Shown: positions 1 through 64,000 of the stretch, piece by piece
Layout of the letters: each line of letters starts with the position of its first letter
How positions within the stretch are numbered: position 1 is the stretch's first letter
Assembly: GCA_003054665.1 (NCBI GenBank)
Contig: QAYY01000020.1
Coordinates: 62,001 to 126,000 of the forward strand
Length of the DNA stretch: 64,000 nucleotides
DNA from: Opitutaceae bacterium EW11
GTDB taxonomy: Bacteria > Verrucomicrobiota > Verrucomicrobiia > Opitutales > Opitutaceae
Direction: 5' to 3'
The notes under the pieces: generated by a model
Database searches by the model: none
Seen by the model: only the letters and a program-made list of their open reading frames with translations
What the model was told of the DNA's origin: nothing
Position numbers and translations under genes: made by a program

Positions 1-1295
1 CCGGCCGGCCCGACAGCTACGGCATGGCGGCGTCGGCCGCCGACTACGACAACGACGGGAATCTCGACCTCTACGTCTGCAATTACGGGACGAACATCCT
101 GTATCACAACAACGGCGACGGCACGTTCACCGACGTCACCGAGAAGGCGGGCCTGCTCAGCCCCGGCTGGAGCCTCGCGGCGCCCTGGTTCGACTACAAC
201 GGCGACGGCAAGCTCGACCTCTTCGTGGTGCACTACCTCGAGTACGACAAAGGCGCCTTCCAGCAAGTGGGTGCGTACTACAAGGCGGACAACTTCCCCG
301 GTCCGCTCTCCTACCCCGGACTGCCCGATCACCTCTACCGCAACAACGGCGACGGCACGTTCACCGATGTCACCCGCGAGGCCGGCCTCTGGGAGCCGAC
401 CGGCCGCGGCATGGGAGCGGTCGCCTGCGACCTCAACGGCGACGGCTTCGTCGACCTCTACGTCACGAACGACGCGATGGCGAACAACCTCTGGATCAAC
501 GACGGCCACGGCCATTTCACCGACGTCGCCACCGAAACCGGCACGGCGTTCGGCGAGGGCGGGCAGGGCGTGTCGTCGATGGGACCGTTCGTCGCCGACG
601 TCGACCGCAACGGCCTGCTCGACATCCTGGTTCCCGACATGGGCTACAGTTCGCTGCTGCTGCAGAAGCGGCCGGGCTTCTTCACCGACGTCACCGCGCA
701 GTCGGGCGTCGCCCTCCTCTGCGGCCAGTACACCGGCTGGGGCGGTCTGCTCAACGACTACGACAACGACGGTTACGTTGACCTGTTCATCGCCAACGGC
801 GACCCGCACCACCTTTACGTCGAGGAGGCCACGCTCGCGCGCTACGACGGCGCCGGCAAGTTCGTCGACATGACCGACGTGTCGGGCGAGTTCTTCGCGC
901 GCAAGTTCGTCGGCCGCGGCGCCGCGTTCGCCGACTTCGACAACGACGGCGACATCGACATCGTGGTGAACGTGATCGGGGACGCCCCGCACCTCCTGCG
1001 CAACGACGGCGGCAACGCCCGTCACTGGCTGAAGATCGTGCCGCTCCGCACCGACACCGGCATGGTGACACTCGGCGCCACCGTGACGGTGAAGGCAAAC
1101 GGCCTGACGATGGTGCAGCCGGTCGTCGCAACCAACGGCTACCTCACCGGCAGCGATCCGCGCCCGAACTTCGGACTCGGCGACGCCACTCGGGCCGACT
1201 CGGTCGAAATCCGCTGGCCCGATGGCACCCGGCAGGTGCTCAACAACGTGAAGGCCGACCAAATCCTGACGGTGAAGCCGTCGACGACGAAGTAA
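1..1295 (+). CDS. FG-GAP/VCBS repeat protein with ASPIC/UnbV domain (5' partial)
   Basis: The frame is open from the left edge (codon phase starts at base 3), so the N-terminus and any signal peptide lie outside the window. The first in-frame ATG at 24 sits inside a repeat and is not the start. The protein is a string of FG-GAP/VCBS beta-propeller blades with calcium-loop motifs such as DYDNDGNLDLYV, DLNGDGFVDLYV, DYDNDGYVDLFI and DFDNDGDIDIVV. It ends in an ASPIC/UnbV domain (GDATRADSVEIRWPDGTRQ). This family (CRTAC1-like) is normally secreted or cell-surface and its biochemical role is unknown. It lies 17 bases before the multihaem cytochrome gene and probably shares its transcript. Family assignment is secure; function is not. 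Confidence 0.9.
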   Translation, partial: GRPDSYGMAASAADYDNDGNLDLYVCNYGTNILYHNNGDGTFTDVTEKAGLLSPGWSLAAPWFDYNGDGKLDLFVVHYLEYDKGAFQQVGAYYKADNFPGPLSYPGLPDHLYRNNGDGTFTDVTREAGLWEPTGRGMGAVACDLNGDGFVDLYVTNDAMANNLWINDGHGHFTDVATETGTAFGEGGQGVSSMGPFVADVDRNGLLDILVPDMGYSSLLLQKRPGFFTDVTAQSGVALLCGQYTGWGGLLNDYDNDGYVDLFIANGDPHHLYVEEATLARYDGAGKFVDMTDVSGEFFARKFVGRGAAFADFDNDGDIDIVVNVIGDAPHLLRNDGGNARHWLKIVPLRTDTGMVTLGATVTVKANGLTMVQPVVATNGYLTGSDPRPNFGLGDATRADSVEIRWPDGTRQVLNNVKADQILTVKPSTTK

Positions 1296-1312
1296 CCCGC
1301 CCCTCGCCGACC

Positions 1313-3775
1313 ATGAAATCTCTTTTCCGCGATGGGCCGGGCCTCGCCGTGGCTCTGCTGGCTTCCGCGCTCGCCGCCCACGGCGCCGACAACTACGCCG
1401 ACGCTCCGATCCGGGATCCCATCTACATCGGCGCCCAGGCCTGCGCGGAGTGCCACGACAGCCCCGACACAGGCGCGCAGTACAGCCAGTGGCGCACCAC
1501 CGCGCACTCCCGCGCCTTCGAGGCGCTGACGATGCCGGAGTCGAAGGAAATCGCGCGCCTCAGCGGCATCACGGAGGATCCGCTGAAGTCCCGCATGTGC
1601 CTCGGCTGCCACACCACCGCCTCCGACGAGGAGGACTGGCGCAAGGACGCCGGATTCCAGGCGCGGGACGGCATGCAATGCGAGACGTGCCACGGTCCAG
1701 GAAGCGAATACGCGTCCGACGGCGTGATGAAAGACCGCGCCGAGGCGATGAAGCGGGGCCTGAGAATCATCGCCAAGGACGACTGCCGGCAGTGCCACCG
1801 TCCCAAAGGCTCGCACGACATGGTCCTGAAAGGCCGCAAGCCGTTCGATCTCGAGGAGGCCTGGCGCACGATCGCGCATCCGGTTCCCAAGGACAAACAT
1901 ACCGCCTCGACCGCGGCCAAACTCCCGGCGCGCGCGGCTGTGCCGATGCCTGCCGCGACAACCACGCCGTCCGCGCCGCCGCCGGCGCACGTCGAACCTA
2001 TCTACAAGAATCCGCTCAACCTCGCCCTGTCGCCCGACGGCAGGGAACTCTGGGTGGCGTGCGAGCAGGCCGGCACCGTGGCTGTGATCGACACGGCCAC
2101 GCGGACCAAGACGCTCGAGTTCAAAGTCGGTGGGCAACCCACCGAGATCGCCTTTGAGCCCGACGGAAAGCGCGCGTTCGTCAGCAATCGCCTGGACGAC
2201 AGCGTTTCCGTCGTCGACGTGGCCGGGCATCGCGTCACCGCGACGATCGAGGTCGGCGACGAACCCCACGGCGTGCTCGTCGACCGCGCGGGGAAATACC
2301 TCTACGTCCTCAACACCTCGATCGACAACGTCTCGGTCATCGATCTGGCCACGCTGACGGAGGTCAAGCGCCTCAGCGCCTCGCGCTCGCCCTGGGATCT
2401 CGCGCTCTCGCCCGACGGCAGAACGATCGTGGTCACCAACGTGCTGTCGCGCTACACGGGCGACCGCAACCCGTCGCTCTCGGAGCTGACGGTGATCGAC
2501 ACCGAGCGCGCCGTCGTGAAGGACCGCGTCGCGGTGCCGGGTGCGAACCTGCTCGAAGGCATCGCGTGGCATCCGAGCGGCCAATACGCGGTGTTTACGG
2601 AGCTGCGCTCGAAGAACCTCGTGCCGATGACGCGGATCAACCACGGCTGGACCATCACGAACGGTCTCGGAATCCTCTGGGCGGACGGGCGCGTCGACCA
2701 AGCGCTCCTCGATCAGAACGATCTCTGTTTTCCGGATCCGACCGACGTGGTGATCACGCCCGACGGCAAGCTCGCCTTCGTCTCGAGCAGCAGCTCCGAC
2801 CGCGTCGCGGTGGTAGATCTCGGGAAACTCACGCGGCTGCTGCAGGCTGCGACCCCCGAGGAACGCGAACACGTCATTCCGAACCACACCGGCAAGCCGG
2901 CGGAGTACGTGATCGCCTACATCCCGGTCAACACCACGCCCCGCGGCCTGGCGTGCTCGACTGACGGATCGACGCTCTACGTCGCAAGCAAGCTCGACGA
3001 TTCCGTCACCGTGGTGGACGTGCGCGCGCTCGCCGCCGTCCGGCGCATAACGCTCGACGGGCCGGCGGAGGTCACGGTGCACCGCCGCGGCGAACGCCTT
3101 TTTCACAGCGCGAACGTCGCGTTCCGGCGGCAGTTTTCCTGCAGCACCTGCCATCCCGACGGCCACATCGACAACCTCGCCTACAGCATCGAGGACTCCG
3201 GCGTGGGCATGAACCCGGTCGACAACCGCACCCTGCGCGGCATCGCCGACACCGCGCCGTTCAAGTGGTCGGGCGTGAACCCCAGCCTCAAGCGCCAGTG
3301 CGGCGCCCGGCTCGCGGTCTTCATCACGCGTATCCAGCCGTTCACGACCGAGCAGCTCGAGGACCTCCACGACTACCTCTGTTCGATCCCGCGCCCGCCC
3401 AATCGCTACCGCAAGCTGGGCGAGGACCTCACGGAAGCGCAGCGCCGGGGCAAAGGCGTCTTCGAACGCACGCACCGCAACGACGGCTCCGTCATCCCGT
3501 CCGAAGGCCGCTGCACCACCTGCCATCCGCCGCCGCTGTACACCGACGGACGCCTCCACGACGTGGGCACCCAGTTCCCGCTCGATCGCAGTGGAAAGCT
3601 CGATCCTCCGCACCTGATGAACATCTACGACTCCGCCCCATACCTGCACAACGGCATCGCGCGGACGCTCGAGGAAATCTGGACCGTCTACAATCCCGAG
3701 GACCGGCATGGCGTGACGAACGACATGACCAAGGACCAGCTCAACGACCTGGTCGAGTACCTCAAAACCCTCTGA
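1313..3775 (+). CDS. Multihaem cytochrome - YVTN beta-propeller - dihaem peroxidase-like fusion protein
   Basis: An 820-residue exported protein with a signal peptide at residues 1-24. Residues 40-165 hold four c-haem sites (CAECH 44-48, CLGCH 96-100, CETCH 123-127, CRQCH 158-162) in a cytochrome c554-like arrangement. A Pro/Ala linker (about 195-228) leads into a YVTN-type beta-propeller (about 230-600; 'LALSPDGRELWVA', 'VSVVDVAGHRV', 'LYVASKLDDSVTVVDV'). The C-terminal part holds two more haem sites (CSTCH 610-614, CTTCH 734-738), as in MauG/cytochrome c peroxidase-like proteins. It should act in the periplasm in electron transfer or oxidation of an unknown substrate. It is flanked by an FG-GAP protein and a second propeller protein on the same strand. 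The substrate cannot be read from the sequence. Confidence 0.9.
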   Translation: MKSLFRDGPGLAVALLASALAAHGADNYADAPIRDPIYIGAQACAECHDSPDTGAQYSQWRTTAHSRAFEALTMPESKEIARLSGITEDPLKSRMCLGCHTTASDEEDWRKDAGFQARDGMQCETCHGPGSEYASDGVMKDRAEAMKRGLRIIAKDDCRQCHRPKGSHDMVLKGRKPFDLEEAWRTIAHPVPKDKHTASTAAKLPARAAVPMPAATTTPSAPPPAHVEPIYKNPLNLALSPDGRELWVACEQAGTVAVIDTATRTKTLEFKVGGQPTEIAFEPDGKRAFVSNRLDDSVSVVDVAGHRVTATIEVGDEPHGVLVDRAGKYLYVLNTSIDNVSVIDLATLTEVKRLSASRSPWDLALSPDGRTIVVTNVLSRYTGDRNPSLSELTVIDTERAVVKDRVAVPGANLLEGIAWHPSGQYAVFTELRSKNLVPMTRINHGWTITNGLGILWADGRVDQALLDQNDLCFPDPTDVVITPDGKLAFVSSSSSDRVAVVDLGKLTRLLQAATPEEREHVIPNHTGKPAEYVIAYIPVNTTPRGLACSTDGSTLYVASKLDDSVTVVDVRALAAVRRITLDGPAEVTVHRRGERLFHSANVAFRRQFSCSTCHPDGHIDNLAYSIEDSGVGMNPVDNRTLRGIADTAPFKWSGVNPSLKRQCGARLAVFITRIQPFTTEQLEDLHDYLCSIPRPPNRYRKLGEDLTEAQRRGKGVFERTHRNDGSVIPSEGRCTTCHPPPLYTDGRLHDVGTQFPLDRSGKLDPPHLMNIYDSAPYLHNGIARTLEEIWTVYNPEDRHGVTNDMTKDQLNDLVEYLKTL

Positions 3776-3854
3776 GTCCTCGTCGTTTCGGCCCGCTTCG
3801 CGCGGCCCACCGGCATCCCCTCCTTTCTCGGATATCCCAACACAAAGGCACGGC

Positions 3855-5033
3855 ATGTATCCCCCTCACCCTCGACTTCTCGCGCTCGCGGCGCTGCTGT
3901 TCACCAACCTGCCGCACCCGGCCGCGGCGATCGACGCCGCGAAGCCGGCCGCAGACCCCGGACTGCCCTACGTGTACACAAAGTGGGAGCAGCTCACGAC
4001 GAAGGACGGACTGCCCAACGATCACATCTTCGCCGTCAAGGCCGACCCCACGCGAAACTGCGTGTGGATCGGCACCGAGGACGGGCTCGCCTGCTACGAC
4101 AAAGAGACGAAGAAGATCCGGAGCTGGCAGGAGAAGGACGGCCTGCCCTGGCGCGTGGTCACGGCGATCGACATCGATCCGCGCACCGGCGACGTCTGGC
4201 TCGGCCTCTTCGGGGGCGGCCTCGCCCGGTTCAGCGCCGGACGTTTCGATCACTTCAGCCAGCTGAACAGCGGGCTCGTCAACGACGTCGTGTACGCGAT
4301 CGCCATCGAGGGCGACCACGTCTGGTGCGCCACCACGGCGGGCGCGAGCCGCTACAACACCAAGACCGACAAATGGGACATCTTCACCGAGAAGAACGCC
4401 CCGATGGAGGAGATCTGGAACTACAACGTCTCCGCCCACGACGGCAAAGTTCACCTCGCAGTCTGGGGTAGCGGCGTGCTCGAGCAGGACATCAAGACCG
4501 AGAACTGGAAGGTGTACCTCGACCCGGACGGCGAGATGGAAATCGATCTCTACCGCGACGACGGAAACATCCACGTGATCGTCACCGGCGCCGTCTATCG
4601 CGAGAAGGTGCTCTGGATCTCCTCGTATTTCGGCGTGTGCCGCTACGACGGCCGCCACTGGCACGGGTTCTACGATCACGACTCGGGGCTGCCGAGCAAC
4701 TTCACCAACAACCTCATGGCCCGCAGCGCCCATGAAGCCTGGTTCGCCACCGACAAGGGCCTGGGCGCCTGCATGGACGACGCGACCAACACCTGGGTGT
4801 CCTACACCTCCGACGGCGACCACCACACCGGCAAGGCGGTGATCATGCGCGACAACAAGGTTATCCAGGTCGTGGATACCGGATACAACGTCCCGCACAA
4901 CTTTCAGATCTGCGTCGACTTTGACGGCCAGGATGTGTGGGCCGGCACGTCCAAGGGCCTGGGGCACGGCATCGGCAAGGGATATTACCCGCGCCTGCGC
5001 CCGGCTCCCGCCTCCAACGCCAAGAGCCCGTAG
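3855..5033 (+). CDS. Secreted regulator-propeller (Reg_prop-like) protein
   Basis: 392 residues with an N-terminal signal peptide (cleavage near 'HPAAA-ID', about residue 25). The rest is a beta-propeller of two-component-regulator type: repeated blades with 'TKDGLPNDHIFAVKADP', 'VWIGTEDGLACYD', 'GDVWLGLFGGGLARF' and 'VWAGTSKGLGHG'. In hybrid sensor kinases such blades form the periplasmic sensor. Here no kinase, membrane segment or output domain follows, so the propeller stands alone. It lies 79 bases after the cytochrome-propeller fusion and 42 bases before a binding-protein gene, which suggests one transcription unit. A scaffold or ligand-sensing role in the periplasm is an inference. Confidence 0.8.
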   Translation: MYPPHPRLLALAALLFTNLPHPAAAIDAAKPAADPGLPYVYTKWEQLTTKDGLPNDHIFAVKADPTRNCVWIGTEDGLACYDKETKKIRSWQEKDGLPWRVVTAIDIDPRTGDVWLGLFGGGLARFSAGRFDHFSQLNSGLVNDVVYAIAIEGDHVWCATTAGASRYNTKTDKWDIFTEKNAPMEEIWNYNVSAHDGKVHLAVWGSGVLEQDIKTENWKVYLDPDGEMEIDLYRDDGNIHVIVTGAVYREKVLWISSYFGVCRYDGRHWHGFYDHDSGLPSNFTNNLMARSAHEAWFATDKGLGACMDDATNTWVSYTSDGDHHTGKAVIMRDNKVIQVVDTGYNVPHNFQICVDFDGQDVWAGTSKGLGHGIGKGYYPRLRPAPASNAKSP

Positions 5034-5075
5034 CCCCGAACCCCCGCGTGCGCTCATCCCTTCGGGATCAAAACC

Positions 5076-6551
5076 ATGAACACCTTTCCCCCCGCCCGCC
5101 GCTCCGTCTCCGCGCGGCGCCTCCTCTGCGCCGCGACCGCGGCCAGCCTGCTGCTCGCCGCGCCGGCTCAGGCCGACAAAACCGACGACGCCCAGGCCGC
5201 CGCCATCCTGCCGCACCTCGACACCGGCTACTACGACCGACCCGATCTGCCGCTGAAGCAGAACGAGAATTACGCCAACTCCTCCGCCGACGTGGAGCCC
5301 TACGGGGGCGTCAAGCCCTACAAGGAGCACTTCCTCGTGCAGATGGAATACACGGGGGCGGGCCGCGGCATACCCGAGCCCGAACACGTCGACACGGTCA
5401 GGATCGGATTCCTGGGTCCGATCAAACCCACCGTCTCCGTGGCCACCGGCGGCAAGAGCCACAACGAGGAAAAACTCGGCATCGCCATGATGCAGGGCAC
5501 CACCCTCGCCATCGAGCAGGCCAACGCCCAGGGCGGCTACCTCAAGCGCCACATCCCCTTCGAACTCGTGGTCCACAACGACAACGCCCTCTGGGGCGCG
5601 TCCGGCAGCGAGGTCGTCGACATGGCCTACAAGGACAAGGTCTGGGCAATAGTCGGCGGTATCGACGGAGCCAATACCCATATCGCCATCCGCGTCGCGC
5701 TCAAGATCGAGATTCCCTGGATGACCCCGGGCGACCTCGATCCGACGTACATCGAGACCAACATTCCCTGGGTGATGCGCTGCGTCGGCGACGACCGCCA
5801 GCTCAACTACCTGCTGGTCGATTACGCCATGCGCAAGATGGGCTACAAACGGCCCTGCATTCTCCGGTCCGGCAATCGCTACGGGCGCTTCGGCGTGCGC
5901 GAGATCCGCGACGGCTGCCGCCGGCTCGAGCATCCGATCGTCTGCGAAATGCCGTACAAGGGCGGCGCCACCGATTTTTCGATGCAGCTGGACCGGATCG
6001 CCGAGTACAAGCCCGACGTGATCTTTCATTGGGGCAACGGCGCCGACGCCGCACGCGTGCTCAACGCGATCCGGGCCCGCGGCTGGAAGCAGCCCTTCCT
6101 CACCTGCGATCGCGCGGTCTCGGACGAGTTTCTCCAGATCGCCGGCGCCAACGCCGAGGGCGTCATCTGCGGGTATCCGTGGGATCCGGAGCGCAAGGAC
6201 CCGAAGCTCGCCGCGTTTCGCGAAGCGTTCCGCAAGCGCTGGGGGGTCGAGCCCGACACCTACGCGACGCACGCCTACGACGGCACCAACATGATCATCT
6301 GGGCGATCCAGAATGCCGGTCTCAACCGCGCGAAGATCCGCGACATGATCGCCTTTCGCACCGAACCCTTTCACGGCGTGACGGGCGACATCCCGCTCAG
6401 CTCCGCGATGGACGACGCCGGCGACGTCTTCCTCGCCATCCGCGAAAACGGCAAATGGGTTTACCACTCCCGCGAGGATCTCGGCATCCCGCGCGGCAAG
6501 GTGATCGAGAAGCCGCGCGTCGAGCGCGACGTCGCCAGCGCCGACAAGTGA
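5076..6551 (+). CDS. Type-I periplasmic binding protein (branched-chain amino acid/amide family)
   Basis: 491 residues with a signal peptide (MNTFPPARRSVSARRLLC..., cleavage near 'APAQA'). The body is a LivK/AmiC-like fold (Peripla_BP_6): 'VRIGFLGPIKP', 'GTTLAIEQANAQGGYLKR', 'VWAIVGGIDGANTHIAIRVA', 'DVIFHWGNGADAARVLNAIR', 'YATHAYDGTNMIIWAIQNAG'. Such proteins bind amino acids, amides or urea for ABC uptake or sensing. It is longer than usual (about 380-420) owing to an N-terminal extension before the fold. No ABC permease or ATPase is nearby. A second binding protein follows, so the pair looks like a receptor role rather than a standard importer. Confidence 0.88.
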   Translation: MNTFPPARRSVSARRLLCAATAASLLLAAPAQADKTDDAQAAAILPHLDTGYYDRPDLPLKQNENYANSSADVEPYGGVKPYKEHFLVQMEYTGAGRGIPEPEHVDTVRIGFLGPIKPTVSVATGGKSHNEEKLGIAMMQGTTLAIEQANAQGGYLKRHIPFELVVHNDNALWGASGSEVVDMAYKDKVWAIVGGIDGANTHIAIRVALKIEIPWMTPGDLDPTYIETNIPWVMRCVGDDRQLNYLLVDYAMRKMGYKRPCILRSGNRYGRFGVREIRDGCRRLEHPIVCEMPYKGGATDFSMQLDRIAEYKPDVIFHWGNGADAARVLNAIRARGWKQPFLTCDRAVSDEFLQIAGANAEGVICGYPWDPERKDPKLAAFREAFRKRWGVEPDTYATHAYDGTNMIIWAIQNAGLNRAKIRDMIAFRTEPFHGVTGDIPLSSAMDDAGDVFLAIRENGKWVYHSREDLGIPRGKVIEKPRVERDVASADK

Positions 6552-6681
6552 ATCACGGTCCCGCAAACCGCCTGGGCCGTCGCGACGGCGCGGATACCGC
6601 GTCCGCGTCGCTCCGCGTCTCGGATGTGGGCGGGGTGCCCCCACTCCGCGAGCACGAACGCCGCAGCGGACGGCCTCATCC

Positions 6682-6746
6682 GGGGTGGACCGGCGCGTCC
6701 CGCAACGCTCTGGACCTCGGTCGCCACGGGACGCGTCGCCCCACCT
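6682..6746. repeat. Dispersed repeat, short inverted form (family GGCGCGTCCC)
   Basis: The arms GGTGGACCGGCGCGTCCCGC (6684-6703) and CCACGGGACGCGTCGCCCCACC (about 6725-6746) are inverted copies of each other and match the cores at 21344 and 50122. Its presence between 6551 and 6782 argues that this stretch is intergenic, and so supports the later TTG start of the second binding protein. Confidence 0.55.
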
Positions 6747-6781
6747 CGCTGCCCCAGGTCTTTTGCGCCGTAAGCGCTTTC

Positions 6782-8074
6782 TTGCGTCCATCCGTTCGGC
6801 TGGCGGCCTCGCTATCGCTGTTCGGATTCGGGGCGGCCGGTCTTGCCGAAACCCCGCCAGCTGACTCCGCACCCGCGCCCTACCTCCAGCTGCGCGCGAC
6901 CACGCTCAACTACAATGGTCCCACCGAGGATATTCCCAACCTCACCGAATACAGGATCGGATGGTTCGGACCATCCGACCCAAAGGATCCGGTCACGGGC
7001 GATTTGTGGTGGGCCGCGAACGCCGCCGTCCAGGAGGCAAACGAGGAAGCGCCGGCCGCGCCGCCCTGCCCGCCCTTTCGACTCGTGCCGCGCTGGTCCG
7101 TGGATCCCTGGGGCACCGGCGTCTCGCAGCTCGCGCGCATGGTCTACGACGAAAAGCCGCTGGCGCTGCTCGGATCGATCGACTCCGCCGCGACGCACCT
7201 TGCCGAGCAGGTGGTCGCCAAGGCGCAGCTCGCGCTGGTCAGCCCGGTGTCCACCGACGCTTCGATGACGCTGGCCGGCGTCTCGTGGATGTTCTCCTGC
7301 GCGCCGCGCGACGCCGCGATAGCGGAGTCCCTCACCCAGGCCGTTCTCGCCTCGCTGCCCGTCCCCCGCTGCGAAAGCGAAGATCCGACTTCGAACGTCA
7401 CGAATTCCTCCTTCGTCCTGCTCGCCTGCACCGATCACGAGTCGCGGATGACCGCACGCGAGGTGGCGCGCGCATTTGGGCGTGCGGGTCGCGCTCCGGC
7501 GGCCCGGCACGATCTGGCGCCCGGCGCGACCGTGTCCCCTCAACTCCTGGCCGCGCTCACGCGTGCGGCGCCCAGCGCGGTCGTGATCGTCGCCGGGGCC
7601 GACGATGCGGCCCGGCTGACGCACGTCGTTCGCCAGGCACTGCCCGAGGCCGCGGTCTTCGGCAGCCAGACGATGGGACGCCAGCGCTTTCTCGAACTCG
7701 CCGGGCCGGACGCCGAGGGCGTTCGCTTTCCGCTCGTCTCCGCGCCCTCGGATCTGCCGCCCGAGGCCCGCCGCTTTTGCGACCGGTTCGCCGCGGCCCG
7801 CGGCCACGCTCCCGACTACGCAACCCTTCTCACCTATGACGCCACCCGGCTTCTGATCGCCGCAATCCGTCGGGCCGGCCCGAACCGCGGCCGGGTGCGC
7901 GACGCGCTGGCCGCCTTGTCGCCCTGGCCCGGATACGCCGGCACGATCCGTTTCGATGGCACCGGCCAGAACACCCGAGCCACGATCGGCATGGGCACGA
8001 TCCGCGCCGGCGGGTTCGTGCCGCTGCCCGCCGTTTCCGGCCCCCTTTCTTCGTCCACGCCCTCCACCCCATGA
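6782..8074 (+). CDS. Second type-I periplasmic binding protein
   Basis: About 430 residues and related to the preceding binding protein: 'YRIGWFGPSDPKDP', 'WWAANAAVQEANEE', 'LALLGSIDSAATHLAEQ', 'LALVSPVSTDASMTLAG', 'AVFGSQTMGRQRFLEL', 'LLTYDATRLLIAAIRRAG'. The frame is open back to a GTG at 6548 that overlaps the previous stop (GTGA). However, 6552-6780 reads as low-quality Arg-rich sequence and contains a dispersed repeat. I place the start at TTG 6782, which gives a good signal peptide (RPSVRLAASLSLFGFGAAG). The 3' end overlaps the next start (ATGA at 8071-8074), pointing to translational coupling with the glycosidase. The start is uncertain; the family is clear. Confidence 0.82.
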   Translation: MRPSVRLAASLSLFGFGAAGLAETPPADSAPAPYLQLRATTLNYNGPTEDIPNLTEYRIGWFGPSDPKDPVTGDLWWAANAAVQEANEEAPAAPPCPPFRLVPRWSVDPWGTGVSQLARMVYDEKPLALLGSIDSAATHLAEQVVAKAQLALVSPVSTDASMTLAGVSWMFSCAPRDAAIAESLTQAVLASLPVPRCESEDPTSNVTNSSFVLLACTDHESRMTAREVARAFGRAGRAPAARHDLAPGATVSPQLLAALTRAAPSAVVIVAGADDAARLTHVVRQALPEAAVFGSQTMGRQRFLELAGPDAEGVRFPLVSAPSDLPPEARRFCDRFAAARGHAPDYATLLTYDATRLLIAAIRRAGPNRGRVRDALAALSPWPGYAGTIRFDGTGQNTRATIGMGTIRAGGFVPLPAVSGPLSSSTPSTP

Positions 8075-9804
8075 AAGTCCCACGGCTCCTGGTCCTGCTC
8101 GCCCCGGCCCTCGTCGCGTTGGGTGCCGAGCCTCGCGTCGAATTCACCGCGTCCGCGCCGGATGTGGCCTGCTACGACTTCATCGAGATCGCCGCCGAGG
8201 TCGGCACTCCGACCGCGAGGAACCCCTTCACCGACGCCGTCCTCGAGGGGACGTTTCACAGGGCGGGACACGCCCCCGTCGTGGTGGACGGCTTCTGCGA
8301 TTCGGCCGACGGCCGCGTTTTCCGGATCCGTTTCATGCCCGCCGAGCCCGGCAACTACGAATACGCGCTGACGTACCGCGACGCCACTGGGACGGCCACG
8401 CGCACCGGCACCTTCACGGCGCGCGACGAGCGCAAGCGCGGGATCGTTCGAATCGATCCGGAGTACCCCGCGCATTTCCAGTATCAGGGATCGAAGGAAC
8501 GGTTTTTCTGGAACGGCACCACGGCGTTTTGGCTCGCCGGCTGGGATGACGGGACTCTCCAGCAGAACCTCGACAGGCTCGACCGCCTGAAGGTCACCCG
8601 CGTGCGCGCCGCCCTCGCCGGCCGGGTCCAGGACGCACAGGCCTGGCCCTCCCACGTCGCACCCGGCGACAAGTTCTCCTTCCGGCTGGAACCGTGGCTG
8701 GCGGCGCATCCGGAGAACGTCGAGCGACCCGATTTCGACGTCACCCGCTTCAACGTCGCGTACTGGCAGAAGTGGGAGCGGCTGCTGGCGTACGCCCGCG
8801 CCGTGGACATGGCCGTGTCGGTGGTTTTCTACGTCGACGGTTCCCACCCGGGCGTCGACCCGTTCGGCAAGGCGGGCATGGGCGGTGCGGACGAGCAGCG
8901 TTATTATCGATACGCCGTGGCGCGGCTCGGCGCGTACTGCAACGTGATGTGGGACGTGGCCGACGACTACCGCCAGTTCCGCGACGACGCCTGGGCCGAC
9001 CAGATGGGACGCTTCCTGAAAAAGTGCGACCCGTACGGCCATCTGACCTCGCTTCACGGCCAGGAGGATTTCCGTTTCCGGACGGCGCCGTGGGCGGATT
9101 TCGCCATGTACCAGAGGTGGGATGAGTCCGGTGGTTACGATTTCATGCTGAAGAACCGCCTGGCCCAGGAGCAGACGGGCCGGCTGATCCCGCAGGTGAA
9201 TGAGGAATACGGATACGAGGATTGGTACCCCAAGGGTCAGGCCGACGACCGAGTCGCCCCGGCGCGCGCAGCCGCGACCCGGGCTCGCATCGCCTGGCAA
9301 ATCTATCTCGCCGGCGGTTACCAGACGACGGGCGAACGCGCCGACAGCGGCCCCGGCGGATGGGTCAACGGCGGCGGCGACGACACTCTGACGATGCTCG
9401 AGCTCTACGGGCACATGTACGATTTCTTCACCGGCATCCGCTGGTGGGAGCTGCGGCCGGACACCGAGCTGGTCGTGAAGGTCGACCCGCTGCCAGGGTC
9501 CAACGTCGCAGCGGAAACGCCGCGCAGCTACGCCGCGCGCAATCCCGCGGGCGATCTCGCCGCGATTTATGTCCGCGGCGGAGGCATTGTGGCATTGAAG
9601 GGCGAACTGCTGAAGGATCAGCTCAAGCCCCTGTGGTTCAGCCCCCGCGACGGCGGGATGCGGAACGCCCGCGCGATGCGGAACCGCGTCTATCGCACCC
9701 CGACGGCGGACGACTGGGTCCTTCTTTTCCGAACACCGTGCAACTGTTCATTCCGCGATTTCGACAACGAGCTGGAGAGCAACTGGGGCGAACGCCGCTA
9801 CTGA
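8071..9804 (+). CDS. DUF5060/DUF4038-type glycoside hydrolase (GH140-like)
   Basis: 577 residues with a signal peptide (MKVPRLLVLLAPALVALGA). The order matches DUF5060-DUF4038 proteins: an N-terminal Ig-like domain (about 20-125; 'FRIRFMPAEPGNYEYALTY'), then a TIM-barrel hydrolase beginning at 'RFFWNGTTAFWLAGW', with 'NVMWDVADDY' and 'LIPQVNEEYGYEDWY' as likely active-site strands. A C-terminal collagen-binding-like domain ends the protein. Relatives act on plant cell-wall side chains (GH140 apiosidase is the nearest characterised type), but the substrate here is not determinable. It starts inside the stop of the preceding binding protein and overlaps the next gene. Confidence 0.78.
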   Translation: MKVPRLLVLLAPALVALGAEPRVEFTASAPDVACYDFIEIAAEVGTPTARNPFTDAVLEGTFHRAGHAPVVVDGFCDSADGRVFRIRFMPAEPGNYEYALTYRDATGTATRTGTFTARDERKRGIVRIDPEYPAHFQYQGSKERFFWNGTTAFWLAGWDDGTLQQNLDRLDRLKVTRVRAALAGRVQDAQAWPSHVAPGDKFSFRLEPWLAAHPENVERPDFDVTRFNVAYWQKWERLLAYARAVDMAVSVVFYVDGSHPGVDPFGKAGMGGADEQRYYRYAVARLGAYCNVMWDVADDYRQFRDDAWADQMGRFLKKCDPYGHLTSLHGQEDFRFRTAPWADFAMYQRWDESGGYDFMLKNRLAQEQTGRLIPQVNEEYGYEDWYPKGQADDRVAPARAAATRARIAWQIYLAGGYQTTGERADSGPGGWVNGGGDDTLTMLELYGHMYDFFTGIRWWELRPDTELVVKVDPLPGSNVAAETPRSYAARNPAGDLAAIYVRGGGIVALKGELLKDQLKPLWFSPRDGGMRNARAMRNRVYRTPTADDWVLLFRTPCNCSFRDFDNELESNWGERRY

Positions 9805-12800
9805 CGGCACGCACCCTCCTGGTCGCAGGCCTCGCGAGCGCGCTCGCCTGGGCCGGCGGCGGCTGCCGCCCCAAAACCGCGGCCGAAGCCGCTGCGTCGC
9901 CCGCGGTGGAGGCGGTGAACCGCGGTGTGGCGCTGATGGGCCAGTACGACTACGAGGGCGCGGTGCAGGCCTTCGAGCAGGCTCTGGCCGCCGCGCCGCA
10001 ACGCCAGGAGATCAAGGTCAACCTCGCAATCGCGCGGTTCAACCGAGGCAAGAAGGAGAACCAGGACATCGAGCAGGCGCGCAGTCTGCTCGACGCGGTG
10101 CTCGAGCAGGACCCGGCCAACGCCCGCGCCTGGTATTTCAAGGGGATCATCCTGCAGCACCTTGGACAGGCCGAAGCCGCCGTGGGCTGTCTCGACAAGG
10201 TGCTCGCCCTGCGCCCGGACGATGGCGTCGCGTGGTACGTGCTCGGCGTGTGCAAGCAGCGCCTGGGCCAGGATTCGCAAAAGGAGCTGCAGCGCGCGCT
10301 CGAACTGCGCCCGTATTTGGTCAGCGCCTACTACCGGCTCTGGCAGACACTGCAGGCCGCCGGAGAACCGCAGCGCGCGGCGCCGTACCTCGAGCGGTTC
10401 AAGCAGCTCCGCGACAGCTCCCTCGCGGAAACCATCGAGCTGCCGCAGTACAACCAGATGGGCGATCTGGCGCTCGCACTTCCGCTCACGGACGCACCCC
10501 ATCCCGCACGGGAGCCAGCGGTTTACCGTGCCGGTCAGGCAAAGGTGCTCGTCACCCGCGCAGCTTCGGCTCCGGCCCCGGCGTCACGCCCCTTCGGCAG
10601 CGCCGCGATTTTCGCCCGCGCCCGTGACGGTCAGCCGGACATCGTTTTCGGCGGCTCGACCTCCGCCGCCGGTCAACCGGGCTTCCTTCTGCGCGCCTCC
10701 GGCAAGGACCCCACGTTCGCGCCCGCGCCGGCATCCGCCGGCCTGGGGCTGGACGCCGCGGAGGCGCCCCTCGCCTTTGCGTCCGGTGACTACGACAACG
10801 ACGAGATTCCGGACCTCTTCGTCGTCGGCGAGCAGAGCAACCGCCTCTTCCATGGAACCGCGGACGGCGCCTTCACGGAGGCGGCCGGCGTGATCGCCGC
10901 TCCTTCCGCCGGCGGTCGGACGCGCAGCGCGCTGTGGATCGACGCCGATCACGACGGCGACCTCGATCTCTATGTCTGCAACGCCGGCGCGCCCAACCAG
11001 CTTTTCAACAACAACGCCGACGGCACCTTCAAGGAGATCGCCGTCGAGGCGGGCGCCGCGGTGCCGGAAGGTGATTCCGTTCTGGCGCTGGCCGGCGACA
11101 TCGACGGCGACCGCGATACCGACCTGATCGTCCTCCGAGCCGGCGCTCCGGCAAAAATCCTGCTGAACGAGCTCACCGGGAAATTCCGCGAGGCGGCGTC
11201 CGGCTCCGAGATTCACGGCGATCTGGGCGGCGTGCTTCAGGATTTCACCGGCGACGGCCTACCCGACCTGCTTGTCCTCGGCGGCTCACCGGCGGCGTTG
11301 AAGCTGTTCGTCGGCGACGGCCACGGCCAGTTCAAGCCCGGGGCCGAGCTGCCGGACACCGGTGAGACGCCGCGCGGTATTCGCGTGGCGGATGCGGATC
11401 TCGACGGCGACCTCGATGGCGCCGTGTTCGGGCGCGAGGGCCACCTTCTCCTGAACGACGGCACCGGGCATTTCACGCTGCAGGCTCGCGTCTGGACCGC
11501 GTCACCGGGGGCGGAAATCGCCGGCGCGGAGCTGGCGGACCTCACCGGCGATCTCGTGCCCGATCTGCTGCTGCTCGAGCGCGGACAGACCGACCAGGTC
11601 AAGTTGGTGCCGGGGTCACTCTCGCCCTCGACGACGGCCCTGGCGCTCTCGCCCACCGGCGTCCGCAGCCGCGACAAACGCACCCGCAGCCCGGCTTCCG
11701 GTTACGGCGTGACGCTGACTGTCCGCGCCGGCTCGCACGAACAGGTGCGGTTGTTCACCGGCCAGACCGGGGGCTTCAGCCAGTCCCCGCTGCCGGCGGT
11801 GTTCGGCCTCGGAGGCGCAGCGCGGGCCGACTACGTCCGCCTCGGATGGTCCGACGCCGTCGCCCAGATCGAACGCGCGCTTCCGGCGGGCTCCGTGCAT
11901 CCGATCGCGGAAACGCAGCGGAAAATCTCGAGCTGCCCGGTGCTGTTTACCTGGAACGGCAGCCGGTTCGAATTCATCACCGACTTCGCCGGAGTCGGCG
12001 GGCTCGGGTATTTCATTGCTCCCGGCGAATACGCCGCGGCGCAGCCGGTCGACTACGTGAAGATCGCGCCCGAACAGCTGCAGCCGCGCAACGGACGTTA
12101 CGAGGTGCGGATCACCGAGCCGATGGAGGAGGCTTCCTACGTGGACCGGCTCGAGCTGCTCGCCATCGATCATCCCGCCGCGTGGCAGGCCTTCCCGGAC
12201 GAGCGCCTGGCCGTGGCCGGTCCGCCGCCGACCCACGAACTGCTCGTGGTGCAGCACCCCCTTTTCCCGCAGCACGCGGTGAACCCGGCGGGCGAGGAAT
12301 GCGCCGCCGCGCTCCGCGCCGTCGATCGCCACTACGCCTTCGAGCCGGCGCTCGACCGCCGGTTTTTCGGCTTCTGCCAGCGGCATTCGCTGACGCTGGA
12401 TTTCGGCCAGCAGGCGGCCTCCGTCGGACCCGGAGAACGGGTTTATCTCTTCATCAACGGCTATCTCGAATATCCGTATTCGCAGACGACGTACGCGGCG
12501 GGCCAGGCCGGAGTCGCGTGGGAGCCGATCCGGATCGAGCGCCGCCAGCCAAACGGCGAGTGGCGCACCGTCGTGCCGGACGCCGGCGCGCTCGGCGGCA
12601 TGTCGCGGACGATGACCGTCGACCTCACCGGTCTCGTCGGCGGCGGCTCGTGCGAGCTGCGGCTGACCTCGAATCTCGAGATCTATTACGACCAGATCTT
12701 CCTCGGCGTCGCGGCCGCGTCCGACCGCGTTCAGGTGCATCGTCTGCCGGTCGACACGGCGAACCTGCAGTACCTCGGTTTCCCGCGCGAGGCGTCGCCG

Positions 12801-13196
12801 GACGGCCGGGAGCCGCTGATCTACGATTACGCCCAGATCGAGCCGGATGCGCCCTTCCAGGTGCTGAGCGGGGCGTATACACGTTATGGAGACGTGAAGG
12901 AGCTGCTGACGGATTTCGACGACGAGTACGTGCTGCTCGCCCCCGGCGACGAGATCGCCGCCACGTTCGACGCCACCCGGCTCCCGCCGCTGGCCAGCGG
13001 GATGACGCGGAGCTTCGTGTTGGTGTCGCACGCGTACTGCAAGGACATGGACCTCTACACCGCCACGCCGCAAACGCTCGCGCCGATGCCGTTCCGCGGC
13101 ATGAGCCGGTATCCGTATCCTGCGACGGAGCGGTACCCCGACACCCCCCGGCACCGGCAGCTGCAGGGGGTCTACAACACGCGGCTCGTCGAGTGA
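9738..13196 (+). CDS. Large TPR - FG-GAP - ASPIC/UnbV protein
   Basis: About 1152 residues. A hydrophobic N-terminus (TLLVAGLASALAWAGGGC) looks like a signal peptide, possibly a lipoprotein with a poor lipobox. Three to four TPR units follow ('AVNRGVALMGQYDYEGAVQA', 'ARAWYFKGIILQHLGQAEAA', 'GVAWYVLGVCKQRLGQ'), then FG-GAP blades ('DYDNDEIPDLFVV', 'DADHDGDLDLYVCN', 'DIDGDRDTDLIVL', 'DADLDGDLDGAVF'). An ASPIC/UnbV-like segment ('AARADYVRLGWSDAVAQ') comes next. A further ~430-residue C-terminal region starting near 'CPVLFTWNGSRFEFITDF' has no domain I recognise. The start is ambiguous: GTG 9738, or CTG 9801 overlapping the upstream stop. It probably belongs to the same transcript as the glycosidase. 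Confidence 0.8.
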   Translation: MQLFIPRFRQRAGEQLGRTPLLTARTLLVAGLASALAWAGGGCRPKTAAEAAASPAVEAVNRGVALMGQYDYEGAVQAFEQALAAAPQRQEIKVNLAIARFNRGKKENQDIEQARSLLDAVLEQDPANARAWYFKGIILQHLGQAEAAVGCLDKVLALRPDDGVAWYVLGVCKQRLGQDSQKELQRALELRPYLVSAYYRLWQTLQAAGEPQRAAPYLERFKQLRDSSLAETIELPQYNQMGDLALALPLTDAPHPAREPAVYRAGQAKVLVTRAASAPAPASRPFGSAAIFARARDGQPDIVFGGSTSAAGQPGFLLRASGKDPTFAPAPASAGLGLDAAEAPLAFASGDYDNDEIPDLFVVGEQSNRLFHGTADGAFTEAAGVIAAPSAGGRTRSALWIDADHDGDLDLYVCNAGAPNQLFNNNADGTFKEIAVEAGAAVPEGDSVLALAGDIDGDRDTDLIVLRAGAPAKILLNELTGKFREAASGSEIHGDLGGVLQDFTGDGLPDLLVLGGSPAALKLFVGDGHGQFKPGAELPDTGETPRGIRVADADLDGDLDGAVFGREGHLLLNDGTGHFTLQARVWTASPGAEIAGAELADLTGDLVPDLLLLERGQTDQVKLVPGSLSPSTTALALSPTGVRSRDKRTRSPASGYGVTLTVRAGSHEQVRLFTGQTGGFSQSPLPAVFGLGGAARADYVRLGWSDAVAQIERALPAGSVHPIAETQRKISSCPVLFTWNGSRFEFITDFAGVGGLGYFIAPGEYAAAQPVDYVKIAPEQLQPRNGRYEVRITEPMEEASYVDRLELLAIDHPAAWQAFPDERLAVAGPPPTHELLVVQHPLFPQHAVNPAGEECAAALRAVDRHYAFEPALDRRFFGFCQRHSLTLDFGQQAASVGPGERVYLFINGYLEYPYSQTTYAAGQAGVAWEPIRIERRQPNGEWRTVVPDAGALGGMSRTMTVDLTGLVGGGSCELRLTSNLEIYYDQIFLGVAAASDRVQVHRLPVDTANLQYLGFPREASPDGREPLIYDYAQIEPDAPFQVLSGAYTRYGDVKELLTDFDDEYVLLAPGDEIAATFDATRLPPLASGMTRSFVLVSHAYCKDMDLYTATPQTLAPMPFRGMSRYPYPATERYPDTPRHRQLQGVYNTRLVE

Positions 13197-13303
13197 CGGA
13201 CCTCTGCCAGATTCGCTCGGGCGCCGGCTCGGCGCCCAGCTCGGCCAGCTGACGGTCAATTCCTTCGCCATCGCTTTTCCGCAATTCTCACCCGCCATCC
13301 CCC

Positions 13304-14329
13304 ATGCGTTACGCCGTTGCTGCCTGCCAGACTGATTTCGCCTGCCCCCGCGACCGCTCCGAGATCGCCAGTCGCGTCGATCGCATGCTGGAAATGATCG
13401 ATGGAGCGGTCATCGGCTACCGGCCGTTCTTTCCCGTCCGGCTGGTGGTGTTCCCGGAGTTCGCCCACGCGGCGCCGGTGTACGCCACCGTGAGAGAACT
13501 CCGCGAGAAGCTGGCCGTTCCGGTGCCAAACGAACACACCGACCGTTACGTCGCCAAGGCGCGCCAGCACGGCATCTACATTCAGACCGGCAGCTTCCTC
13601 GAGCAGGACCCGGCCTGGCCCGGAGTGGTTTTCAACACCACCTGTCTGATCGGTCCCGAGGGCGTCCTGACCAAATACCGCAAGGTCAACCCCTGGATCC
13701 CGTGGGAAGTCCACGCCAGTCCGCATGATCTTCCTGGATACACGGAGGAACTGTTCCCCGTCGCGCGCACGGAACTCGGCAATCTCGGTTGCGCCATCTG
13801 CTACGACTGGCTGTTCCCGGAGGCGATCCGCCAGCTCACGCTGAACGGGGCGGAGGTGCTGATACGCGTATCCGCCTACATGGATCCCTGGGGCGCCACG
13901 CCGCCGATGGATTGGTGGACGGTCGTGAACCGCTGCCGCGCGCTCGAAAATCTCGCCTACGTGGTCGCAGCCAATCAGGGCGCGAGCCTCGCGCACTACG
14001 GACCGTTCTCCTGGCCGGGCGGCAGCATGGTGGTGGATTTCGACGGCCGCATCCTCGCCCAGGCCGATCCCGGTCCCGGCGAGAAGGTCGTGGTGGCCGA
14101 GATCGATCTCGAAGCCCTTCGCGCCGCACGCGCCCAGCGGTTGGGGCACAACCCGCTCGCACACCTCCGCCGTGAAGCGTACGCGGCGCCAGCGAGGTGC
14201 GGTTACCCCGTCGGAAGTTTCGCGGGCGCGAAGGACCCCCGGGGCGATCGCACGGTGGAAGAAAACGACGACGCCATCCGCGCGGTGCTCGGGCAGAAGC
14301 CGTACGAGGGTCGCTCGAGCGCCCCGTAG
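13304..14329 (+). CDS. Carbon-nitrogen hydrolase, aliphatic amidase/formamidase-like
   Basis: 341 residues, a full-length nitrilase-superfamily enzyme without a signal peptide, hence cytoplasmic. The catalytic triad is visible: Glu52 in 'VVFPEF', Lys127 in 'TKYRKVNPW' and Cys166 in 'GCAICYDWLFPEA'. The segments 'KYRKVNPWIPWE' and 'GAEVLIRVSAYMDPW' resemble the AmiE/AmiF amidase branch more than N-carbamoyl hydrolases, so a small aliphatic amide is the likeliest substrate (inference). It lies 107 bases after the TPR/FG-GAP gene and closes the forward block. Type-I binding proteins of the AmiC/UrtA fold occur upstream, which fits amide recognition. Confidence 0.88.
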   Translation: MRYAVAACQTDFACPRDRSEIASRVDRMLEMIDGAVIGYRPFFPVRLVVFPEFAHAAPVYATVRELREKLAVPVPNEHTDRYVAKARQHGIYIQTGSFLEQDPAWPGVVFNTTCLIGPEGVLTKYRKVNPWIPWEVHASPHDLPGYTEELFPVARTELGNLGCAICYDWLFPEAIRQLTLNGAEVLIRVSAYMDPWGATPPMDWWTVVNRCRALENLAYVVAANQGASLAHYGPFSWPGGSMVVDFDGRILAQADPGPGEKVVVAEIDLEALRAARAQRLGHNPLAHLRREAYAAPARCGYPVGSFAGAKDPRGDRTVEENDDAIRAVLGQKPYEGRSSAP

Positions 14330-14344
14330 CATCGATAGCGGTGC

Positions 14345-14407
14345 CTGAGAGCGCGGGCGTCCCGCCCGCAGTCTATTCTAGTGCGGGCCGGAAGCACGCG
14401 CTCCCAG
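14345..14407. repeat. Imperfect GC-rich palindrome between convergent genes
   Basis: Two 26-base arms (14345-14370 and 14382-14407) match in inverted orientation at about 20 of 26 positions around an 11-base AT-richer spacer. Each arm begins CTGRGAGCGCG and ends near GCCCGCA. Related elements lie at 45291-45347 and 50401-50464. It sits between the converging amidase and DUF3365 genes, where it could act as a bidirectional terminator. Confidence 0.7.
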
Positions 14408-14419
14408 ACGGGCCGTCGC

Positions 14420-14974
14420 TCAGAACTCCAACGGCACGCGGACGACCATCGCGCCCATCACGTCGCCGAGACGGTAGTCGCGCCGGGGACTCTGCGGGTT
14501 GGCGTTGTGACACTCGACACACGCCGACGACGTGGCGCGATTCGCGTACACGGCGGTGAAGTAGCTGCGGCCGCCCAACTCCTCTTCCGTGTAGAAGTTC
14601 TCTCCGGGATGGCCGGCAACAAACGCGAGACCATCCTGCTCGGCCTGGCTTTGCGGGCCGTTGTTCGAATCGATGGGCTGGAGCGAGCGCAGTGTGTACG
14701 AGAATTCCGCGCCGCGTTTCTGGATCGCCTGCGACGCCGAGCGCAAGAGGGCGGCGTGGCCGGGCAGCGACGCCGCGACTTCCTTGCGCGCCCGCTCGAC
14801 GACCTGCTCGACGTAGGCCTGCTGATCCGCCGCGATCACGGCATGCAGCGAGTCAGCCATCTTTCGGGTGCTTACCGTCGTGAGTTTGTGGCTCTTCTCC
14901 GCCGCGGCGGCGGCACACGCCGCGCCGATCAGGGCGAGGCCGGCGACCGTCAGGGTCCATGATGTCTTGGTCAT
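14420..14974 (-). CDS. DUF3365 (Tll0287-like) single-haem periplasmic protein
   Basis: 184 residues with a signal peptide (MTKTSWTLTVAGLALIGAACAAAAA). The body matches the DUF3365/Tll0287-like haem domain, a PAS-related sensor fold often found in front of kinases. It carries one c-type haem site, CVECH, near the C-terminus in 'SSACVECHNANPQSPRRDY'. It is free-standing here, with no kinase or cyclase attached. Its start overlaps the stop of the upstream FG-GAP gene by four bases (ATGA at 14974-14971), so the two are probably co-translated. A role as a small redox or gas sensor, or as an electron carrier to the FG-GAP protein, is inference. Confidence 0.85.
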   Translation of the reverse strand: MTKTSWTLTVAGLALIGAACAAAAAEKSHKLTTVSTRKMADSLHAVIAADQQAYVEQVVERARKEVAASLPGHAALLRSASQAIQKRGAEFSYTLRSLQPIDSNNGPQSQAEQDGLAFVAGHPGENFYTEEELGGRSYFTAVYANRATSSACVECHNANPQSPRRDYRLGDVMGAMVVRVPLEF

Positions 14975-16626
14975 GACTGGGGCTCCTTCACGTTGAGAAT
15001 CTGATCCACCGAAACATCGGTGAGCACCTGCACGCGGCCGCTCGGCCAGCGAATTTCCAACCGGTCGACTTTCGTGTGGGTGCCGAGTCCGAAGTGCGGT
15101 CGGGCGTCGCCCTGTATGAGAAAACCCGTCGGGCAGCGCGCCTCCGACTGCAGCGTCAGGCCGCCCGCCGTGAGCGTCAGCAGCGCGCCGTAGCCGTCGC
15201 GATTGCTCTTCGTTCCTTCGAGCCGCAGCGTCAGCCAGTGATGGCCGTTGCCGCAGCGGTTGCGCAAGAGGAACGGCCGGTCGCCGAGGGCCGTAATCAG
15301 CACGTCCTCACGACCGTCGTTGTCGAAATCGAGCACCGCGTTGCCGCGGCCGTTGATCCGCTGGCGGAAGAAAGCTCCGCCCGCCGCCGAGGCGTCGGTG
15401 AACTTCGCCTGGCCCTGGTTTTCCAGCAGCAGCGGCGTCGTGCCCTCGAGTTGAAAGGCGTCGCCGTTCGCGATCAGGAGGTCCTGGTCGCCGTCGTTGT
15501 CGAAGTCGATGAACTCACCGCCCCAGCCGACGAACTTCTGCGTCAGGGCTCCGAGGCCCGACGCCCAAATCCGGTCGTCGTAAAGCCCGCGGGCGGTGCG
15601 CAGGTAGAGCGAGTCGTAGCCGAACCGGGTGACAAACAGATCCGGCAATCCGTCGCCGTTGGCGTCGCCAATTGTCGCGTTCATCGAACCCGGCGCCTCG
15701 CCGATCGAGTTGAACGCCACGCCCGCCTCCATCCCGATTTCCTGGAAATGCCCCTTGCCGTCGTTCAACCAGAGCTGGTTCGGAGTGTCGTCGTTCGACA
15801 CATACAGGTCGGTGAAACCGTCGCGGTTGCAGTCGAACGCGCTCACCGACATCGCGCGCTGGCCGGGGGATTCGAGGCCCGCCTTCCGCGTCACATCCTC
15901 GAACGTGCCGTCGCCACGGTTCCGGTAGAGCACGTTGGCCTGGCCCGCATACGCGAGCGGGCCGGGATACGCGCCGGGGTTCTGCTCGGACGCGTTTTCC
16001 GGCACGTACGTGAGATAGTTCGCGACGTACAGGTCGAGCCAGCCGTCGCGATCATAGTCGAGAAACACGGCCGAAATGCCCGCGCCGGAGCGACCCACGC
16101 CCGCCTTGCCGGTGATGTCCTCGAAGGTGCCGTCGCCTCGATTCCGAAAGAGAAAACTGCGGCCGATGCCGGCGACGTAGAGGTCAGGATGACCGTCGTT
16201 GTCGATGTCTCCCGCGCACGCGGCGCTGGCAAAACCGCCGCCCTCCAGGCCGGCCTGGCGCGTCACGTCCTCGAAGGTGCCGTCACCGCGGTTGTGATAC
16301 AGCCGGTTCGGCTGGCGCGGGGTTCCGGCGGGCACGGAGGTGACGCCGTCCAGCGGCGACCAGTTCACCAGGTAGAGGTCGACGAACCCGTCGCCGTCGT
16401 AGTCGAAGACCACTCCGCCCGCGCCGTTCGACAGCAGGATGTTGGCGATCCGGCGGTGCGGGAAGTGATGCACAAAATCGATGCCCGACCGTTGGGTGAC
16501 GTCTTCGAACAGATCGCCGGGACCGGCGGTGAGGGCCGGCGTCGGAGGGCGGGGATTCCCCGGGGAGGCCGCGGGAAGCGACGACGCCGCAGTGAAGAGT
16601 AGGGTCAGTACGTGACGCAGGTGCAT
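14971..16626 (-). CDS. CRTAC1-type FG-GAP/ASPIC-UnbV secreted protein
   Basis: 551 residues with a signal peptide (cleavage near 'SSLPAASPG'). After the family opening 'LFEDVTQRSGIDFVHHF', FG-GAP blades carry DxDxDGxxD loops ('DYDGDGFVDLYLVN', 'DIDNDGHPDLYVAG', 'DYDRDGWLDLYVAN', 'DFDNDGDQDLLIAN'), each followed by 'NRGDGTFEDVT'. The C-terminus is ASPIC/UnbV ('GTHTKVDRLEIRWPSGRVQ'). It is closely similar to the gene immediately upstream on the same strand (16648-18366), consistent with tandem duplication. Extracellular or periplasmic, calcium-binding; biochemical role unknown. Confidence 0.9.
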   Translation of the reverse strand: MHLRHVLTLLFTAASSLPAASPGNPRPPTPALTAGPGDLFEDVTQRSGIDFVHHFPHRRIANILLSNGAGGVVFDYDGDGFVDLYLVNWSPLDGVTSVPAGTPRQPNRLYHNRGDGTFEDVTRQAGLEGGGFASAACAGDIDNDGHPDLYVAGIGRSFLFRNRGDGTFEDITGKAGVGRSGAGISAVFLDYDRDGWLDLYVANYLTYVPENASEQNPGAYPGPLAYAGQANVLYRNRGDGTFEDVTRKAGLESPGQRAMSVSAFDCNRDGFTDLYVSNDDTPNQLWLNDGKGHFQEIGMEAGVAFNSIGEAPGSMNATIGDANGDGLPDLFVTRFGYDSLYLRTARGLYDDRIWASGLGALTQKFVGWGGEFIDFDNDGDQDLLIANGDAFQLEGTTPLLLENQGQAKFTDASAAGGAFFRQRINGRGNAVLDFDNDGREDVLITALGDRPFLLRNRCGNGHHWLTLRLEGTKSNRDGYGALLTLTAGGLTLQSEARCPTGFLIQGDARPHFGLGTHTKVDRLEIRWPSGRVQVLTDVSVDQILNVKEPQS

Positions 16627-16647
16627 GAATGAAATGGAGGGCCTGGC

Positions 16648-18366
16648 TCAGGGCTCCTGGATCTGAAGCACGCGGTCGATCGGCGGATTCTCCAACGTCT
16701 GCGTGCGGCCGCTCGGCCAGCGGATCTCGATCCGGTCGACCTTTGTCTGCGCGCCGAGCCCAAAATGCAGCCTTGGGTCCTGCTGGAAAACGTAGCTCGT
16801 CGGGCAGCGGGCCTCGCTCTGCTGCGTGAGCGGACCGGCGACGACCTTCACTCGGGCGCCGAAGCCGTCGCGGTTGCTGCGGGTCCCGGTGAGTCTCAGC
16901 GTCAGCCAGTGGCCGCCCGCCGCGAGCCGGTTGTGCAGGAGAATCGCCGGGCCGCCGAGGCTCGTCACGAGCAGGTCCATGCGCCCGTCGTTGTCGTAGT
17001 CGAACGCACCGCAGCCGCGGAGGTTCAACGCGCGCTGGAAAAACGCGCCGCCGCGGTCCGAGACATCGGCGAAGGTGGCGTTGCCCCGGTTTTCCAGCAA
17101 CAGGCTGGGCGAACCTTTGAGGTAGTGCGGATCGCCGTTCGCGATGAACACGTCCGCGTCGCCGTCGTTGTCGAAATCCAGGAAGCTGCCGCCCCAACCC
17201 GTGTAGCGCGACGAGACGGCCAGGATCCCCGCCGCCGCAACGCGATCGTCGAAGAATCCACCGGGCGAATTGAGGTAGAGCGAGGCGTTGCCGAAGCGCG
17301 TGACCAGCAGGTCGGGCAAACCGTCGCCATTGGCGTCGCCCACCGCGGCACCCATCGATCCGCCCGCCTCGCCGAACTGATTCAAGGCCACTCCGCAGGC
17401 GAGGCCCACCTCGGTGAAATGCCCCCTGCCGTCGTTGGCCAGGAGCAGATTGGCCGTGCCGTCGTTGGAAACGTAGAGGTCCTCGTCGCCGTCCAGGTCG
17501 TAGTCGATCGGGGTGACCGACATCGCGCGGTGGTTTGGGATGCGAATCCCGGCCTTCTCGCTGACGTCCTCGAAGGTGCCGTCGCCGCGGTTGTGATACA
17601 GCACGTTGAACTGCGCCTCGTACGAGAGCGGCCCCGGATACGGGATTCCCGCGCCCGCCGGCGGTTTGATCGCCGGATCGAACACGAGGTAGTTGGCGAC
17701 AAACAGGTCGAGAAGGCCGTCGTTGTCGGCATCGAAGAAGGTCGCGGAAATCCCGGCCTGCCTGGACACAAGCCCCGCCCGGGCGGTGACGTCCTCGAAC
17801 GTGCCGTCACCCCGGTTGTGGAAGAGAATCAGCTCGCCGAAGTTCACCACCAACAGATCGGTATGCCCGTCGTTGTCGTAGTCGGCGGCGGCCGCGGTCG
17901 TTCCGAACCCCCGCCCCTCGACGCCTGCCCGCTGGGTCACGTCCTCGAAGGTGCCGTCGCCGCGATTTCGATACAGCCGATTGCTCAGCCGCACCGTTCC
18001 GGGAGGAGCGTCGGACAAACCCGGCACCGGCCCGGAGTTGACGAGATAGACGTCCATGAGCCCGTCGCCATCGTAGTCCAGGAACGTGCCGCCGGCGCCG
18101 TCGGACTTCATGATGTTGTCGAGCTGCCCGTTGGCCAGCTGGTGCACAAAAGCGATTCCGGCGGCCTGCGTGGCGTCCTCGAACACGGCCGCCGCCGGGG
18201 AGGACGCCGCTGCCGCGGGGCGCTGCGTCCCCTTCGAGTCCGGCGCTTTCCCGCAACCGCCCACGCCGATCAATCCGGCGACGAGGGCGACCTGCCAGAG
18301 GGCCGCCCGCGAACGCACGGAGACGCAGTGCGACACAAAAACGTGGGGCGAAGCGGAAGAAAGCAT
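16648..18366 (-). CDS. CRTAC1-type FG-GAP/ASPIC-UnbV lipoprotein
   Basis: 572 residues. The N-terminus (MLSSASPHVFVSHCVSVRSR...VALVAGLIGVGGC) ends in a lipobox-like 'GVGGC', suggesting a lipoprotein. The domain order equals that of the downstream neighbour: 'VFEDATQAAGIAFVHQL', repeated FG-GAP blades ('DYDGDGLMDVYLVN', 'DYDNDGHTDLLVVN', 'DADNDGLLDLFVAN', 'DFDNDGDADVFIAN'), then ASPIC/UnbV ('GAQTKVDRIEIRWPSGRTQ'). Only 21 bases separate it from the next gene, so the three reverse-strand genes form one operon starting here. The 18367-18576 gap up to the divergent GH9 gene should hold its promoter. Confidence 0.9.
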   Translation of the reverse strand: MLSSASPHVFVSHCVSVRSRAALWQVALVAGLIGVGGCGKAPDSKGTQRPAAAASSPAAAVFEDATQAAGIAFVHQLANGQLDNIMKSDGAGGTFLDYDGDGLMDVYLVNSGPVPGLSDAPPGTVRLSNRLYRNRGDGTFEDVTQRAGVEGRGFGTTAAAADYDNDGHTDLLVVNFGELILFHNRGDGTFEDVTARAGLVSRQAGISATFFDADNDGLLDLFVANYLVFDPAIKPPAGAGIPYPGPLSYEAQFNVLYHNRGDGTFEDVSEKAGIRIPNHRAMSVTPIDYDLDGDEDLYVSNDGTANLLLANDGRGHFTEVGLACGVALNQFGEAGGSMGAAVGDANGDGLPDLLVTRFGNASLYLNSPGGFFDDRVAAAGILAVSSRYTGWGGSFLDFDNDGDADVFIANGDPHYLKGSPSLLLENRGNATFADVSDRGGAFFQRALNLRGCGAFDYDNDGRMDLLVTSLGGPAILLHNRLAAGGHWLTLRLTGTRSNRDGFGARVKVVAGPLTQQSEARCPTSYVFQQDPRLHFGLGAQTKVDRIEIRWPSGRTQTLENPPIDRVLQIQEP

Positions 18367-18576
18367 GGGGCGCCTGAAACGTACCGGCCGCCCGATACGG
18401 TGCGCAATCTACAACTCGGCCCACGTGGAACCGCGTCAGCACCGGCCCCGGTCCGCCCGGCCTCCTACCCGCCGAGCCGGACTGCGCTGCGGGCGGGAGC
18501 TTCTGTGCAATAATCAGTACACCGAAGTTCGGCCCGCAGGTTGAGTCGGGCGGACAGAGCCGTTTTATCCGCAGTC

Positions 18577-21285
18577 ATGCGCACCCCAATCCGCGTGTGT
18601 CTCCTCCTCGCGCTGGCCTCCGGCGCAACTGCGTTCGGCGCCGATCTTGCCATGCGGGTGACCGAGAAAAACTACCTCGATGCCCAGGGCTTCAGCGTCT
18701 TCCTCTACGACAGCACGTACCATCCGGTATTCGTCGACCAGAAGAACACCGCGATGGAGATGATTCTCCACGGGCACCGCATCGCGACCAACGGCGATGT
18801 GCGCCTCATGCCGACGCCCGAGCAGTGGGATTTGGTCGCGACTCTCAAAGGTCGCCAGGTCGAAAAGGCGAACAACCGGCTCACCGCCCAGCTCGCGTTT
18901 CCGTCCTTCGATCTCAACTACAGACTCGAAGTCGAGGCCGAACCCGGCGGCGTCAAGGTCAGCATTCATCTCGACAAGCCGCTGCCGGAGAAGCTCGTCG
19001 GGCGCGCGGGTTTCAACCTGGAGTTCCTGCCCTCGATCTACATGGGCAAGGCCTACCTCGTCGACGGAGCCAAAGCCGGCATTTTCCCGCGAACGCCCGA
19101 GGATCCGATGATCAAGGTCCTGCCGCTGGCAGACGAACCGAAGAAGGCGTATTACCTCGAGGATTGGGACAAGGCCAAAGGCTACACGCAGCCTCTGCCG
19201 TTCGCCGTCGGCAAGACCATCACCCTCGGAGTCGACGACGAGCTCTCAAGGGTGAGTGTCAAATCGGATACGGCGGAGCTCATGCTGTTCGACGGCCGCA
19301 GCCGCGCACAAAACGGCTGGTTCGTCCTGCGTTCGCTCATCCCCGCGGGTAAGACCGCCGGCGCGATCGTGTGGCACATCCGCCCGAGCGTGAACCCGAA
19401 CTGGACGCGGCCGCCGATGATCGCGCACAGCCAGGTCGGTTACGTGCCGGGTTTCGCCAAGGTCGCCGTGATCGAACTCGATCCGAAGTACGATGGCCCG
19501 AAAACCGCCCGGGTGCTCCGTCTGATGGAGGACGGATCCTACAAACCGGCGTTCGAGGGCCCGGTCACGCCGTCCACGCCGTGGCTGCGCTACGTGTATT
19601 CGAAATTCGACTTCACTCCCGTCAAGGAGCCCGGCCTCTACGTCATCGAATACGCCGACCAGCGCACGCCGGCGTTCCCGATTTCGAAGGACGCCTACGC
19701 CAACGTCTGGCAGCCCAGCCTGGATCATCACATTGCCGCCCAGATGGACCACGTTTCAGTCCGCGAAGGCTATCGCGTGTGGCACGGAGCCTCGCATTTG
19801 GACGATGCCCGTTTGGCCCCGGTCGTGGGCGAGCAGTTCGACGGGTGGAATCAAGCCGGCGCGACCGACGGCAAGTATAAAGGCGGCGACCACATCCCCG
19901 GCATGAACGTGGGCGGCTGGTACGATGCCGGCGACTTCGATCTCGAGGAGCCCGCGCAGCTCAGCGTGATTCAGAACCTGGCCCTCGCCTACCGCGAATT
20001 CGACCTCCGGTACGACGAGCTCACGGTCAACGAAGCCGCGCGCGAGGTGGAGATGCACCGCCCCGACGGCATCCCGGATGCCGTGCAGCAGGTGAAACAC
20101 GGCGCCGTCTACATCCTGGCGCAGTTCCACAATCTCGGTCACGCGATCCGCGGCACCCACGAACCCGACCTGCGCCAGTACACGCACCTGGGCGACGGCG
20201 CGACGAAGACCGACGGACGCATCTACGACCCCAATCTCGGGCCGGACGAGGTGAAGGGCGACTTCTCCGGCAAGCCGGACGACCGCTGGATCTTCTCCAC
20301 CAACAACCCGTTCTTCCAGTGGTACGCCATCGCGGCGCTCGCCGCGGCGGCGGATACGTTGAAGGGCTGGGACGACGCCACGGCGAAAGACTGCCTGGAG
20401 ACGGCGATTAAGGCGTGGAACGACGAAAAGGCCCACCCCACGCCGTTGCCGGCATCGTGGCACTTCGGCGGAGATCCGGAGGCAGCGCCCGAAGGCGGCG
20501 TGCTGGCCGCCTCCCAGGGCACGGAGTCCGGCGCCCCAAGCGCTCCCAACCGTCCGGGTAACGCGGGCTCGGCGACACCGGCCGCCACGAACACACCGCC
20601 GCCAGCTCCCCCGGCCGGCTTCGGGCGAGGTCGTTTCAGCGTGGGGTTGGACTGGGGCGCGGCGCTGGAGCTGACTCTCGCGACGAAAGGCGCCGAACCC
20701 TACAAATCGCGTCTGAAGGAGTTGCTTCCCCAGATCATCACCCCGGAGCAAATGGAATTTCGCGGGTGGACGGCGGTGCGCGCGCTGCCCTATCTCAGCG
20801 CGACTGAGAAAAACCAACTGCGGGAAGCGGTGAAGACGTACATGGCGGGCCTCGACCGGGAATTGGCAGCCACTCCGTTCGGCGTTCCTCCCAGCCTGCG
20901 AACCTGGGGTGGATCGGGCCAGGTCGTGGAGATGGCGATCCGGATGTATTTTCTGCACAAGGCGTATCCGGATCTCGTGAGTCCCGAATACACTCTGCGC
21001 GCCGTAAACTACATCCTCGGCACGCACCCGGTAAACAGCACGTCCTGGGTGGCCGGCGTCGGGACCGTCTCGAAGACGAAGACGTACAGCAACAACCGAG
21101 CGGACAACGCCTACATTCCCGGCGCCGTGGTTCCTGGATACATCATCATCAAGCCGGATTTTCCGGAGTCCCTCGACGATTTCGGCTTCCTCTGGTTCGA
21201 GCACGAAGCGGTCGTCGCCGGATCGGCCAGCTGGGTGGTTGCCGGCAACGCTGCGGACGCACTGACAAAACAGGCGGTGCAGTAA
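18577..21285 (+). CDS. Glycoside hydrolase family 9 enzyme with N-terminal Ig-like domain
   Basis: 902 residues from ATG 18577. A TTG at 18541 is also in frame, but the ATG places the signal peptide (MRTPIRVCLLLALASGATAFG) at the N-terminus. An immunoglobulin-like CelD_N-type domain (about 285-370; 'MIAHSQVGYVPGFAKVAVIE') precedes the (alpha/alpha)6 catalytic domain, which starts at 'NVGGWYDAGDFDLEEPAQ'. The end carries the GH9 'NYILGTHPVNSTSWVAG' segment and the terminal 'FGFLWFEHEAVVAGSASWVV' helix with the likely acid Glu. The first ~250 residues are an extra domain I cannot name. A Pro/Ala/Gly-rich stretch (about 650-690) interrupts the catalytic domain. Expected action is endo-hydrolysis of cellulose or mixed-linkage glucan. 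Confidence 0.85.
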   Translation: MRTPIRVCLLLALASGATAFGADLAMRVTEKNYLDAQGFSVFLYDSTYHPVFVDQKNTAMEMILHGHRIATNGDVRLMPTPEQWDLVATLKGRQVEKANNRLTAQLAFPSFDLNYRLEVEAEPGGVKVSIHLDKPLPEKLVGRAGFNLEFLPSIYMGKAYLVDGAKAGIFPRTPEDPMIKVLPLADEPKKAYYLEDWDKAKGYTQPLPFAVGKTITLGVDDELSRVSVKSDTAELMLFDGRSRAQNGWFVLRSLIPAGKTAGAIVWHIRPSVNPNWTRPPMIAHSQVGYVPGFAKVAVIELDPKYDGPKTARVLRLMEDGSYKPAFEGPVTPSTPWLRYVYSKFDFTPVKEPGLYVIEYADQRTPAFPISKDAYANVWQPSLDHHIAAQMDHVSVREGYRVWHGASHLDDARLAPVVGEQFDGWNQAGATDGKYKGGDHIPGMNVGGWYDAGDFDLEEPAQLSVIQNLALAYREFDLRYDELTVNEAAREVEMHRPDGIPDAVQQVKHGAVYILAQFHNLGHAIRGTHEPDLRQYTHLGDGATKTDGRIYDPNLGPDEVKGDFSGKPDDRWIFSTNNPFFQWYAIAALAAAADTLKGWDDATAKDCLETAIKAWNDEKAHPTPLPASWHFGGDPEAAPEGGVLAASQGTESGAPSAPNRPGNAGSATPAATNTPPPAPPAGFGRGRFSVGLDWGAALELTLATKGAEPYKSRLKELLPQIITPEQMEFRGWTAVRALPYLSATEKNQLREAVKTYMAGLDRELAATPFGVPPSLRTWGGSGQVVEMAIRMYFLHKAYPDLVSPEYTLRAVNYILGTHPVNSTSWVAGVGTVSKTKTYSNNRADNAYIPGAVVPGYIIIKPDFPESLDDFGFLWFEHEAVVAGSASWVVAGNAADALTKQAVQ

Positions 21286-21343
21286 AGGCGGACGCAGGAA
21301 TCCCGAGTCGACACGGACGACGCCCCCTCCTCCCTCGAGCCAA

Positions 21344-21476
21344 CACGCTTGCGGGGGGGGCGGCGCGTCCCTGCGACGACACTTTCCCTCCGCCCGCGTT
21401 TGACGCCATCTGCCGATAACGACGACGGCTCTCTTCACCGCTCGCGCGGGGACGCGTCGTGCCACCGGCAAACGCC
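21344..21476. repeat. Dispersed repeat with inverted ends (family GGCGCGTCCC)
   Basis: The left arm (21344-21384; CACGCTTGCGGG..., GGCGCGTCCCTGCGACGACAC) is almost identical to 50122-50163. The right arm (about 21445-21476; GCGGGGACGCGTCGTGCCAC) is a degenerate inverted copy of it. The element occupies most of the gap between the convergent GH9 and VF530 genes. A shorter member lies at 6682-6746. No coding capacity is apparent. Confidence 0.6.
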
Positions 21477-21503
21477 GAATCGGCGGACGCCCGTCCGGCG
21501 CCT

Positions 21504-21764
21504 TCAACGCGACTGCACCGTTTCCACGTACAAGGCCTCCACCTTCGCCCGCGCCCACGGAGTCCGGCGCAGAAACTGGAGCGAGGATTTGATGCTGGGA
21601 TCGAACTTGAAGCAGCGAATGTCGATGCGCGTCCCGAGTTCCTCCCAGCCGTACCAGTCGACCAACTTCTTCACGATGGTTTCCAGGGTCACGCCGTGAA
21701 GCGGATCGCGGGAGGCTCCCGCGCGTCCGGGATTGAGCGGCTGACCGTCGTCCTGATTGGTCAT
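21504..21764 (-). CDS. VF530 family (DUF2132) small protein
   Basis: 86 residues, matching the VF530/DUF2132 family along its whole conserved core: '[16 protein letters not shown]', '[15 protein letters not shown]', '[18 protein letters not shown]', 'KVEALY'. The first ~20 residues are a poorly conserved polar tail. Members are small, mostly helical, and have been annotated as DNA-binding from structure; the cellular role is unknown. It is monocistronic, convergent with the GH9 gene and separated from it by a dispersed repeat. Family identity is secure. Confidence 0.9.
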
Positions 21765-21845
21765 GGCGCCATGAATGAGGATTCACACCCGAGGCGCAAG
21801 GGACCAAGAAACGCCCTTCATCGTCCGACCGTCCGTTGATCGCTC

Positions 21846-22769
21846 TCAGACCGCGAGGGTCGCGCGTTCTTCGTCGTTTTCCCAGGCTCCCGGCCTGCGC
21901 GCCAGGGTTTCGACGTCGCGGCGCGGCGGCGCTCCGAACATTCGCGAGTACTCCCGACTGAACTGCGAGGCGCTTTCGTAGCCGACCTCGAACGCGGCCG
22001 TCTCCACGTTCGCGTCTCCGTCCACCATCAGGCGCCTGGCCTCGAGCAGCCGCAGCCGTTTCTGGTACTGCAGGGGCGAGAGCGCCGTGACCGCCTTGAA
22101 GTGCCGGTGGAAAACTGACGGGCTCATCCCGGCCACCTTGGCCAGGTCCTCGATGCGGACCTGCTTGGCGAAATGCTGCCGCAACGTGCGGATCGCCGCC
22201 GCGATTCGTCGTTCGTGGCTCTGAGCGAGCGCCATCCGAATCACCTCCGCGCCATGGGGGCCGCTGAGCAGCCAGTAGGTGATCTCCCGCATGATCGCGG
22301 GATACAGCGCGCGGATCGCCTGCGGCGTATCGAGCAGCCGGACCAAGCGCAGCGTCGCATCGGCCAGCGGGCCGTCCACTTCAATGGAAAAAACGCCCGG
22401 CTTCGTCGACTCGTCGACCGCGGGCGGATTCTCGAGCGCGCTGAGGACCTCGCGCATGACCGCCTGATCAAGTTCGAGGACGAGCCCTAGGTAGGGTTCG
22501 CGCACGCTGGCCTCCGCCACACGGCCCAGCATCGGCACCTCGGCGGTCACGATCAACGCCTGCCCAGCCCGATAGTCGATCCGGCGGTCGCCAAAGGTCG
22601 CCCACTTGCCGCCTTGAGCGACGAGGCACAACGCCGGGCGGAAGAGGATATGGTTCGGCCGTTTCGGCTTGTCCGCGCGCATCAGGGTCAATCCGGGCAC
22701 CGCGGTGGCGAGAGGGCGATCGCACGCCGCGGTGTGCCGCGCGAGGATTTTGACGAGATTCTCCAGCAT
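21846..22769 (-). CDS. AraC family transcriptional regulator with N-terminal cupin-like domain
   Basis: 307 residues from ATG 22769 (MLENLVKILARHTAACDRPL). An upstream in-frame start would add a Cys-rich, non-conserved 48-residue extension. The N-terminal domain (about 15-170) is the AraC_N type ('PNHILFRPALCLVAQGGKWA', 'YRAGQALIVTAEVPM'). Two helix-turn-helix motifs follow in the AraC/XylS C-terminus ('IEDLAKVAGMSPSVFHRHFK' and 'VETAAFEVGYESASQFSREY'). It is transcribed divergently from the short-chain dehydrogenase gene with 116 bases between them, the usual arrangement for an activator of the adjacent oxidoreductase. The inducer is unknown. Confidence 0.92.
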   Translation of the reverse strand: MLENLVKILARHTAACDRPLATAVPGLTLMRADKPKRPNHILFRPALCLVAQGGKWATFGDRRIDYRAGQALIVTAEVPMLGRVAEASVREPYLGLVLELDQAVMREVLSALENPPAVDESTKPGVFSIEVDGPLADATLRLVRLLDTPQAIRALYPAIMREITYWLLSGPHGAEVIRMALAQSHERRIAAAIRTLRQHFAKQVRIEDLAKVAGMSPSVFHRHFKAVTALSPLQYQKRLRLLEARRLMVDGDANVETAAFEVGYESASQFSREYSRMFGAPPRRDVETLARRPGAWENDEERATLAV

Positions 22770-22885
22770 GGGCGTCGTTCGCCCATACCCATGCTCCGGA
22801 GGCAGGATTAGGCAAGAAAACGGGAATCCGCGGCATGTCGGATTCGGCCCCGTAGTGCTATCGTGGATGCAAGTTCCGATCGCAC

Positions 22886-23662
22886 ATGAACAACAACACC
22901 TCGACCTCCTCAACCCGGATCGCCCTCATCACCGGCGGAAGCCGCGGCCTCGGCCGCAACACCGCCGTCAGCCTCGCCCGCCGCGGCGTCTCCTCGATCA
23001 TCACCTATCATTCGAACCGCCCCGAAGCGGACAGCGCGGTCGCCCAGATCGAACAGCTCGGGGCGAAAGCCGTCGCTCTCCAGCTCGACGCCGGCGACAC
23101 CGCCCAGTTCGGAGCTTTTGTCGAAGCTGTGCGCGGGGCGTTGGCCAAGCTCGGCGCAACGCAGCTCGACTACCTCGTCAACAACGCCGGCACGGGCCTG
23201 CAGAAAAGCTTCGATCAAACGACCGAGGCCGAGTTCGACCAGCTGTATCGCGTCCATCTGAAGGGCGTATTCTTCCTCACCCAAAAGCTCCTGCCGCTGC
23301 TTCGCGACGGCGGGCGCATCGTCAACCTTTCGTCGGGGCTCACTCGATTCTCGCTCCCAGGCTCCTCCGCCTACGCCTCGATGAAAGGCGCGATCGAAGT
23401 CCTCACGCGCTATCTCGCGAAGGAACTCGGCGCCCGGGGCATCGCCGTCAACACCGTCGCGCCCGGCGCCATCGCCACCGACTTCAGCGGCGGTCGGGTG
23501 CGCGACAACCCGGAGATCAATCGTATTGTCTCCGGCATGACAGCCCTCGGCCGGGCCGGCGAACCCGACGACATCGGCCCGATGATCGCCTCGCTGCTCT
23601 CGGAGGATAACCGCTGGGTCAACGCCCAACGCATCGAAGTCTCCGGCGGCATGAACCTCTGA
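22886..23662 (+). CDS. Short-chain dehydrogenase/reductase (SDR)
   Basis: 258 residues, classical SDR length. The nucleotide-binding motif is 'ALITGGSRGLGRNTA' (TGxxxGxG); 'NNAG' stabilises the fold; the active site has Ser in 'IVNLSSGLTRFS' and Tyr-x-x-x-Lys in 'SSAYASMKGAIE'. The 'NTVAPGAIATDFSGG' loop is typical of NADP(H)-dependent enzymes of the FabG-like group. Cytoplasmic; substrate unknown. It is divergent from an AraC regulator that probably controls it. No other enzyme shares the transcript: a 170-base gap with two small inverted repeats (23669-23697, 23703-23728) separates it from the GH5 gene. Confidence 0.93.
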   Translation: MNNNTSTSSTRIALITGGSRGLGRNTAVSLARRGVSSIITYHSNRPEADSAVAQIEQLGAKAVALQLDAGDTAQFGAFVEAVRGALAKLGATQLDYLVNNAGTGLQKSFDQTTEAEFDQLYRVHLKGVFFLTQKLLPLLRDGGRIVNLSSGLTRFSLPGSSAYASMKGAIEVLTRYLAKELGARGIAVNTVAPGAIATDFSGGRVRDNPEINRIVSGMTALGRAGEPDDIGPMIASLLSEDNRWVNAQRIEVSGGMNL

Positions 23663-23668
23663 CATCGC

Positions 23669-23728
23669 GCTTCATCAGGAGCCCTCCCGGATGAAGCCTT
23701 CATCTCCGAAGCCCAGCCGCCTCGGAGA
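23669..23728 (+). terminator. Two weak hairpins after the SDR gene
   Basis: Inverted repeats GCTTCATC/GATGAAGC (23669-23676 with 23690-23697) and TCTCCGA/TCGGAGA (23703-23709 with 23722-23728) lie just past the SDR stop. Neither is followed by a T-run, so termination is only a possibility. Confidence 0.3.
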
Positions 23729-23833
23729 AGCCGGGATGTTTCCCCACCCCTCGGACGGAAGACCCTTCCGCTGCCATGCTGTACCGAGTTCTGGTGACGG
23801 GCGCTCTGGCGGAGGGCGTGTTAAGCTTCCGCG

Positions 23834-25891
23834 ATGTATCCAGCGGATGCCCCCCACTCGGAAACTGTGCCCCAGGATGTTGTCGCGAGCGCGCTCGACG
23901 CCGCTGCGTCGGCAAACCGGAGCGGCGCAGCCGGCAGACTATCACCACGCAACATCATCCTCCGCCGGGTCTTACTGGTGGCGACGATCCTTTTGGCCGG
24001 CATCCCTTGGGTCGCCTTCGCCCAATTGCCCACTCCGACCTACGGCTGGAATCTGGGCAACACGCTCGAACCCCCGAGCGGTGAAGGCACTTGGGGACCG
24101 CCCGCCACCCAGGCGTTGATCGACTCGGTCGCGGCCTCCGGATTCAACACCGTTCGCATCCCCTGCGCGTGGAACAGCCACGCCGACCCCTCGAGCCATC
24201 AGATCGACCCGACCTACATGACCCGGGTCAAACAGGTGGTCGACTGGTGTTACGCCCGGAATCTCACCGTGATCATCAACTCCCATTGGGACGGGGGTTG
24301 GCTCGACACGAAAATCACCGACAAGGTGGACTCGACGATCACGGACAGGATCAAGTCGTTTTGGACGCAGATCGCCACCCGCTTCAAGGACTACGACGAC
24401 AAGCTCCTGTTCGCGGGGACCAACGAGCCTGAAGCCAGCACGGCCGCGCAGATGTCGACCTTGCTGGCGTATCACCAGACCTTCGTCGACGCGGTGCGGG
24501 CCACCGGGGGAAACAATCTCACCCGCTGGCTCGTCGTGCAGGGTCCCAACACCAATATCGATCAGACGGATACGCTGATGAACACCCTGCCCAGCGATCC
24601 GACTCCGAACCGGCTGGCGGTCGAAGTCCACTACTATGCGCCCTATCAATGGGCTTTGATGCCCAAAGACGCCGACTGGGGCGGCATGTTTTATTTCTGG
24701 GGGCAGGGCTATCATTCGGCGACCATGCCTGCCCGCAACTCCACCTGGGGCGAGGAATCGTACGTGGACGCGGAATTGCAGAAGATGTACGCGAAGTTCG
24801 TCAGCCGCGGCATCCCGGTGATCCTGGGGGAGTTTCAGGCGATAAAACGCATCGGCTTCCCGGGGCTCTCCGGCGCGGATTTCCAGCTCCACGTCGCATC
24901 GAGAACCCATTTCCACAAATACGTGGTCGACGCCGCCAACAGCCGCGGAATCAAACCGATCTATTGGGATATCGCCGGGCAGCTGTTCGACTGGACAACG
25001 GGCGCGGTCACCGACCAGGACAACAAGAACGCCTTGACCGGAGGAGCCGAGCTTCCGCCGCCGGGAGGCGCGTCCGGCGGGGGCACTCCTTCGCGCTTGG
25101 TCAACCTTTCCACCCGCGCCATCGCGGGAAAAGACAGCAGCACGCTGATCGCGGGTTTCATCATTCAGGGAAACGCCAGTCGCAAGGTGCTGATCCGCGC
25201 CGGCGGCCCGTACCTCGCGCAATTCGGCGTGGACAATCCCCTCTCTGATCCGCTGCTGACGCTCTTCGCCGGCCAGCAGCAGGTCCTGCAAAACGACGAC
25301 TGGGGTTCGGATGCGACCAACATCGCGACCGTCACGGCCCAGGTGGGCGCCGTCTCGTTTTCCGCGGGCAGCAAGGACGCGGCCATCACCGCCACGCTTC
25401 AGCCCGGCGTCCCATACACCGCGCAGGTGACGGGAAACAAGGGCACGGTCGGCAACGCCATCATCGAGGTGTTCGACGCCGACAGCGACACGACCTCAAG
25501 CCTCGTGAACCTGTCGACCCGCTCGTACGTGGGCACGGGCGCGAGCATCCAGATCGGCGGATTCATCCTGCATGGCGGCGGTCCGGCGAGGGTTTTGATC
25601 CGGGCCGGCGGGCCGTACCTCTCGCAATACGGCATCGCCGACGCGCTCGCGGACCCCGTCGTGACGCTCTACGCGGGGCAGCAGCAGATCGCGCAGAACG
25701 ACAACTGGGGCGACAACGCCGACGCCGTCTCCCATGCCTGCGCTCAGGTGGGCGTGCCCAGCTACGCAAACGGCAGCAAAGACTCGGCCCTCGTCCTGAC
25801 GCTCAGCGGCGACGTGCCCTACACCGCCCAGGTCTCGGGAAAAAACGGGGGCGTCGGCAACGCGCTGATCGAAATCTTCCAGCTGCCGTAA
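23834..25891 (+). CDS. GH5 family endoglucanase with two C-terminal repeat domains
   Basis: 685 residues as annotated. The first ~40 residues are polar and precede a signal segment (RRVLLVATILLAGIPWVAFA, about 44-63), so the true start may be internal and non-ATG. The catalytic (beta/alpha)8 domain spans about 65-405: 'GWNLGNTLEP', 'NTVRIPCAWNSH', acid/base Glu198 in 'GTNEPEA', 'VEVHYYAPYQW', and nucleophile Glu333 in 'VILGEFQAI'. This is the GH5 cellulase pattern. A Gly/Pro linker leads to two tandem ~130-residue copies (about 420-549 and 556-685) that open with 'LVNLSTR' and contain 'VLIRAGGPYL'. The same domain ends the protein at 31886-32884. Secreted; likely substrate cellulose or a related beta-glucan. 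Confidence 0.87.
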   Translation: MYPADAPHSETVPQDVVASALDAAASANRSGAAGRLSPRNIILRRVLLVATILLAGIPWVAFAQLPTPTYGWNLGNTLEPPSGEGTWGPPATQALIDSVAASGFNTVRIPCAWNSHADPSSHQIDPTYMTRVKQVVDWCYARNLTVIINSHWDGGWLDTKITDKVDSTITDRIKSFWTQIATRFKDYDDKLLFAGTNEPEASTAAQMSTLLAYHQTFVDAVRATGGNNLTRWLVVQGPNTNIDQTDTLMNTLPSDPTPNRLAVEVHYYAPYQWALMPKDADWGGMFYFWGQGYHSATMPARNSTWGEESYVDAELQKMYAKFVSRGIPVILGEFQAIKRIGFPGLSGADFQLHVASRTHFHKYVVDAANSRGIKPIYWDIAGQLFDWTTGAVTDQDNKNALTGGAELPPPGGASGGGTPSRLVNLSTRAIAGKDSSTLIAGFIIQGNASRKVLIRAGGPYLAQFGVDNPLSDPLLTLFAGQQQVLQNDDWGSDATNIATVTAQVGAVSFSAGSKDAAITATLQPGVPYTAQVTGNKGTVGNAIIEVFDADSDTTSSLVNLSTRSYVGTGASIQIGGFILHGGGPARVLIRAGGPYLSQYGIADALADPVVTLYAGQQQIAQNDNWGDNADAVSHACAQVGVPSYANGSKDSALVLTLSGDVPYTAQVSGKNGGVGNALIEIFQLP

Positions 25892-25939
25892 CCGACGCCC
25901 GTCCGCGAACGGCCCAGGGGACCGCGTGGTCGGCCCCGG

Positions 25940-25980
25940 CTGGCGCGCTCCGGCGTTTTCACGCGGCGGGAGAGCGCCAG
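25940..25980. terminator. Hairpin between convergent GH5 and DGPF genes
   Basis: CTGGCGcGCTC (25940-25950) pairs with GAGCGCCAG (25972-25980) with one bulged base, forming a GC-rich stem between two converging genes. There is no T-run, so a bidirectional terminator role is plausible but unproven. Confidence 0.35.
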
Positions 25981-26041
25981 AACCGAAATGCCGATCGAGA
26001 GTCTGCGGCGGCGGCGCGTATCCACCGCCGCACTTCGATGC

Positions 26042-26440
26042 TCAGGCGGGCACCGTCTGACGCCGACGGGCTTCGCTTTGGCGAACCATCTCGGCGAGAT
26101 CGGCCGCCGGCCGAATCTCCCACGGGCCGAATTTCGCGCCGGGATGTTTCGAGATCAGCTCGACCGCGTGATTCAGATCGCGCGCCTCCAGGATCATGAT
26201 GCCGCCGAGCTGCTCCTTCGTTTCCGCGAAGGGTCCGTCGGTGACCACGATCTTCCCGTTCGTGTACCGCAGCGTCATCGCCGTGTTCGGAGGTTGCAGT
26301 CCTTCGCCTCCTTTGAAGTGACCATTGGCACGGAGCTGATCGTCGTACGCGAAACAGCTGTCCATCATCGCGTGGAGTTCGGTTTCGGAGACGGAGGTCA
26401 GTTTGCTGGGGTCGATATAGCCGAGGCAGATGTATTTCAT
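26042..26440 (-). CDS. YciI/DGPF-domain protein, partner of the upstream sigma factor
   Basis: 132 residues of the DGPF (YCII-related) family: 'MKYICLGYIDPSKLTSVSE', the signature 'VVTDGPFAETKEQLGGIMIL', and the closing 'GPWEIRPAADL'. Members are small ferredoxin-like-fold proteins with no settled function. It lies 86 bases downstream of an ECF42-like sigma factor gene on the same strand. DGPF proteins are the recurrent genomic partners and targets of ECF42 sigma factors, so co-expression is expected. The C-terminal ~15 residues (QSEARRRQTVPA) look like a variable tail. Confidence 0.9.
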   Translation of the reverse strand: MKYICLGYIDPSKLTSVSETELHAMMDSCFAYDDQLRANGHFKGGEGLQPPNTAMTLRYTNGKIVVTDGPFAETKEQLGGIMILEARDLNHAVELISKHPGAKFGPWEIRPAADLAEMVRQSEARRRQTVPA

Positions 26441-26526
26441 GGTGGATAGGAAATGGCACCCCGGGATGGGACGCCGTTCATGAACTGGTCGATTGGCCGC
26501 GGCGGTTTTCGACAGGGTCTTGAAAA

Positions 26527-27771
26527 CTAGCCGAGCTCACGCAGTCGTTTCTCCAGATAGGCCCTCTCCGGCGCGGATTTGGCCAACGCGAGCGCTCGCT
26601 CGTAGGCCTCCCGCGCCTCGTCGCGCCGGCCAAGCCTCCGGCACAGGTCGGCCCGCGCAGAATACGCCAGGTGGTAATCCTCCAATTCGCCGCGCGCCAA
26701 CAGCGCGTCGACCATTTGGAGCCCGGCGGCCGGTCCTTCGTGCATTGCCACAGCCACGGCGCGGTTCAACTCGATCACCGGCGACGGCTGGATCGCCAGC
26801 AGCGAGGCGTAGAGCGCGCAGATCTGCCGCCAGTCCGTCGCTTCCGGCGTGGCCGCCTCGGCGTGCACCGCGGCAATCGCCGCCTGCAACGCGTACGGCC
26901 CGAACCGCCTCGTCGCCAGGGAGCGCTCCACCAGGTCGATGCCCTCGCGGATCAAGGAGCGATCCCACCTCGACCGTTCCTGCCGATCGAGCAGCACGAG
27001 TTCGCCGTCGACGCCCACGCGAGCCTCCCGCCGCGCTTCGTGCAAAAGCATCAGCGCCACCAGCCCCATGACTTCCGGCTCGGGCAGCCGCTCGAGCACG
27101 GCGCGCCCGAGGCGAATGGCTTCAGCCGACAGGTCTGCGCGGGTGAGCGACGGTCCCGACGACGCGGAATACCCTTCGTTGAACAACAGGTACACGACGG
27201 CGAGCACCGCGCCGAGTCGCTCCGGCAACTCGTGGCCCGAGGGCACCTGATAGGGAATGCGTTCGTCGCGGATCCTGGCCTTTGCCCGGACGATGCGCTG
27301 GGCCACCGTCGGGGCGGAGGTCAGGAAAGCGCGAGCAATCTCCTCCGTCGTCAAACCGCACACTTCGCGCAAGGTCAGCGCCGCCCGCGCGTCCGGCGCC
27401 AAGGCGGGATGACAGCAGGTGAAGATCAGCTTGAGCCGATCGTCCGGCAGTTCGTCGTCGATCTCCGCCGCAACGGAGTCCCCCCGCCCGAGCGCTTCGG
27501 CGATTTCGTCCTGGGAAGCGTCGAGGCGCACTCGCCGACGCATCGCGTCGATGGCCTTGAACCTTGCCGTCGAGACCAGCCAAGCGCGGGCATTCTCCGG
27601 CTCGCCCTCCGCCGGCCACCGCTGCAACGCCACCTGGAAGGCCTCGTGCATCGCGTCCTCCGCCGTATCAAAATCTCCCAGCAACCGGATGAGCGTGGCG
27701 AGGATGCGGCCGCTCTCCTCGCGATACACGGCGTCGAGTCGGGCAGTGAGGTCGGGGGACGGCAGCGGCAT
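26527..27771 (-). CDS. ECF42-like RNA polymerase sigma factor with C-terminal helical/TPR-like extension
   Basis: 414 residues from ATG 27771. Sigma region 2 occupies about 10-90 ('ATLIRLLGDFDTAEDAMHEA', 'ARAWLVSTARFKAIDAMRRR'), and sigma-4 about 120-185 ('LTLREVCGLTTEEIARAF', 'VAQRIVRAKARIRD'). A ~230-residue C-terminal extension (DUF6596-like; 'AVVYLLFNEGYSASSG', 'LEDYHLAYSARADLCRRLGR') ends in TPR-like helices. This layout, with no anti-sigma gene and a DGPF protein next door, is that of ECF42 sigma factors, whose extension is needed for activity. Upstream in-frame codons beyond 27771 read as non-coding. Confidence 0.9.
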   Translation of the reverse strand: MPLPSPDLTARLDAVYREESGRILATLIRLLGDFDTAEDAMHEAFQVALQRWPAEGEPENARAWLVSTARFKAIDAMRRRVRLDASQDEIAEALGRGDSVAAEIDDELPDDRLKLIFTCCHPALAPDARAALTLREVCGLTTEEIARAFLTSAPTVAQRIVRAKARIRDERIPYQVPSGHELPERLGAVLAVVYLLFNEGYSASSGPSLTRADLSAEAIRLGRAVLERLPEPEVMGLVALMLLHEARREARVGVDGELVLLDRQERSRWDRSLIREGIDLVERSLATRRFGPYALQAAIAAVHAEAATPEATDWRQICALYASLLAIQPSPVIELNRAVAVAMHEGPAAGLQMVDALLARGELEDYHLAYSARADLCRRLGRRDEAREAYERALALAKSAPERAYLEKRLRELG

Positions 27772-28175
27772 GGCGGAGCGGACGCAAAAAGGCGCGCACC
27801 TATCGCCCAGGAAACGGAGGGCTGCAACTGCCCGAGACGTCAAAACGGCGCCTTCTGCGCGTTCGCGAAATCCAGCCGCTGGATACGAGCCGACCCGAGC
27901 GCCGAAACGGCGCGACGGAGTTCGCAGCCTCCGCGGAAACGATCGACCCCCGCGGCATGATGCGAAGCCGTATGCCGAAGCCCCGCGGCGGCACAATTCC
28001 GGATGATGCCCAGGCCGAAAGAACGAGCGCCGTCCCGCCGGCGGACAGATCGCGAACCCGAAAATCCATGGATCCGCAGGGTGCTCCCAAGGCTCCCATC
28101 CCGAGTCCGTCCTCCCCAAGGCCCACTTGTGTTTGCTTTCACCTCGCTTATGCCGGTGGGACGCGGGGCCGCCTG
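27772..28175. other. 404-base divergent intergenic region
   Basis: This region separates the reverse-strand sigma factor gene from the forward membrane AraC gene, so it should contain both promoters. I see no convincing -35/-10 pair, long inverted repeat or small reading frame with a ribosome site in it. Confidence 0.5.
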
Positions 28176-29513
28176 ATGCACACCACCTCCATCATCCATC
28201 TCGGGAGTACTTTGCTCTGCGGCTTTCTCGCCCTTCGCACCGTCTTCCGTGCTTCCGAAAACCGGCAGGCGTCCTGGTTGTTTGCCGCCTTCCTGCTCGC
28301 GGCGGCCTCCTATCCCCTTTCGGAGCTCTGGGTGAACGAAGGCTGGTACACCGTGGTGCCGGGCGCGATCGAGAGTTCCAACGTGCTGGCTCTCTGCATC
28401 GGCCCTTTGTTTTATCTCTACAGCCGAAGCGCGGCTCAATCGGGATTCAGACTTCGGTGGCGCCACCTGGCCTGTTTCACCCTGCCCCTCCTGTTCGTTC
28501 CGGTCGCGCTGCTCGCGTTCGCGGTGCCCAAAGAGGTGCACATCGCCGCCATCCGTGAGGAGCAGGAGAGCTTTGCGCGGGGGCAACCGGCGCTGGACAC
28601 GCTCGTGACCCTGGCCGTGTTCGACGTCTACCACCTCGCCTTCCTCGGCGCGGCGTGCTGGAAGCTCTGGCGGGGGCGGGAGACACTCCACGCCAGGGCC
28701 GAAGAGGGCGCGGTGCATCCGGTGCGGGCGCTCGAGGTTTTTGCCGCCGGCGTCCTGGCGGTGGCCGTCGCGAGCGCCGTTCTGGAATTCTCACCCTGGG
28801 CCGTCCACGGCAGCAGCGTGGTGGGGATGGCGATCCTTCTGCTGATGTTTGCGGTGCTCTGGATTTCGGCGGAGCGGAATCCCTTTGCGGCTCCGGCCCG
28901 GCGCCTCGCGCCGCCGCTCACCCAGCCCACGGAAACCCTCCAGATCGTCCCTCCCGCTCCGGAAACGGCCCAAGCGTTCGGGACGACCACGAGGGTCGTA
29001 GCCGACGAGAACACCGCAGCTCCTCTGCCGGCTGCGTTCGAAGCGGCACCGGCCGAAGACCTCCCGGCGCCGTCCCGTTCCGGCCGGCGCGACCAGCTGA
29101 AGCCCGAGGATCTCGACCGGCTCGCCCGCAAGGTCAGCCATCTGCTGGAAAACGAAGCCGTTTTCCTCGAGCCCGACCTCTCTCTCCAAAAACTGGCCGA
29201 CCGGCTTGGGACAACGCGCCACAAACTCTCCGTCGTCATCAACGAGCGGCTGGGCGGCACCTTTTTTCAGGTGGTCGCGGCCTACCGCGTCCGGAAGGCC
29301 GCGGACGAACTCCGAGATCCGGCAAACTCCGCCAAGACAATCGCGGAAATCGCCCTCGGTTGCGGCTTCAATTCGTTATCCTCCTTCAATGCCGCGTTCC
29401 GCGCCCAGTTCGGCAAAACGCCCCGGGAATATCGCGAGAGCGCCCCGGATTCCGCTGCAACCGGCGAGCCGCTCACCGCGAAATCCACCGACAAGAGCAC
29501 GGCCGACCGGTAG
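28176..29513 (+). CDS. Membrane-anchored AraC-type transcriptional regulator
   Basis: 445 residues from ATG 28176. Residues 1-240 form about six to seven hydrophobic helices ('IIHLGSTLLCGFLALRTVF', 'ASWLFAAFLLAAASYPLSEL', 'LALCIGPLFYLYSR', 'HLACFTLPLLFVPVALLAF', 'VGMAILLLMFAVLWI'). A Pro/Ala-rich linker (about 245-320) leads to an AraC/XylS DNA-binding domain: 'LSLQKLADRLGTTRHKLSVV' and 'TIAEIALGCGFNSLSSFNAA', with the closing 'FRAQFGKTPREYRES'. This one-component layout couples a membrane sensor to DNA. It is monocistronic with no obvious target beside it; the autotransporter esterase is 193 bases downstream. Confidence 0.9.
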   Translation: MHTTSIIHLGSTLLCGFLALRTVFRASENRQASWLFAAFLLAAASYPLSELWVNEGWYTVVPGAIESSNVLALCIGPLFYLYSRSAAQSGFRLRWRHLACFTLPLLFVPVALLAFAVPKEVHIAAIREEQESFARGQPALDTLVTLAVFDVYHLAFLGAACWKLWRGRETLHARAEEGAVHPVRALEVFAAGVLAVAVASAVLEFSPWAVHGSSVVGMAILLLMFAVLWISAERNPFAAPARRLAPPLTQPTETLQIVPPAPETAQAFGTTTRVVADENTAAPLPAAFEAAPAEDLPAPSRSGRRDQLKPEDLDRLARKVSHLLENEAVFLEPDLSLQKLADRLGTTRHKLSVVINERLGGTFFQVVAAYRVRKAADELRDPANSAKTIAEIALGCGFNSLSSFNAAFRAQFGKTPREYRESAPDSAATGEPLTAKSTDKSTADR

Positions 29514-29706
29514 AGGACCCGAGAAACTCGTCACGTGCGCAACGTGCGTGGCCGCAGAGACCTGAATCGCCCGCCGACAGGTCCTGGCGTGCCGGCGGAC
29601 TGACGGTCCGGCGAAGTCGTCAGAGCTCCCGGTCGGCGACGCAGAGGTTTGCGGCCGCTCTGCGTACGGTAGGTGCGCCCGAGCCACCAAGCCCGGGTCG
29701 TAACCT

Positions 29707-31710
29707 ATGAAACACCTACCATCCGTATTCACGTTCGTGATAAAAACCTGCGCCGGCGCCCGCGGCCTGCGACGGTTCCTGAGGCGAACCGCCGCCCGAA
29801 CCGGGCTACCGGCCCTCCTTCTCACGGCGATTCTGGCTGCGCCGTCGGTCGGCCGGGCGGGGACCTTTGTGTTCGGCGACAGCGGCGCCGACATGGGCAA
29901 CTACTGGGCCATACCCGAAATCGCGATGCCGCCGGGCAGTCCTTATTTTCGGGGCTCCGACGGGCTCGCGCGGCTCAGCAACGGGCCGATGTGGCCTGAG
30001 CTGCAGTTTCCGGGCATGCGCACCTGGGCAGACCCGCATCGCTCCGGCGACCGCATCAACTACGCCTTCGGCGGAGCGAAGAGCGACCGGGAGTTGTCGC
30101 CCGACGAGATCACTCCGCAGGCGGAGTTCGGGCTTCTGTCTCAGCTCGACCTCTTCGACACGGATATCGCGGCTGGAAAGACGAGCGTCGCCGCCGGGTC
30201 CACCGCGTTTCTCTACGCCGGGACCAACGATCTGTTTGAAGCGCTCACCCTCGGACAGGACGTCGACGCGAAGATCGCGGACATCGTGGCCAACCTGAAG
30301 ACGGCGGTGAACCGGCTCGCCGAGCGCGGCGTTTCGAAGATCTACGTCTCCGAAGTCGCGGATTTCGCCTATGCCCCGGCATTTCTCGGACTGGACCTGT
30401 CGGCCGAACAGCGAGCGCTTCTGGAAACGACGCTCAACGGAATCACCGAGAACACCCGGCAGGCCGTTCGAAGCGGTCTGGCCCAGCCCGTCGTCGTGCA
30501 GGGGAAACGCGTCGACGTCATCATCCTCCCCCTGAACCGGCTCTTCCAGGCGGTGCGGGCGAATCCGGGCGCCTACGGTTTCACCCAGGTGACCGGCTCG
30601 ATCTACGACGTGTCGGCGGACCGCATGCTCGTCCCGGACGTGTCGCAACAGACAGGATACTTCTTTCTCGACAGCCTCCACACGACCGCGCACGCCCAGG
30701 CGCTCGAGGGCCGGTTCTATCGCGCCTTCCTCAACGTCGGCGAAGGCTGGGAACAGCGCAAGGTGGCGCGGCTGACCGACTCCGGTATTTCCGCCCTCGA
30801 TACGATTCGCCGGACCATCGAGGCGCCGCGCGCCTCGGGCACCCTCGTCACGCGGCCGGGTGGCGCATGGGACATCTCCCTTCTCACCCCGGTCTCCGTC
30901 GACCGCTACGAAGGCGGCGACGGCCGGCCCTCGCTCCGCGTGGACACCGAGGCGTTTCTCCTCGGCATGCGCTGGCCCCGGATCCCAACCCCCAATCTGC
31001 AGCTCACGGCCGGCTACCTGAATCAGGACGGCAAAGCCGACTCGAACGGGCTGCGCTTCGACTCGAACGGACCCGTGGTTGCGCTCAGCAACCGCATTCC
31101 CCTCGGCTGGGCTGACCTCGGCGCATCGGTCAGCCGCGGATGGCTTCGAATGAAAACGACCCGTTCGAGCGACGCATCTCTGGTGTTCCCGGCGTTCGAG
31201 ACGCGCGGCAAAACCGACCTGGGCATCGAACAGGCGACGCTGAACCTCTCCCGCCGGTACGCCCGCGAGGACGACTGGGCCGTCGAGCTCTCCGTCGGCG
31301 GACGTTATTCCCGCGCCACGCTGGACGGTTTTCACGAGCGCGGCGACCTGGGCATGGATCTCACGTATTCGAAGACACGTTACGAGTCGGCCCGGGCCGT
31401 GACCGTCGCCGTCTTCGTCGCGCCGGAGTGGACCGCGGCCTCCTGGCTGCGCATCCGCCCGGAACTCGCGATCACCAGCGAATACGAATTCGGAGACCGC
31501 GACACGACCGTTCGCGCCCAGCTGCCGGACACGCCGGGACTCTGGCTCGACGGGACGCTCGACCGCGGAGACCGCTGGCGCGCCATCGCCGAACCCAGAC
31601 TGCAACTCCGGCTGAGCCAGCACGCCCTCGCCACCCTCAGCTACTCGTACGAGCGTTCCGGCTCGGTCGAGCGGCACTCTTTCTGGCTCAATCTCTCCCA
31701 ACGCTTCTGA
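29707..31710 (+). CDS. Autotransporter GDSL/SGNH esterase (EstA-like)
   Basis: 667 residues. A long N-terminal leader (signal core 'GLPALLLTAILAAPSVGRAG') precedes an SGNH hydrolase passenger (about 52-340) with nucleophile Ser59 in 'FVFGDSGADMG', Asn174 in 'YAGTNDLFEA', and the Asp322/His325 pair in 'FLDSLHTTAHAQ'. Residues about 400-667 form a type V beta-barrel with alternating strands and a terminal aromatic residue ('HSFWLNLSQRF'). The enzyme should be displayed on the outer membrane and hydrolyse carboxylic esters or lipids. It is followed by strong hairpins, consistent with a single-gene unit. Confidence 0.9.
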   Translation: MKHLPSVFTFVIKTCAGARGLRRFLRRTAARTGLPALLLTAILAAPSVGRAGTFVFGDSGADMGNYWAIPEIAMPPGSPYFRGSDGLARLSNGPMWPELQFPGMRTWADPHRSGDRINYAFGGAKSDRELSPDEITPQAEFGLLSQLDLFDTDIAAGKTSVAAGSTAFLYAGTNDLFEALTLGQDVDAKIADIVANLKTAVNRLAERGVSKIYVSEVADFAYAPAFLGLDLSAEQRALLETTLNGITENTRQAVRSGLAQPVVVQGKRVDVIILPLNRLFQAVRANPGAYGFTQVTGSIYDVSADRMLVPDVSQQTGYFFLDSLHTTAHAQALEGRFYRAFLNVGEGWEQRKVARLTDSGISALDTIRRTIEAPRASGTLVTRPGGAWDISLLTPVSVDRYEGGDGRPSLRVDTEAFLLGMRWPRIPTPNLQLTAGYLNQDGKADSNGLRFDSNGPVVALSNRIPLGWADLGASVSRGWLRMKTTRSSDASLVFPAFETRGKTDLGIEQATLNLSRRYAREDDWAVELSVGGRYSRATLDGFHERGDLGMDLTYSKTRYESARAVTVAVFVAPEWTAASWLRIRPELAITSEYEFGDRDTTVRAQLPDTPGLWLDGTLDRGDRWRAIAEPRLQLRLSQHALATLSYSYERSGSVERHSFWLNLSQRF

Positions 31711-31720
31711 AGCGGAGGCG

Positions 31721-31789
31721 CGCCGGCGGATTCGGGAAGCGAGAATCCCTCCGCCGGCGAACCGACGCCGATCGGGAGTTTTCGGTTCG
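31721..31789 (+). terminator. Strong hairpins after the autotransporter gene
   Basis: CGCCGGCGGA (31721-31730) pairs perfectly with TCCGCCGGCG (31750-31759), extended inwards by ATTC/GAAT after a bulge. A second stem, CGAACCGA/TCGGTTCG (31758-31765 with 31782-31789), overlaps its end. They start ten bases after the stop codon and probably terminate the esterase transcript. Confidence 0.55.
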
Positions 31790-31841
31790 GCAACGCCTCA
31801 CCTCTCGCCTGTCGCAGGATCCGCGGCGGGCGGGATGCACT

Positions 31842-31871
31842 CGCCGAGGCTTCGGCGATCGCGAAGCGATC
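31842..31871 (-). terminator. Tandem small hairpins after the reverse-strand secreted protein gene
   Basis: CGCCGA-GGCT-TCGGCG (31842-31857) and GATCGC-GAA-GCGATC (31857-31871) lie 14 bases past the stop of the gene at 31886-32884, read on the reverse strand. They lack a clear T-run. Confidence 0.4.
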
Positions 31872-31885
31872 CCCCGGAGCGGATC

Positions 31886-32884
31886 TCAAGGCAGACGATA
31901 AACTTCGACCAAGGCTTGCCCGCCGGTGTCGCCGGCCGGCGCTTCCAGGACGATCGTCGTCGCGCCAGAAAGCGTCGCCACAACCGAGACGTCCTTGCTG
32001 CCCGGTTCGAACGGAAACGCCCCCGTCAGGGTGAAGGCCCGATTGTTCGTACGGCGGAAGCCATCGGTCTCGTCCCAGGTGAGAGGCACGCCCGCGCTGT
32101 TTTCCGCAAAGGCTTTCGCCTCATCGACCGGCACCCAGAGTCGCACCAGCGCGCCGTCGGCTCCGTGCACGGAGAACGTGGGAGCGGCCCACACGCCGTC
32201 CACGCCGTAGTGGGTCAGCGCCGGTCCGGAGACACGGATGAGAAAGTCGGAACGTTCTCGGGCGATGAACCCCACGATGGTGGGTTCTCCCGAGCGAACG
32301 CGCACGCGGGTGGACACGTTCTCCAACGCGCCTCCGCCAGACTGCTGCGATAGCTTCAATCGTCCTGCTTCGTTCCCCATCGTCGCCGTCGCTTCGTACA
32401 GGAAGGGTTCCGACGGAGTCTGCGAAAACACGAGATTCCAAACCGCGGGTGAGTTGGCCGGATCGTCGTTGCGCCAGGGCTCCTCGAAATTCCAGGTGAG
32501 TGTGGCCGTATCGGGTCCCGTCTTGACGTAGGTGCACGTTCCGCTTCTCGGGGCGATGTAGTTGCCGGTGATGGACGCAGCCAGCTTGCTCATCGTCGTC
32601 CCGCCCCGCGCCCAGGTATCTTGAAACCGACCCGCGTCATCGAACGTGCCGCGAAACTCATACACGGCTCGGACGCCATAGACGTTCAGCTGCTGGTCGT
32701 AGGCCAGTCCTGCCAGGGACTCGGGCGCCGACGCCCGCAGCGCGCAGAAGCCCGCGGAGGCGATCAACGCCGATGCCATGAAGAGAAGCCGTTTGCTGAA
32801 TCCTCCCGTCAGCGCAGCCCCAGCCAAGATGCTCATGCCCGATACGACAGGCGCCCCGCCAAAACCCGCTAGCCAGGGTCGCAT
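31886..32884 (-). CDS. Secreted/anchored protein of unknown function with verrucomicrobial C-terminal domain
   Basis: 332 residues from ATG 32884, chosen because GGGAGGA lies directly upstream; a GTG at 32929 is also in frame. Hydrophobic stretches near residues 15-45 ('LLFMASALIASAGF') suggest export or anchoring. Residues about 60-190 hold a lipocalin-like beta-rich region of unknown family ('VYEFRGTFDDAGRF', 'CTYVKTGPDTATLTWNF'). The C-terminal ~135 residues match the domain duplicated in the GH5 enzyme ('TRVRVRSGEPTIVGFIAR', 'FLIRVSGPAL', ending 'GGQALVEVYRLP'). This shared terminal domain may serve localisation. It is convergent with the esterase. Confidence 0.75.
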   Translation of the reverse strand: MRPWLAGFGGAPVVSGMSILAGAALTGGFSKRLLFMASALIASAGFCALRASAPESLAGLAYDQQLNVYGVRAVYEFRGTFDDAGRFQDTWARGGTTMSKLAASITGNYIAPRSGTCTYVKTGPDTATLTWNFEEPWRNDDPANSPAVWNLVFSQTPSEPFLYEATATMGNEAGRLKLSQQSGGGALENVSTRVRVRSGEPTIVGFIARERSDFLIRVSGPALTHYGVDGVWAAPTFSVHGADGALVRLWVPVDEAKAFAENSAGVPLTWDETDGFRRTNNRAFTLTGAFPFEPGSKDVSVVATLSGATTIVLEAPAGDTGGQALVEVYRLP

Positions 32885-33071
32885 GATTCCTCCCGTATCC
32901 CGATGGAAGGCGCGGCAATAGCCGCTCACTGAGCGTAGCGCGCATGCGGCGGAGCGTGGATTCTCCGCTAATCGTTCCGCCGTTCAGCGCCTAGGTTTGC
33001 CGTTCGCTCCCCAGAATCGCCGCAGTCGCAGCCGAGCGAGGCAAAACCGTTTCCGCGGCTAGGATGTCGGC

Positions 33072-34202
33072 ATGAACACGTCCGTTCCGACCGGCTCGAC
33101 TGGCCGCCGCGAAGCTCCTTTCCACCTCGGCTCAGCCTTGGGCGTCGCCGCCCTCGGCCTGATTCTGCCCTTCGCGGGCTGCGCCGGAAAGAAGGACCAG
33201 GCGCCGCAGGCGCCCATCCCTGCGATCGTGAAACGCGCCGAGCCGGCCGGGGCCGCGGTCAGCGAATGGAGCGGATCCGTGCGCACCCGCCAAGGCTCGA
33301 CGCTGGCATTCTCCGTCCCGGGTCGCGTGCAGCGAATCCTGGCGGACGTCGGCGATCCGGTGGCAGCCGGCACTGTCCTGGTGGAGCTGGATCAGGAACC
33401 ATTTGAGTTGCAGCTCAGACAGGCCGAAGCCGAGGCCAGGGCCGCGGTTCCGGCGCTGGCTGAAGCGAAACGCCGCCGGGAAGCCGAACAGCGCCTCTGG
33501 TCCGCGGGTTCCACCAGCCAAACCGAATACGAGGCCGCCGTATCCGCACACGCCGCCGCCCAGAGCCGAGCCGAGGCCGCGGACGCGTCGCTGTCCCTGG
33601 CGCGCCGCGCTCTGCGCGAATCCCGTCTCGTCGCACCCGTCGACGGCCGCGTCAGCCAACGCCTCGTGCAGCCAGCCCAGGTGGTTGCCGCCGGCTCACC
33701 GGTGATGGAGTTCGATTCGGATGCTTCAGTCGAAGCGGTCCTGACGGTCTCGACGTCCCGGCTCATAGACCTCGCGGTGGGGCAACCCGTGGAGGTGCGG
33801 TATCGGTTGACCGACGACACTCCGCGCCTGCTCACGGGGCGAATCACCCATGTCGGACGGCGCGGCTTGGCCGGCGGCGTGCACGAGGTGCTGATCGCGC
33901 TGCCGGACAATGCCGCCGTCGTGCCGGGCGAGCCGGTCCTCGCGCGCTTGGCGGTTCAGAGCGTCGGCACGGAGGTGAAACTCCCCGCGACCGCGGTGCA
34001 GACTGCGGTTGGCGGCGCAGCCAGCGTTCTCGTTCTCAACGAAGAATCTCAAACCGTAAAACGCCGGGAGGTCCGGCTCGGCTCGCCCCGTGGCGACGAG
34101 ATCACGATCACCGCCGGGCTCCGGTCCGGAGAACTCGTGGTCGCCGTCGGCGGAGTCTTCCTGCGGGACGGCCAAACGATCCGTCCCCTCCTGCGTGACT
34201 GA
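33072..34202 (+). CDS. RND efflux periplasmic adaptor (membrane fusion) lipoprotein
   Basis: 376 residues. The N-terminal signal ends in a lipobox, 'LPFAGC' (Cys37), so it is anchored in the inner membrane by lipid. The order is that of HlyD/AcrA-type adaptors: a lipoyl/barrel-sandwich half ('VPGRVQRILADVGDPVAAGT'), a short alpha-helical hairpin (about 110-180, Ala/Glu-rich), the second lipoyl half ('ESRLVAPVDGRVSQRLVQPA'), a beta-barrel and a membrane-proximal domain ('ATAVQTAVGGAASVLVLNE'). It bridges the inner-membrane pump and outer-membrane channel encoded next, with 33 bases to the pump gene. It is the first gene of a five-gene run that ends in a two-component system. Confidence 0.94.
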   Translation: MNTSVPTGSTGRREAPFHLGSALGVAALGLILPFAGCAGKKDQAPQAPIPAIVKRAEPAGAAVSEWSGSVRTRQGSTLAFSVPGRVQRILADVGDPVAAGTVLVELDQEPFELQLRQAEAEARAAVPALAEAKRRREAEQRLWSAGSTSQTEYEAAVSAHAAAQSRAEAADASLSLARRALRESRLVAPVDGRVSQRLVQPAQVVAAGSPVMEFDSDASVEAVLTVSTSRLIDLAVGQPVEVRYRLTDDTPRLLTGRITHVGRRGLAGGVHEVLIALPDNAAVVPGEPVLARLAVQSVGTEVKLPATAVQTAVGGAASVLVLNEESQTVKRREVRLGSPRGDEITITAGLRSGELVVAVGGVFLRDGQTIRPLLRD

Positions 34203-34235
34203 TTCCACGCCTCCTCCGCCGCGCCCTCTCATCCG

Positions 34236-37200
34236 ATGAAACTCACCGAATTCGCCCTGACGCGTTCCCGGTTCACGCTTTTTGCCGCCGCAGCCGTCAT
34301 GATCGCGGGGCTCGTCGCCTATCTCGATTTCCCCTCGCAAGAGGAGCCGACGCTGCCCGTCCGCGCCGCCGCGGTGGCCGCCTTCCTTCCAGGCATGCCG
34401 ACCCGCGAAATGGAGCAGCTGATCGCGCGTCCGATCGAGGACCGGATCCGTTCGATGCCGGAGCTCAAGAAGCTCACCACCCGCGTTCGCGTGGGACAGG
34501 TGCTCATGACCGTCGAGGTCGACGATCGCTACACCGATATCGCGCCGATCTGGCAACGCCTGCGGGCCCGCATGAACGACCTCGCGCCGACGCTGCCGAC
34601 GGGAACCGTCGGTCCGATGGTCGATGACGAATACGGACGCGTCGCCGTCGCCTCGATCGCGTTGACCGCCCCGGGACTCACCGCCTCGGAACTCCGTCGC
34701 GAGGCCCGAAAACTGCGCGATGGACTCTTCCAGCTGAGTGGCGTGGAGAGTGTGACCTTCCACGGGCTGCCCGAAGAGGCGCTCTATCTCGAGAGCCGGG
34801 GCAACAACCTCCAACAGGTCGGCCTGACCCTCCAGGCGCTCGCGGCGAACCTCCAGCGCCAGAACGTGGTGATCCCCGGCGGAGAAATCCGCCTCGGCAC
34901 ACTCGCGGCGCCGGTGAACCCGACCGGCGATCTTCGCTCGCTGGACGAACTCCGTCGGCTCCCCATCTCGCTGCCGGATGGAAAATCCGTTCCGCTGGGA
35001 GAACTCGTCGAGGTGCGACGTTCGCTTCTGGACCCGCCGTCGACCGTCGTGATGCACAACGGCGAACGGGCCGTCGTCCTTGCGGTTTCGATGCGCGACG
35101 GGCTCAACGTGATTTCCTTCGGCAACGCGCTCCGCGAACTCACGGCCAGGCTCGCCCAGGAGCTTCCCGCCGGAGCGAAAGCCGACTTCGTCACCTTCCA
35201 GGCCGACGTCGTGGCGAAGGACATGGCGAACACGAAACGGGTTTTCTACGAAACGCTCGTGATCGTGATGGTGGTGGTGATCGCGTTCGTTGGCTGGCGG
35301 GCCGGCTGGATCGTCGGCGTCACCGTGCCGCTGACGATGCTCAGCTCGCTGCTGATCATGGGCTACTTCGGTCTGACGCTGAACAACGTCACGCTCGCGG
35401 CGCTGATCATTTCCCTCGGGCTCCTGGTGGACAACGGCATCGTGCTGATCGAGGACGTGCTGCGCAGGCTCGCCGCCGGCGAGGAGCGCAAGAGCGCGTG
35501 TATCGCCGCCGGCCGTACGCTGGCCGTGCCGCTGCTCACCGCGACGCTCGCGTGCATCGCGGCGTTCCTCCCGCTGATGCTGGTGAAAAACGCCACCGGC
35601 GAATACACGCGGAATCTCTCGTGGGTGATGACGATCACGCTGCTCGCCTCGTGGGTGCTCTCCCTGATGATCGTTCCGCTTCTGGCGTACTACTTCGCCA
35701 AGGTGCCGGCCGGACACGCGCACCAGGAAAGCGACGAGGCGTACGCCACGCCCTTCTACCGGAAGGTTCGCCGCGTGATCGAATGGGTGCAGGGGCATCG
35801 CGGACCGTACGTGGCGGCGATGATCGTGCTCTTCGGCGCCGCCGCCGTGCTGGCGCGTTGGATACCGGCGGCGTTCCTGGCCGAGTCGAATCGCCGGCAG
35901 GTGCAGCTCTTCTGGGACCTGCCCGTCGGCACGGGCTCGGACACGACGGAGGAGACGGCACGTGAGCTGTCCGCCTGGCTGCGGGACGGCGCCGCGCGCT
36001 GGCACCTGCACGACGAGGTCACCTTCATCGGCGACGGCGGCCCTCGGTTTGTGCTCTCGATCAATCCCCCCGACAGCGTGCCGCACGCCGGATTCACCCT
36101 GCTCAATTTCGAGCCGAAGGGGGACCTCGACACGGCCGTGGCCGATCTGCGCCGCGGGCTAGCCGAAAGGTTCCCCGGAGTCAGGGCCCGCCTCTCGAGA
36201 TTCAGCTTCGGAACCTACGAGGCAGGGACGCTCATATACCGTATCAGCGGGCCGGATATCAAAACCCTGCGCGATCTCGCCGGGCGCTACGAGTCGGCCC
36301 TGCTCGCGATCCCAGGAACGCTGGATGTGCGCAACGACTGGGATCCGGACCTGCTGCGCGCCTCCGTGGCGATCGATCAGGTCAAGGCCCGGACCGCGGG
36401 CGTGTCGACGACCGACGTCGCGGTGACGCTGCAGTCGATCCTCGGCGGCGACGCGGTCTCCCAATTCCGGGAAGAGGATCGCTCGCTGCCGATCTTGTGG
36501 CGCGCCGACGCGGCGAATCGCGGCAAGCCGGAGAACTTGGAGGCCGTGCTCGTGGCCTCCGAGCGCGGGACGGCCGTGCCGCTCGGCTCGATCGCCCGGA
36601 TCGACTGGCTTCCGGAGCCGGGGCTGATCCAGCGGCGCAACTTGGAGCGGACGATCTCCGTGATCGGCCGTTGCCCCGGAATGTCGGCCGACACGCTCGC
36701 GGCGGAAGCCGCGCCGAGCATGGGAAAGATCCAGCTGCCCGCGGGATATCGCGTCGCGATCGGCGGGGAGATTGAGGAATCCAACGAAGCGAACCAGGCG
36801 ATCTCGGGCTACCTGCCCCTCGCGGGCCTGCTGCTCGCCGGCGTGTTCGTCTGGCAGTTCAACTCCCTGCGCAAACTGGCGATCATCGCGGCAAGCGTGC
36901 CCTTCTGCTTCATCGGCGTCGTCACGGCGATGCTGCTGATGCACGGCAAATTCGACTTCATGGCGTCGCTCGGGCTGCTGGCGTTGGCCGGCATCATCGT
37001 CAGCAACGCCGTGCTCCTGCTGGAGCGAATCGAGGAGGAGCGAGCGGAAGGGAAACCCGCCGAGGAGGCCGTGATTCTGGCCTGTCTCAAACGGCTGCGC
37101 CCGATCCTCATGACGAAGCTGGTCTGCATCCTCGGCTTGCTCCCGCTCTATCTATTCGGCGGCGCTCTCTGGGAAAACCTCGCCGTGACGATCATCGGCG

Positions 37201-37301
37201 GCCTCGCCGTCGGCACCCTCATCACCCTCGGCCTCGTGCCTGCGCTCTACCGCTGGCTGTTCCTCGGTCGCAAGCACGTGTCCCCCGTCACATCCACATG
37301 A
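34236..37301 (+). CDS. RND efflux transporter permease (AcrB/CzcA superfamily)
   Basis: 1021 residues, full length for the family. The first membrane helix (FTLFAAAAVMIAGLVAYLDF) is followed by a porter domain, helices 2-6 with the proton-relay aspartate in 'LGLLVDNGIVLIEDVLRRLA', a second porter domain and helices 7-12 ('YLPLAGLLLAGVFVWQF', 'FMASLGLLALAGIIVSNAVL', 'RPILMTKLVCILGLLPLYLF'). It uses the proton gradient to expel hydrophobic or amphiphilic compounds through the partner channel. The stop overlaps the start of the outer-membrane gene by four bases (ATGA at 37298). Substrate class is not certain; heavy-metal RND signature residues are not evident. Confidence 0.94.
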   Translation: MKLTEFALTRSRFTLFAAAAVMIAGLVAYLDFPSQEEPTLPVRAAAVAAFLPGMPTREMEQLIARPIEDRIRSMPELKKLTTRVRVGQVLMTVEVDDRYTDIAPIWQRLRARMNDLAPTLPTGTVGPMVDDEYGRVAVASIALTAPGLTASELRREARKLRDGLFQLSGVESVTFHGLPEEALYLESRGNNLQQVGLTLQALAANLQRQNVVIPGGEIRLGTLAAPVNPTGDLRSLDELRRLPISLPDGKSVPLGELVEVRRSLLDPPSTVVMHNGERAVVLAVSMRDGLNVISFGNALRELTARLAQELPAGAKADFVTFQADVVAKDMANTKRVFYETLVIVMVVVIAFVGWRAGWIVGVTVPLTMLSSLLIMGYFGLTLNNVTLAALIISLGLLVDNGIVLIEDVLRRLAAGEERKSACIAAGRTLAVPLLTATLACIAAFLPLMLVKNATGEYTRNLSWVMTITLLASWVLSLMIVPLLAYYFAKVPAGHAHQESDEAYATPFYRKVRRVIEWVQGHRGPYVAAMIVLFGAAAVLARWIPAAFLAESNRRQVQLFWDLPVGTGSDTTEETARELSAWLRDGAARWHLHDEVTFIGDGGPRFVLSINPPDSVPHAGFTLLNFEPKGDLDTAVADLRRGLAERFPGVRARLSRFSFGTYEAGTLIYRISGPDIKTLRDLAGRYESALLAIPGTLDVRNDWDPDLLRASVAIDQVKARTAGVSTTDVAVTLQSILGGDAVSQFREEDRSLPILWRADAANRGKPENLEAVLVASERGTAVPLGSIARIDWLPEPGLIQRRNLERTISVIGRCPGMSADTLAAEAAPSMGKIQLPAGYRVAIGGEIEESNEANQAISGYLPLAGLLLAGVFVWQFNSLRKLAIIAASVPFCFIGVVTAMLLMHGKFDFMASLGLLALAGIIVSNAVLLLERIEEERAEGKPAEEAVILACLKRLRPILMTKLVCILGLLPLYLFGGALWENLAVTIIGGLAVGTLITLGLVPALYRWLFLGRKHVSPVTST

Positions 37302-38701
37302 ACCCATCGTTCCCCTTGCACCTTTCCCTCGCCGTCGCTCTTCAAGCCGTGGTCCTACTCGCAGGTTGCGCGGTCGGCCCGGATTACCGGCAGCCCAAGC
37401 TCCCTGGGAAACCCGCGGAGCGGCGCGCGGTCGCCTCGAAGCCTCGTCCTGCCGATACGAATACGCCGTCCTGGTGGCAGGCCGCCGGCAATCCGGAGCT
37501 GGCCCGACTCGTCGAGCGCAGTCTCGCCGACAACCGCGATCTGCGCGTCGCGTTCGCCCGGCTCGAGGAATCCCGCGCGCTGCGGCGCGAGGCGCGGGCG
37601 AGCCTCTGGCCGGCAGGATCGGTTTCGGCGGGCTACCGGCGCCAACTCGACAGCACGGTCCTCTTCAAGGGAGTCCCGCGGGACCTCCGCGACCAGAAGG
37701 TTTTCGACGTCGGCGTCGACGCGGCCTGGGAGCTCGATCTTTTCGGCCGCGTGCGGCGCTCGATCGAAGCCGGGAGCGCATCGGTCGACGCCGCCGAGGC
37801 TGACTTCGCGCAGCTGCGCCTGCTGATCGCGGCAGAGACCGCGCGGGCCTTCGTGGAATACCGGGCGGCCCGGACGCTTCTCGATCTTCGTCAGTGTCAG
37901 CTCTCGGCGGCGGAAAAGATGCTCGCCGTCCTCGAGCATCAGGTCGCGGAGGGAAAGATCGGACGCGAGCAGCTTGCCTCAAGCGAGCAGGACGTCGCGA
38001 CTTTGAAAAGCGCCGCCGGCGAACTGCGGCTAGCCGAGCGCGGAGCCCGGAATCGACTCGGAGTGCTCTCCGGGGACGGCGAAGTGTCGCTGTCTTCAGA
38101 CGGCGCTCCGGTGGGTCTGCCGGCCCCCATGCTGACGTCCGATCCGATTCAGCTCATGGCGGGGCGGCCGGACGTGCAGGCAGCGGAGCGCCGTCTCGCG
38201 GCGAGCACGGCGGCGATCGGCGTCGCCCGTGCCGACTATTTTCCCACGGTGAGCCTGGTCGGAAGAGTCGGAGCGGAGGCCAACCGCCTCGGCGACCTCA
38301 CTTCGGCGGATGCCAACTTCTTCTCCTTTGGCCCGCGCCTCACCTGGGATCTGCTGAATCTGCATCGGGTGCAGGCACGCGTCCGAGCCTCGGAAGCCCG
38401 TGCCCGGGAAGCGCTGGCGGCATGGGAGCAGACCGTCCTGCTCGCGCTGGAGGAAATCGACAACGCGCTGGCCCGCAGCGGAGAATCCACAGCCCGGCTA
38501 CAGGAACGCACCCGCGCCGCGCTCGCCGCCGCCGAAGCGTCCCGGATCGTGCAGGACCGATTCGCCGAAGGGCTGGCCGGCCCGCTGGAAGCGCTCGGAG
38601 CCGAAAGCGCGGCGCTGGGAGCGCAGGCGGAGCGGGTTCGCGTCGAGGCGGAACTCGCCATGAGCCGGATCGCGCTGCAACAATCCGTGGCCGCCCGATA
38701 A
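37298..38701 (+). CDS. NodT-family outer-membrane efflux lipoprotein
   Basis: 467 residues. The signal peptide ends in lipobox 'LLAGC' (Cys24), followed by the family opening 'AVGPDYRQP'. Two OEP repeats of long amphipathic helices follow ('WWQAAGNPELARLVERSLAD', 'LFGRVRRSIEAGSASVDAAE', 'VQAAERRLAASTAAIGVARA', 'TWDLLNLHRVQARVRASEAR'), as in TolC/OprM trimers. It completes the tripartite efflux complex. It overlaps the permease stop and precedes the sensor kinase by 15 bases, so the regulator genes are probably on the same transcript. Confidence 0.94.
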   Translation: MNPSFPLHLSLAVALQAVVLLAGCAVGPDYRQPKLPGKPAERRAVASKPRPADTNTPSWWQAAGNPELARLVERSLADNRDLRVAFARLEESRALRREARASLWPAGSVSAGYRRQLDSTVLFKGVPRDLRDQKVFDVGVDAAWELDLFGRVRRSIEAGSASVDAAEADFAQLRLLIAAETARAFVEYRAARTLLDLRQCQLSAAEKMLAVLEHQVAEGKIGREQLASSEQDVATLKSAAGELRLAERGARNRLGVLSGDGEVSLSSDGAPVGLPAPMLTSDPIQLMAGRPDVQAAERRLAASTAAIGVARADYFPTVSLVGRVGAEANRLGDLTSADANFFSFGPRLTWDLLNLHRVQARVRASEARAREALAAWEQTVLLALEEIDNALARSGESTARLQERTRAALAAAEASRIVQDRFAEGLAGPLEALGAESAALGAQAERVRVEAELAMSRIALQQSVAAR

Positions 38702-38716
38702 CGGGCGCTGCGCTTC

Positions 38717-39868
38717 ATGACCCTGCAATCGCTCCAGTTGTCGTCACCGATCGAATACTACAATCGGCGACGTCGGTGGGTGGGTTCGCGGCCCTACTGG
38801 CTCTGCCAGCTGGCCGGCTGGGGCGGCCTGTCCGTGCTGCTGCTGGGCCCCATGCCGTTCCGGGTCGGAGTATCGGCTTCGGCCGCCGCAGCCGTCGCGA
38901 CGTTTGTCGTCAGCGGCGCGCTGCTGACCCATTTCCTTCGCCTGGCGCTGATCGGAATCCTGCAGCAGCCGGTGACCTGGCTTCGTCTCGCCGCCAAAGT
39001 GCTCCCGCTGGTGCTGGTCGTCGCGGTCCTCCATGCCCTCGCGCAAACCGCGGCCGCGAGAACCGTCCTGCCGCACGACGTCGTTTTCCTCACTTCGATG
39101 CCGGCTCACGATCCCCTGCTGTTCACCCTGCTGGACATGGGCTCGCTGTCGCTGGGTTTGTTCACGACCTGGACGGGAGCCTACCTTGGACTGCGCATCT
39201 ACCGCCGTTTTCAGGAAGCCCGGATCGAGCGCCTGCAGATGACAACCCACCTTCAGGAGGCGGCCTGGCAGACGCTGCGCGCGCAGCTCAATCCCCACCT
39301 GCTCTTCAACAGCCTGAATTCGATCCGGGCGTTGATCCACCGCGACAATCCGGCGCCCCGCGAAGCCATCATTCATCTTTCGGACCTCCTCCGCACGACC
39401 CTCGCGTTGAAGGACGACGCACTGGTTCCGCTCGAGCGTGAACTGGAGACCGTGGATAGTTATCTCGCCTTGGAGCGCCTGCGGTTCGAACAACGCCTGC
39501 AGGTGATCCGAACGGTGGATACGGATGCCCTGAACTGGCTCGTGCCGCCGTTCATGGTGCAGATTCTCGTGGAGAACGCGGTGAAGTACGGAGTCGCTCC
39601 CTACGAGAGCGGCGGCCCCGTCGGTCTCACCGCCAGGGTAGAGGGCGGGAAACTCGTCGTGGAGGTGGCTAACAACGGCGAGATCGGCCGCGTCAAATCC
39701 CACCATTCGACGGGACTCGGCCTGAACAACGTGCGGTCGCGGCTCGCCCTGGCCTTCGGCGCGGAGGCTCAGCTCACGTTGACGAATCTCGAGGGCAACA
39801 AGGTCCTGGCCCGCGCCGTGATCCCGCGTGCGCGCCAGCCGGAGGCACAGCGCCCGGTTTACCCATGA
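38717..39868 (+). CDS. LytS/YehU-type sensor histidine kinase, efflux-operon linked
   Basis: 383 residues. Four hydrophobic helices fill residues 20-175 ('YWLCQLAGWGGLSVLLL', 'AAAVATFVVSGALLTHFLRL', 'VLPLVLVVAVLHALAQT'). The His_kinase (PF06580) motif then carries the phospho-accepting His in 'LRAQLNPHLLFNSLNSIRAL', and a HATPase_c domain with 'PPFMVQILVENAVKYG' and 'GLGLNNVRSRLALAFG'. It signals to the response regulator whose start overlaps its stop (ATGA at 39865). Position directly behind the RND genes suggests it senses stress relevant to efflux. No periplasmic loop is large, so the signal is probably membrane-embedded. Confidence 0.92.
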   Translation: MTLQSLQLSSPIEYYNRRRRWVGSRPYWLCQLAGWGGLSVLLLGPMPFRVGVSASAAAAVATFVVSGALLTHFLRLALIGILQQPVTWLRLAAKVLPLVLVVAVLHALAQTAAARTVLPHDVVFLTSMPAHDPLLFTLLDMGSLSLGLFTTWTGAYLGLRIYRRFQEARIERLQMTTHLQEAAWQTLRAQLNPHLLFNSLNSIRALIHRDNPAPREAIIHLSDLLRTTLALKDDALVPLERELETVDSYLALERLRFEQRLQVIRTVDTDALNWLVPPFMVQILVENAVKYGVAPYESGGPVGLTARVEGGKLVVEVANNGEIGRVKSHHSTGLGLNNVRSRLALAFGAEAQLTLTNLEGNKVLARAVIPRARQPEAQRPVYP

Positions 39869-40608
39869 ATGCGGTCATTGTTGACGACGAAAGACTCGCC
39901 CGCGAAGAGCTTCGGGCCCTGCTCAACGGCTTCGACGACGTGAAGATCGTCGGGGAGGCGGCCAACGCCACCGAAGCGATCGCGTTGCTCGCCGAGGTCA
40001 CCGCCGACGTGCTGTTTCTCGACATCGAGATGCCGGGCTGCACGGGCTTCGAACTGCTTTCCGCCCTGCCCCGCTCTCCGCGCGAGGTGGTGTTCGTGAC
40101 CGCCTACGACGAGTTCGCGCTGCGGGCCTTCAGCGTCAACGCGGTCGACTACCTGCTCAAACCCGTGAAGCCGCTGCGGCTCGCCGACACGATCAAGCGC
40201 CTGCGCGAACGGCTGCGTTTCCCCGAGGGCGACGAGCCGGCCGGCGAGGAGGGTCCGGTAAACAACGCGCCACTGCGGGAGGACGATCAGTTTTTCGTCC
40301 GCGAGGGGGACCGTTGCTGGTTCATTCCCGTGCGTTCGCTCATCCTTATGGAGGCCGACGGCGGCCACACGCGGGTGCACTTCCCCGACGGGAAACCGCT
40401 CGTGCATCGCACGCTGGCGGCGCTCGAGGAGCGGTTGCCCAAGTCGCTTTTCCTCCGCGCGAATCGCGGTCAGGTCGTCAACCGTCTCTACATCCAGAGC
40501 ATGGAGCCCTGGTTCAGCGGCAGCCTGAAAGTGAAGCTCAAGAACGGGCTGGAAGTGGAATTCTCGCGGCGGCAGGCGCAGGCGCTGCGCGAGAACCTCG
40601 GGTTGTAA
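39865..40608 (+). CDS. LytTR-family response regulator, efflux-operon linked
   Basis: 247 residues. The receiver domain (1-120) has 'AVIVDDERLAREELRALL', phospho-acceptor Asp in 'VLFLDIEMPGCTGFELL', and the switch Thr/Lys in 'VFVTAYDEFALRAF' and 'YLLKPVKPLRL'. The LytTR DNA-binding domain (about 145-245) has 'RCWFIPVRSLILMEADGGHT', 'VHRTLAALEERLP' and 'FLRANRGQVVNRLYI'. It is coupled by a four-base overlap to its kinase. LytTR regulators bind direct-repeat promoters; a candidate site could not be assigned by eye upstream of 33072. Confidence 0.93.
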   Translation: MNAVIVDDERLAREELRALLNGFDDVKIVGEAANATEAIALLAEVTADVLFLDIEMPGCTGFELLSALPRSPREVVFVTAYDEFALRAFSVNAVDYLLKPVKPLRLADTIKRLRERLRFPEGDEPAGEEGPVNNAPLREDDQFFVREGDRCWFIPVRSLILMEADGGHTRVHFPDGKPLVHRTLAALEERLPKSLFLRANRGQVVNRLYIQSMEPWFSGSLKVKLKNGLEVEFSRRQAQALRENLGL

Positions 40609-41095
40609 CGACCGGGCCAGGGCGCCCGCAACGCAGAGCGAGTCAGAGGACGCAACCGCCGTTGCCGTTGGCCGCGCATCCCGACCGCAAACCGGCCGGA
40701 ATCGCCGCTGACAGACATCGCCGTGTGTCCCTGTTGCGAGGGCGTAGTGATGGAGCATGCGCTCATCGTGCCCAGCCCTCGCCATCCGCACTCGCCCGCG
40801 CGGCGCCGCACGACACGACCGACGGCTCATGGGAGCGCGAAAACCGGCGGGATCTCGCCTCGAAGTCGCGGAGGGCTCGCCATGATGGTTCCCCTCATCG
40901 TCCTCGCTGCGTTCGTTATCGTGGTCGCTCTCGACACGTCCGACTTGGAGGAGTGAAGCGTCGCCCCGAACAGCGGAGCGCGTGATCCCCGTCACTGCAC
41001 CCCTTCCTCCGCGCGGAATCGTAACCTGCGCCTCTCACAACAACGTTGCCAGCGAGCACAATCGGCGGATGGTGCGGGCATCCCTCAACCCCTGA
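40609..41095. other. 487-base intergenic region with a candidate microprotein
   Basis: The largest gap in the window lies between the response regulator and the endonuclease/phosphatase gene. Apart from the short reading frame at 40882-40956, I see no RNA gene, long inverted repeat or terminator with a T-run. Confidence 0.5.
40882..40956 (+). CDS. Candidate 24-residue single-span membrane peptide
   Basis: A 25-codon frame starting ATGATG encodes a hydrophobic helix (MVPLIVLAAFVIVVA) followed by an acidic tail (LDTSDLEE). A good ribosome site, CGGAGGG at 40869-40875, lies six bases upstream of the ATG; most genes in this window lack one this clear. The charge pattern fits a single-pass membrane peptide. 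It is not homologous to anything I recognise, and so short a frame could be chance. Confidence 0.35.
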   Translation: MMVPLIVLAAFVIVVALDTSDLEE

Positions 41096-41953
41096 ATGCC
41101 CATGTCGCCTCGCCTGTTTTGGTTCGCCGTTCTTTCCGCTCTCGCGCTCGCCGGGGCTGTCCGCGCGGAGCCGACCGCGCTCACGGTCATGACCTACAAT
41201 CTTCGTTTCGCCAGTGAAACGCCGCCCAACGCGTGGCCGGCACGGCGGCCGCTGGTCCGCGATGTGGTTCGGCGCCTCGCGCCGGACGTGCTCGGCACCC
41301 AGGAAGGGTTGTACCCACAACTCAAGGACATCGCGGCGGATCTGCCCGGCTATGCCTGGATAGGGCTCGGCCGCGAGGGCGGCAGCCGCGGGGAATTCAT
41401 GGCGGTCTTCTACCGCACCGATCGCCTGGAGCCGGTGGCGTTCGATCATTTCTGGCTCTCCGACACCCCCGAGACGATCGGCTCCGCAACCTGGGGCAAT
41501 CGCTACAAACGCATGGTCACCTGGGTTCGCTTCCGTGTGCGCGACTCCGGCGCGGAGTTTTATTTCTGGAACACGCACTTCGACCACGAGGTGCCGCTTG
41601 CTCGGGAGAAGAGCGCGGCCCTGCTGAAACGCCGCGTCGCGGAGGTCGCCGGCAGCACGCCCGTACTCCTGGTCGGAGACTTCAACTCCCCGGCCGGAGA
41701 GAATCCCGCGTATTCGCTGCTCACCGACGGGGACTTCTTCCAGGATGCGTGGACTCGCGCGCAGCACCGCACTGGAGAAGGGCTGGGGACCTTCAACGAT
41801 TTCGGAAAGACGCCCCAGGGCGGTACGCGGATCGACTGGATTCTCTTCCGAGGCCCCTGGGAGTCGGAATCGGCGGAAATCGCCACCGACAAAACGGGCA
41901 CACAGTATCCCAGCGACCACTACCCGGTCGCAGCCAGACTGCGGTTGCGCTGA
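41096..41953 (+). CDS. Endonuclease/exonuclease/phosphatase family protein, secreted
   Basis: 285 residues with a signal peptide (FWFAVLSALALAGAVRAEP). The EEP fold is evident: 'LTVMTYNLRFAS', the metal-binding Glu in 'VLGTQEGLYPQLKDI', 'FYFWNTHFDHE', 'VLLVGDFNSPAGENPAY', 'TRIDWILFRG' and the terminal His in 'YPSDHYPVAARLRL'. Periplasmic or secreted relatives cleave phosphodiesters of sugars, inositol phosphates or nucleic acids; the exact substrate is open. ATG 41096 is followed by an in-frame ATG at 41102. It is followed by a lectin-like secreted protein on the same strand. Confidence 0.92.
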   Translation: MPMSPRLFWFAVLSALALAGAVRAEPTALTVMTYNLRFASETPPNAWPARRPLVRDVVRRLAPDVLGTQEGLYPQLKDIAADLPGYAWIGLGREGGSRGEFMAVFYRTDRLEPVAFDHFWLSDTPETIGSATWGNRYKRMVTWVRFRVRDSGAEFYFWNTHFDHEVPLAREKSAALLKRRVAEVAGSTPVLLVGDFNSPAGENPAYSLLTDGDFFQDAWTRAQHRTGEGLGTFNDFGKTPQGGTRIDWILFRGPWESESAEIATDKTGTQYPSDHYPVAARLRLR

Positions 41954-42148
41954 CGCCGGCGGGCCGTTGCGAAAGCGGCCTTCGGAGCCGTCTGCGTCCG
42001 CGGGGCGGGGCGGATCGTGCCGGAGGCCAGCGCGACGCGGCGCAGAATCGTTCCGGGTTGTGCGGTTTTCGGTCCCGTCCGCAACACGGGGATCCGATCC
42101 GCAACATGCGGCTCGATGCCGGCGGGACCGGATGATTCCAGTGCGGCC

Positions 42149-43327
42149 ATGATCCTCAACCTTCCCCTCCGCGCCCCGCATAACCTGGGACGCTCGATTC
42201 TTCGCCGCGGCCGCCCGAGCGTCGCGTGGCTCGCCGTTTGCCTCATGGGCAGCTCCTGGGCGGCAGCTGAGCCCGCCCCCGTCGCCATTCCCATGACGGC
42301 CGAACACTGGACGGCAAACGGCGACGCCGTTTTCGAGTCCCATCTCGGCACGGAATCGGCGGTGGTCCGGAAAGGCATCCTTGTCGCGAACGGCGTGGCG
42401 TTTCAGGACGGCACGATCGAATTCGACGTCGATCCCTTCGAGTTGGGAGCCGGCGTCGGCTTCCGCAGAAAAGACCCTTCCACCTTCGAGTGCGTTTACC
42501 TGCGCCCCAATCCGATGAAGCCGGGGGCGTCGGACGGCATTCAATATACGCCACAGCTCGGCGGTGCGCTGTTGTGGGATCTCTTTCCCCGGTATCAGTC
42601 GGCGGCCCCGCTGCGCTTGAAACAATGGAATCACATGCGGCTGGTCATCTCGGGCCAGCGGATGGACGTGTACATCAACGGTGCCCAGAACCCCACGCTC
42701 CACGTGGGGCGGCTCGAGGGAGATCTCTCGTCGGGCGAGCTGTTGCTCCAGGGGCCCGCGGCTTTCTCGAACCTCGTCGTGTCGCCGGGCCGGGTCGATA
42801 AGCTCGAGCCGGAGGCGGAAAAAGATCCCACGTGGGATGACGCCGGCCTCGTCCGCCACTGGCAGATCTCGTCCCTCCAGGAGCTGCCCGGAGCGAATGC
42901 ACCCACCGTCCAGGACCTACCTCCGGTTTCGGGCAACTGGAAACCGCTCGAGGCCGAACGCGGCGGGCTGGTGAACGTGAGCCGTGAATACGGTCTTCCC
43001 TTGAAGCGGCCGAACCGCGCGCTCGTCTGGCTCAAGACGACCGTCAAGTCCGACGGCGAGCGTGTTGTCCACACATCGGTCGGCTGGGCGCGGGAGATCT
43101 GGGTCTTCGTCAACGGCCAAGCCGTCTACGCGGACAAGAACCTCTACACGCTGGCGTCCGCGCGAAAGGCCCCGGACGGCCGTTGCTCGCTGGAAAACGG
43201 CTCGTTCGCCCTGCCGCTCCGCGCCGGCGAAAACGAAGTTGTGGTGGCCCTCGCCAACAATTTCTACGGCTGGGGACTCATCTGGCGGATCAACGATCTG
43301 ACGGGGATCGAGCTGCCCAAATGGTGA
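42149..43327 (+). CDS. Secreted concanavalin A-like/galactose-binding-like protein of unknown function
   Basis: 392 residues from ATG 42149, which puts a signal peptide (WLAVCLMGSSWAAA) near the N-terminus; an upstream in-frame ATG at 42017 adds unlikely sequence. Residues about 50-215 resemble a LamG/DUF1080-like jelly-roll ('FQDGTIEFDVDPFELGAGVG', 'FECVYLRPNP', 'WNHMRLVISGQRMDVYINGA'). Residues about 230-390 resemble a galactose-binding-like domain ('REIWVFVNGQAVYADKNLY', 'PLRAGENEVVVALANNFYGW'). No catalytic residues are recognisable, so a carbohydrate-binding role is likeliest. It precedes the second LytS/LytTR pair by 73 bases. Confidence 0.75.
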   Translation: MILNLPLRAPHNLGRSILRRGRPSVAWLAVCLMGSSWAAAEPAPVAIPMTAEHWTANGDAVFESHLGTESAVVRKGILVANGVAFQDGTIEFDVDPFELGAGVGFRRKDPSTFECVYLRPNPMKPGASDGIQYTPQLGGALLWDLFPRYQSAAPLRLKQWNHMRLVISGQRMDVYINGAQNPTLHVGRLEGDLSSGELLLQGPAAFSNLVVSPGRVDKLEPEAEKDPTWDDAGLVRHWQISSLQELPGANAPTVQDLPPVSGNWKPLEAERGGLVNVSREYGLPLKRPNRALVWLKTTVKSDGERVVHTSVGWAREIWVFVNGQAVYADKNLYTLASARKAPDGRCSLENGSFALPLRAGENEVVVALANNFYGWGLIWRINDLTGIELPKW

Positions 43328-43400
43328 GCCCTGCCCGCGAACGCCCGCGCCTCCCGAGTTTCTCTCGTCTGGCTCTTCCAATCCTGCTCGACTGCCGCGC

Positions 43401-44477
43401 ATGAAGTGGATTCGCCGGGCGACCGTCGCTTGGGTGGCGTGGACCGCGGTGGCGGCGCTCTTCGCCCTGCCCTCCCTCGTCGGCGAGGGAGCGCAGCGAT
43501 CCATCGTCCTGGCTTCGCTGGCTCAATGGTGGAGCTGGGCTCTGGTCGCTCCCCTCATCCTCGCGGTGGACCGGCGGCTTCCCTTCAACGGAAGGCAGCT
43601 CTGGCAAAGGGCGCTGGTCCACGTCTTCCTCGGCTTCGTTTTCACGGCGTTCTACGTCTACGTGATGGAGGCCGTCCGGGCGGCGCTCGGTATCGGCTCC
43701 TGGACTACCCTCGCAGACGTACGCCCCCTGATGAGGGCGCTCCGGGGGATGTTTCTCTGGAGCTGGCTGGTGTACCTGCTGATCGTGGGCGGCTGGCAGG
43801 CGTACCGGTACTACGAGCGGTATCGGCTCGGTGAGCTGCAGATGGAGCGGCTGGAACGCCAGTACTCCGAAGCGCGCCTGAACGCGTTGCGCGCCCAGCT
43901 CGATCCGCACTTCCTGTTCAACGCCCTCAACACCATCTCGTCGCAGGTGGAACGGGATCCCCGGCTGGCCCGGGAGATGATCGGCCACCTCGGCGACCTG
44001 TTGCGGCTCTCGCTCGATTCGAGGGACAAGCGACTGGTCACGCTGGAGGAGGAGCTTGTTTTCCTCGACCACTACGTCGCTATCCAGCGGATACGGTTCG
44101 GGGACAAGCTGCGCGTAGAGGTTTCCGCCGGTCCGGAAGCGCGCTCCGCCCTGGTGCCGGGACTGCTGCTTCAGCCCCTGGTCGAAAACGCGATCCGCCA
44201 TGGCTTCTCCCGACGACCGTCCGGAGGGAAAGTCACGATCGAGGCGCGGTGCGCCCAGGGCGCCCTCGAGATCGCCGTCCTCGACGACGGCGCGGGCCTG
44301 CCCTCCGACTGGGATCTCACGCGTTCCTCCGGCGTGGGGCTGTCGGCGACCCGTGAGCGGGTCCTCGCCTCGCCGCCGGCCGGAGCGGGCCGTTTCGAGA
44401 TTGGTCCGCGCGAGGGCGGCGGCACGGCCGTCCGAATGGTGTTGCCATTGGTCGACGCGAAAACCGCCGCCGCATGA
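43401..44477 (+). CDS. LytS-type sensor histidine kinase (second pair)
   Basis: 358 residues. Four predicted membrane helices (about 8-150: 'ATVAWVAWTAVAALFALPSL', 'WWSWALVAPLILAV', 'ALVHVFLGFVFTAFYVYVM', 'GMFLWSWLVYLLIVGGWQAY') precede the PF06580 His motif 'LRAQLDPHFLFNALNTISSQ' and a HATPase_c domain ('GLLLQPLVENAIRHGFS', 'LDDGAGLPSDW', 'SGVGLSATRERVLA'). Its stop overlaps the start of the next regulator (ATGA at 44474). It is paralogous to the kinase at 38717 in layout but clearly divergent in sequence. The adjacent secreted lectin-like gene may be a target. Confidence 0.92.
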   Translation: MKWIRRATVAWVAWTAVAALFALPSLVGEGAQRSIVLASLAQWWSWALVAPLILAVDRRLPFNGRQLWQRALVHVFLGFVFTAFYVYVMEAVRAALGIGSWTTLADVRPLMRALRGMFLWSWLVYLLIVGGWQAYRYYERYRLGELQMERLERQYSEARLNALRAQLDPHFLFNALNTISSQVERDPRLAREMIGHLGDLLRLSLDSRDKRLVTLEEELVFLDHYVAIQRIRFGDKLRVEVSAGPEARSALVPGLLLQPLVENAIRHGFSRRPSGGKVTIEARCAQGALEIAVLDDGAGLPSDWDLTRSSGVGLSATRERVLASPPAGAGRFEIGPREGGGTAVRMVLPLVDAKTAAA

Positions 44478-45259
44478 AGGTCCCCTCCCCGAAATCGATC
44501 CGCGTGCTCGTTGTCGACGACGAACAGCCGGCGCGCCAACGCCTGCTGGACCTCCTTCGCAAGGACGCGCGGGTCGGCTGTATCCACGAAGCGGAGAACG
44601 GCCTCGCGGCGGTTGACGCGATCCGCGACGAGAAGCCGGACCTGGTTTTTCTCGATATCCAGATGCCGGGACTCGACGGCTGGGGAACGCTGGCGGAAGT
44701 CGGAGCCGACCAGATGCCGCTCACGATTTTCGTCACCGCTTACGACCGGCACGCCATCCGCGCCTTCGAGGCGAACGCCCTGGACTACCTGCCCAAACCG
44801 TACAGCGACGAGCGTTTCGCCGCGGCGCTGGCGCGCGCCCACGAGCGCCTGGCGGACGACCAATACCGCGATTTCGGCCAGCAGGTTTTCCAGATGATGG
44901 CGCGCGAACCCGCAGCGGACGCCTTTCTCGACCGCATCGTCGTGAAGTCGGGCGCAACCACCCGGCTGCTCCCCGTCGCGGAGATCGACTGGATCGAATC
45001 GTCGGGCGTCTACGTCAATCTCCACACCGGGAGCAAAACCCACCTCCACCGCACGTCGCTGCAGGAACTTGCGGGGAGACTGGATCCGACGCGGTTCGTC
45101 CGCGTTCACCGCTCCGCGATCGTCAACCTCGCGAGCATCCTGCACCTCGTCTCCCTGTCGCACGGCGAGTTCGAGCTGGTGCTGAAAAACGGCGCCCGGA
45201 CTCGGGTGAGCCGGAGCTACCGCGCAGAGTTGGAGAAGCGATTGGGCCAGTCGCTGTAG
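44474..45259 (+). CDS. LytTR-family response regulator (second pair)
   Basis: 261 residues. The receiver (about 10-130) has 'RVLVVDDEQPARQRLLDLL', phospho-acceptor Asp in 'LVFLDIQMPGLDGWG', 'IFVTAYDRHAIRAFEANALD' and 'YLPKPYSDERF'. The LytTR output domain (about 155-260) has 'DRIVVKSGATTRLLPVAEID', 'HRTSLQELAGRLD' and 'FVRVHRSAIVNLASI'. It overlaps its kinase by four bases and is the last gene of this block; an intergenic palindrome (45291-45347) follows before the convergent DoxX-like gene. Confidence 0.93.
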   Translation: MKVPSPKSIRVLVVDDEQPARQRLLDLLRKDARVGCIHEAENGLAAVDAIRDEKPDLVFLDIQMPGLDGWGTLAEVGADQMPLTIFVTAYDRHAIRAFEANALDYLPKPYSDERFAAALARAHERLADDQYRDFGQQVFQMMAREPAADAFLDRIVVKSGATTRLLPVAEIDWIESSGVYVNLHTGSKTHLHRTSLQELAGRLDPTRFVRVHRSAIVNLASILHLVSLSHGEFELVLKNGARTRVSRSYRAELEKRLGQSL

Positions 45260-45290
45260 CGCGGGGCGCGCCGCCGTGCGTGCCTTTTCT

Positions 45291-45347
45291 CTGGGAGCGC
45301 GGGTCGCTGGCCCGCAATCCAATCCAGGCAGGCGGGACGCCTCAGGT
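45291..45347. repeat. Imperfect palindrome between convergent genes (second copy)
   Basis: The left arm CTGGGAGCGCGGG...GGCCCGCA (45291-45316) matches the arms of the element at 14345, and the right arm (45328-45347) is a shorter inverted match. As at 14345, it lies between a forward and a reverse gene, just past both stop codons. Confidence 0.6.
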
Positions 45348-46127
45348 TCATTCGTTGCTCGAACTCGCCCGCGCAGCGAGGATCCAACCCAGCCCGGCGA
45401 AGGCGAGGGCCTCGAACACGGCCGTGGTCTCGTTGGCGTTTCGGATCGTGAGAGCGCGAGGGATGTGGACGAGAAAAACCCAGAGGAAAATCATCCATCC
45501 GGTGAGAGCCGCAGCGAGCCGCCGTGTCGGCGGAATCATCAGACCCACGCCTCCGGCGATCAGCGCCACGGCGGCGAAATACGTCCAGAAGCGCGGGCCC
45601 GGAATCCAGGACGGCACCAGCGTCTGCACGAACTGCCACCAGAGGAAGTGCTGGATTCCGCAGAGCACGAGAAACGCGGCGAAAAAGAAGCGCGCCGCCC
45701 AGTCCAGCGCCGGCGCACCCGCCCAGCGATCCAGCGCGTCGCCCGAGCGCGCAAGACCAGCCGTCGCGAGTCCGACAGCGCAAAACGTCAGCGCCTTCCC
45801 GGCGCTGGTCCACTCGCCGCCCCAGGCGCCCGCGGCGCGCGCGATCGGAAGGTGTAACAGGACAAAGGATACAAGACAGCTCAGGGCGAAGCCGAGCGAG
45901 ACGGCGGTCAGCCTGACCCTCAACGCCACGCAAACGGCGATCGCGAGCAGTAGGATTCCGACCAGGGGCGAAAGCCCCGGCGGGAGCGGCCCCCAGGGGG
46001 AAACGGGAGGGACGAGACGCGTGACGAACCGGCCGAGGATGAGGTGCTGGAGCCCAAACGCGGCGAGCGCGACGGCGAAAAACAGCCGGCCGATGACGGC
46101 GAGCCGCGGGGAAAAGACAGAGAGCAT
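45348..46127 (-). CDS. DoxX-like integral membrane protein
   Basis: 259 residues from ATG 46127; a GTG at 46154 is also in frame. About seven to eight membrane helices in two similar halves each contain a 'FAxxLxxxGxQHxxxxxFV' pattern ('FAVALAAFGLQHLILGRFV' and 'FFAAFLVLCGIQHFLWWQFV') followed by 'VPPVSPWG' or 'VPSWIPG'. This repeats the DoxX-family unit. Relatives are small membrane proteins of uncertain role, some tied to redox stress or quinones. It is convergent with the LytTR gene and downstream of the small secreted protein gene, from which a terminator separates it. Confidence 0.75.
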   Translation of the reverse strand: MLSVFSPRLAVIGRLFFAVALAAFGLQHLILGRFVTRLVPPVSPWGPLPPGLSPLVGILLLAIAVCVALRVRLTAVSLGFALSCLVSFVLLHLPIARAAGAWGGEWTSAGKALTFCAVGLATAGLARSGDALDRWAGAPALDWAARFFFAAFLVLCGIQHFLWWQFVQTLVPSWIPGPRFWTYFAAVALIAGGVGLMIPPTRRLAAALTGWMIFLWVFLVHIPRALTIRNANETTAVFEALAFAGLGWILAARASSSNE

Positions 46128-46269
46128 GGTTGTGTGTGGCTCCTCGTCCAACACCTCCCGCCCCGCGAATCCTTCAACTCATACCGAGGGGCCGAAAAAC
46201 GATCTTCGGCCGGGCGCTTGTCTTCTGTTTCCCAGCGCACCTGCGCCTCTCGTCCACGAGCGCGCTCGC

Positions 46270-46298
46270 AAAAAAGCAGGGACCGTGCGGGTCCCTGC
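46270..46298 (-). terminator. Rho-independent terminator of the small secreted protein gene
   Basis: A perfect 9-base stem (GCAGGGACC 46276-46284 with GGTCCCTGC 46290-46298) closes a 5-base loop. On the reverse strand it is followed by six T residues (46275-46270). It starts 29 bases past the stop of the gene at 46327-46692. This is the clearest intrinsic terminator in the window. Confidence 0.85.
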
Positions 46299-46326
46299 CG
46301 GTTTGGGCGGAAGAATCAGCAGGGTG

Positions 46327-46692
46327 TCACCAGCCGATCCAGAGCATCGCGGAGGCGGAGTCGTAACCTGGATACGAGCCGTACGCCGCGAGGTAATAAT
46401 AGGTGTCCGCCGCGTAGGAGGTGGAGTTCACGTCGTAGTAGTGGGCTCCTCCGGAAGCCCACTGGTTCACGCCGATGGCTCCGCCGATCATCACGTTGGC
46501 CGAGCCGCCTGGTCCGGAGGCGACAACATCCCACTCGTAGTTCGCGCCGGCGGGAACGCCGTAGATGTAGCCCTCCGCCTTCGGCGTGCCTCCGTAGTTC
46601 ACGCTCACGTAGATGTTGTCGGCGAACGCGGTCGAAGCCAGAAGGCCAAGGGCCAGGGCAACGCCACGGAACGAGAGACTTACTCTTTTCAT
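46327..46692 (-). CDS. Small Gly/Tyr-rich secreted protein of unknown function
   Basis: 121 residues from ATG 46692, which places a clean signal peptide (MKRVSLSFRGVALALGLLAS, cleavage after 'AFA') at the N-terminus; the frame extends upstream without coding character. The mature ~98 residues are rich in Gly, Tyr, Ala and Ser ('NIYVSVNYGGTPKAEGYIYG', 'YYDVNSTSYAADTYYYLAAY', ending 'SAMLWIGW') with no Cys. I recognise no family. The dedicated terminator and short monocistronic unit suggest possibly strong expression of an extracellular or surface component. No enzyme motif is visible. Confidence 0.7.
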   Translation of the reverse strand: MKRVSLSFRGVALALGLLASTAFADNIYVSVNYGGTPKAEGYIYGVPAGANYEWDVVASGPGGSANVMIGGAIGVNQWASGGAHYYDVNSTSYAADTYYYLAAYGSYPGYDSASAMLWIGW

Positions 46693-46844
46693 GGGTATTT
46701 TGTTTTGGGTTTCCGCGCGGCACACGATCCCTGCGACGTTCAGCCTTGGATGAGCTGGGGTACCGCCCGCCACAGTTCGCCGCGCGCCCGAAGACGGAGC
46801 CCGGGCTGCGCTTCGGGTCAACCGGCGGCTGGCTCTGATTATTG

Positions 46845-46861
46845 AGCCGCCCGAGGCGGCT
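46845..46861 (-). terminator. Small hairpin after the ADOP permease gene
   Basis: AGCCGCC-CGA-GGCGGCT (46845-46861) lies 12 bases past the permease stop on the reverse strand and is followed by an AT-rich stretch (CAATAAT) rather than a T-run. Possible terminator. Confidence 0.4.
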
Positions 46862-46873
46862 GCACCGCGCGCC

Positions 46874-49573
46874 TCACTCGGACCGCAGCGCGATCAGCGG
46901 GTCCACGCGGGAGGCGCGGCGCGCGGGAAACCAGGCGGCCGCACAGACGATCCCGACGAGCAGCGCTGCGCCGGCGACGAGGGTCAAAGGGTCGGACGCG
47001 CTCACGCCGTAGAGTTGATTCCGGATCAGGCGCGCCAATCCCAACGCCGCAGGCAAGCCGACAGCCATGCCCGCCAGCGCCAGCCAGAGTGCCTCGCGCA
47101 AGACCGGCCAGGCGATTTCTCTCCGGGTGGCGCCGAGCGCCATCCGCACGCCGATCTCGCCGGTGCGACGGGCGACGTTGTAGGCCATCAGTCCATACAG
47201 GCCCACGCAGGCGAGGAGCAAAGCGAGCGCAGCCAGACCGCTGCACAACCCGGCGAACAATCGATCCACCAACGTGGATTCTCGCACCAGATGCTCCTGG
47301 GTGCGGACGTTGGACAACGGCAGGCCCGGACGGAGCGTCGCGATTTCTTTTCGGACCGCGGGCACCAGGGACATCGGCGGGAGAGCGGTGCGGACGACAA
47401 AATGCATCGCTCGTTGCTCCTGTTGACGGGAACTGAAACACATCAACCGCGGAACCTCCTCGCGAAGGCTGTCGTATTTCGTGTCGCGGCAGACGCCGAC
47501 GATCGTGATGGGGCGAGCAGGACTGCCCGCCAGACTGAAGGTGCGACCGACCGGATCTTCCCCGGGAAAATACTCGCGGGCGAATCGCTCGTTGACGACG
47601 ACCACCGGAAGGCTGCCCGCAGCGTCGGTCTCCGCGATTTCTCGACCGAGGAGAATCGGGATGCCCATCGTCTTGAAAAAGCCGTCGCTCACCTGGAGTT
47701 GGTAGGTTTCGCGCGCGCCGCCCCGCTTCGCAGGTCGTCCGGGCAACACGATCTCGGTCGAACTCGATGCGCCCGAGATCAACGCCACATCGCTCAGCGC
47801 GACGGAGCGCACGCCGGGAATCCCGGCAATCGCCCGACGCGCGTTGTCGTAAAACGGCTGTAGCTCCGGTCCCGACATCCCCGCCTGGCTGGGCGCCACG
47901 CGAAAGAGCAGGATGTTCTCCGGACGGAACCCGAGATCCACGCGAACCAGGTTGGAAAACGTGCGAATCAAAAGCCCGGCGCCAAACACGAGCAGGAGCG
48001 AAAGCCCGATCTGCACGGAAACCAGCATCCGGCCCAACCGGAGTCGCGGAGCCGCCAGGGCCGATCGGCTCTTCAACCCGTCCAGCGGCGCGACGTTCCC
48101 GGCGCGAAGGGCGGGCACGAGCCCAAACAAAAGTGCGGTGAGCAGGGCCAGTCCGAGCGTGAACACGAGCACCCGGAAATCGGTGTGCACGTCGATCCGA
48201 AAACCCTCCAGCTGCGCGACGACGCTCCGCAGCAGGACCTTTTTCCCCCACGCGGCGAGCAAGAGTCCGACGACCGCGGAGGACAATCCGAGCACAAGAC
48301 TCTCCGTCAGCGCCTGCGCGATCAGTCGCGCCCGGCCGGCACCGATCGCCGCCCGGATGGCAAACTCCTGCTGGCGCGCCGCACCTCGCGCCAAAAGAAG
48401 GCCGGCCACGTTTGCACAGGCGATCGCCATCACGAGCGCCACAACGCCCAGCAGCGCGAAGAGCGGCATGGCCATGCGCTGACGCAGCCGGTGGGCCGCT
48501 CCTTTCGAGCCGTCCTCCAGCGCAATTCCCGGCTCGCCCATCTTGGTCGTCGAGCCGGAGAGGAGCTGTCGAAAGACGGCCTCCATTCGGGCCCGAAGCT
48601 GCTGCTCATCCGTCCCGGGGCCGACGCGCACCATGATCTGCATCCACCAGTTATTGGCGGAGGCGATCGGTCGATTCGCCAGGATGAGAGGCTGGGCGGC
48701 GAACGTGATATAGGCGTCCGCCATGTCGCCGGGCATCGGGCCGATGTAGTCTCGCGGCAATACACCGACGATGGTGAACGCGCTCTGGTTCAGCGTAAGC
48801 GTCTGCCCGATCGCGGAGGGATCCTGTCCAAACCGGCGCTCCCAAAAACTGTGCGTGATCACCACCGCGGGCGCGGCTCCGGGCCGCTCGTCTTCCATCA
48901 GCAGCGGACGCCCGAGGAGCATCGACGCTCCGTAGTCGGCGAAGAAATTCCCCGACACCATCAGCACGCTGGAGACGGACGCGTCGCCGCGAGCGAACGT
49001 CGTCACGCGGGGGATCGGAAAGAGCCCGAAGACTTGAGCGCTGTCCGCCAGCCGCTCCCGCATTTCGCGAAACACCGGATACGGAAACGAACTGCCCACC
49101 TCCAGACGCCCGCGCTTTCCGATCGGCTCCATGCCGCTGTAGTTGTTCAGGACCACATCGCTTCCCATCCAGTTGACGAGCCGCAGCTCCTGCGGGGCGC
49201 GAACGGGAAGGGAGCGCAGCAGCACGCCGTTGAGAATGGAAAAGATCGCCGTGCCGGCGCCGATTCCCAGACCGAGCGATAGGATCGCGACCGCAGTGAA
49301 GCCGGGCGAACGGGCGAGTCCGCGAAGCGCGAACTGCGTGTCTCTGCGCAGATGGTCCACCCACGCGCCCCACCGCTGGGCCCGCGCGACCTCCTTCGCT
49401 TGATCGACTCCGCCAAAACGCCGGAGCGCCGCGTGGCGTGCATCGGTGGGCGACATGCCCGCCTCGACATTCTCCTGCGTGCGGTGCTCGAGGTGGAGCC
49501 GCATCTCCTCGGCCATCTCGGCCTCAAAGCGATCGCGCCGGAACGGTGCCAGCAAACGGTTGAACCAGTTCAT
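46874..49573 (-). CDS. ADOP-type MacB/FtsX-like ABC transporter permease
   Basis: 899 residues with the layout of acidobacterial duplicated orphan permeases: an N-terminal ~80-residue cytoplasmic domain ('FEAEMAEEMRLHLEHRTQEN', 'DARHAALRRFGG'), then helix 1 ('TAVAILSLGLGIGAGTAIFS'), a MacB periplasmic core, three helices of the first FtsX domain, and a second MacB-core/FtsX unit ('RLGRMLVSVQIGLSLLLVFG', 'ALALLLACVGLYGLMAYNVA', 'GEIGVRMALGATRREI'). No ATPase is encoded nearby, as is usual for this class. It probably works in envelope or efflux processes with an unlinked ATPase. A PadR regulator lies 140 bases upstream on the same strand. Confidence 0.92.
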   Translation of the reverse strand: MNWFNRLLAPFRRDRFEAEMAEEMRLHLEHRTQENVEAGMSPTDARHAALRRFGGVDQAKEVARAQRWGAWVDHLRRDTQFALRGLARSPGFTAVAILSLGLGIGAGTAIFSILNGVLLRSLPVRAPQELRLVNWMGSDVVLNNYSGMEPIGKRGRLEVGSSFPYPVFREMRERLADSAQVFGLFPIPRVTTFARGDASVSSVLMVSGNFFADYGASMLLGRPLLMEDERPGAAPAVVITHSFWERRFGQDPSAIGQTLTLNQSAFTIVGVLPRDYIGPMPGDMADAYITFAAQPLILANRPIASANNWWMQIMVRVGPGTDEQQLRARMEAVFRQLLSGSTTKMGEPGIALEDGSKGAAHRLRQRMAMPLFALLGVVALVMAIACANVAGLLLARGAARQQEFAIRAAIGAGRARLIAQALTESLVLGLSSAVVGLLLAAWGKKVLLRSVVAQLEGFRIDVHTDFRVLVFTLGLALLTALLFGLVPALRAGNVAPLDGLKSRSALAAPRLRLGRMLVSVQIGLSLLLVFGAGLLIRTFSNLVRVDLGFRPENILLFRVAPSQAGMSGPELQPFYDNARRAIAGIPGVRSVALSDVALISGASSSTEIVLPGRPAKRGGARETYQLQVSDGFFKTMGIPILLGREIAETDAAGSLPVVVVNERFAREYFPGEDPVGRTFSLAGSPARPITIVGVCRDTKYDSLREEVPRLMCFSSRQQEQRAMHFVVRTALPPMSLVPAVRKEIATLRPGLPLSNVRTQEHLVRESTLVDRLFAGLCSGLAALALLLACVGLYGLMAYNVARRTGEIGVRMALGATRREIAWPVLREALWLALAGMAVGLPAALGLARLIRNQLYGVSASDPLTLVAGAALLVGIVCAAAWFPARRASRVDPLIALRSE

Positions 49574-49712
49574 GTGAGTGATGTGGAGCGCCCGGCCTGC
49601 GCGCGCTCCGAGGTTGCGGCCTCTCGCGCCCTGCGCGCGGGGCCGACGCTGCCCGGCTTTCCGGTTTTCGAATCCGCAGACATCTGCTTTCTCCCGCTTC
49701 CCTCCGCGGCGG

Positions 49713-50051
49713 TCAGGCCAGGCGCATGATCGCGCCGATCGCCCCGACGAGGCGGTCCCAAGTTTCGGCCTCGACTTCCAGCTGACGCCGGCCGGCCTTC
49801 GTCAGGCGGTAGAACTTCGCCTTCCGGTTGTTTTCGGAGACGCCCCATTCGGATTCGATCCAGCCCTGCTGCTGCAGGCGGTAGAGCGCAGGGTAGAGCG
49901 AGCCCTCGCCCACGCTGAGCACGCTTTTTGAAAGCTGCTCGATCCGGTCCGCGATCCCCCAGCCGTGCATCTCGCCGCGGCTCAGCACGCGGAGGATGAG
50001 CATATCGAGCGTTCCTTGAAGTAAGTCTGTTTTGAAATCGTCCTTGGCCAT
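49713..50051 (-). CDS. PadR family transcriptional regulator
   Basis: 112 residues from ATG 50051. I prefer this to the in-frame ATG at 50066 because GGGAG lies eight bases upstream of it and because 50066 lies inside a palindrome. The winged-helix domain has 'FKTDLLQGTLDMLILRVLSR', 'HGWGIADRIEQLS' and 'GSLYPALYRLQQQGWIESEW', with the short C-terminal dimerisation helix 'QLEVEAETWDRLVGAI'. PadR proteins of this size usually repress efflux or permease genes next door, here the ADOP permease. Twin palindromes directly upstream suggest autoregulation. Confidence 0.93.
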   Translation of the reverse strand: MAKDDFKTDLLQGTLDMLILRVLSRGEMHGWGIADRIEQLSKSVLSVGEGSLYPALYRLQQQGWIESEWGVSENNRKAKFYRLTKAGRRQLEVEAETWDRLVGAIGAIMRLA

Positions 50052-50059
50052 GCGAGTGT

Positions 50060-50110
50060 CTCCCATCGACGCCCGATGGGAGCACCTCTCCCATCGATTG
50101 TCAATGGGAG
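50060..50110 (-). promoter_or_regulatory. Twin 23-base palindromes upstream of the PadR gene
   Basis: Two inverted repeats lie at 50060-50082 (CTCCCATCG-N5-CGATGGGAG, perfect) and 50088-50110 (CTCCCATCG-N5-CAATGGGAG, one mismatch), with centres 28 bases apart. The proximal copy contains the gene's likely ribosome site (GGGAG), so a bound repressor would block both transcription and translation. Probable PadR operator. Confidence 0.7.
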
Positions 50111-50121
50111 TGTTGCCTTCG

Positions 50122-50283
50122 CACGCTTGCGGGTGGGTCGGCGCGTCCCCGCGACGACACGTTCACATGGCCCGCGCTGAACCTCGGTTTTGCGCGCAAC
50201 GCGGGCTCGATTTTTCATCGCGCCGTACGGGCTCTTTGGACCGGAGACAAGGGTAACGGGTCGCGTCGCGCCACCCGCAAGCG
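50122..50283. repeat. Dispersed repeat with inverted ends (family GGCGCGTCCC), second long copy
   Basis: The left end (50122-50163) matches 21344-21384 at nearly every base without gaps. The right end CGCGCCACCCGCAAGCG (50267-50283) is an inverted copy of CGCTTGCGGGTGG at the left end. The ~160-base interior has no reading frame I can support. It occupies the gap between the PadR operator and the AraC gene. Confidence 0.55.
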
Positions 50284-50400
50284 AATGAACGCGCCTTAAT
50301 CCGTTGTGGGTCGGGTATCCGCACCGGCGGGTTGCGACGTCGCTCTGCGCGGTGAGGGCACCGCGCCCACATCGGAGGGAAAGAAGCCGGCGATGATCCG

Positions 50401-50464
50401 CTGGGGAGCGCGGGCCGCCGGCCCGCGGTCGAAAAGGATGCGGGCGCCAGCACCGGCTCTCGAG
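50401..50464. repeat. Imperfect palindrome upstream of AraC gene (third copy)
   Basis: The left arm (50401-50426; GGGGAGCGCGGGCCGCC...) and right arm (50438-50464) are inverted partners and match the element at 14345. Together with 50122-50283 it fills much of the 465-base gap 50052-50516, whose only other content is the PadR operator. Confidence 0.6.
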
Positions 50465-50516
50465 AGGAATCCGTCCGCCTGACGTGACGCGCAGAGGAAG
50501 CCGATTTCACTGCCGC

Positions 50517-51413
50517 ATGCGCCGCCTCCGGATTCCGGACTATTCACTCGACGATTACCTCGATCCTCGGCTCGCCTCGGCCGGACTCTACGTCGGGCGC
50601 TTCGAGGACTCGCTGGCCGCGCGCGCCAACCGTGTGCGCATTCATCGCCACCGGCATTTCGAGCTCTTCCGCCTGAAAGGCGCCGGGAGCCATTTCAACG
50701 ATTTCGCCGAGCACCCGCTGCGGGACGACTCGCTGGTCGTCGTCCGCCCGGGCCAGGTGCATGGCTGGCCGGACAGCGGGCAGCTCCGCGGCACGATGAT
50801 CGGCTTCACCCAGGAGTTCTTCGACGGCGACCGGCCACCGCCGAGCGCGCTCCAGCGGTACGGATTTCTCCAGGAAGGCCGGCCTGCGAGGGCGCTCGAC
50901 CCTTCGGCCGCGCGAAATCTGGATGCGGCCTTTGCCGCCATCGCCGCCGAATTCGACGCACGCCAGCCCGAATGGCACGACGTGATTCGCAGCCACCTCC
51001 ATATCGTGCTGGTTCAGATCGCACGGATCGCGGCGCAGGATCCCGCGAGCCTCGCTCCGAAGGGCCGTGCGGCGGAGCTCATCCGCCGGTTTCGGCTGCT
51101 GCTGGAGAATCAGTTTCGCACGACGAAATCGGTCGCAGGCTACGCGCGCCAGCTCGGCGTCACGCCGGGGCACCTCAACGACGTGCTGCGCGAACACACC
51201 GGGCAGGCTGCCAGTGAGGTCATCCACGATCGTATTCTCCTGGAGGCGCGGCGCTGCCTGCTGCACTCGGAGCTGAGCGTTTCGGAGGTGGGTTACGGGC
51301 TCGGATACGAGGACCCCTCCTACTTCGCCCGCTTTTTTCGTCGGAGCACCGGTCAGTCGCCGATGGCGTTTCGCGCGACACACCGTGAGAAGTGCCGGTT
51401 TTCCCGCGATTAG
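50517..51413 (+). CDS. AraC family transcriptional regulator
   Basis: 298 residues from ATG 50517; a GTG at 50484 is also in frame. The N-terminal half has an AraC-type cupin ('RIHRHRHFELFRLKGAGSHF', 'DSLVVVRPGQVHGWPDSG', 'GTMIGFTQEFFDG'). The C-terminal half has two helix-turn-helix motifs ('SVAGYARQLGVTPGHLNDVL' and 'SVSEVGYGLGYEDPSYFARF') and the closing 'FRRSTGQSPMAFRAT'. It lies 64 bases upstream of an aldo/keto reductase on the same strand, which it may control. Confidence 0.92.
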   Translation: MRRLRIPDYSLDDYLDPRLASAGLYVGRFEDSLAARANRVRIHRHRHFELFRLKGAGSHFNDFAEHPLRDDSLVVVRPGQVHGWPDSGQLRGTMIGFTQEFFDGDRPPPSALQRYGFLQEGRPARALDPSAARNLDAAFAAIAAEFDARQPEWHDVIRSHLHIVLVQIARIAAQDPASLAPKGRAAELIRRFRLLLENQFRTTKSVAGYARQLGVTPGHLNDVLREHTGQAASEVIHDRILLEARRCLLHSELSVSEVGYGLGYEDPSYFARFFRRSTGQSPMAFRATHREKCRFSRD

Positions 51414-51477
51414 TGCCGGGAGTGCCCGTTGCGGGACGGTGAGCCTCGAGGACGGTGCCGCCTCACTCAAAACGCAC

Positions 51478-52518
51478 ATGGACTATCGAAATCTAGGCAG
51501 ATCGGGATTGAAGGTGCCGGCGCTCAGCCTCGGCACGGCGACCTTCGGAGGAACAGGAGATTTCTTCGGAGCCTGGGGTTCCACCGGTGTGGAGGAAGCG
51601 TCCCGCCTGGTGGACATCTCGCTCGAGGCGGGCGTCAACCTGTTCGATTCGGCCGACGTCTACTCCGACGGCCGCGCCGAGGAAGTGCTGGGAAAGGCGA
51701 TACGCGGGAAACGGGATCGCGTGCTGATCTCGACCAAAGGCGCCCTGCGCGTCGGGCTGGGCCCGAACGACGCCGGCACGTCGCGGTTCCATCTCGTCCG
51801 GGCCGTCGAAGCCAGCCTTCGCCGTCTCGGCACCGACTACATCGATCTGTATCAGCCGCACGGATTCGATGCGTCGACGCCCGTCGAGGAGACGCTCCAA
51901 GCCCTCGACGAACTGGTTCGATCCGGCAAGATCCGGTACCTGGGCGCATCGAACTTCTCCGGGTGGCAGTTGATGAAGTCGCTCGCGTATTCCGACCGCC
52001 ACGGTCTGGCCCGGTATGTCGCGCACCAGAGCTACTATTCCCTCGTCGGCCGCGACTACGAATGGGAGCTGATGCCGCTGGGGCTCGATCAGGGCGTGGG
52101 AGCCGTGGTCTGGAGCCCGCTCGGCTGGGGACGGCTGACCGGAAAAATCCGCCGCGGACAACCCCCGCCGAAGCACAGCCGGCTCCAGACCAAGCTCGTC
52201 GTGGACCTGGGTCCCCAGGTCGACGACGAACGCCTGTACCGCGTGATCGACGCCCTCGATGCGATCTCGGCCGAAACCGGCAAGACCGTTCCCCAGGTGG
52301 CGATCAACTGGCTGCTCCAGCGCCCCACGGTCTCCACCGTGATCATCGGCGCCCGCGACGAAGAGCAGCTCCGGCAGAATCTCGGCGCCGCCGGATGGAC
52401 GCTCGACCGCGACCAAATCGCACGACTCGACGCCGCGAGCGCCACACCGAAGCCCTGGCCGTATTACCCGTATTGGGGAGAGAGCGGCTTTCACGAATTG
52501 AACCCGCCCCCGGTATGA
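51478..52518 (+). CDS. Aldo/keto reductase
   Basis: 346 residues from ATG 51478 (MDYRNLGRSGLKVPALSLGT). The AKR (alpha/beta)8 barrel is complete with the catalytic tetrad: Asp and Tyr in 'NLFDSADVYSDGRAEE', Lys in 'VLISTKGALR' and His in 'YIDLYQPHGFD'. The NADPH-binding end is 'VSTVIIGARDEEQLRQNLGA'. It belongs to the YghZ/Tas-like, potassium-channel-beta-related branch; cytoplasmic, reducing aldehydes or ketones, exact substrate unknown. It is convergent with the split M56 protease gene, with only 24 bases between the stops. Confidence 0.94.
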   Translation: MDYRNLGRSGLKVPALSLGTATFGGTGDFFGAWGSTGVEEASRLVDISLEAGVNLFDSADVYSDGRAEEVLGKAIRGKRDRVLISTKGALRVGLGPNDAGTSRFHLVRAVEASLRRLGTDYIDLYQPHGFDASTPVEETLQALDELVRSGKIRYLGASNFSGWQLMKSLAYSDRHGLARYVAHQSYYSLVGRDYEWELMPLGLDQGVGAVVWSPLGWGRLTGKIRRGQPPPKHSRLQTKLVVDLGPQVDDERLYRVIDALDAISAETGKTVPQVAINWLLQRPTVSTVIIGARDEEQLRQNLGAAGWTLDRDQIARLDAASATPKPWPYYPYWGESGFHELNPPPV

Positions 52519-52542
52519 GCAGCCTGTGCCCGGCGTACCCGG

Positions 52543-53928
52543 TCAACTTTGATCGAAACCCAGATTCTCCGGGACGCGTTTCGCGGGGCGCGTCGGCATC
52601 TTGGTTGTCGGCACGGTCTGATCGACGATCTCGAATTTGGGGTCGTTGAACCAAGCCTGCCCTTCGCCCGCGATGAAGAATCCGAAGTAAATCCCCTCGG
52701 CCTCGTTCGGTACGTCGAGGACCACGGCGTAATTCTTCCAGTCGGTCGTTCCCTTGGGCGCACGACCTTGAAGATTGTCGAATGCCAGCACGCGCGAACC
52801 CAGTCCGCTCAGCCCGTCGACGCGCATCCAGACGTTTGCGGAGCGCTCGATGGCCTCGGTCTTGATCCAGGCGCTGAACCGGACGCGTTTGCCCCGGTAA
52901 TCCTCGGCCGAAATGCTCTGCATGAAGCCGCCGAAGCCGGGCGCGTCGGGCACGATGGACTTGATATAAGCGCTCACCGGTTTCACGTGCGGCTGCGAGC
53001 GATCGAGTCCGACGGCGTACCCTTCCGCTCTTTCTCCGTTCTTCTGCCATCCAGCCGGCGCCGAGGTGGTCACGGTGTCGCCGACCGTCGACGGCTTCGG
53101 CGTATCTGCCGCACGTGCCGGCCGCGTCAGCGCGAGCACGGCGACTATTGCCAGCAACCCTGATCCCGCCACCACCGACCACGAGGTCGAGGTCCGATAT
53201 TTGGCTATCATCTGAATTCTCCTTTTGAGTTGTTGTTTGTTTTCGAAGATCCCGACGGCTGCCGGAGATCCGCCTTGTCCGCCGACGACTCCCAGGACCT
53301 TCAGGAGAGCGGCACCGTACGCGCACGCCTCTGCAGAAGGCGCGCGGCGCATGACAAATTCGTCGCAGGCATGCTCACAATCGAGCCGGGCCGCCCGGGC
53401 GCCCAGCCAGACGAGCGGGTTGAACCAGTGGACGATTCGCGCCCACTCGAGCAGGCCGAGCGCCCAGGCATCCCGGCGCTTCCAGTGGCCCAGCTCGTGA
53501 CGAAGAACCCAGTGAAGTTCTTCGTCGGATACCGCTCCTGCGAAGCCCGCCGGAATCAGGATCCGGGGCGCCCACGTTCCGGCCACGGCAGGGGCGGAGA
53601 CACCCGAGGAGACCACCAGCGGCACCTCGCTCCGAATCGACAATTCGGATTTAACCCGCGCCAACGCCCGCATCAGCCGATTCTCAGGGAGCATTCTTCC
53701 CCTCGCGACGCTCCGCCAGAAAACGGCGATCTTCGCCGCCCGAAGGCACGCCAGAACCAGGACTCCGCCCATCCACGCCCAGCCGAGCACCGCGCCAGGT
53801 GTGGCTCGCAGTGGAAGCGGGCCAGGCCGCGCGGCCACCTCGTTGGCAAAAGAAAGCGACTCATCGGGACCCGCTGCCCCGTCGCCCACGCCCGGCATCT
53901 TCGTCGCGACAGACCGGCTCTTCGTCAC
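52543..53928 (-). CDS. M56 (BlaR1-like) membrane protease, main part of a split gene
   Basis: 461 residues if it starts at GTG 53928, which overlaps the stop of the upstream 68-residue frame (GTGA). It has a membrane helix (about 48-63), the zinc-protease motif HELGH (144-148) in 'VLRHELGHWKRRDAW', the third-ligand region 'CEHACDEFV' and a last membrane helix (about 250-268; 'SVVAGSGLLAIVAVLAL'). Residues 280-461 form a beta-rich exported domain resembling carbohydrate/galactose-binding modules ('YRGKRVRFSAWIKTEAIE', 'GIYFGFFIAGEGQAWFNDPK'), not a penicillin-binding sensor. The first two helices normally present in BlaR1 are encoded by the preceding frame, so the protein is either two subunits or a frameshifted gene. 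Open codons upstream of 53928 are not protein-like. Confidence 0.8.
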   Translation of the reverse strand: MTKSRSVATKMPGVGDGAAGPDESLSFANEVAARPGPLPLRATPGAVLGWAWMGGVLVLACLRAAKIAVFWRSVARGRMLPENRLMRALARVKSELSIRSEVPLVVSSGVSAPAVAGTWAPRILIPAGFAGAVSDEELHWVLRHELGHWKRRDAWALGLLEWARIVHWFNPLVWLGARAARLDCEHACDEFVMRRAPSAEACAYGAALLKVLGVVGGQGGSPAAVGIFENKQQLKRRIQMIAKYRTSTSWSVVAGSGLLAIVAVLALTRPARAADTPKPSTVGDTVTTSAPAGWQKNGERAEGYAVGLDRSQPHVKPVSAYIKSIVPDAPGFGGFMQSISAEDYRGKRVRFSAWIKTEAIERSANVWMRVDGLSGLGSRVLAFDNLQGRAPKGTTDWKNYAVVLDVPNEAEGIYFGFFIAGEGQAWFNDPKFEIVDQTVPTTKMPTRPAKRVPENLGFDQS

Positions 53929-54131
53929 GGCACTCCGAGCGGGCTCCAGGCGACTCGCACGGACACGGGGACGATCAGGGCCAGTCCAAGCAGCACCCAC
54001 GCGACAAACAGCATGCGCGCCGGTATGGATCGTCCCACGACACGACGCACCAGAAGCAGCAGGAGAATCATCACGCCGCCGCGCAGCGAGGCGGACAGGA
54101 ACGCACCGGCAAGCACATGAAAGACGTTCAC
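53925..54131 (-). CDS. N-terminal two-helix fragment of the BlaR1-like protease
   Basis: 68 residues from GTG 54131, which overlaps the BlaI stop (GTGA). It encodes two hydrophobic helices ('LSASLRGGVMILLLLLVRRV' and 'ARMLFVAWVLLGLALIVPVS') and ends 'WSPLGVP' at TGA 53925. This is exactly the N-terminal part expected of an M56 antirepressor. The downstream frame is shifted by -1 and begins with a GTG overlapping this stop. Either it is a separate subunit translated by coupling, or a single-base indel or frameshift has split the gene. Confidence 0.7.
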   Translation of the reverse strand: MNVFHVLAGAFLSASLRGGVMILLLLLVRRVVGRSIPARMLFVAWVLLGLALIVPVSVRVAWSPLGVP

Positions 54132-54505
54132 CGCCGGCCTTTCTTCGCCTTGAGAATGGCCTCGAGCTCCGCGATTTCGTCGCGGCTGAGATCGGCACGT
54201 TCGCAGAAATGGACAACGAGCGATCCCGCGGCGCCCTGGAAAACGCGCTGCAGAAACGAGTCGCCTTCGGCTTCGACGCACTCCTCGCGCTTGAGCAACG
54301 GCCGGTAAACGTTGGCTTTTCCCTCGCGCTCCACGCCGAGCACCCCTTTCTCGACCAACCTGGCCAAAAACGTATTCACCGTTTTCAGCTTCCACTCCCG
54401 TTCCGGAGGCAGGGCGGAAAACACTTCGGACGCGGCGATCGGGTGTTTCGACCAGACCACGTTCATCACTTCCCACTCCGCACTCGATATTCTCGGCGAT
54501 TCCAT
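54128..54505 (-). CDS. BlaI/MecI-family transcriptional repressor
   Basis: 125 residues, typical length. The winged helix is 'ISSAEWEVMNVVW', 'AASEVFSALPPEREWKLKTV', 'NTFLARLVEKGVLGVEREGK' and 'NVYRPLLKREE', followed by the dimerisation helices. In BlaI/BlaR systems the membrane protease triggers inactivation of the repressor; here the M56 gene follows immediately with a GTGA overlap. Twin palindromes lie 2-42 bases upstream of the start. No beta-lactamase is adjacent, so the regulon is probably another envelope process. Confidence 0.94.
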   Translation of the reverse strand: MESPRISSAEWEVMNVVWSKHPIAASEVFSALPPEREWKLKTVNTFLARLVEKGVLGVEREGKANVYRPLLKREECVEAEGDSFLQRVFQGAAGSLVVHFCERADLSRDEIAELEAILKAKKGRR

Positions 54506-54506
54506 G

Positions 54507-54547
54507 TCCTACAAATGTAGGAGGAGACATGTCCTACACTTGTAGGA
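54507..54547 (-). promoter_or_regulatory. Twin BlaI-type operators
   Basis: Two 16-base perfect palindromes, TCCTACA-AA-TGTAGGA (54507-54522) and TCCTACA-CT-TGTAGGA (54532-54547), are spaced 25 bases centre to centre. The TACA-N2-TGTA core is the known BlaI/MecI recognition pattern. They end two bases before the repressor start codon, so autorepression is expected. Confidence 0.88.
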
Positions 54548-54603
54548 CGTCAAGGCCGAATCTGGTTCTTTCACCCAGACGTAGCACGCCAACGCCCAGC
54601 TTC

Positions 54604-55488
54604 TCAGCCGCGGCGGTCTTTGAAGGTCAGTTCGGCGATGCCGCTTTTGTCGAGGTGACCCAGCCCGACGGCCGTCATCCGGTCGTACTGGAGTTTCGTC
54701 GCGGCGGAGAGGGGCAGCTGAAGTCCGGCTTGCGCGCCCAAGGTCCAGGCGATGCCGGAATCCTTCGCGGCATGCGCGGCGGAGAAGTAGCAGTCGTGCG
54801 AGCGGTTCTGCATGTCTTCTCCGTCGGTCTTGAGCACCTGCGAAGCTGCGCCCGTTTCGGCGAAAACCTCGCGCAACATCGTCAGGTCCAGGCCGAGCGC
54901 GCTTCCCAAGCCGAGCCCTTCCGCGAGCGCAGCGGTGTTGATATTCATGACCAGATTGACCAGCGCCTTCACCTGCGCCGCGCTGCCGGAGGGGCCGATG
55001 TAGCGCAGCGAAGAGCTGAGCTTCTCCAGAATCGGGCGAACGGCCTGGAAGGAGGACTCCTCTCCTGCACACATGAGGTAGAGCGTTCCGGCGCGGGCCT
55101 GCGGAATCGACGACGCCATGCACGCCTCGATCGCCTCGGCGCCAGCCGTGCGGGCCCGGCGCTGCGCCTCGACGTGCACCGCGGGGGTGAGCGTGGCGCA
55201 ATTCACGAAACGTTTTCCGCGCGCCCCCTGGAGCAGCGAATCGCCGGCTTCGGCAAACACCGCCAGCTGGGCCGCGTCGTCGGAGACCACCGTGAAGATC
55301 ACGTCGGCCGCCGCGGTGACCTCGGCGAGCCGCGTCGCCGCTTTCACGTCGAGTTCCCGGGCGAGCGCCTCGGCGGTCGGCGCATGCGCGTCGTACACCG
55401 CCACGATGGCGTAACCCGATTCGGCCAGCCGACGTGCCATGTTGGCGCCCATTCGGCCGACCCCGACGAAAGCGATTCGCTGATTCAT
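54604..55488 (-). CDS. NAD(P)-dependent beta-hydroxyacid dehydrogenase-family protein
   Basis: 294 residues from ATG 55488 (MNQRIAFVGVGRMGANMARR). The N-terminal Rossmann domain has GxGxxG-like 'GVGRMGANMARRLAESGY' and 'VIFTVVSDDAAQLAVF'. The C-terminal helical domain has the catalytic Lys in 'AAQVKALVNLVMNINTAALA' and 'AAHAAKDSGIAWTLG'. This is the 3-hydroxyisobutyrate/tartronate-semialdehyde reductase family. The substrate-binding motif, normally D-x-P-V-S-G-G, reads 'EACMASSIPQA' here, so substrate specificity or activity may be altered. Cytoplasmic; divergent from the molybdenum hydroxylase genes. Confidence 0.88.
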   Translation of the reverse strand: MNQRIAFVGVGRMGANMARRLAESGYAIVAVYDAHAPTAEALARELDVKAATRLAEVTAAADVIFTVVSDDAAQLAVFAEAGDSLLQGARGKRFVNCATLTPAVHVEAQRRARTAGAEAIEACMASSIPQARAGTLYLMCAGEESSFQAVRPILEKLSSSLRYIGPSGSAAQVKALVNLVMNINTAALAEGLGLGSALGLDLTMLREVFAETGAASQVLKTDGEDMQNRSHDCYFSAAHAAKDSGIAWTLGAQAGLQLPLSAATKLQYDRMTAVGLGHLDKSGIAELTFKDRRG

Positions 55489-55887
55489 GCGCGCAATGAG
55501 CACGGAAAGACGGGAAACGAAAGCGGTCGGGCAGTTCTCCGGCGTTTTTTCCCCTCGTTCAGTGTCGTTCCGGCAGGTGAGGGGCCGCCGCCGCGACGGT
55601 GCCGGCGCCTCTCCTTCTGTACCCAAACCTCCCCTACAGACGTCGCCGGCCTCCCCACGCTTTGCCTCTGGGCCGCAGCAGCAACGACGCTGCTGGCCGC
55701 TTGGCCATAAGCACGCTTCCACGAGGGCGCGAACCGTGCTTCTACGCGCGGGACAGCCCCCCGATCCCGGCCTGGAATATTGCCCCGCCGGCTGCGGGGG
55801 CCATGATCCGCAGCGATGCGCGCGACGAGCCGATCCCGGCAAACCGCGTTCCGCGCAGGATCCCCTCCCCGTCAACCCAGACACGCC
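55489..55887. other. 399-base divergent intergenic region with two inverted repeats
   Basis: This region should hold the promoters of the dehydrogenase (reverse) and the hydroxylase operon (forward). It contains CAGCAGC/GCTGCTG (55676-55682 with 55689-55695) and AAGCACG/CGTGCTT (55709-55715 with 55735-55741). No supportable gene was seen in it. Confidence 0.5.
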
Positions 55888-56367
55888 ATGGCGGAATCGA
55901 TTGCATTCACTCTCAACGGCAAAGCCGTTCGCGTTAACGTCGCCCGCGATCGGACCCTGCTCTGGGTCCTCCGCACGGAGCTCGGACTGACCGGAGCCAA
56001 GTTCGGCTGCGGCGAAGGGCACTGCGGCTGCTGCTCCGTGCTCGTCGGGAAAAAGTCCGTGCGCTCGTGCAACGTTTTCATCGGCGACGTCGAGGGCAAG
56101 GACGTCGTCACGATCGAGGGCCTAGCGAAAGACGGAGAACTCCACCCGCTGCAGAAGGCGTTCATGGCAAACGACGCCCTCCAGTGCGGGTTCTGCACGC
56201 CCGGCATGATCCTCACCGCGTTCAGTCTGCTGCGCGACAATCCCCAGCCCACGCGCCAGCAAATCGTCGACGGCATGGAGCAGAACCTCTGCCGCTGCGG
56301 AGCCCACGCACGGATTGTCAAAGCCGTCGAAACCGCCGCCGCCGAAATGAAAGGAGGCGGCCAATGA
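55888..56367 (+). CDS. Molybdenum hydroxylase 2Fe-2S subunit (isoquinoline oxidoreductase alpha-like)
   Basis: 159 residues from ATG 55888. It carries two [2Fe-2S] clusters: a plant-ferredoxin-type set (Cys41, 46, 49, 61 in 'GCGEGHCGCCSVLV...RSC') and the helical set (Cys100, 103, 135, 137 in 'QCGFCTPGM' and 'NLCRCG'). This is the small electron-transfer subunit of xanthine-oxidase-family enzymes. There is no signal peptide, but the partner has a Tat signal, so it is probably exported by hitch-hiking. Its stop overlaps the next start (AATGA at 56364-56367). No FAD subunit follows, which points to the two-subunit periplasmic type that passes electrons to a cytochrome. Confidence 0.94.
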   Translation: MAESIAFTLNGKAVRVNVARDRTLLWVLRTELGLTGAKFGCGEGHCGCCSVLVGKKSVRSCNVFIGDVEGKDVVTIEGLAKDGELHPLQKAFMANDALQCGFCTPGMILTAFSLLRDNPQPTRQQIVDGMEQNLCRCGAHARIVKAVETAAAEMKGGGQ

Positions 56368-58559
56368 ACTCGCCGATTTCGTCCGATTCCGAAGCCGCCG
56401 CGTCACCGACGTCCGGCGTCGCCCCCCTCCTGAGCCGTCGCGACTTTCTGCAGCGCATGGCGACGGGCATCGTCGTCGTAGTCGCCCTGCGCGACGCGGA
56501 GCTTTTCGGAGCCGAAGAACCGACCCGCCCGGTCGCGAATCGGCAGGGCCTGCCCACGGACTTCAACGCCTTCCTCCGCATCGGCGAGGATGGGCGGATC
56601 ACGTGTTTCACGGGCAAGATCGAGATGGGCCAGGGCCCGATCACGTCGTTGCCCCAAATGCTCGCCGACGAACTCGAGGCGCCGATCGACGCCATCGACA
56701 TCGTGATGGGCGACACCGAGCTCTGCCCCTATGACGCGGGGACCTGGGGTTCGCTCACCACCCGGGCTTTCGGACCGGCGTGGCGGGCCGCCGCGGCGGA
56801 AGCCAAGCTCGTTTTGATCGAACTCGCCTCGGAGGCGCTCGGCGTGCCCGTCGCGCAACTCGTGGCGAAGGATGGCGCCGTCTTCGACCCGAAAAACCCG
56901 AGCCGCCGCAAGACGTACGGCCAGTTGTCCCAAGGCAAACGCATCGAGCGAAAGGTCACGGTGAAGCCCACGCTCAAGGAGCCGTCGCAGTTCGCGATCA
57001 TGGGCAAGCCGATGCTCCGGCGCGACGCGCGGGAGAAAGTGACGGGGCAGGCGAAATACTCCGGCGACATCCGGCTTCCGGGCATGCTCTACGCGAGGAT
57101 CCTGCACCCGCCGGCGCACGGGGCCAAACGGATCAGCCTGGATACAAGCGCGGCGAAACAGATTCCCGGCGCGATCGTGCTGGTAGACGGCGATCTCGTC
57201 GCGGTCCTGCACGAGCTTCCCGACATCGCCGAATCCGCCCTGGGCGAAATCAAGGCCGAGTGGGATCTCCCCAAGACCGGCGTGAACGACCGGACCATTT
57301 TCGATCACCTGCTGAAGACCGCCGCACCGGGCCGCGTGGTGAAGAAAGACGGCGACCTCGAGACCGGCCGCAAGCAGGCCAAGCGCATCCTCGCGGCGAA
57401 TTACCTGAACGGATACGTCGCCCACGCGCCGATCGAGACGCACACGGCGCTGGCTTCGTTTGAGAACGGCAAGATGACAGTCTGGGCGTCCACCCAGAGT
57501 CCGTTCGGCGCCCAACGCGAAATCTCCCAAACACTCGGGCTTCCGCTGGAAAAGGTGCGCGTGATCACGCCCTTTGTCGGCGGAGGATTCGGCGGAAAAG
57601 CGGCCAACGGCCAGGCTGTCGAGGCGGCTCGCCTGGCCCGGCTCGCGGGAAAACCGGTGCAGGTGATGTGGACGCGGGAGGAGGAGTTCTTCAACGACAC
57701 GTTCCGCCCTGCGGCCGTGGTGAAGATCGAGGCGGGTCTCGACGACGCGGGGCGGATCGCGTTCTGGGACTTCGACGAGTATTTCGCGAGCGAGCGCGGA
57801 GCGGATCATTTCTACGACATCCCGCATCACCGCACGCAGACGCACACCAACGGCCCGACGGGCGCCCCGGGGACCCATCCGTTCGCGACCGGCGCGTGGC
57901 GCGCTCCGGGGAACAACACCAATTCGTTCGCCCGCGAGTCCCATATCGACGCCCTTGCGATCGCGGCGGGCATGGACCCGGTGGAGTTCCGCCTCAAGCA
58001 CCTGGAAGACGAGCGCATGATCCGTGTGTTGAAAGCGGCGGCCGAACGCTTCGGGTGGAAACCGGCGGTCGGCCCGAGCGGTCGCGGTTACGGCGTGGCG
58101 TGCGGCATCGACGCCGGGAGTTACGTGGCGGCCATTGCCGAGGTGGAGGTCGACCGGACCAAGGGCACCGTCCAGGTGAAGCGCGTGGTCTGCGCGCAGG
58201 ACATGGGAATCGTGATCAATCCCCAGGGCGCAACGATCCAGATGGAGAGCTGCATCACGATGGGCCTCGGCTATTGCCTCACCGAAGAGCTGCACTTCAG
58301 CGACGGCGCGATGACGGATACGAATTTCGACAGTTACGAAATCCCGCGCTTCTCCTGGATTCCCAAGATGGAGACCGTGATCGTCGAAAACAACGCCCTC
58401 GCCCCGCAGGGTGGAGGCGAACCGGCCATCGTTCTCATGGGCGGCCTGATCGCCAACGCCGTTCACGATGCCATCGGCGCGAGACTGCTGCAGCTTCCTA
58501 TGACCCCGGCCCGTATCCGCGAAGCCCTGCAGTCGGCGCCGGCGACCAAGCCGAGCTGA
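56364..58559 (+). CDS. Molybdenum hydroxylase large subunit with Tat signal (isoquinoline oxidoreductase beta-like)
   Basis: 731 residues from ATG 56364, preceded by a strong ribosome site (AAGGAGG, 56351-56357). The N-terminus carries a twin-arginine signal, 'LSRRDFLQRMATGIVVVVAL'. Conserved molybdopterin-binding stretches include 'GKIEMGQGPITSLPQMLADE', 'VGGGFGGKAANGQAVEAARL', 'GAWRAPGNNTNSFARESHID' and the active-site Glu region 'QGGGEPAIVLMGG'. The two-subunit form without FAD domain is that of isoquinoline 1-oxidoreductase and aldehyde dehydrogenases of the periplasm, hydroxylating N-heterocycles or aldehydes. Substrate unknown. No XdhC-like maturation gene is in the window. Confidence 0.93.
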   Translation: MNSPISSDSEAAASPTSGVAPLLSRRDFLQRMATGIVVVVALRDAELFGAEEPTRPVANRQGLPTDFNAFLRIGEDGRITCFTGKIEMGQGPITSLPQMLADELEAPIDAIDIVMGDTELCPYDAGTWGSLTTRAFGPAWRAAAAEAKLVLIELASEALGVPVAQLVAKDGAVFDPKNPSRRKTYGQLSQGKRIERKVTVKPTLKEPSQFAIMGKPMLRRDAREKVTGQAKYSGDIRLPGMLYARILHPPAHGAKRISLDTSAAKQIPGAIVLVDGDLVAVLHELPDIAESALGEIKAEWDLPKTGVNDRTIFDHLLKTAAPGRVVKKDGDLETGRKQAKRILAANYLNGYVAHAPIETHTALASFENGKMTVWASTQSPFGAQREISQTLGLPLEKVRVITPFVGGGFGGKAANGQAVEAARLARLAGKPVQVMWTREEEFFNDTFRPAAVVKIEAGLDDAGRIAFWDFDEYFASERGADHFYDIPHHRTQTHTNGPTGAPGTHPFATGAWRAPGNNTNSFARESHIDALAIAAGMDPVEFRLKHLEDERMIRVLKAAAERFGWKPAVGPSGRGYGVACGIDAGSYVAAIAEVEVDRTKGTVQVKRVVCAQDMGIVINPQGATIQMESCITMGLGYCLTEELHFSDGAMTDTNFDSYEIPRFSWIPKMETVIVENNALAPQGGGEPAIVLMGGLIANAVHDAIGARLLQLPMTPARIREALQSAPATKPS

Positions 58560-58773
58560 GCGAGCGCACCCCGGTCCGCTTCGCAACGAGGCCGCGGACC
58601 GCGCCGCCGCCAGGGTCCCTCGCGGAAACATGTATCCACGTTTCCCGCTCAACGGCTCCCGGCAGACGCCAGAACGCAAAACCGTGCGCCGCCTTCCTCC
58701 TTTGAACAGTCTCCAGAGTGAACGGATTATCGCTGGCCCCGCCGCGACATCGTTTCCTTACTGTCTTCCACCC

Positions 58774-60060
58774 ATGAAATCGCCCCTTGCACGCATCTCG
58801 ACGGCGTTGCTTTCGCTCGCCCTCGCGGCGGTCGCGGCCGCCCAGGACCTGGCGCTCACGCCCCTGAAATCCACGAGCATTTATGCCATGGGAGAGAAGG
58901 CCGGTTGGACCGTTGCTCCCGCGGCAAACGCCCCGGCGGGCGCGAAGTACCGGTATTCCCTCAGGAAAAACGACTCCCAAGTCATCCAAACCGGAGTCAT
59001 CGACGGGGCGGCCACCATCGAGGCCGTGCTGAACGAGCCGGCGATGCTCTACCTCGACATCGCGCCGGAATCGGGCGACGGCAAACACATCGCCGCCGGC
59101 GCCGCCGTGGCGCCCACGCAGCTGAAGCCGTCCACGCCGCGCCCGAAGGACTTCGATGCGTTCTGGGCGGAAAAGATCAAGATGCTCGAGGCGATCCCGG
59201 CCGAGCCGGTCGTTACCCCGGGCGACAGCGGACGCGAGGGCGTCGAGTACGCGACGATCCGGCTCAACAATATCGCCGGCTCCCACGTCTACGGCCAGAT
59301 CGCCAAGCCCGCCCGCGAAGGGAAATTCCCCGCGATGCTGATCCTGCAATGGGCCGGCGGCCCCTATCCGCTGCAGAAGCCCTGGGTCGTGGACCGCGCC
59401 GCCGAAGGCTGGCTCACGCTCAACATCGAGGCGCACGACGTTCCCGGAAACCTGCCGCAGGAGTTCTACGACGCGCTCCCGCAGATCATCAAAGCCTACA
59501 ACAGCCTCTACGACGACGACCGTGGCCGGAACTACTTTCTCCGAATGTACCTGGGCGCGTATCGGGCGGCCGACTACCTCGCGGCGCGCCCCGACTGGAA
59601 CGGGAAGATCCTCGTGGCAACCGGCACGAGCATGGGCGGCCAGCAAAGCTTCGCCGTTTCGGGCCTGCACCCAAAGATCACTCACATGATCGTCCACGTT
59701 CCCGCCGGGGCCGATTCGAACGGGGGACTGCACGGACGTCTCTCCGGATATCCCAACTGGGACAGCAGCCGCCCGAAGGTCATGGAGACGGCGCTTTACT
59801 TCGACACCGTGAACTTCGCCTCGCGCATCAAGGCGGTGTCGCTGGTCTCGATGGGATTTCTCGACGAAGTCTGTCCTCCCGCCGGAATCTGGACGGCGTT
59901 CAACCAGATCCCCGGACGAAAGGAAGTCGTGCCGCTGCCCACCGCCGCCCACAACCACCAGTCGACGCCGGAACAGCAGCGCGCCTACACCGAACGCTCC
60001 GGCAAATGGTTCAAAGCGCTGGCGAACGGCGCGGAGCCCGACGTGCGGCCGCTCAAGTAG
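58774..60060 (+). CDS. Acetyl (xylan) esterase-like alpha/beta hydrolase (CE7/AXE1-like), secreted
   Basis: 428 residues from ATG 58774, which gives a signal peptide (ARISTALLSLALAAVAAAQ); an upstream ATG at 58630 adds 48 unlikely residues. After an N-terminal Ig-like region (about 22-115), the CE7-like esterase begins at 'PRPKDFDAFWAEKIKMLEAI'. It has nucleophile Ser in 'VATGTSMGGQQSFAVSG', Asp in 'SMGFLDEVCPPAG' and His in 'PTAAHNHQSTPEQ'. CE7 enzymes remove acetyl groups from xylan fragments or cephalosporins. Secretion and neighbouring plant-polymer hydrolases favour a hemicellulose role. The next gene, a sugar-efflux-like transporter, is convergent. Confidence 0.88.
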   Translation: MKSPLARISTALLSLALAAVAAAQDLALTPLKSTSIYAMGEKAGWTVAPAANAPAGAKYRYSLRKNDSQVIQTGVIDGAATIEAVLNEPAMLYLDIAPESGDGKHIAAGAAVAPTQLKPSTPRPKDFDAFWAEKIKMLEAIPAEPVVTPGDSGREGVEYATIRLNNIAGSHVYGQIAKPAREGKFPAMLILQWAGGPYPLQKPWVVDRAAEGWLTLNIEAHDVPGNLPQEFYDALPQIIKAYNSLYDDDRGRNYFLRMYLGAYRAADYLAARPDWNGKILVATGTSMGGQQSFAVSGLHPKITHMIVHVPAGADSNGGLHGRLSGYPNWDSSRPKVMETALYFDTVNFASRIKAVSLVSMGFLDEVCPPAGIWTAFNQIPGRKEVVPLPTAAHNHQSTPEQQRAYTERSGKWFKALANGAEPDVRPLK

Positions 60061-60101
60061 TCTCGATCCGAGCGGGCGGCACCCACCTCCGAAGCCCGAC
60101 G

Positions 60102-60150
60102 ACTTCTGATCGCCGGCCTCCGAGATCTGACGTCCGTCCTCTGGCTTCCA
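60102..60150. repeat. Degenerate heptanucleotide tandem repeat
   Basis: Seven consecutive 7-base units run in phase after the esterase stop: ACTTCTG, ATCGCCG, GCCTCCG, AGATCTG, ACGTCCG, TCCTCTG, GCTTCCA. They share the pattern N2-Y-Y-C-Y-G and belong to the same family as the arrays at 62804-62873 and 62939-63022. Confidence 0.65.
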
Positions 60151-60152
60151 CG

Positions 60153-61388
60153 CTACGCTCCCGTCGCCAGATGAGGGCGTAACGCCCCTTTCTCGGCGTG
60201 GGCCGGCACGGCAAGGAGCAGCACGAAGGCGGCGACGCACGCCGCCGCACAAGCAAACGGCGCGCCGCCATGGCCGAGCACGCTCACCAGGCCTCCGAAG
60301 GAAAAGTAGCCCGCGAGGTTTCCGGCGTTTCCAGCGTTTGAATACACGGTGGTGGCGAGCCCCGCTTGTCCGGGCAGAAGGTCCTGGAAAAACGAAATCG
60401 CGACGTTGGTCAGGATGGCGAAGGAAACGCCGCTCAGGATCTGGATCGGGAAGATGTGCCAGGGTTCGCGAGCGCAGGAAAGGCCCACGAAATAGAGCGC
60501 CGTCGCCACAACGCCGAAACGGATGAGGCGGAGGCGCCCGCCCGTCGCGGCGAGCTGCCCGAACCAGAGCATCAAGGGAATCTCCGCGATCGGTCCGATG
60601 ATGAAGGCGACGCCGAGATCGCCCGGCGTGCCGCCGAGCTGCCGCGTGATCAGCAGCGGCAGGTTCATCATGTTCAGGGCGTGCGCTGCAAAAACCAGCG
60701 CGAAGGCGAGAAAGCAGGCCAGGAGGTCTCGGCGCGAAAGCACCCGCCAGATCGGCTCCCGTCCATGGCTTTCCAAACCCGGCTGCGGTGGGTGGTGCGG
60801 CACAAAGCGCGCGACGCCGACAAAAAACGCGAGGTAGAGACCGGCGGCGCCGAAAAACAATCCGCGAAAGCCGAGGTGCGCGAGCGTGGTTGCCGCCACG
60901 GCCGGGCCGAAGGTCCAGGCGACGGAGAAGCAGACGCGCACGATGCTCATCACGATGGTCGCATCCCCGCTCTCGCCTTCGGAGCTGAACTCCTCCCGCA
61001 CGTGGGCGAAAAGCTGCGAAAAACAGACCGAGGACAAGGCGACGAACGTCAGTCCCCAGAACACGAGCGCCACCGGATTCCGGAGCAACGCATAGCCCGC
61101 GTAGCCGAGCACGCCCGCCGCGCTGCCGGCGAGAAGCATTGTTCGCCGGGAGGTATGGGAGTCGGACCAGCGCGCGAGCACCGTGCTGACCGCGATCGCG
61201 CTCAGCGTGACCACGGTCATGAACGCGCTGAACCACACGGGCGTGAGCCCGATCTCGCCCGTGCCCCACATCGAGAGAAACGGCGAGACGAAGGAGAACG
61301 CCAGGCCCAGCGCCGCCGTCGCGAAGAGAAGCCCGACAAAGTGACGGCGGCGAAGGAGGTTCCTGCTGGAGACGAGCCAAGGGTGCAT
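60153..61388 (-). CDS. Major facilitator superfamily transporter, sugar-efflux (SET)-like
   Basis: 411 residues from ATG 61388 (MHPWLVSSRNLLRRRHFVGL). Twelve hydrophobic helices in two halves are visible, with the loop 2-3 motif 'LARWSDSHTSRRTMLL', 'VRVCFSVAWTFGPAVAAT', 'GVAFIIGPIAEIPLMLWFGQ' and 'GLATTVYSNAGNAGNLAG'. The arrangement resembles sugar-efflux transporters of the SetA/SetB type rather than sugar importers. Inner membrane, proton-coupled. The frame is open upstream to 61712, but that stretch is not protein-like. Convergent with the acetyl esterase; the SRPBCC gene is 182 bases upstream on the same strand. Confidence 0.88.
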   Translation of the reverse strand: MHPWLVSSRNLLRRRHFVGLLFATAALGLAFSFVSPFLSMWGTGEIGLTPVWFSAFMTVVTLSAIAVSTVLARWSDSHTSRRTMLLAGSAAGVLGYAGYALLRNPVALVFWGLTFVALSSVCFSQLFAHVREEFSSEGESGDATIVMSIVRVCFSVAWTFGPAVAATTLAHLGFRGLFFGAAGLYLAFFVGVARFVPHHPPQPGLESHGREPIWRVLSRRDLLACFLAFALVFAAHALNMMNLPLLITRQLGGTPGDLGVAFIIGPIAEIPLMLWFGQLAATGGRLRLIRFGVVATALYFVGLSCAREPWHIFPIQILSGVSFAILTNVAISFFQDLLPGQAGLATTVYSNAGNAGNLAGYFSFGGLVSVLGHGGAPFACAAACVAAFVLLLAVPAHAEKGALRPHLATGA

Positions 61389-61570
61389 CGAAGGGCCCAG
61401 CGAACACCTTCGGGGAGCGCGCTCCAATCCCCCCGGAGCAGGAGCGTCAGATTGCGACGGGGTCTTTCGCCGCCCCGGAGAACGCCGCGGACCGCCCTCC
61501 TGCGCCGCGTGCAGCACGAGCGGTCCGGACTCCACGCGCCACAGGCGAGCGGCGCCTGGGCGCGCAGCGC

Positions 61571-62113
61571 TCACGGCTTCTTCACTTCGCTCTCCGCGAT
61601 CGTCCGCAGGTTGGCCAACCCCTGCTCGAAAGTGCCGCCGATCATCTTGTCCATGCTGACAAACAGGCCGAACGCCTTGGCGACGAAGTTCTGGTCGCCG
61701 AACATCGTCCACGTCACCAGGGTCCGGTCGCCCTGCGGCGTGAAGGTGAACTCCGCCGTGTTCACCCCCTTCATGGGCTTGAAGAACTCCTGACGGTATT
61801 GGATGCGTTCATACGGCTTGCTTTCCACGATGGTGAGGCGGCCTTCGCCGACCTGGGAGTTTCCCGCCCACGCATAGGAGGCGCCGGGGCCGGCCTCCGG
61901 ACCGCTGAAGGTGGTTTTCATCGCAGGATCCATCTTCGCCCAAGGCGACCAAACCTCCATTTTGTGGAAATCGTTTATCTGGGCAAAAACGACATTAGCG
62001 GGAGCGGCGATGGTGGCGGACCTCACCACGCGAAACGTGGCAGGCTGGAAGGAAACGACGATCGCGAAGAGGACAACGAGGGCGAGCAAACCGGCGAGGA
62101 TCTTGATGAGCAT
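61571..62113 (-). CDS. SRPBCC (polyketide cyclase/START-like) protein with N-terminal membrane anchor
   Basis: 180 residues from ATG 62113. One hydrophobic helix (LIKILAGLLALVVLFAIVVS) precedes a SRPBCC domain (about 28-165): 'FRVVRSATIAAPANVVFAQI', 'HKMEVWSPWAKMDPAMKTTF', 'GRLTIVESKPYERIQYRQEF', 'AEFTFTPQGDRTLVTWTMFG'. The fold binds hydrophobic ligands; the catalytic role is unknown. It is divergent from a DGPF protein gene. A 22-base palindrome lies three bases upstream of the start codon and may be an operator. Confidence 0.9.
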   Translation of the reverse strand: MLIKILAGLLALVVLFAIVVSFQPATFRVVRSATIAAPANVVFAQINDFHKMEVWSPWAKMDPAMKTTFSGPEAGPGASYAWAGNSQVGEGRLTIVESKPYERIQYRQEFFKPMKGVNTAEFTFTPQGDRTLVTWTMFGDQNFVAKAFGLFVSMDKMIGGTFEQGLANLRTIAESEVKKP

Positions 62114-62115
62114 AA

Positions 62116-62137
62116 GATAAGGGGTTGTTGCCTTATC
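62116..62137 (-). promoter_or_regulatory. Perfect 7-base inverted repeat upstream of the SRPBCC gene
   Basis: GATAAGG (62116-62122) and CCTTATC (62131-62137) flank an 8-base spacer, two bases beyond the SRPBCC start codon. It is AT-rich compared with the surroundings. It could be a repressor site or a small 5'-leader hairpin; the regulator is unknown. Confidence 0.45.
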
Positions 62138-62384
62138 GACGTATGTGCCCCGCCGAAGCGGACAACGTCCCGCGTTCTTTTTCGCCCCATATCCGCGCAG
62201 CCGCGCAAGAGCCGCGGCGGGTTTCGAGGCTTGGAGTGGGTGCTGAACCCCGTGCAAGGCGCCGCCGGGGCCGACAGTCGGTCCAGATTCACCGGGTAAA
62301 ACACAGCCGCCAGAAGTTGCTCCGCCGAGTTGCACGACGGAGGGAAACCGACATGGTGCCGCGCGTTTTAACCCCTGCTCCACG

Positions 62385-62798
62385 ATGTCGACGCCCCCCG
62401 TACCCTACCTTCTGCTCTTCCGCGATGCCCCGCTGGAAACCTACAGCAGCATGTCTTCCGACCAGCGCGCCGCCCTGCTTCAGCGGTGGAACGACTGGTT
62501 CGATGGGATCGCAGCCAAGGGGCAAATGGTCGACGGCCGGCCGCTTCACAACGAAGGGCGCGTCGTCTCCGGGCCTCGCGGCGAGCGAATCGTCGACGGC
62601 CCGTTCGCAGAGGCGAAGGAGGCGGTCGCCGGCTATTTTCTGATCAACGTCAGCGGCGCGGACGAAGCCACTGCCATCGCGCAACAATGCCCGATGCTTC
62701 CCTACGGCATGACCGTGGAAGTTCGTCCCGTCGCCGGAGCATGCCACCTCGCGTTGTCGCTCGGCCGGACCACGATGAAGGAATGCGCCACGGCCTGA
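62385..62798 (+). CDS. YciI/DGPF-domain protein (second copy)
   Basis: 137 residues of the DGPF family: 'PYLLLFRDAPLETYSSMSSD', the signature 'ERIVDGPFAEAKEAVAGYFL' and the closing 'PYGMTVEVRPVAG'. It is divergent from the SRPBCC gene with a 271-base spacer. DGPF and SRPBCC proteins are both common targets of ECF sigma factors, so it may belong to the regulon of the ECF42-like factor at 26527, although that gene is 35 kb away. No sigma gene is adjacent. It ends just before a heptanucleotide repeat array. Confidence 0.9.
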   Translation: MSTPPVPYLLLFRDAPLETYSSMSSDQRAALLQRWNDWFDGIAAKGQMVDGRPLHNEGRVVSGPRGERIVDGPFAEAKEAVAGYFLINVSGADEATAIAQQCPMLPYGMTVEVRPVAGACHLALSLGRTTMKECATA

Positions 62799-62803
62799 GG
62801 GCA

Positions 62804-62873
62804 GGCGGAAGACGGATGCCGGACGTCAGAGGTCAAAAGTCAGAAGTCGGAGATCGAAAATCGGAGGCCAGGG
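62804..62873. repeat. Heptanucleotide tandem array, left arm
   Basis: Ten consecutive 7-base units follow the DGPF stop in strict phase: GGCGGAA, GACGGAT, GCCGGAC, GTCAGAG, GTCAAAA, GTCAGAA, GTCGGAG, ATCGAAA, ATCGGAG, GCCAGGG (consensus near GTCRGAG). The opposite-strand form of the unit recurs at 62939-63022. Confidence 0.75.
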
Positions 62874-62938
62874 CTCCGACTTCGGCATTGCCGCGGGGAA
62901 TCCCTCCGCACGCTGAGAAGTGCCCAGCGATCTCCAAC

Positions 62939-63022
62939 ATCCGTCCTCTGTCCTTCGTCCTCTGACAGCGGGTTTCTGGTCTCCGTCCTCTGTCCGCTGA
63001 CATCTGATCTCTGCCTTCCGAC
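62939..63022. repeat. Heptanucleotide tandem array, right (inverted) arm
   Basis: Twelve 7-base units in phase (for example ATCCGTC, CTCTGTC, CTTCGTC, CTCTGAC, CTCCGTC, CGCTGAC, ATCTGAT, TTCCGAC) are the reverse complement of the left-arm unit. Degenerate units continue to about 63050. Together the arms could fold into a long imperfect hairpin between the DGPF gene and purC. Confidence 0.75.
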
Positions 63023-63090
63023 CTCCTCCGTCTTCCGCCCCCGACTTCTTTCTCGCACCGAATCATTTTTCTCCCGAAATCGTCGCCACC

Positions 63091-64000
63091 ATGAAGTTCT
63101 CCGAGATTGCTTCCGCGCTGCCGTCCCAAGCCGTCACCACGGTCGAAGGGCTTCCGTTTCCAAAAATCGCGTCCGGCAAGGTTCGCGAAATCTACGACCT
63201 GGGCGATGCCCTGTTGATCATCGCGACCGACCGCCTTTCGGCGTTCGACGTGATCCTCCCCGACGGCATCCCCGGAAAGGGAATCATCCTCAACCAGATG
63301 AGCCTTTGGTGGTTCAGCCAGGTGACGGGGATCATCGAAAACCACCTGCTGCCGAACCAGGAGCAACTGCTCGCGGAGAAATACAATCTCTCCCGCGACC
63401 TCCAGCTGCGCAGCATGGTCGTGCGGAAATTGAGACCGCTCACGATCGAGTGCGTCGTCCGCGGCTATCTCGTCGGCAGCGGCTGGTCGTCGTATCAGAA
63501 GACCGGCGACGTCTGCGGCATCCGGCTCCCCGCCGGGCTGCGCCAGGCGGACAAGCTACCCGAGCCTATCTTCACCCCCACCACCAAGGCGCCGAAAGGC
63601 CAGCACGACGAGCCGATCAACGACGAGCAGGGGGCGTCCGCGGTCGGCAAGAGCCTGTACGAACAGGTCAAGGCCGTGAGCCTGCAACTCTACAAGTTCG
63701 GGCACGACCGCGCCGAGAAGGCGGGTATGATACTTGCGGATACGAAATTCGAGTTCGGCACCGACGCCGGCGGCAAGCTGGTGCTCATCGACGAGATCCT
63801 CACGCCCGACTCCTCGCGCTACTGGCCGAAGGAAAGCTATCGCCCGAACCAGTCGCCTCCGAGCTACGACAAGCAGTTCGTCCGCGATCACCTGGTGGCG
63901 CTCAAGTGGGACCAGAAGCCGCCCGCGCCCCGGCTGCCGGAGAACGTGATCAAGGGCACGCAGGAGAAGTACCTCACCGCGCTGCGCACCCTGCTGGGCT
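63091..64000 (+). CDS. purC: Phosphoribosylaminoimidazole-succinocarboxamide synthase (3' partial)
   Basis: The frame opens at ATG 63091 and runs off the right edge after 303 codons with no stop. It is the SAICAR synthetase family: 'IASGKVREIYDLGDALLIIA' near the N-terminus, 'TDRLSAFDVILPDGIPGKG', 'VVRGYLVGSGWSSYQKTG', 'KAPKGQHDEPIND' and 'LIDEILTPDSSRYWPKESY'. The enzyme joins CAIR with aspartate using ATP in de novo purine synthesis. Length and the 'LVGSGW' region fit the longer yeast-like form (about 300 residues), so only a short C-terminus is missing. It follows the heptanucleotide arrays and appears to be monocistronic on its 5' side. Confidence 0.95.
   Translation, partial: MKFSEIASALPSQAVTTVEGLPFPKIASGKVREIYDLGDALLIIATDRLSAFDVILPDGIPGKGIILNQMSLWWFSQVTGIIENHLLPNQEQLLAEKYNLSRDLQLRSMVVRKLRPLTIECVVRGYLVGSGWSSYQKTGDVCGIRLPAGLRQADKLPEPIFTPTTKAPKGQHDEPINDEQGASAVGKSLYEQVKAVSLQLYKFGHDRAEKAGMILADTKFEFGTDAGGKLVLIDEILTPDSSRYWPKESYRPNQSPPSYDKQFVRDHLVALKWDQKPPAPRLPENVIKGTQEKYLTALRTLLG

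Follow-up and report, generated by a model that had tools for sequence, protein, structure and literature searches.

A frame break at the start of an extracellular loop in a BlaR1-like protease gene of Opitutaceae bacterium EW11, probably a recent indel or an assembly error

How does the gene of a membrane protease come to lie in two reading frames that meet in a stop codon overlapping a start codon, and is such a junction a device or an accident? This question is raised by an operon in a stretch of 64,000 nucleotides from Opitutaceae bacterium EW11, referred to here as the window. The initial annotation had considered three explanations for the split, namely a three-gene coupled operon, a programmed frameshift and a recent one-base indel; its span, 52543-54131, omits the repressor, which is a member of the operon. 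The reading preferred here, with a probability of about 0.8, is that the BlaI-M56 operon is an ordinary one whose protease has a CBM-like outer domain, that its frame has been broken by a recent indel or by an assembly error, and that the break is maybe partly rescued by reinitiation. The features of the locus are collected in Table 1.

Table 1. Features of the BlaI-M56 locus, in window coordinates.
Feature	Position	Strand	Basis
Candidate BlaI-type operator palindrome, TCCTACACTTGTAGGA (+ reading)	54532..54547		genome pattern search
Second candidate BlaI-type operator palindrome, TCCTACAAATGTAGGA, immediately before blaI	54507..54522		genome pattern search
BlaI/MecI-family repressor, 125 aa	54128..54505	-	Pfam Penicillinase_R, 121 bits
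GTGA stop/start overlap, repressor to M56 gene	54128..54131	-	repressor TGA / fragment GTG
M56 N-terminal fragment, TM1 and TM2, 68 aa	53925..54131	-	GTG start, TGA end
GTGA overlap at the frame break, where extracellular loop EL1 begins	53925..53928	-	sequence; S. aureus BlaR1 alignment
M56 remainder: EL1, TM3, HELGH, TM4, C-terminal beta domain	52543..53928	-	461 aa if GTG 53928 is the start
HELGH zinc motif	53485..53499	-	sequence
C-terminal beta-sandwich domain, residues 301-435, CBM-like fold (predicted)	52624..53028	-	AlphaFold2 model, Foldseek, VIA-align

As read from sequence, the 68-aa and 461-aa pieces make up the opposite ends of a single M56 domain. It had been claimed that TM1 and TM2 lie in a 68-codon frame ending at 53925, and this frame (54131-53925) indeed matches positions 3-50 of Pfam Peptidase_M56, with 22.8 bits and an E value of 6.1e-5, below the cut-off of 31 bits. 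The further claim, that the rest of the protein, with HELGH, lies in the -1 frame and can start at a GTG overlapping that stop, was likewise confirmed (53928-52543). This second piece matches positions 101-296 of the same model with 158 bits (cut-off 31) and thus combines an M56 domain with a HEXXH motif, as in a BlaR1-like sensor protease. The different frames and the stop at 53925 keep TM1-TM2 and the protease from forming a single chain. The protease frame is open far upstream of GTG 53928, with a stop-to-stop frame of 610 aa, so this GTG is a possible start that is not forced by any stop. From the start of the M56 domain to HELGH, there are 210.7 codons in the window and 211-218 in five full-length relatives; this nearly normal spacing indicates that no other part of the gene is missing. 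The repressor scores 125 bits with NCBIfam BlaI_of_BCL, under the model cut-off of 180. A second BlaI-M56 pair of the same genome is located on contig C11, and its M56 match is in one frame.

The operon can be compared with BlaR1/BlaI of S. aureus (PDB 8EXP-8EXT), with which it shares the repressor partner and the membrane metalloprotease core (profile match with E 1.1e-17 over residues 13-318). The window model aligns with the BlaR1 core in VIA-align with a Z of 16.9 over 193 residues and an rmsd of 3.0. Unlike in S. aureus, the protease gene is broken after TM2, there is no beta-lactamase among the ten neighbours scanned, and the C-terminal sensor is modelled as a short CBM-like beta domain that has no Pfam match. 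With NCBIfam blaR1_generic, 113 bits are obtained and the equivalog cut-off of 400 is not reached; the split takes TM1-TM2 out of the scored protein. A penicillin-binding sensor domain was sought in the C-terminal 205 residues, and no Pfam match was obtained at E values up to 10. AlphaFold2 confidence over residues 301-435 is 61-84 per ten-residue block, but 50 and 41 at 371-390. The domain resembles structures of CBM16, CBM4 and CBM22 and a domain of GH101 enzymes, with Z values of about 10-11 by Foldseek and VIA-align; its identity to CBM16 is 12-14%, and a weak sequence match to an endoglucanase is also seen. According to the model, it is likely to be the outer sensor domain, and a CBM-like fold would by itself be no proof of sugar binding. 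Matches to this domain that lack the protease part also occur in other genomes of the family (for example G068, G206, G201 and G174); they cover query residues ~258-460 only, in frames of 224-278 aa.

A BlaI-type repressor, preceded by two near-perfect palindromes as putative operators, stands next to the protease gene. The core TACANNTGTA is found 4 times in the 6.4-Mb genome, twice at this locus, and its reversed-core control 11 times, so the core alone is without genome-wide enrichment. The fuller pattern CCTACANNTGTAGG occurs at 2 places genome-wide, both at this locus (control 1). What is noteworthy is the pair of boxes before blaI and the restriction of CCTACANNTGTAGG to this locus. Counted irrespective of placement relative to blaI, a TACANNTGTA box is present in 18 of 21 loci, or 16 of 19 without L096 and L097, which are the same DNA as L006 and L036. 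Three of the five full-length relatives (L006, L034 and L036) have boxes; among the 21 loci examined, they are absent at L005, L037 and the genome's own second locus, L002. The presence of boxes before blaI here and in the relatives' loci makes it likely that the operon is autoregulated, and the regulon may be small.

The initial annotation had remarked that both junctions of the operon have the same GTGA. The letters are indeed the same, but the two junctions do not represent one pattern. Repressor and M56 gene meet in ATGA or GTGA in 19 of 32 relatives' loci, and in TTGA in one more; with such an overlap at the equivalent place in relatives, the first junction is ancestral. The second is new, and was found in no relative among the five full-length ones and the family genes listed or fetched. 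These five (L005, L006, L034, L036 and L037) are 41-52% identical to the window protease and share with it the order of BlaI, ATGA or GTGA, and M56, as well as the C-terminal domain; they differ in having one continuous frame from TM1 to the end. L035, cut off by a contig end, was left out of this set. A continuous frame in all relatives had been named at the outset as one of the findings that would refute the idea, and it is what the five relatives and the family survey, as listed or fetched, display, so the indel or assembly-error reading is favoured.

The wider family comparison gave the same picture. Among the matches listed from 252 family genomes, five other genes have their M56 match in two stretches, and each of these pairs carries the mark of a single frame, which the window's pair lacks. 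In the hydropathy table, the window alone has both strong helices, TM1 and TM2, out of frame; they lie 202 and 172 residues ahead of HELGH, compared with -205 and -175, in frame, in L051. The window's own genus is absent among the 57 genomes listed. A scan of genome contigs with the window protease alone confirmed no relative, one with an alignment as the query yielded 79 loci, and a copy of the junction was not found in viral contigs. No report of a split M56 or BlaR1 gene was found in the open PMC literature, by titles and abstract openings among the matches listed.

The -1 relation between the fragment and the protease part is what a programmed ribosomal frameshift, producing a fused protein, would need. 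However, no slippery heptamer of the form XXXYYYZ is present in the 207-nt fragment, and the RNA at 53855-53940, with pseudoknots outside the scope of the calculation, folds no better than its shuffles, 162 of 200 of which are as stable or more so (z +0.80). Such a frameshift was also not seen in the relatives, and it was rejected as extremely improbable. Of the three explanations first considered, it is thus the frameshift that fell away, whereas the indel, here widened to include an assembly error, came to be favoured.

A selected split is the next alternative. It proposes a three-gene coupled operon in which a TM1-TM2 chain and a protease-sensor chain are made through termination-reinitiation and assemble in the membrane. 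The GTGA at 53925-53928 is a stop/start overlap of 4 nt, which is one of the two commonest gene spacings and is suited to coupling (PMC10666635), and overlaps of the same type are found at six more junctions within the window. Known termination-reinitiation pairs have this 4-nt overlap too; they differ in being pairs of genes, with an enrichment of heteromeric-complex subunits, whereas the window has one ancestral gene split in a single genome (PMC6728339, PMC10666635). A GGAG lies 4 nt upstream of GTG 53928. Motifs resembling Shine-Dalgarno sequences precede 13% of the 46 called genes and 10% of 2983 random ATG or GTG triplets in the window (1-64000); being barely commoner before genes than at random, they are uninformative about this start.

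How surprising the overlap is was estimated by simulation, one base being deleted at each position in the continuous genes of 15 relatives. The stop reached was overlapped by a start in the old frame at 56.9% of all 16,473 positions and at 51.6% of the 2,523 that belong to the TM2-TM3 linker. The overlap is frequent because most of the stops reached are TGA (87-89%), and the NTG before such a TGA is a start for any N other than C. Stops no more than 3 codons away were rarer, at 10.5-11.4%, and a near stop combined with an overlapping start made up 5.4-5.7% of simulated losses. Four real -1 breaks were identified by HMM, of which three (the window, L120 and L208) end on NTGA with a restart; in L120, this stop is far downstream of the break, and the fourth, L279, ends on TAA. 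The GTGA at the break is therefore expected by geometry, as a by-product of a -1 break ending on TGA, and is no selected device. With the overlap expected in about half of one-base losses and the split absent from all five full-length relatives, a selected split is considered unlikely. A three-gene coupled operon may still exist as a by-product of the break, and as such it is common to no relative.

The position of the break was also considered. The W-S-P end of the fragment aligns with about residues 55-57 of S. aureus BlaR1, which places the break near residue 60 in an alignment read by eye. EL1, which links helices 2 and 3 of BlaR1, comprises residues 56-96; a signalling role for it has long been hypothesized (PMC9834060). 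A chain break in EL1, outside the membrane, would leave two membrane pieces that could still associate, and this would suit a selected split, as would the intact state of both pieces, in neither of which decay is seen. The break falls in a region that is weakly conserved in the relatives' alignment. The fragment and most of the protease part have a third-position GC of 0.76; the first 47 protease codons have 0.72 and the training genes 0.75, values that suit a recent event. By codon statistics, the protease frame scores about zero over its first ~47 residues, and the third frame scores slightly above the others at ~53944-53899; composition alone would thus allow more than one small change. Homology, through GVGxG in A1, backs the protease frame from ~53892.

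In one variant of the preferred reading, the true gene is continuous and the break is an error of assembly or sequencing. The sequence comes from a single draft assembly in 45 contigs, the rest of the gene is intact, and the relatives' frame is continuous. Against this, four equal bases in a row occur just once within 53900-53970, at 53967-53970, so that no run of at least four lies within 35 bases of the junction and an assembly error is left without an obvious cause. Further, Pfam revealed no obvious two-frame gene among 40 other window frames, which is an insensitive test (3 of the 40 had no match). An error is a real possibility, though less likely than not.

Broken M56 genes were also looked for elsewhere. 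From 264 loci, 246 distinct M56 genes were obtained, of which 16 are broken, nine by frame changes and seven by in-frame stops; the loci were chosen by best match, and many of them chiefly for a match that lacked the N-terminus, which makes this fraction an overestimate of the natural rate. The breaks are distributed from TM1 toward the end of the domain. Besides the window, frame changes affect L120, L125, L208, L226, L252, L278, L279 and L288, and in-frame stops affect L060-L063, L107, L161 and L225; the junction sequence was inspected in all of these other than L107 and L225. L278 and L279 have TM1 and TM2 out of the HEXXH frame, with breaks farther along the domain, and fall outside the window's class. 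Before the last loci were added, the HMM followed TM1 to HEXXH in one frame in 160 of 217 distinct genes; many of the others have N-termini too divergent for it, and only some were checked by hydropathy, which skipped loci without a recognised HEXXH (2 of 79 in one set and 15 of 80 in another). The hydropathy exceptions are L064, L083, L093, L103, L168, L203, L210, L213, L214, L224, L228, L264, L265 and L267.

L060, L061 and L062 (G225, G221 and G224), all of one genus, have one in-frame TAA each, all at different places. In L224 (G540:C33:69412-70895), a BlaI-like N-terminus (PRISETEWEIMRVVWARSPLTAAE) is joined directly and in frame to the HEXXH region of M56, which gives the impression that the part between them was lost. 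In L278 (G613:C2:55095-56787), from a 5-contig genome, the M56 domain is spread over three frames, like that of a pseudogene or of a stretch with several errors.

Among the 246 distinct genes, only one other has the window's geometry. In L208 (G312:C294:6624-8455), from another Verrucomicrobiota family, the order is repressor, TM1-TM2 fragment, ATGA and TM3-protease. This likeness is a point for a selected split. The genome of L208 is in 520 contigs and 74% complete. Within its family, the best match to the protease part is 44% identical, which does not allow the split to be shown as conserved there either. It is regarded as quite improbable that a BlaR1-type sensor protease is made here in two coupled parts, one a hairpin of TM1-TM2 and the other a chain with TM3, protease and sensor, separated within EL1, with L208 as an independent second case.

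Under the preferred reading, the unbroken system would operate by analogy with BlaR1/BlaI: the outer CBM-like domain would bind a signal and activate the inner HELGH protease, upon which the repressor would be removed from the two upstream palindromes. A net change of -1 at the start of EL1, between TM2 and TM3, either recent or present only in the assembly, would then make ribosomes terminate at 53925 after TM1-TM2. As the stop overlaps a GTG, reinitiation by some ribosomes may yield a separate chain with TM3, the protease and the sensor, and the break may be leaky instead of null. Several observations were counted against this explanation. The stop is only a few codons from the break, in a loop structurally tolerant of two chains, and the combination of near stop and overlap arises in only ~5% of losses. 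The undecayed pieces, the lack of a run of four at the junction, the order in L208 and the GGAG before the GTG were counted likewise, as was the S. aureus gene: in blaR1 typed in representative strains, no frameshift was found (PMC3102608), so the protease cannot simply be taken to be dispensable.

The locus holds a caution. In GC-rich genomes, the stop that ends a -1 break is often a TGA overlapping a start codon, and a neat GTGA between the halves of one ancestral gene does not by itself speak for a designed split. Were the two-chain reading nevertheless true, EL1, the loop proposed for BlaR1 signalling, could do without covalent continuity; and if L208 were an independent case, this would suggest that EL1 tolerates, or even gains from, cutting.
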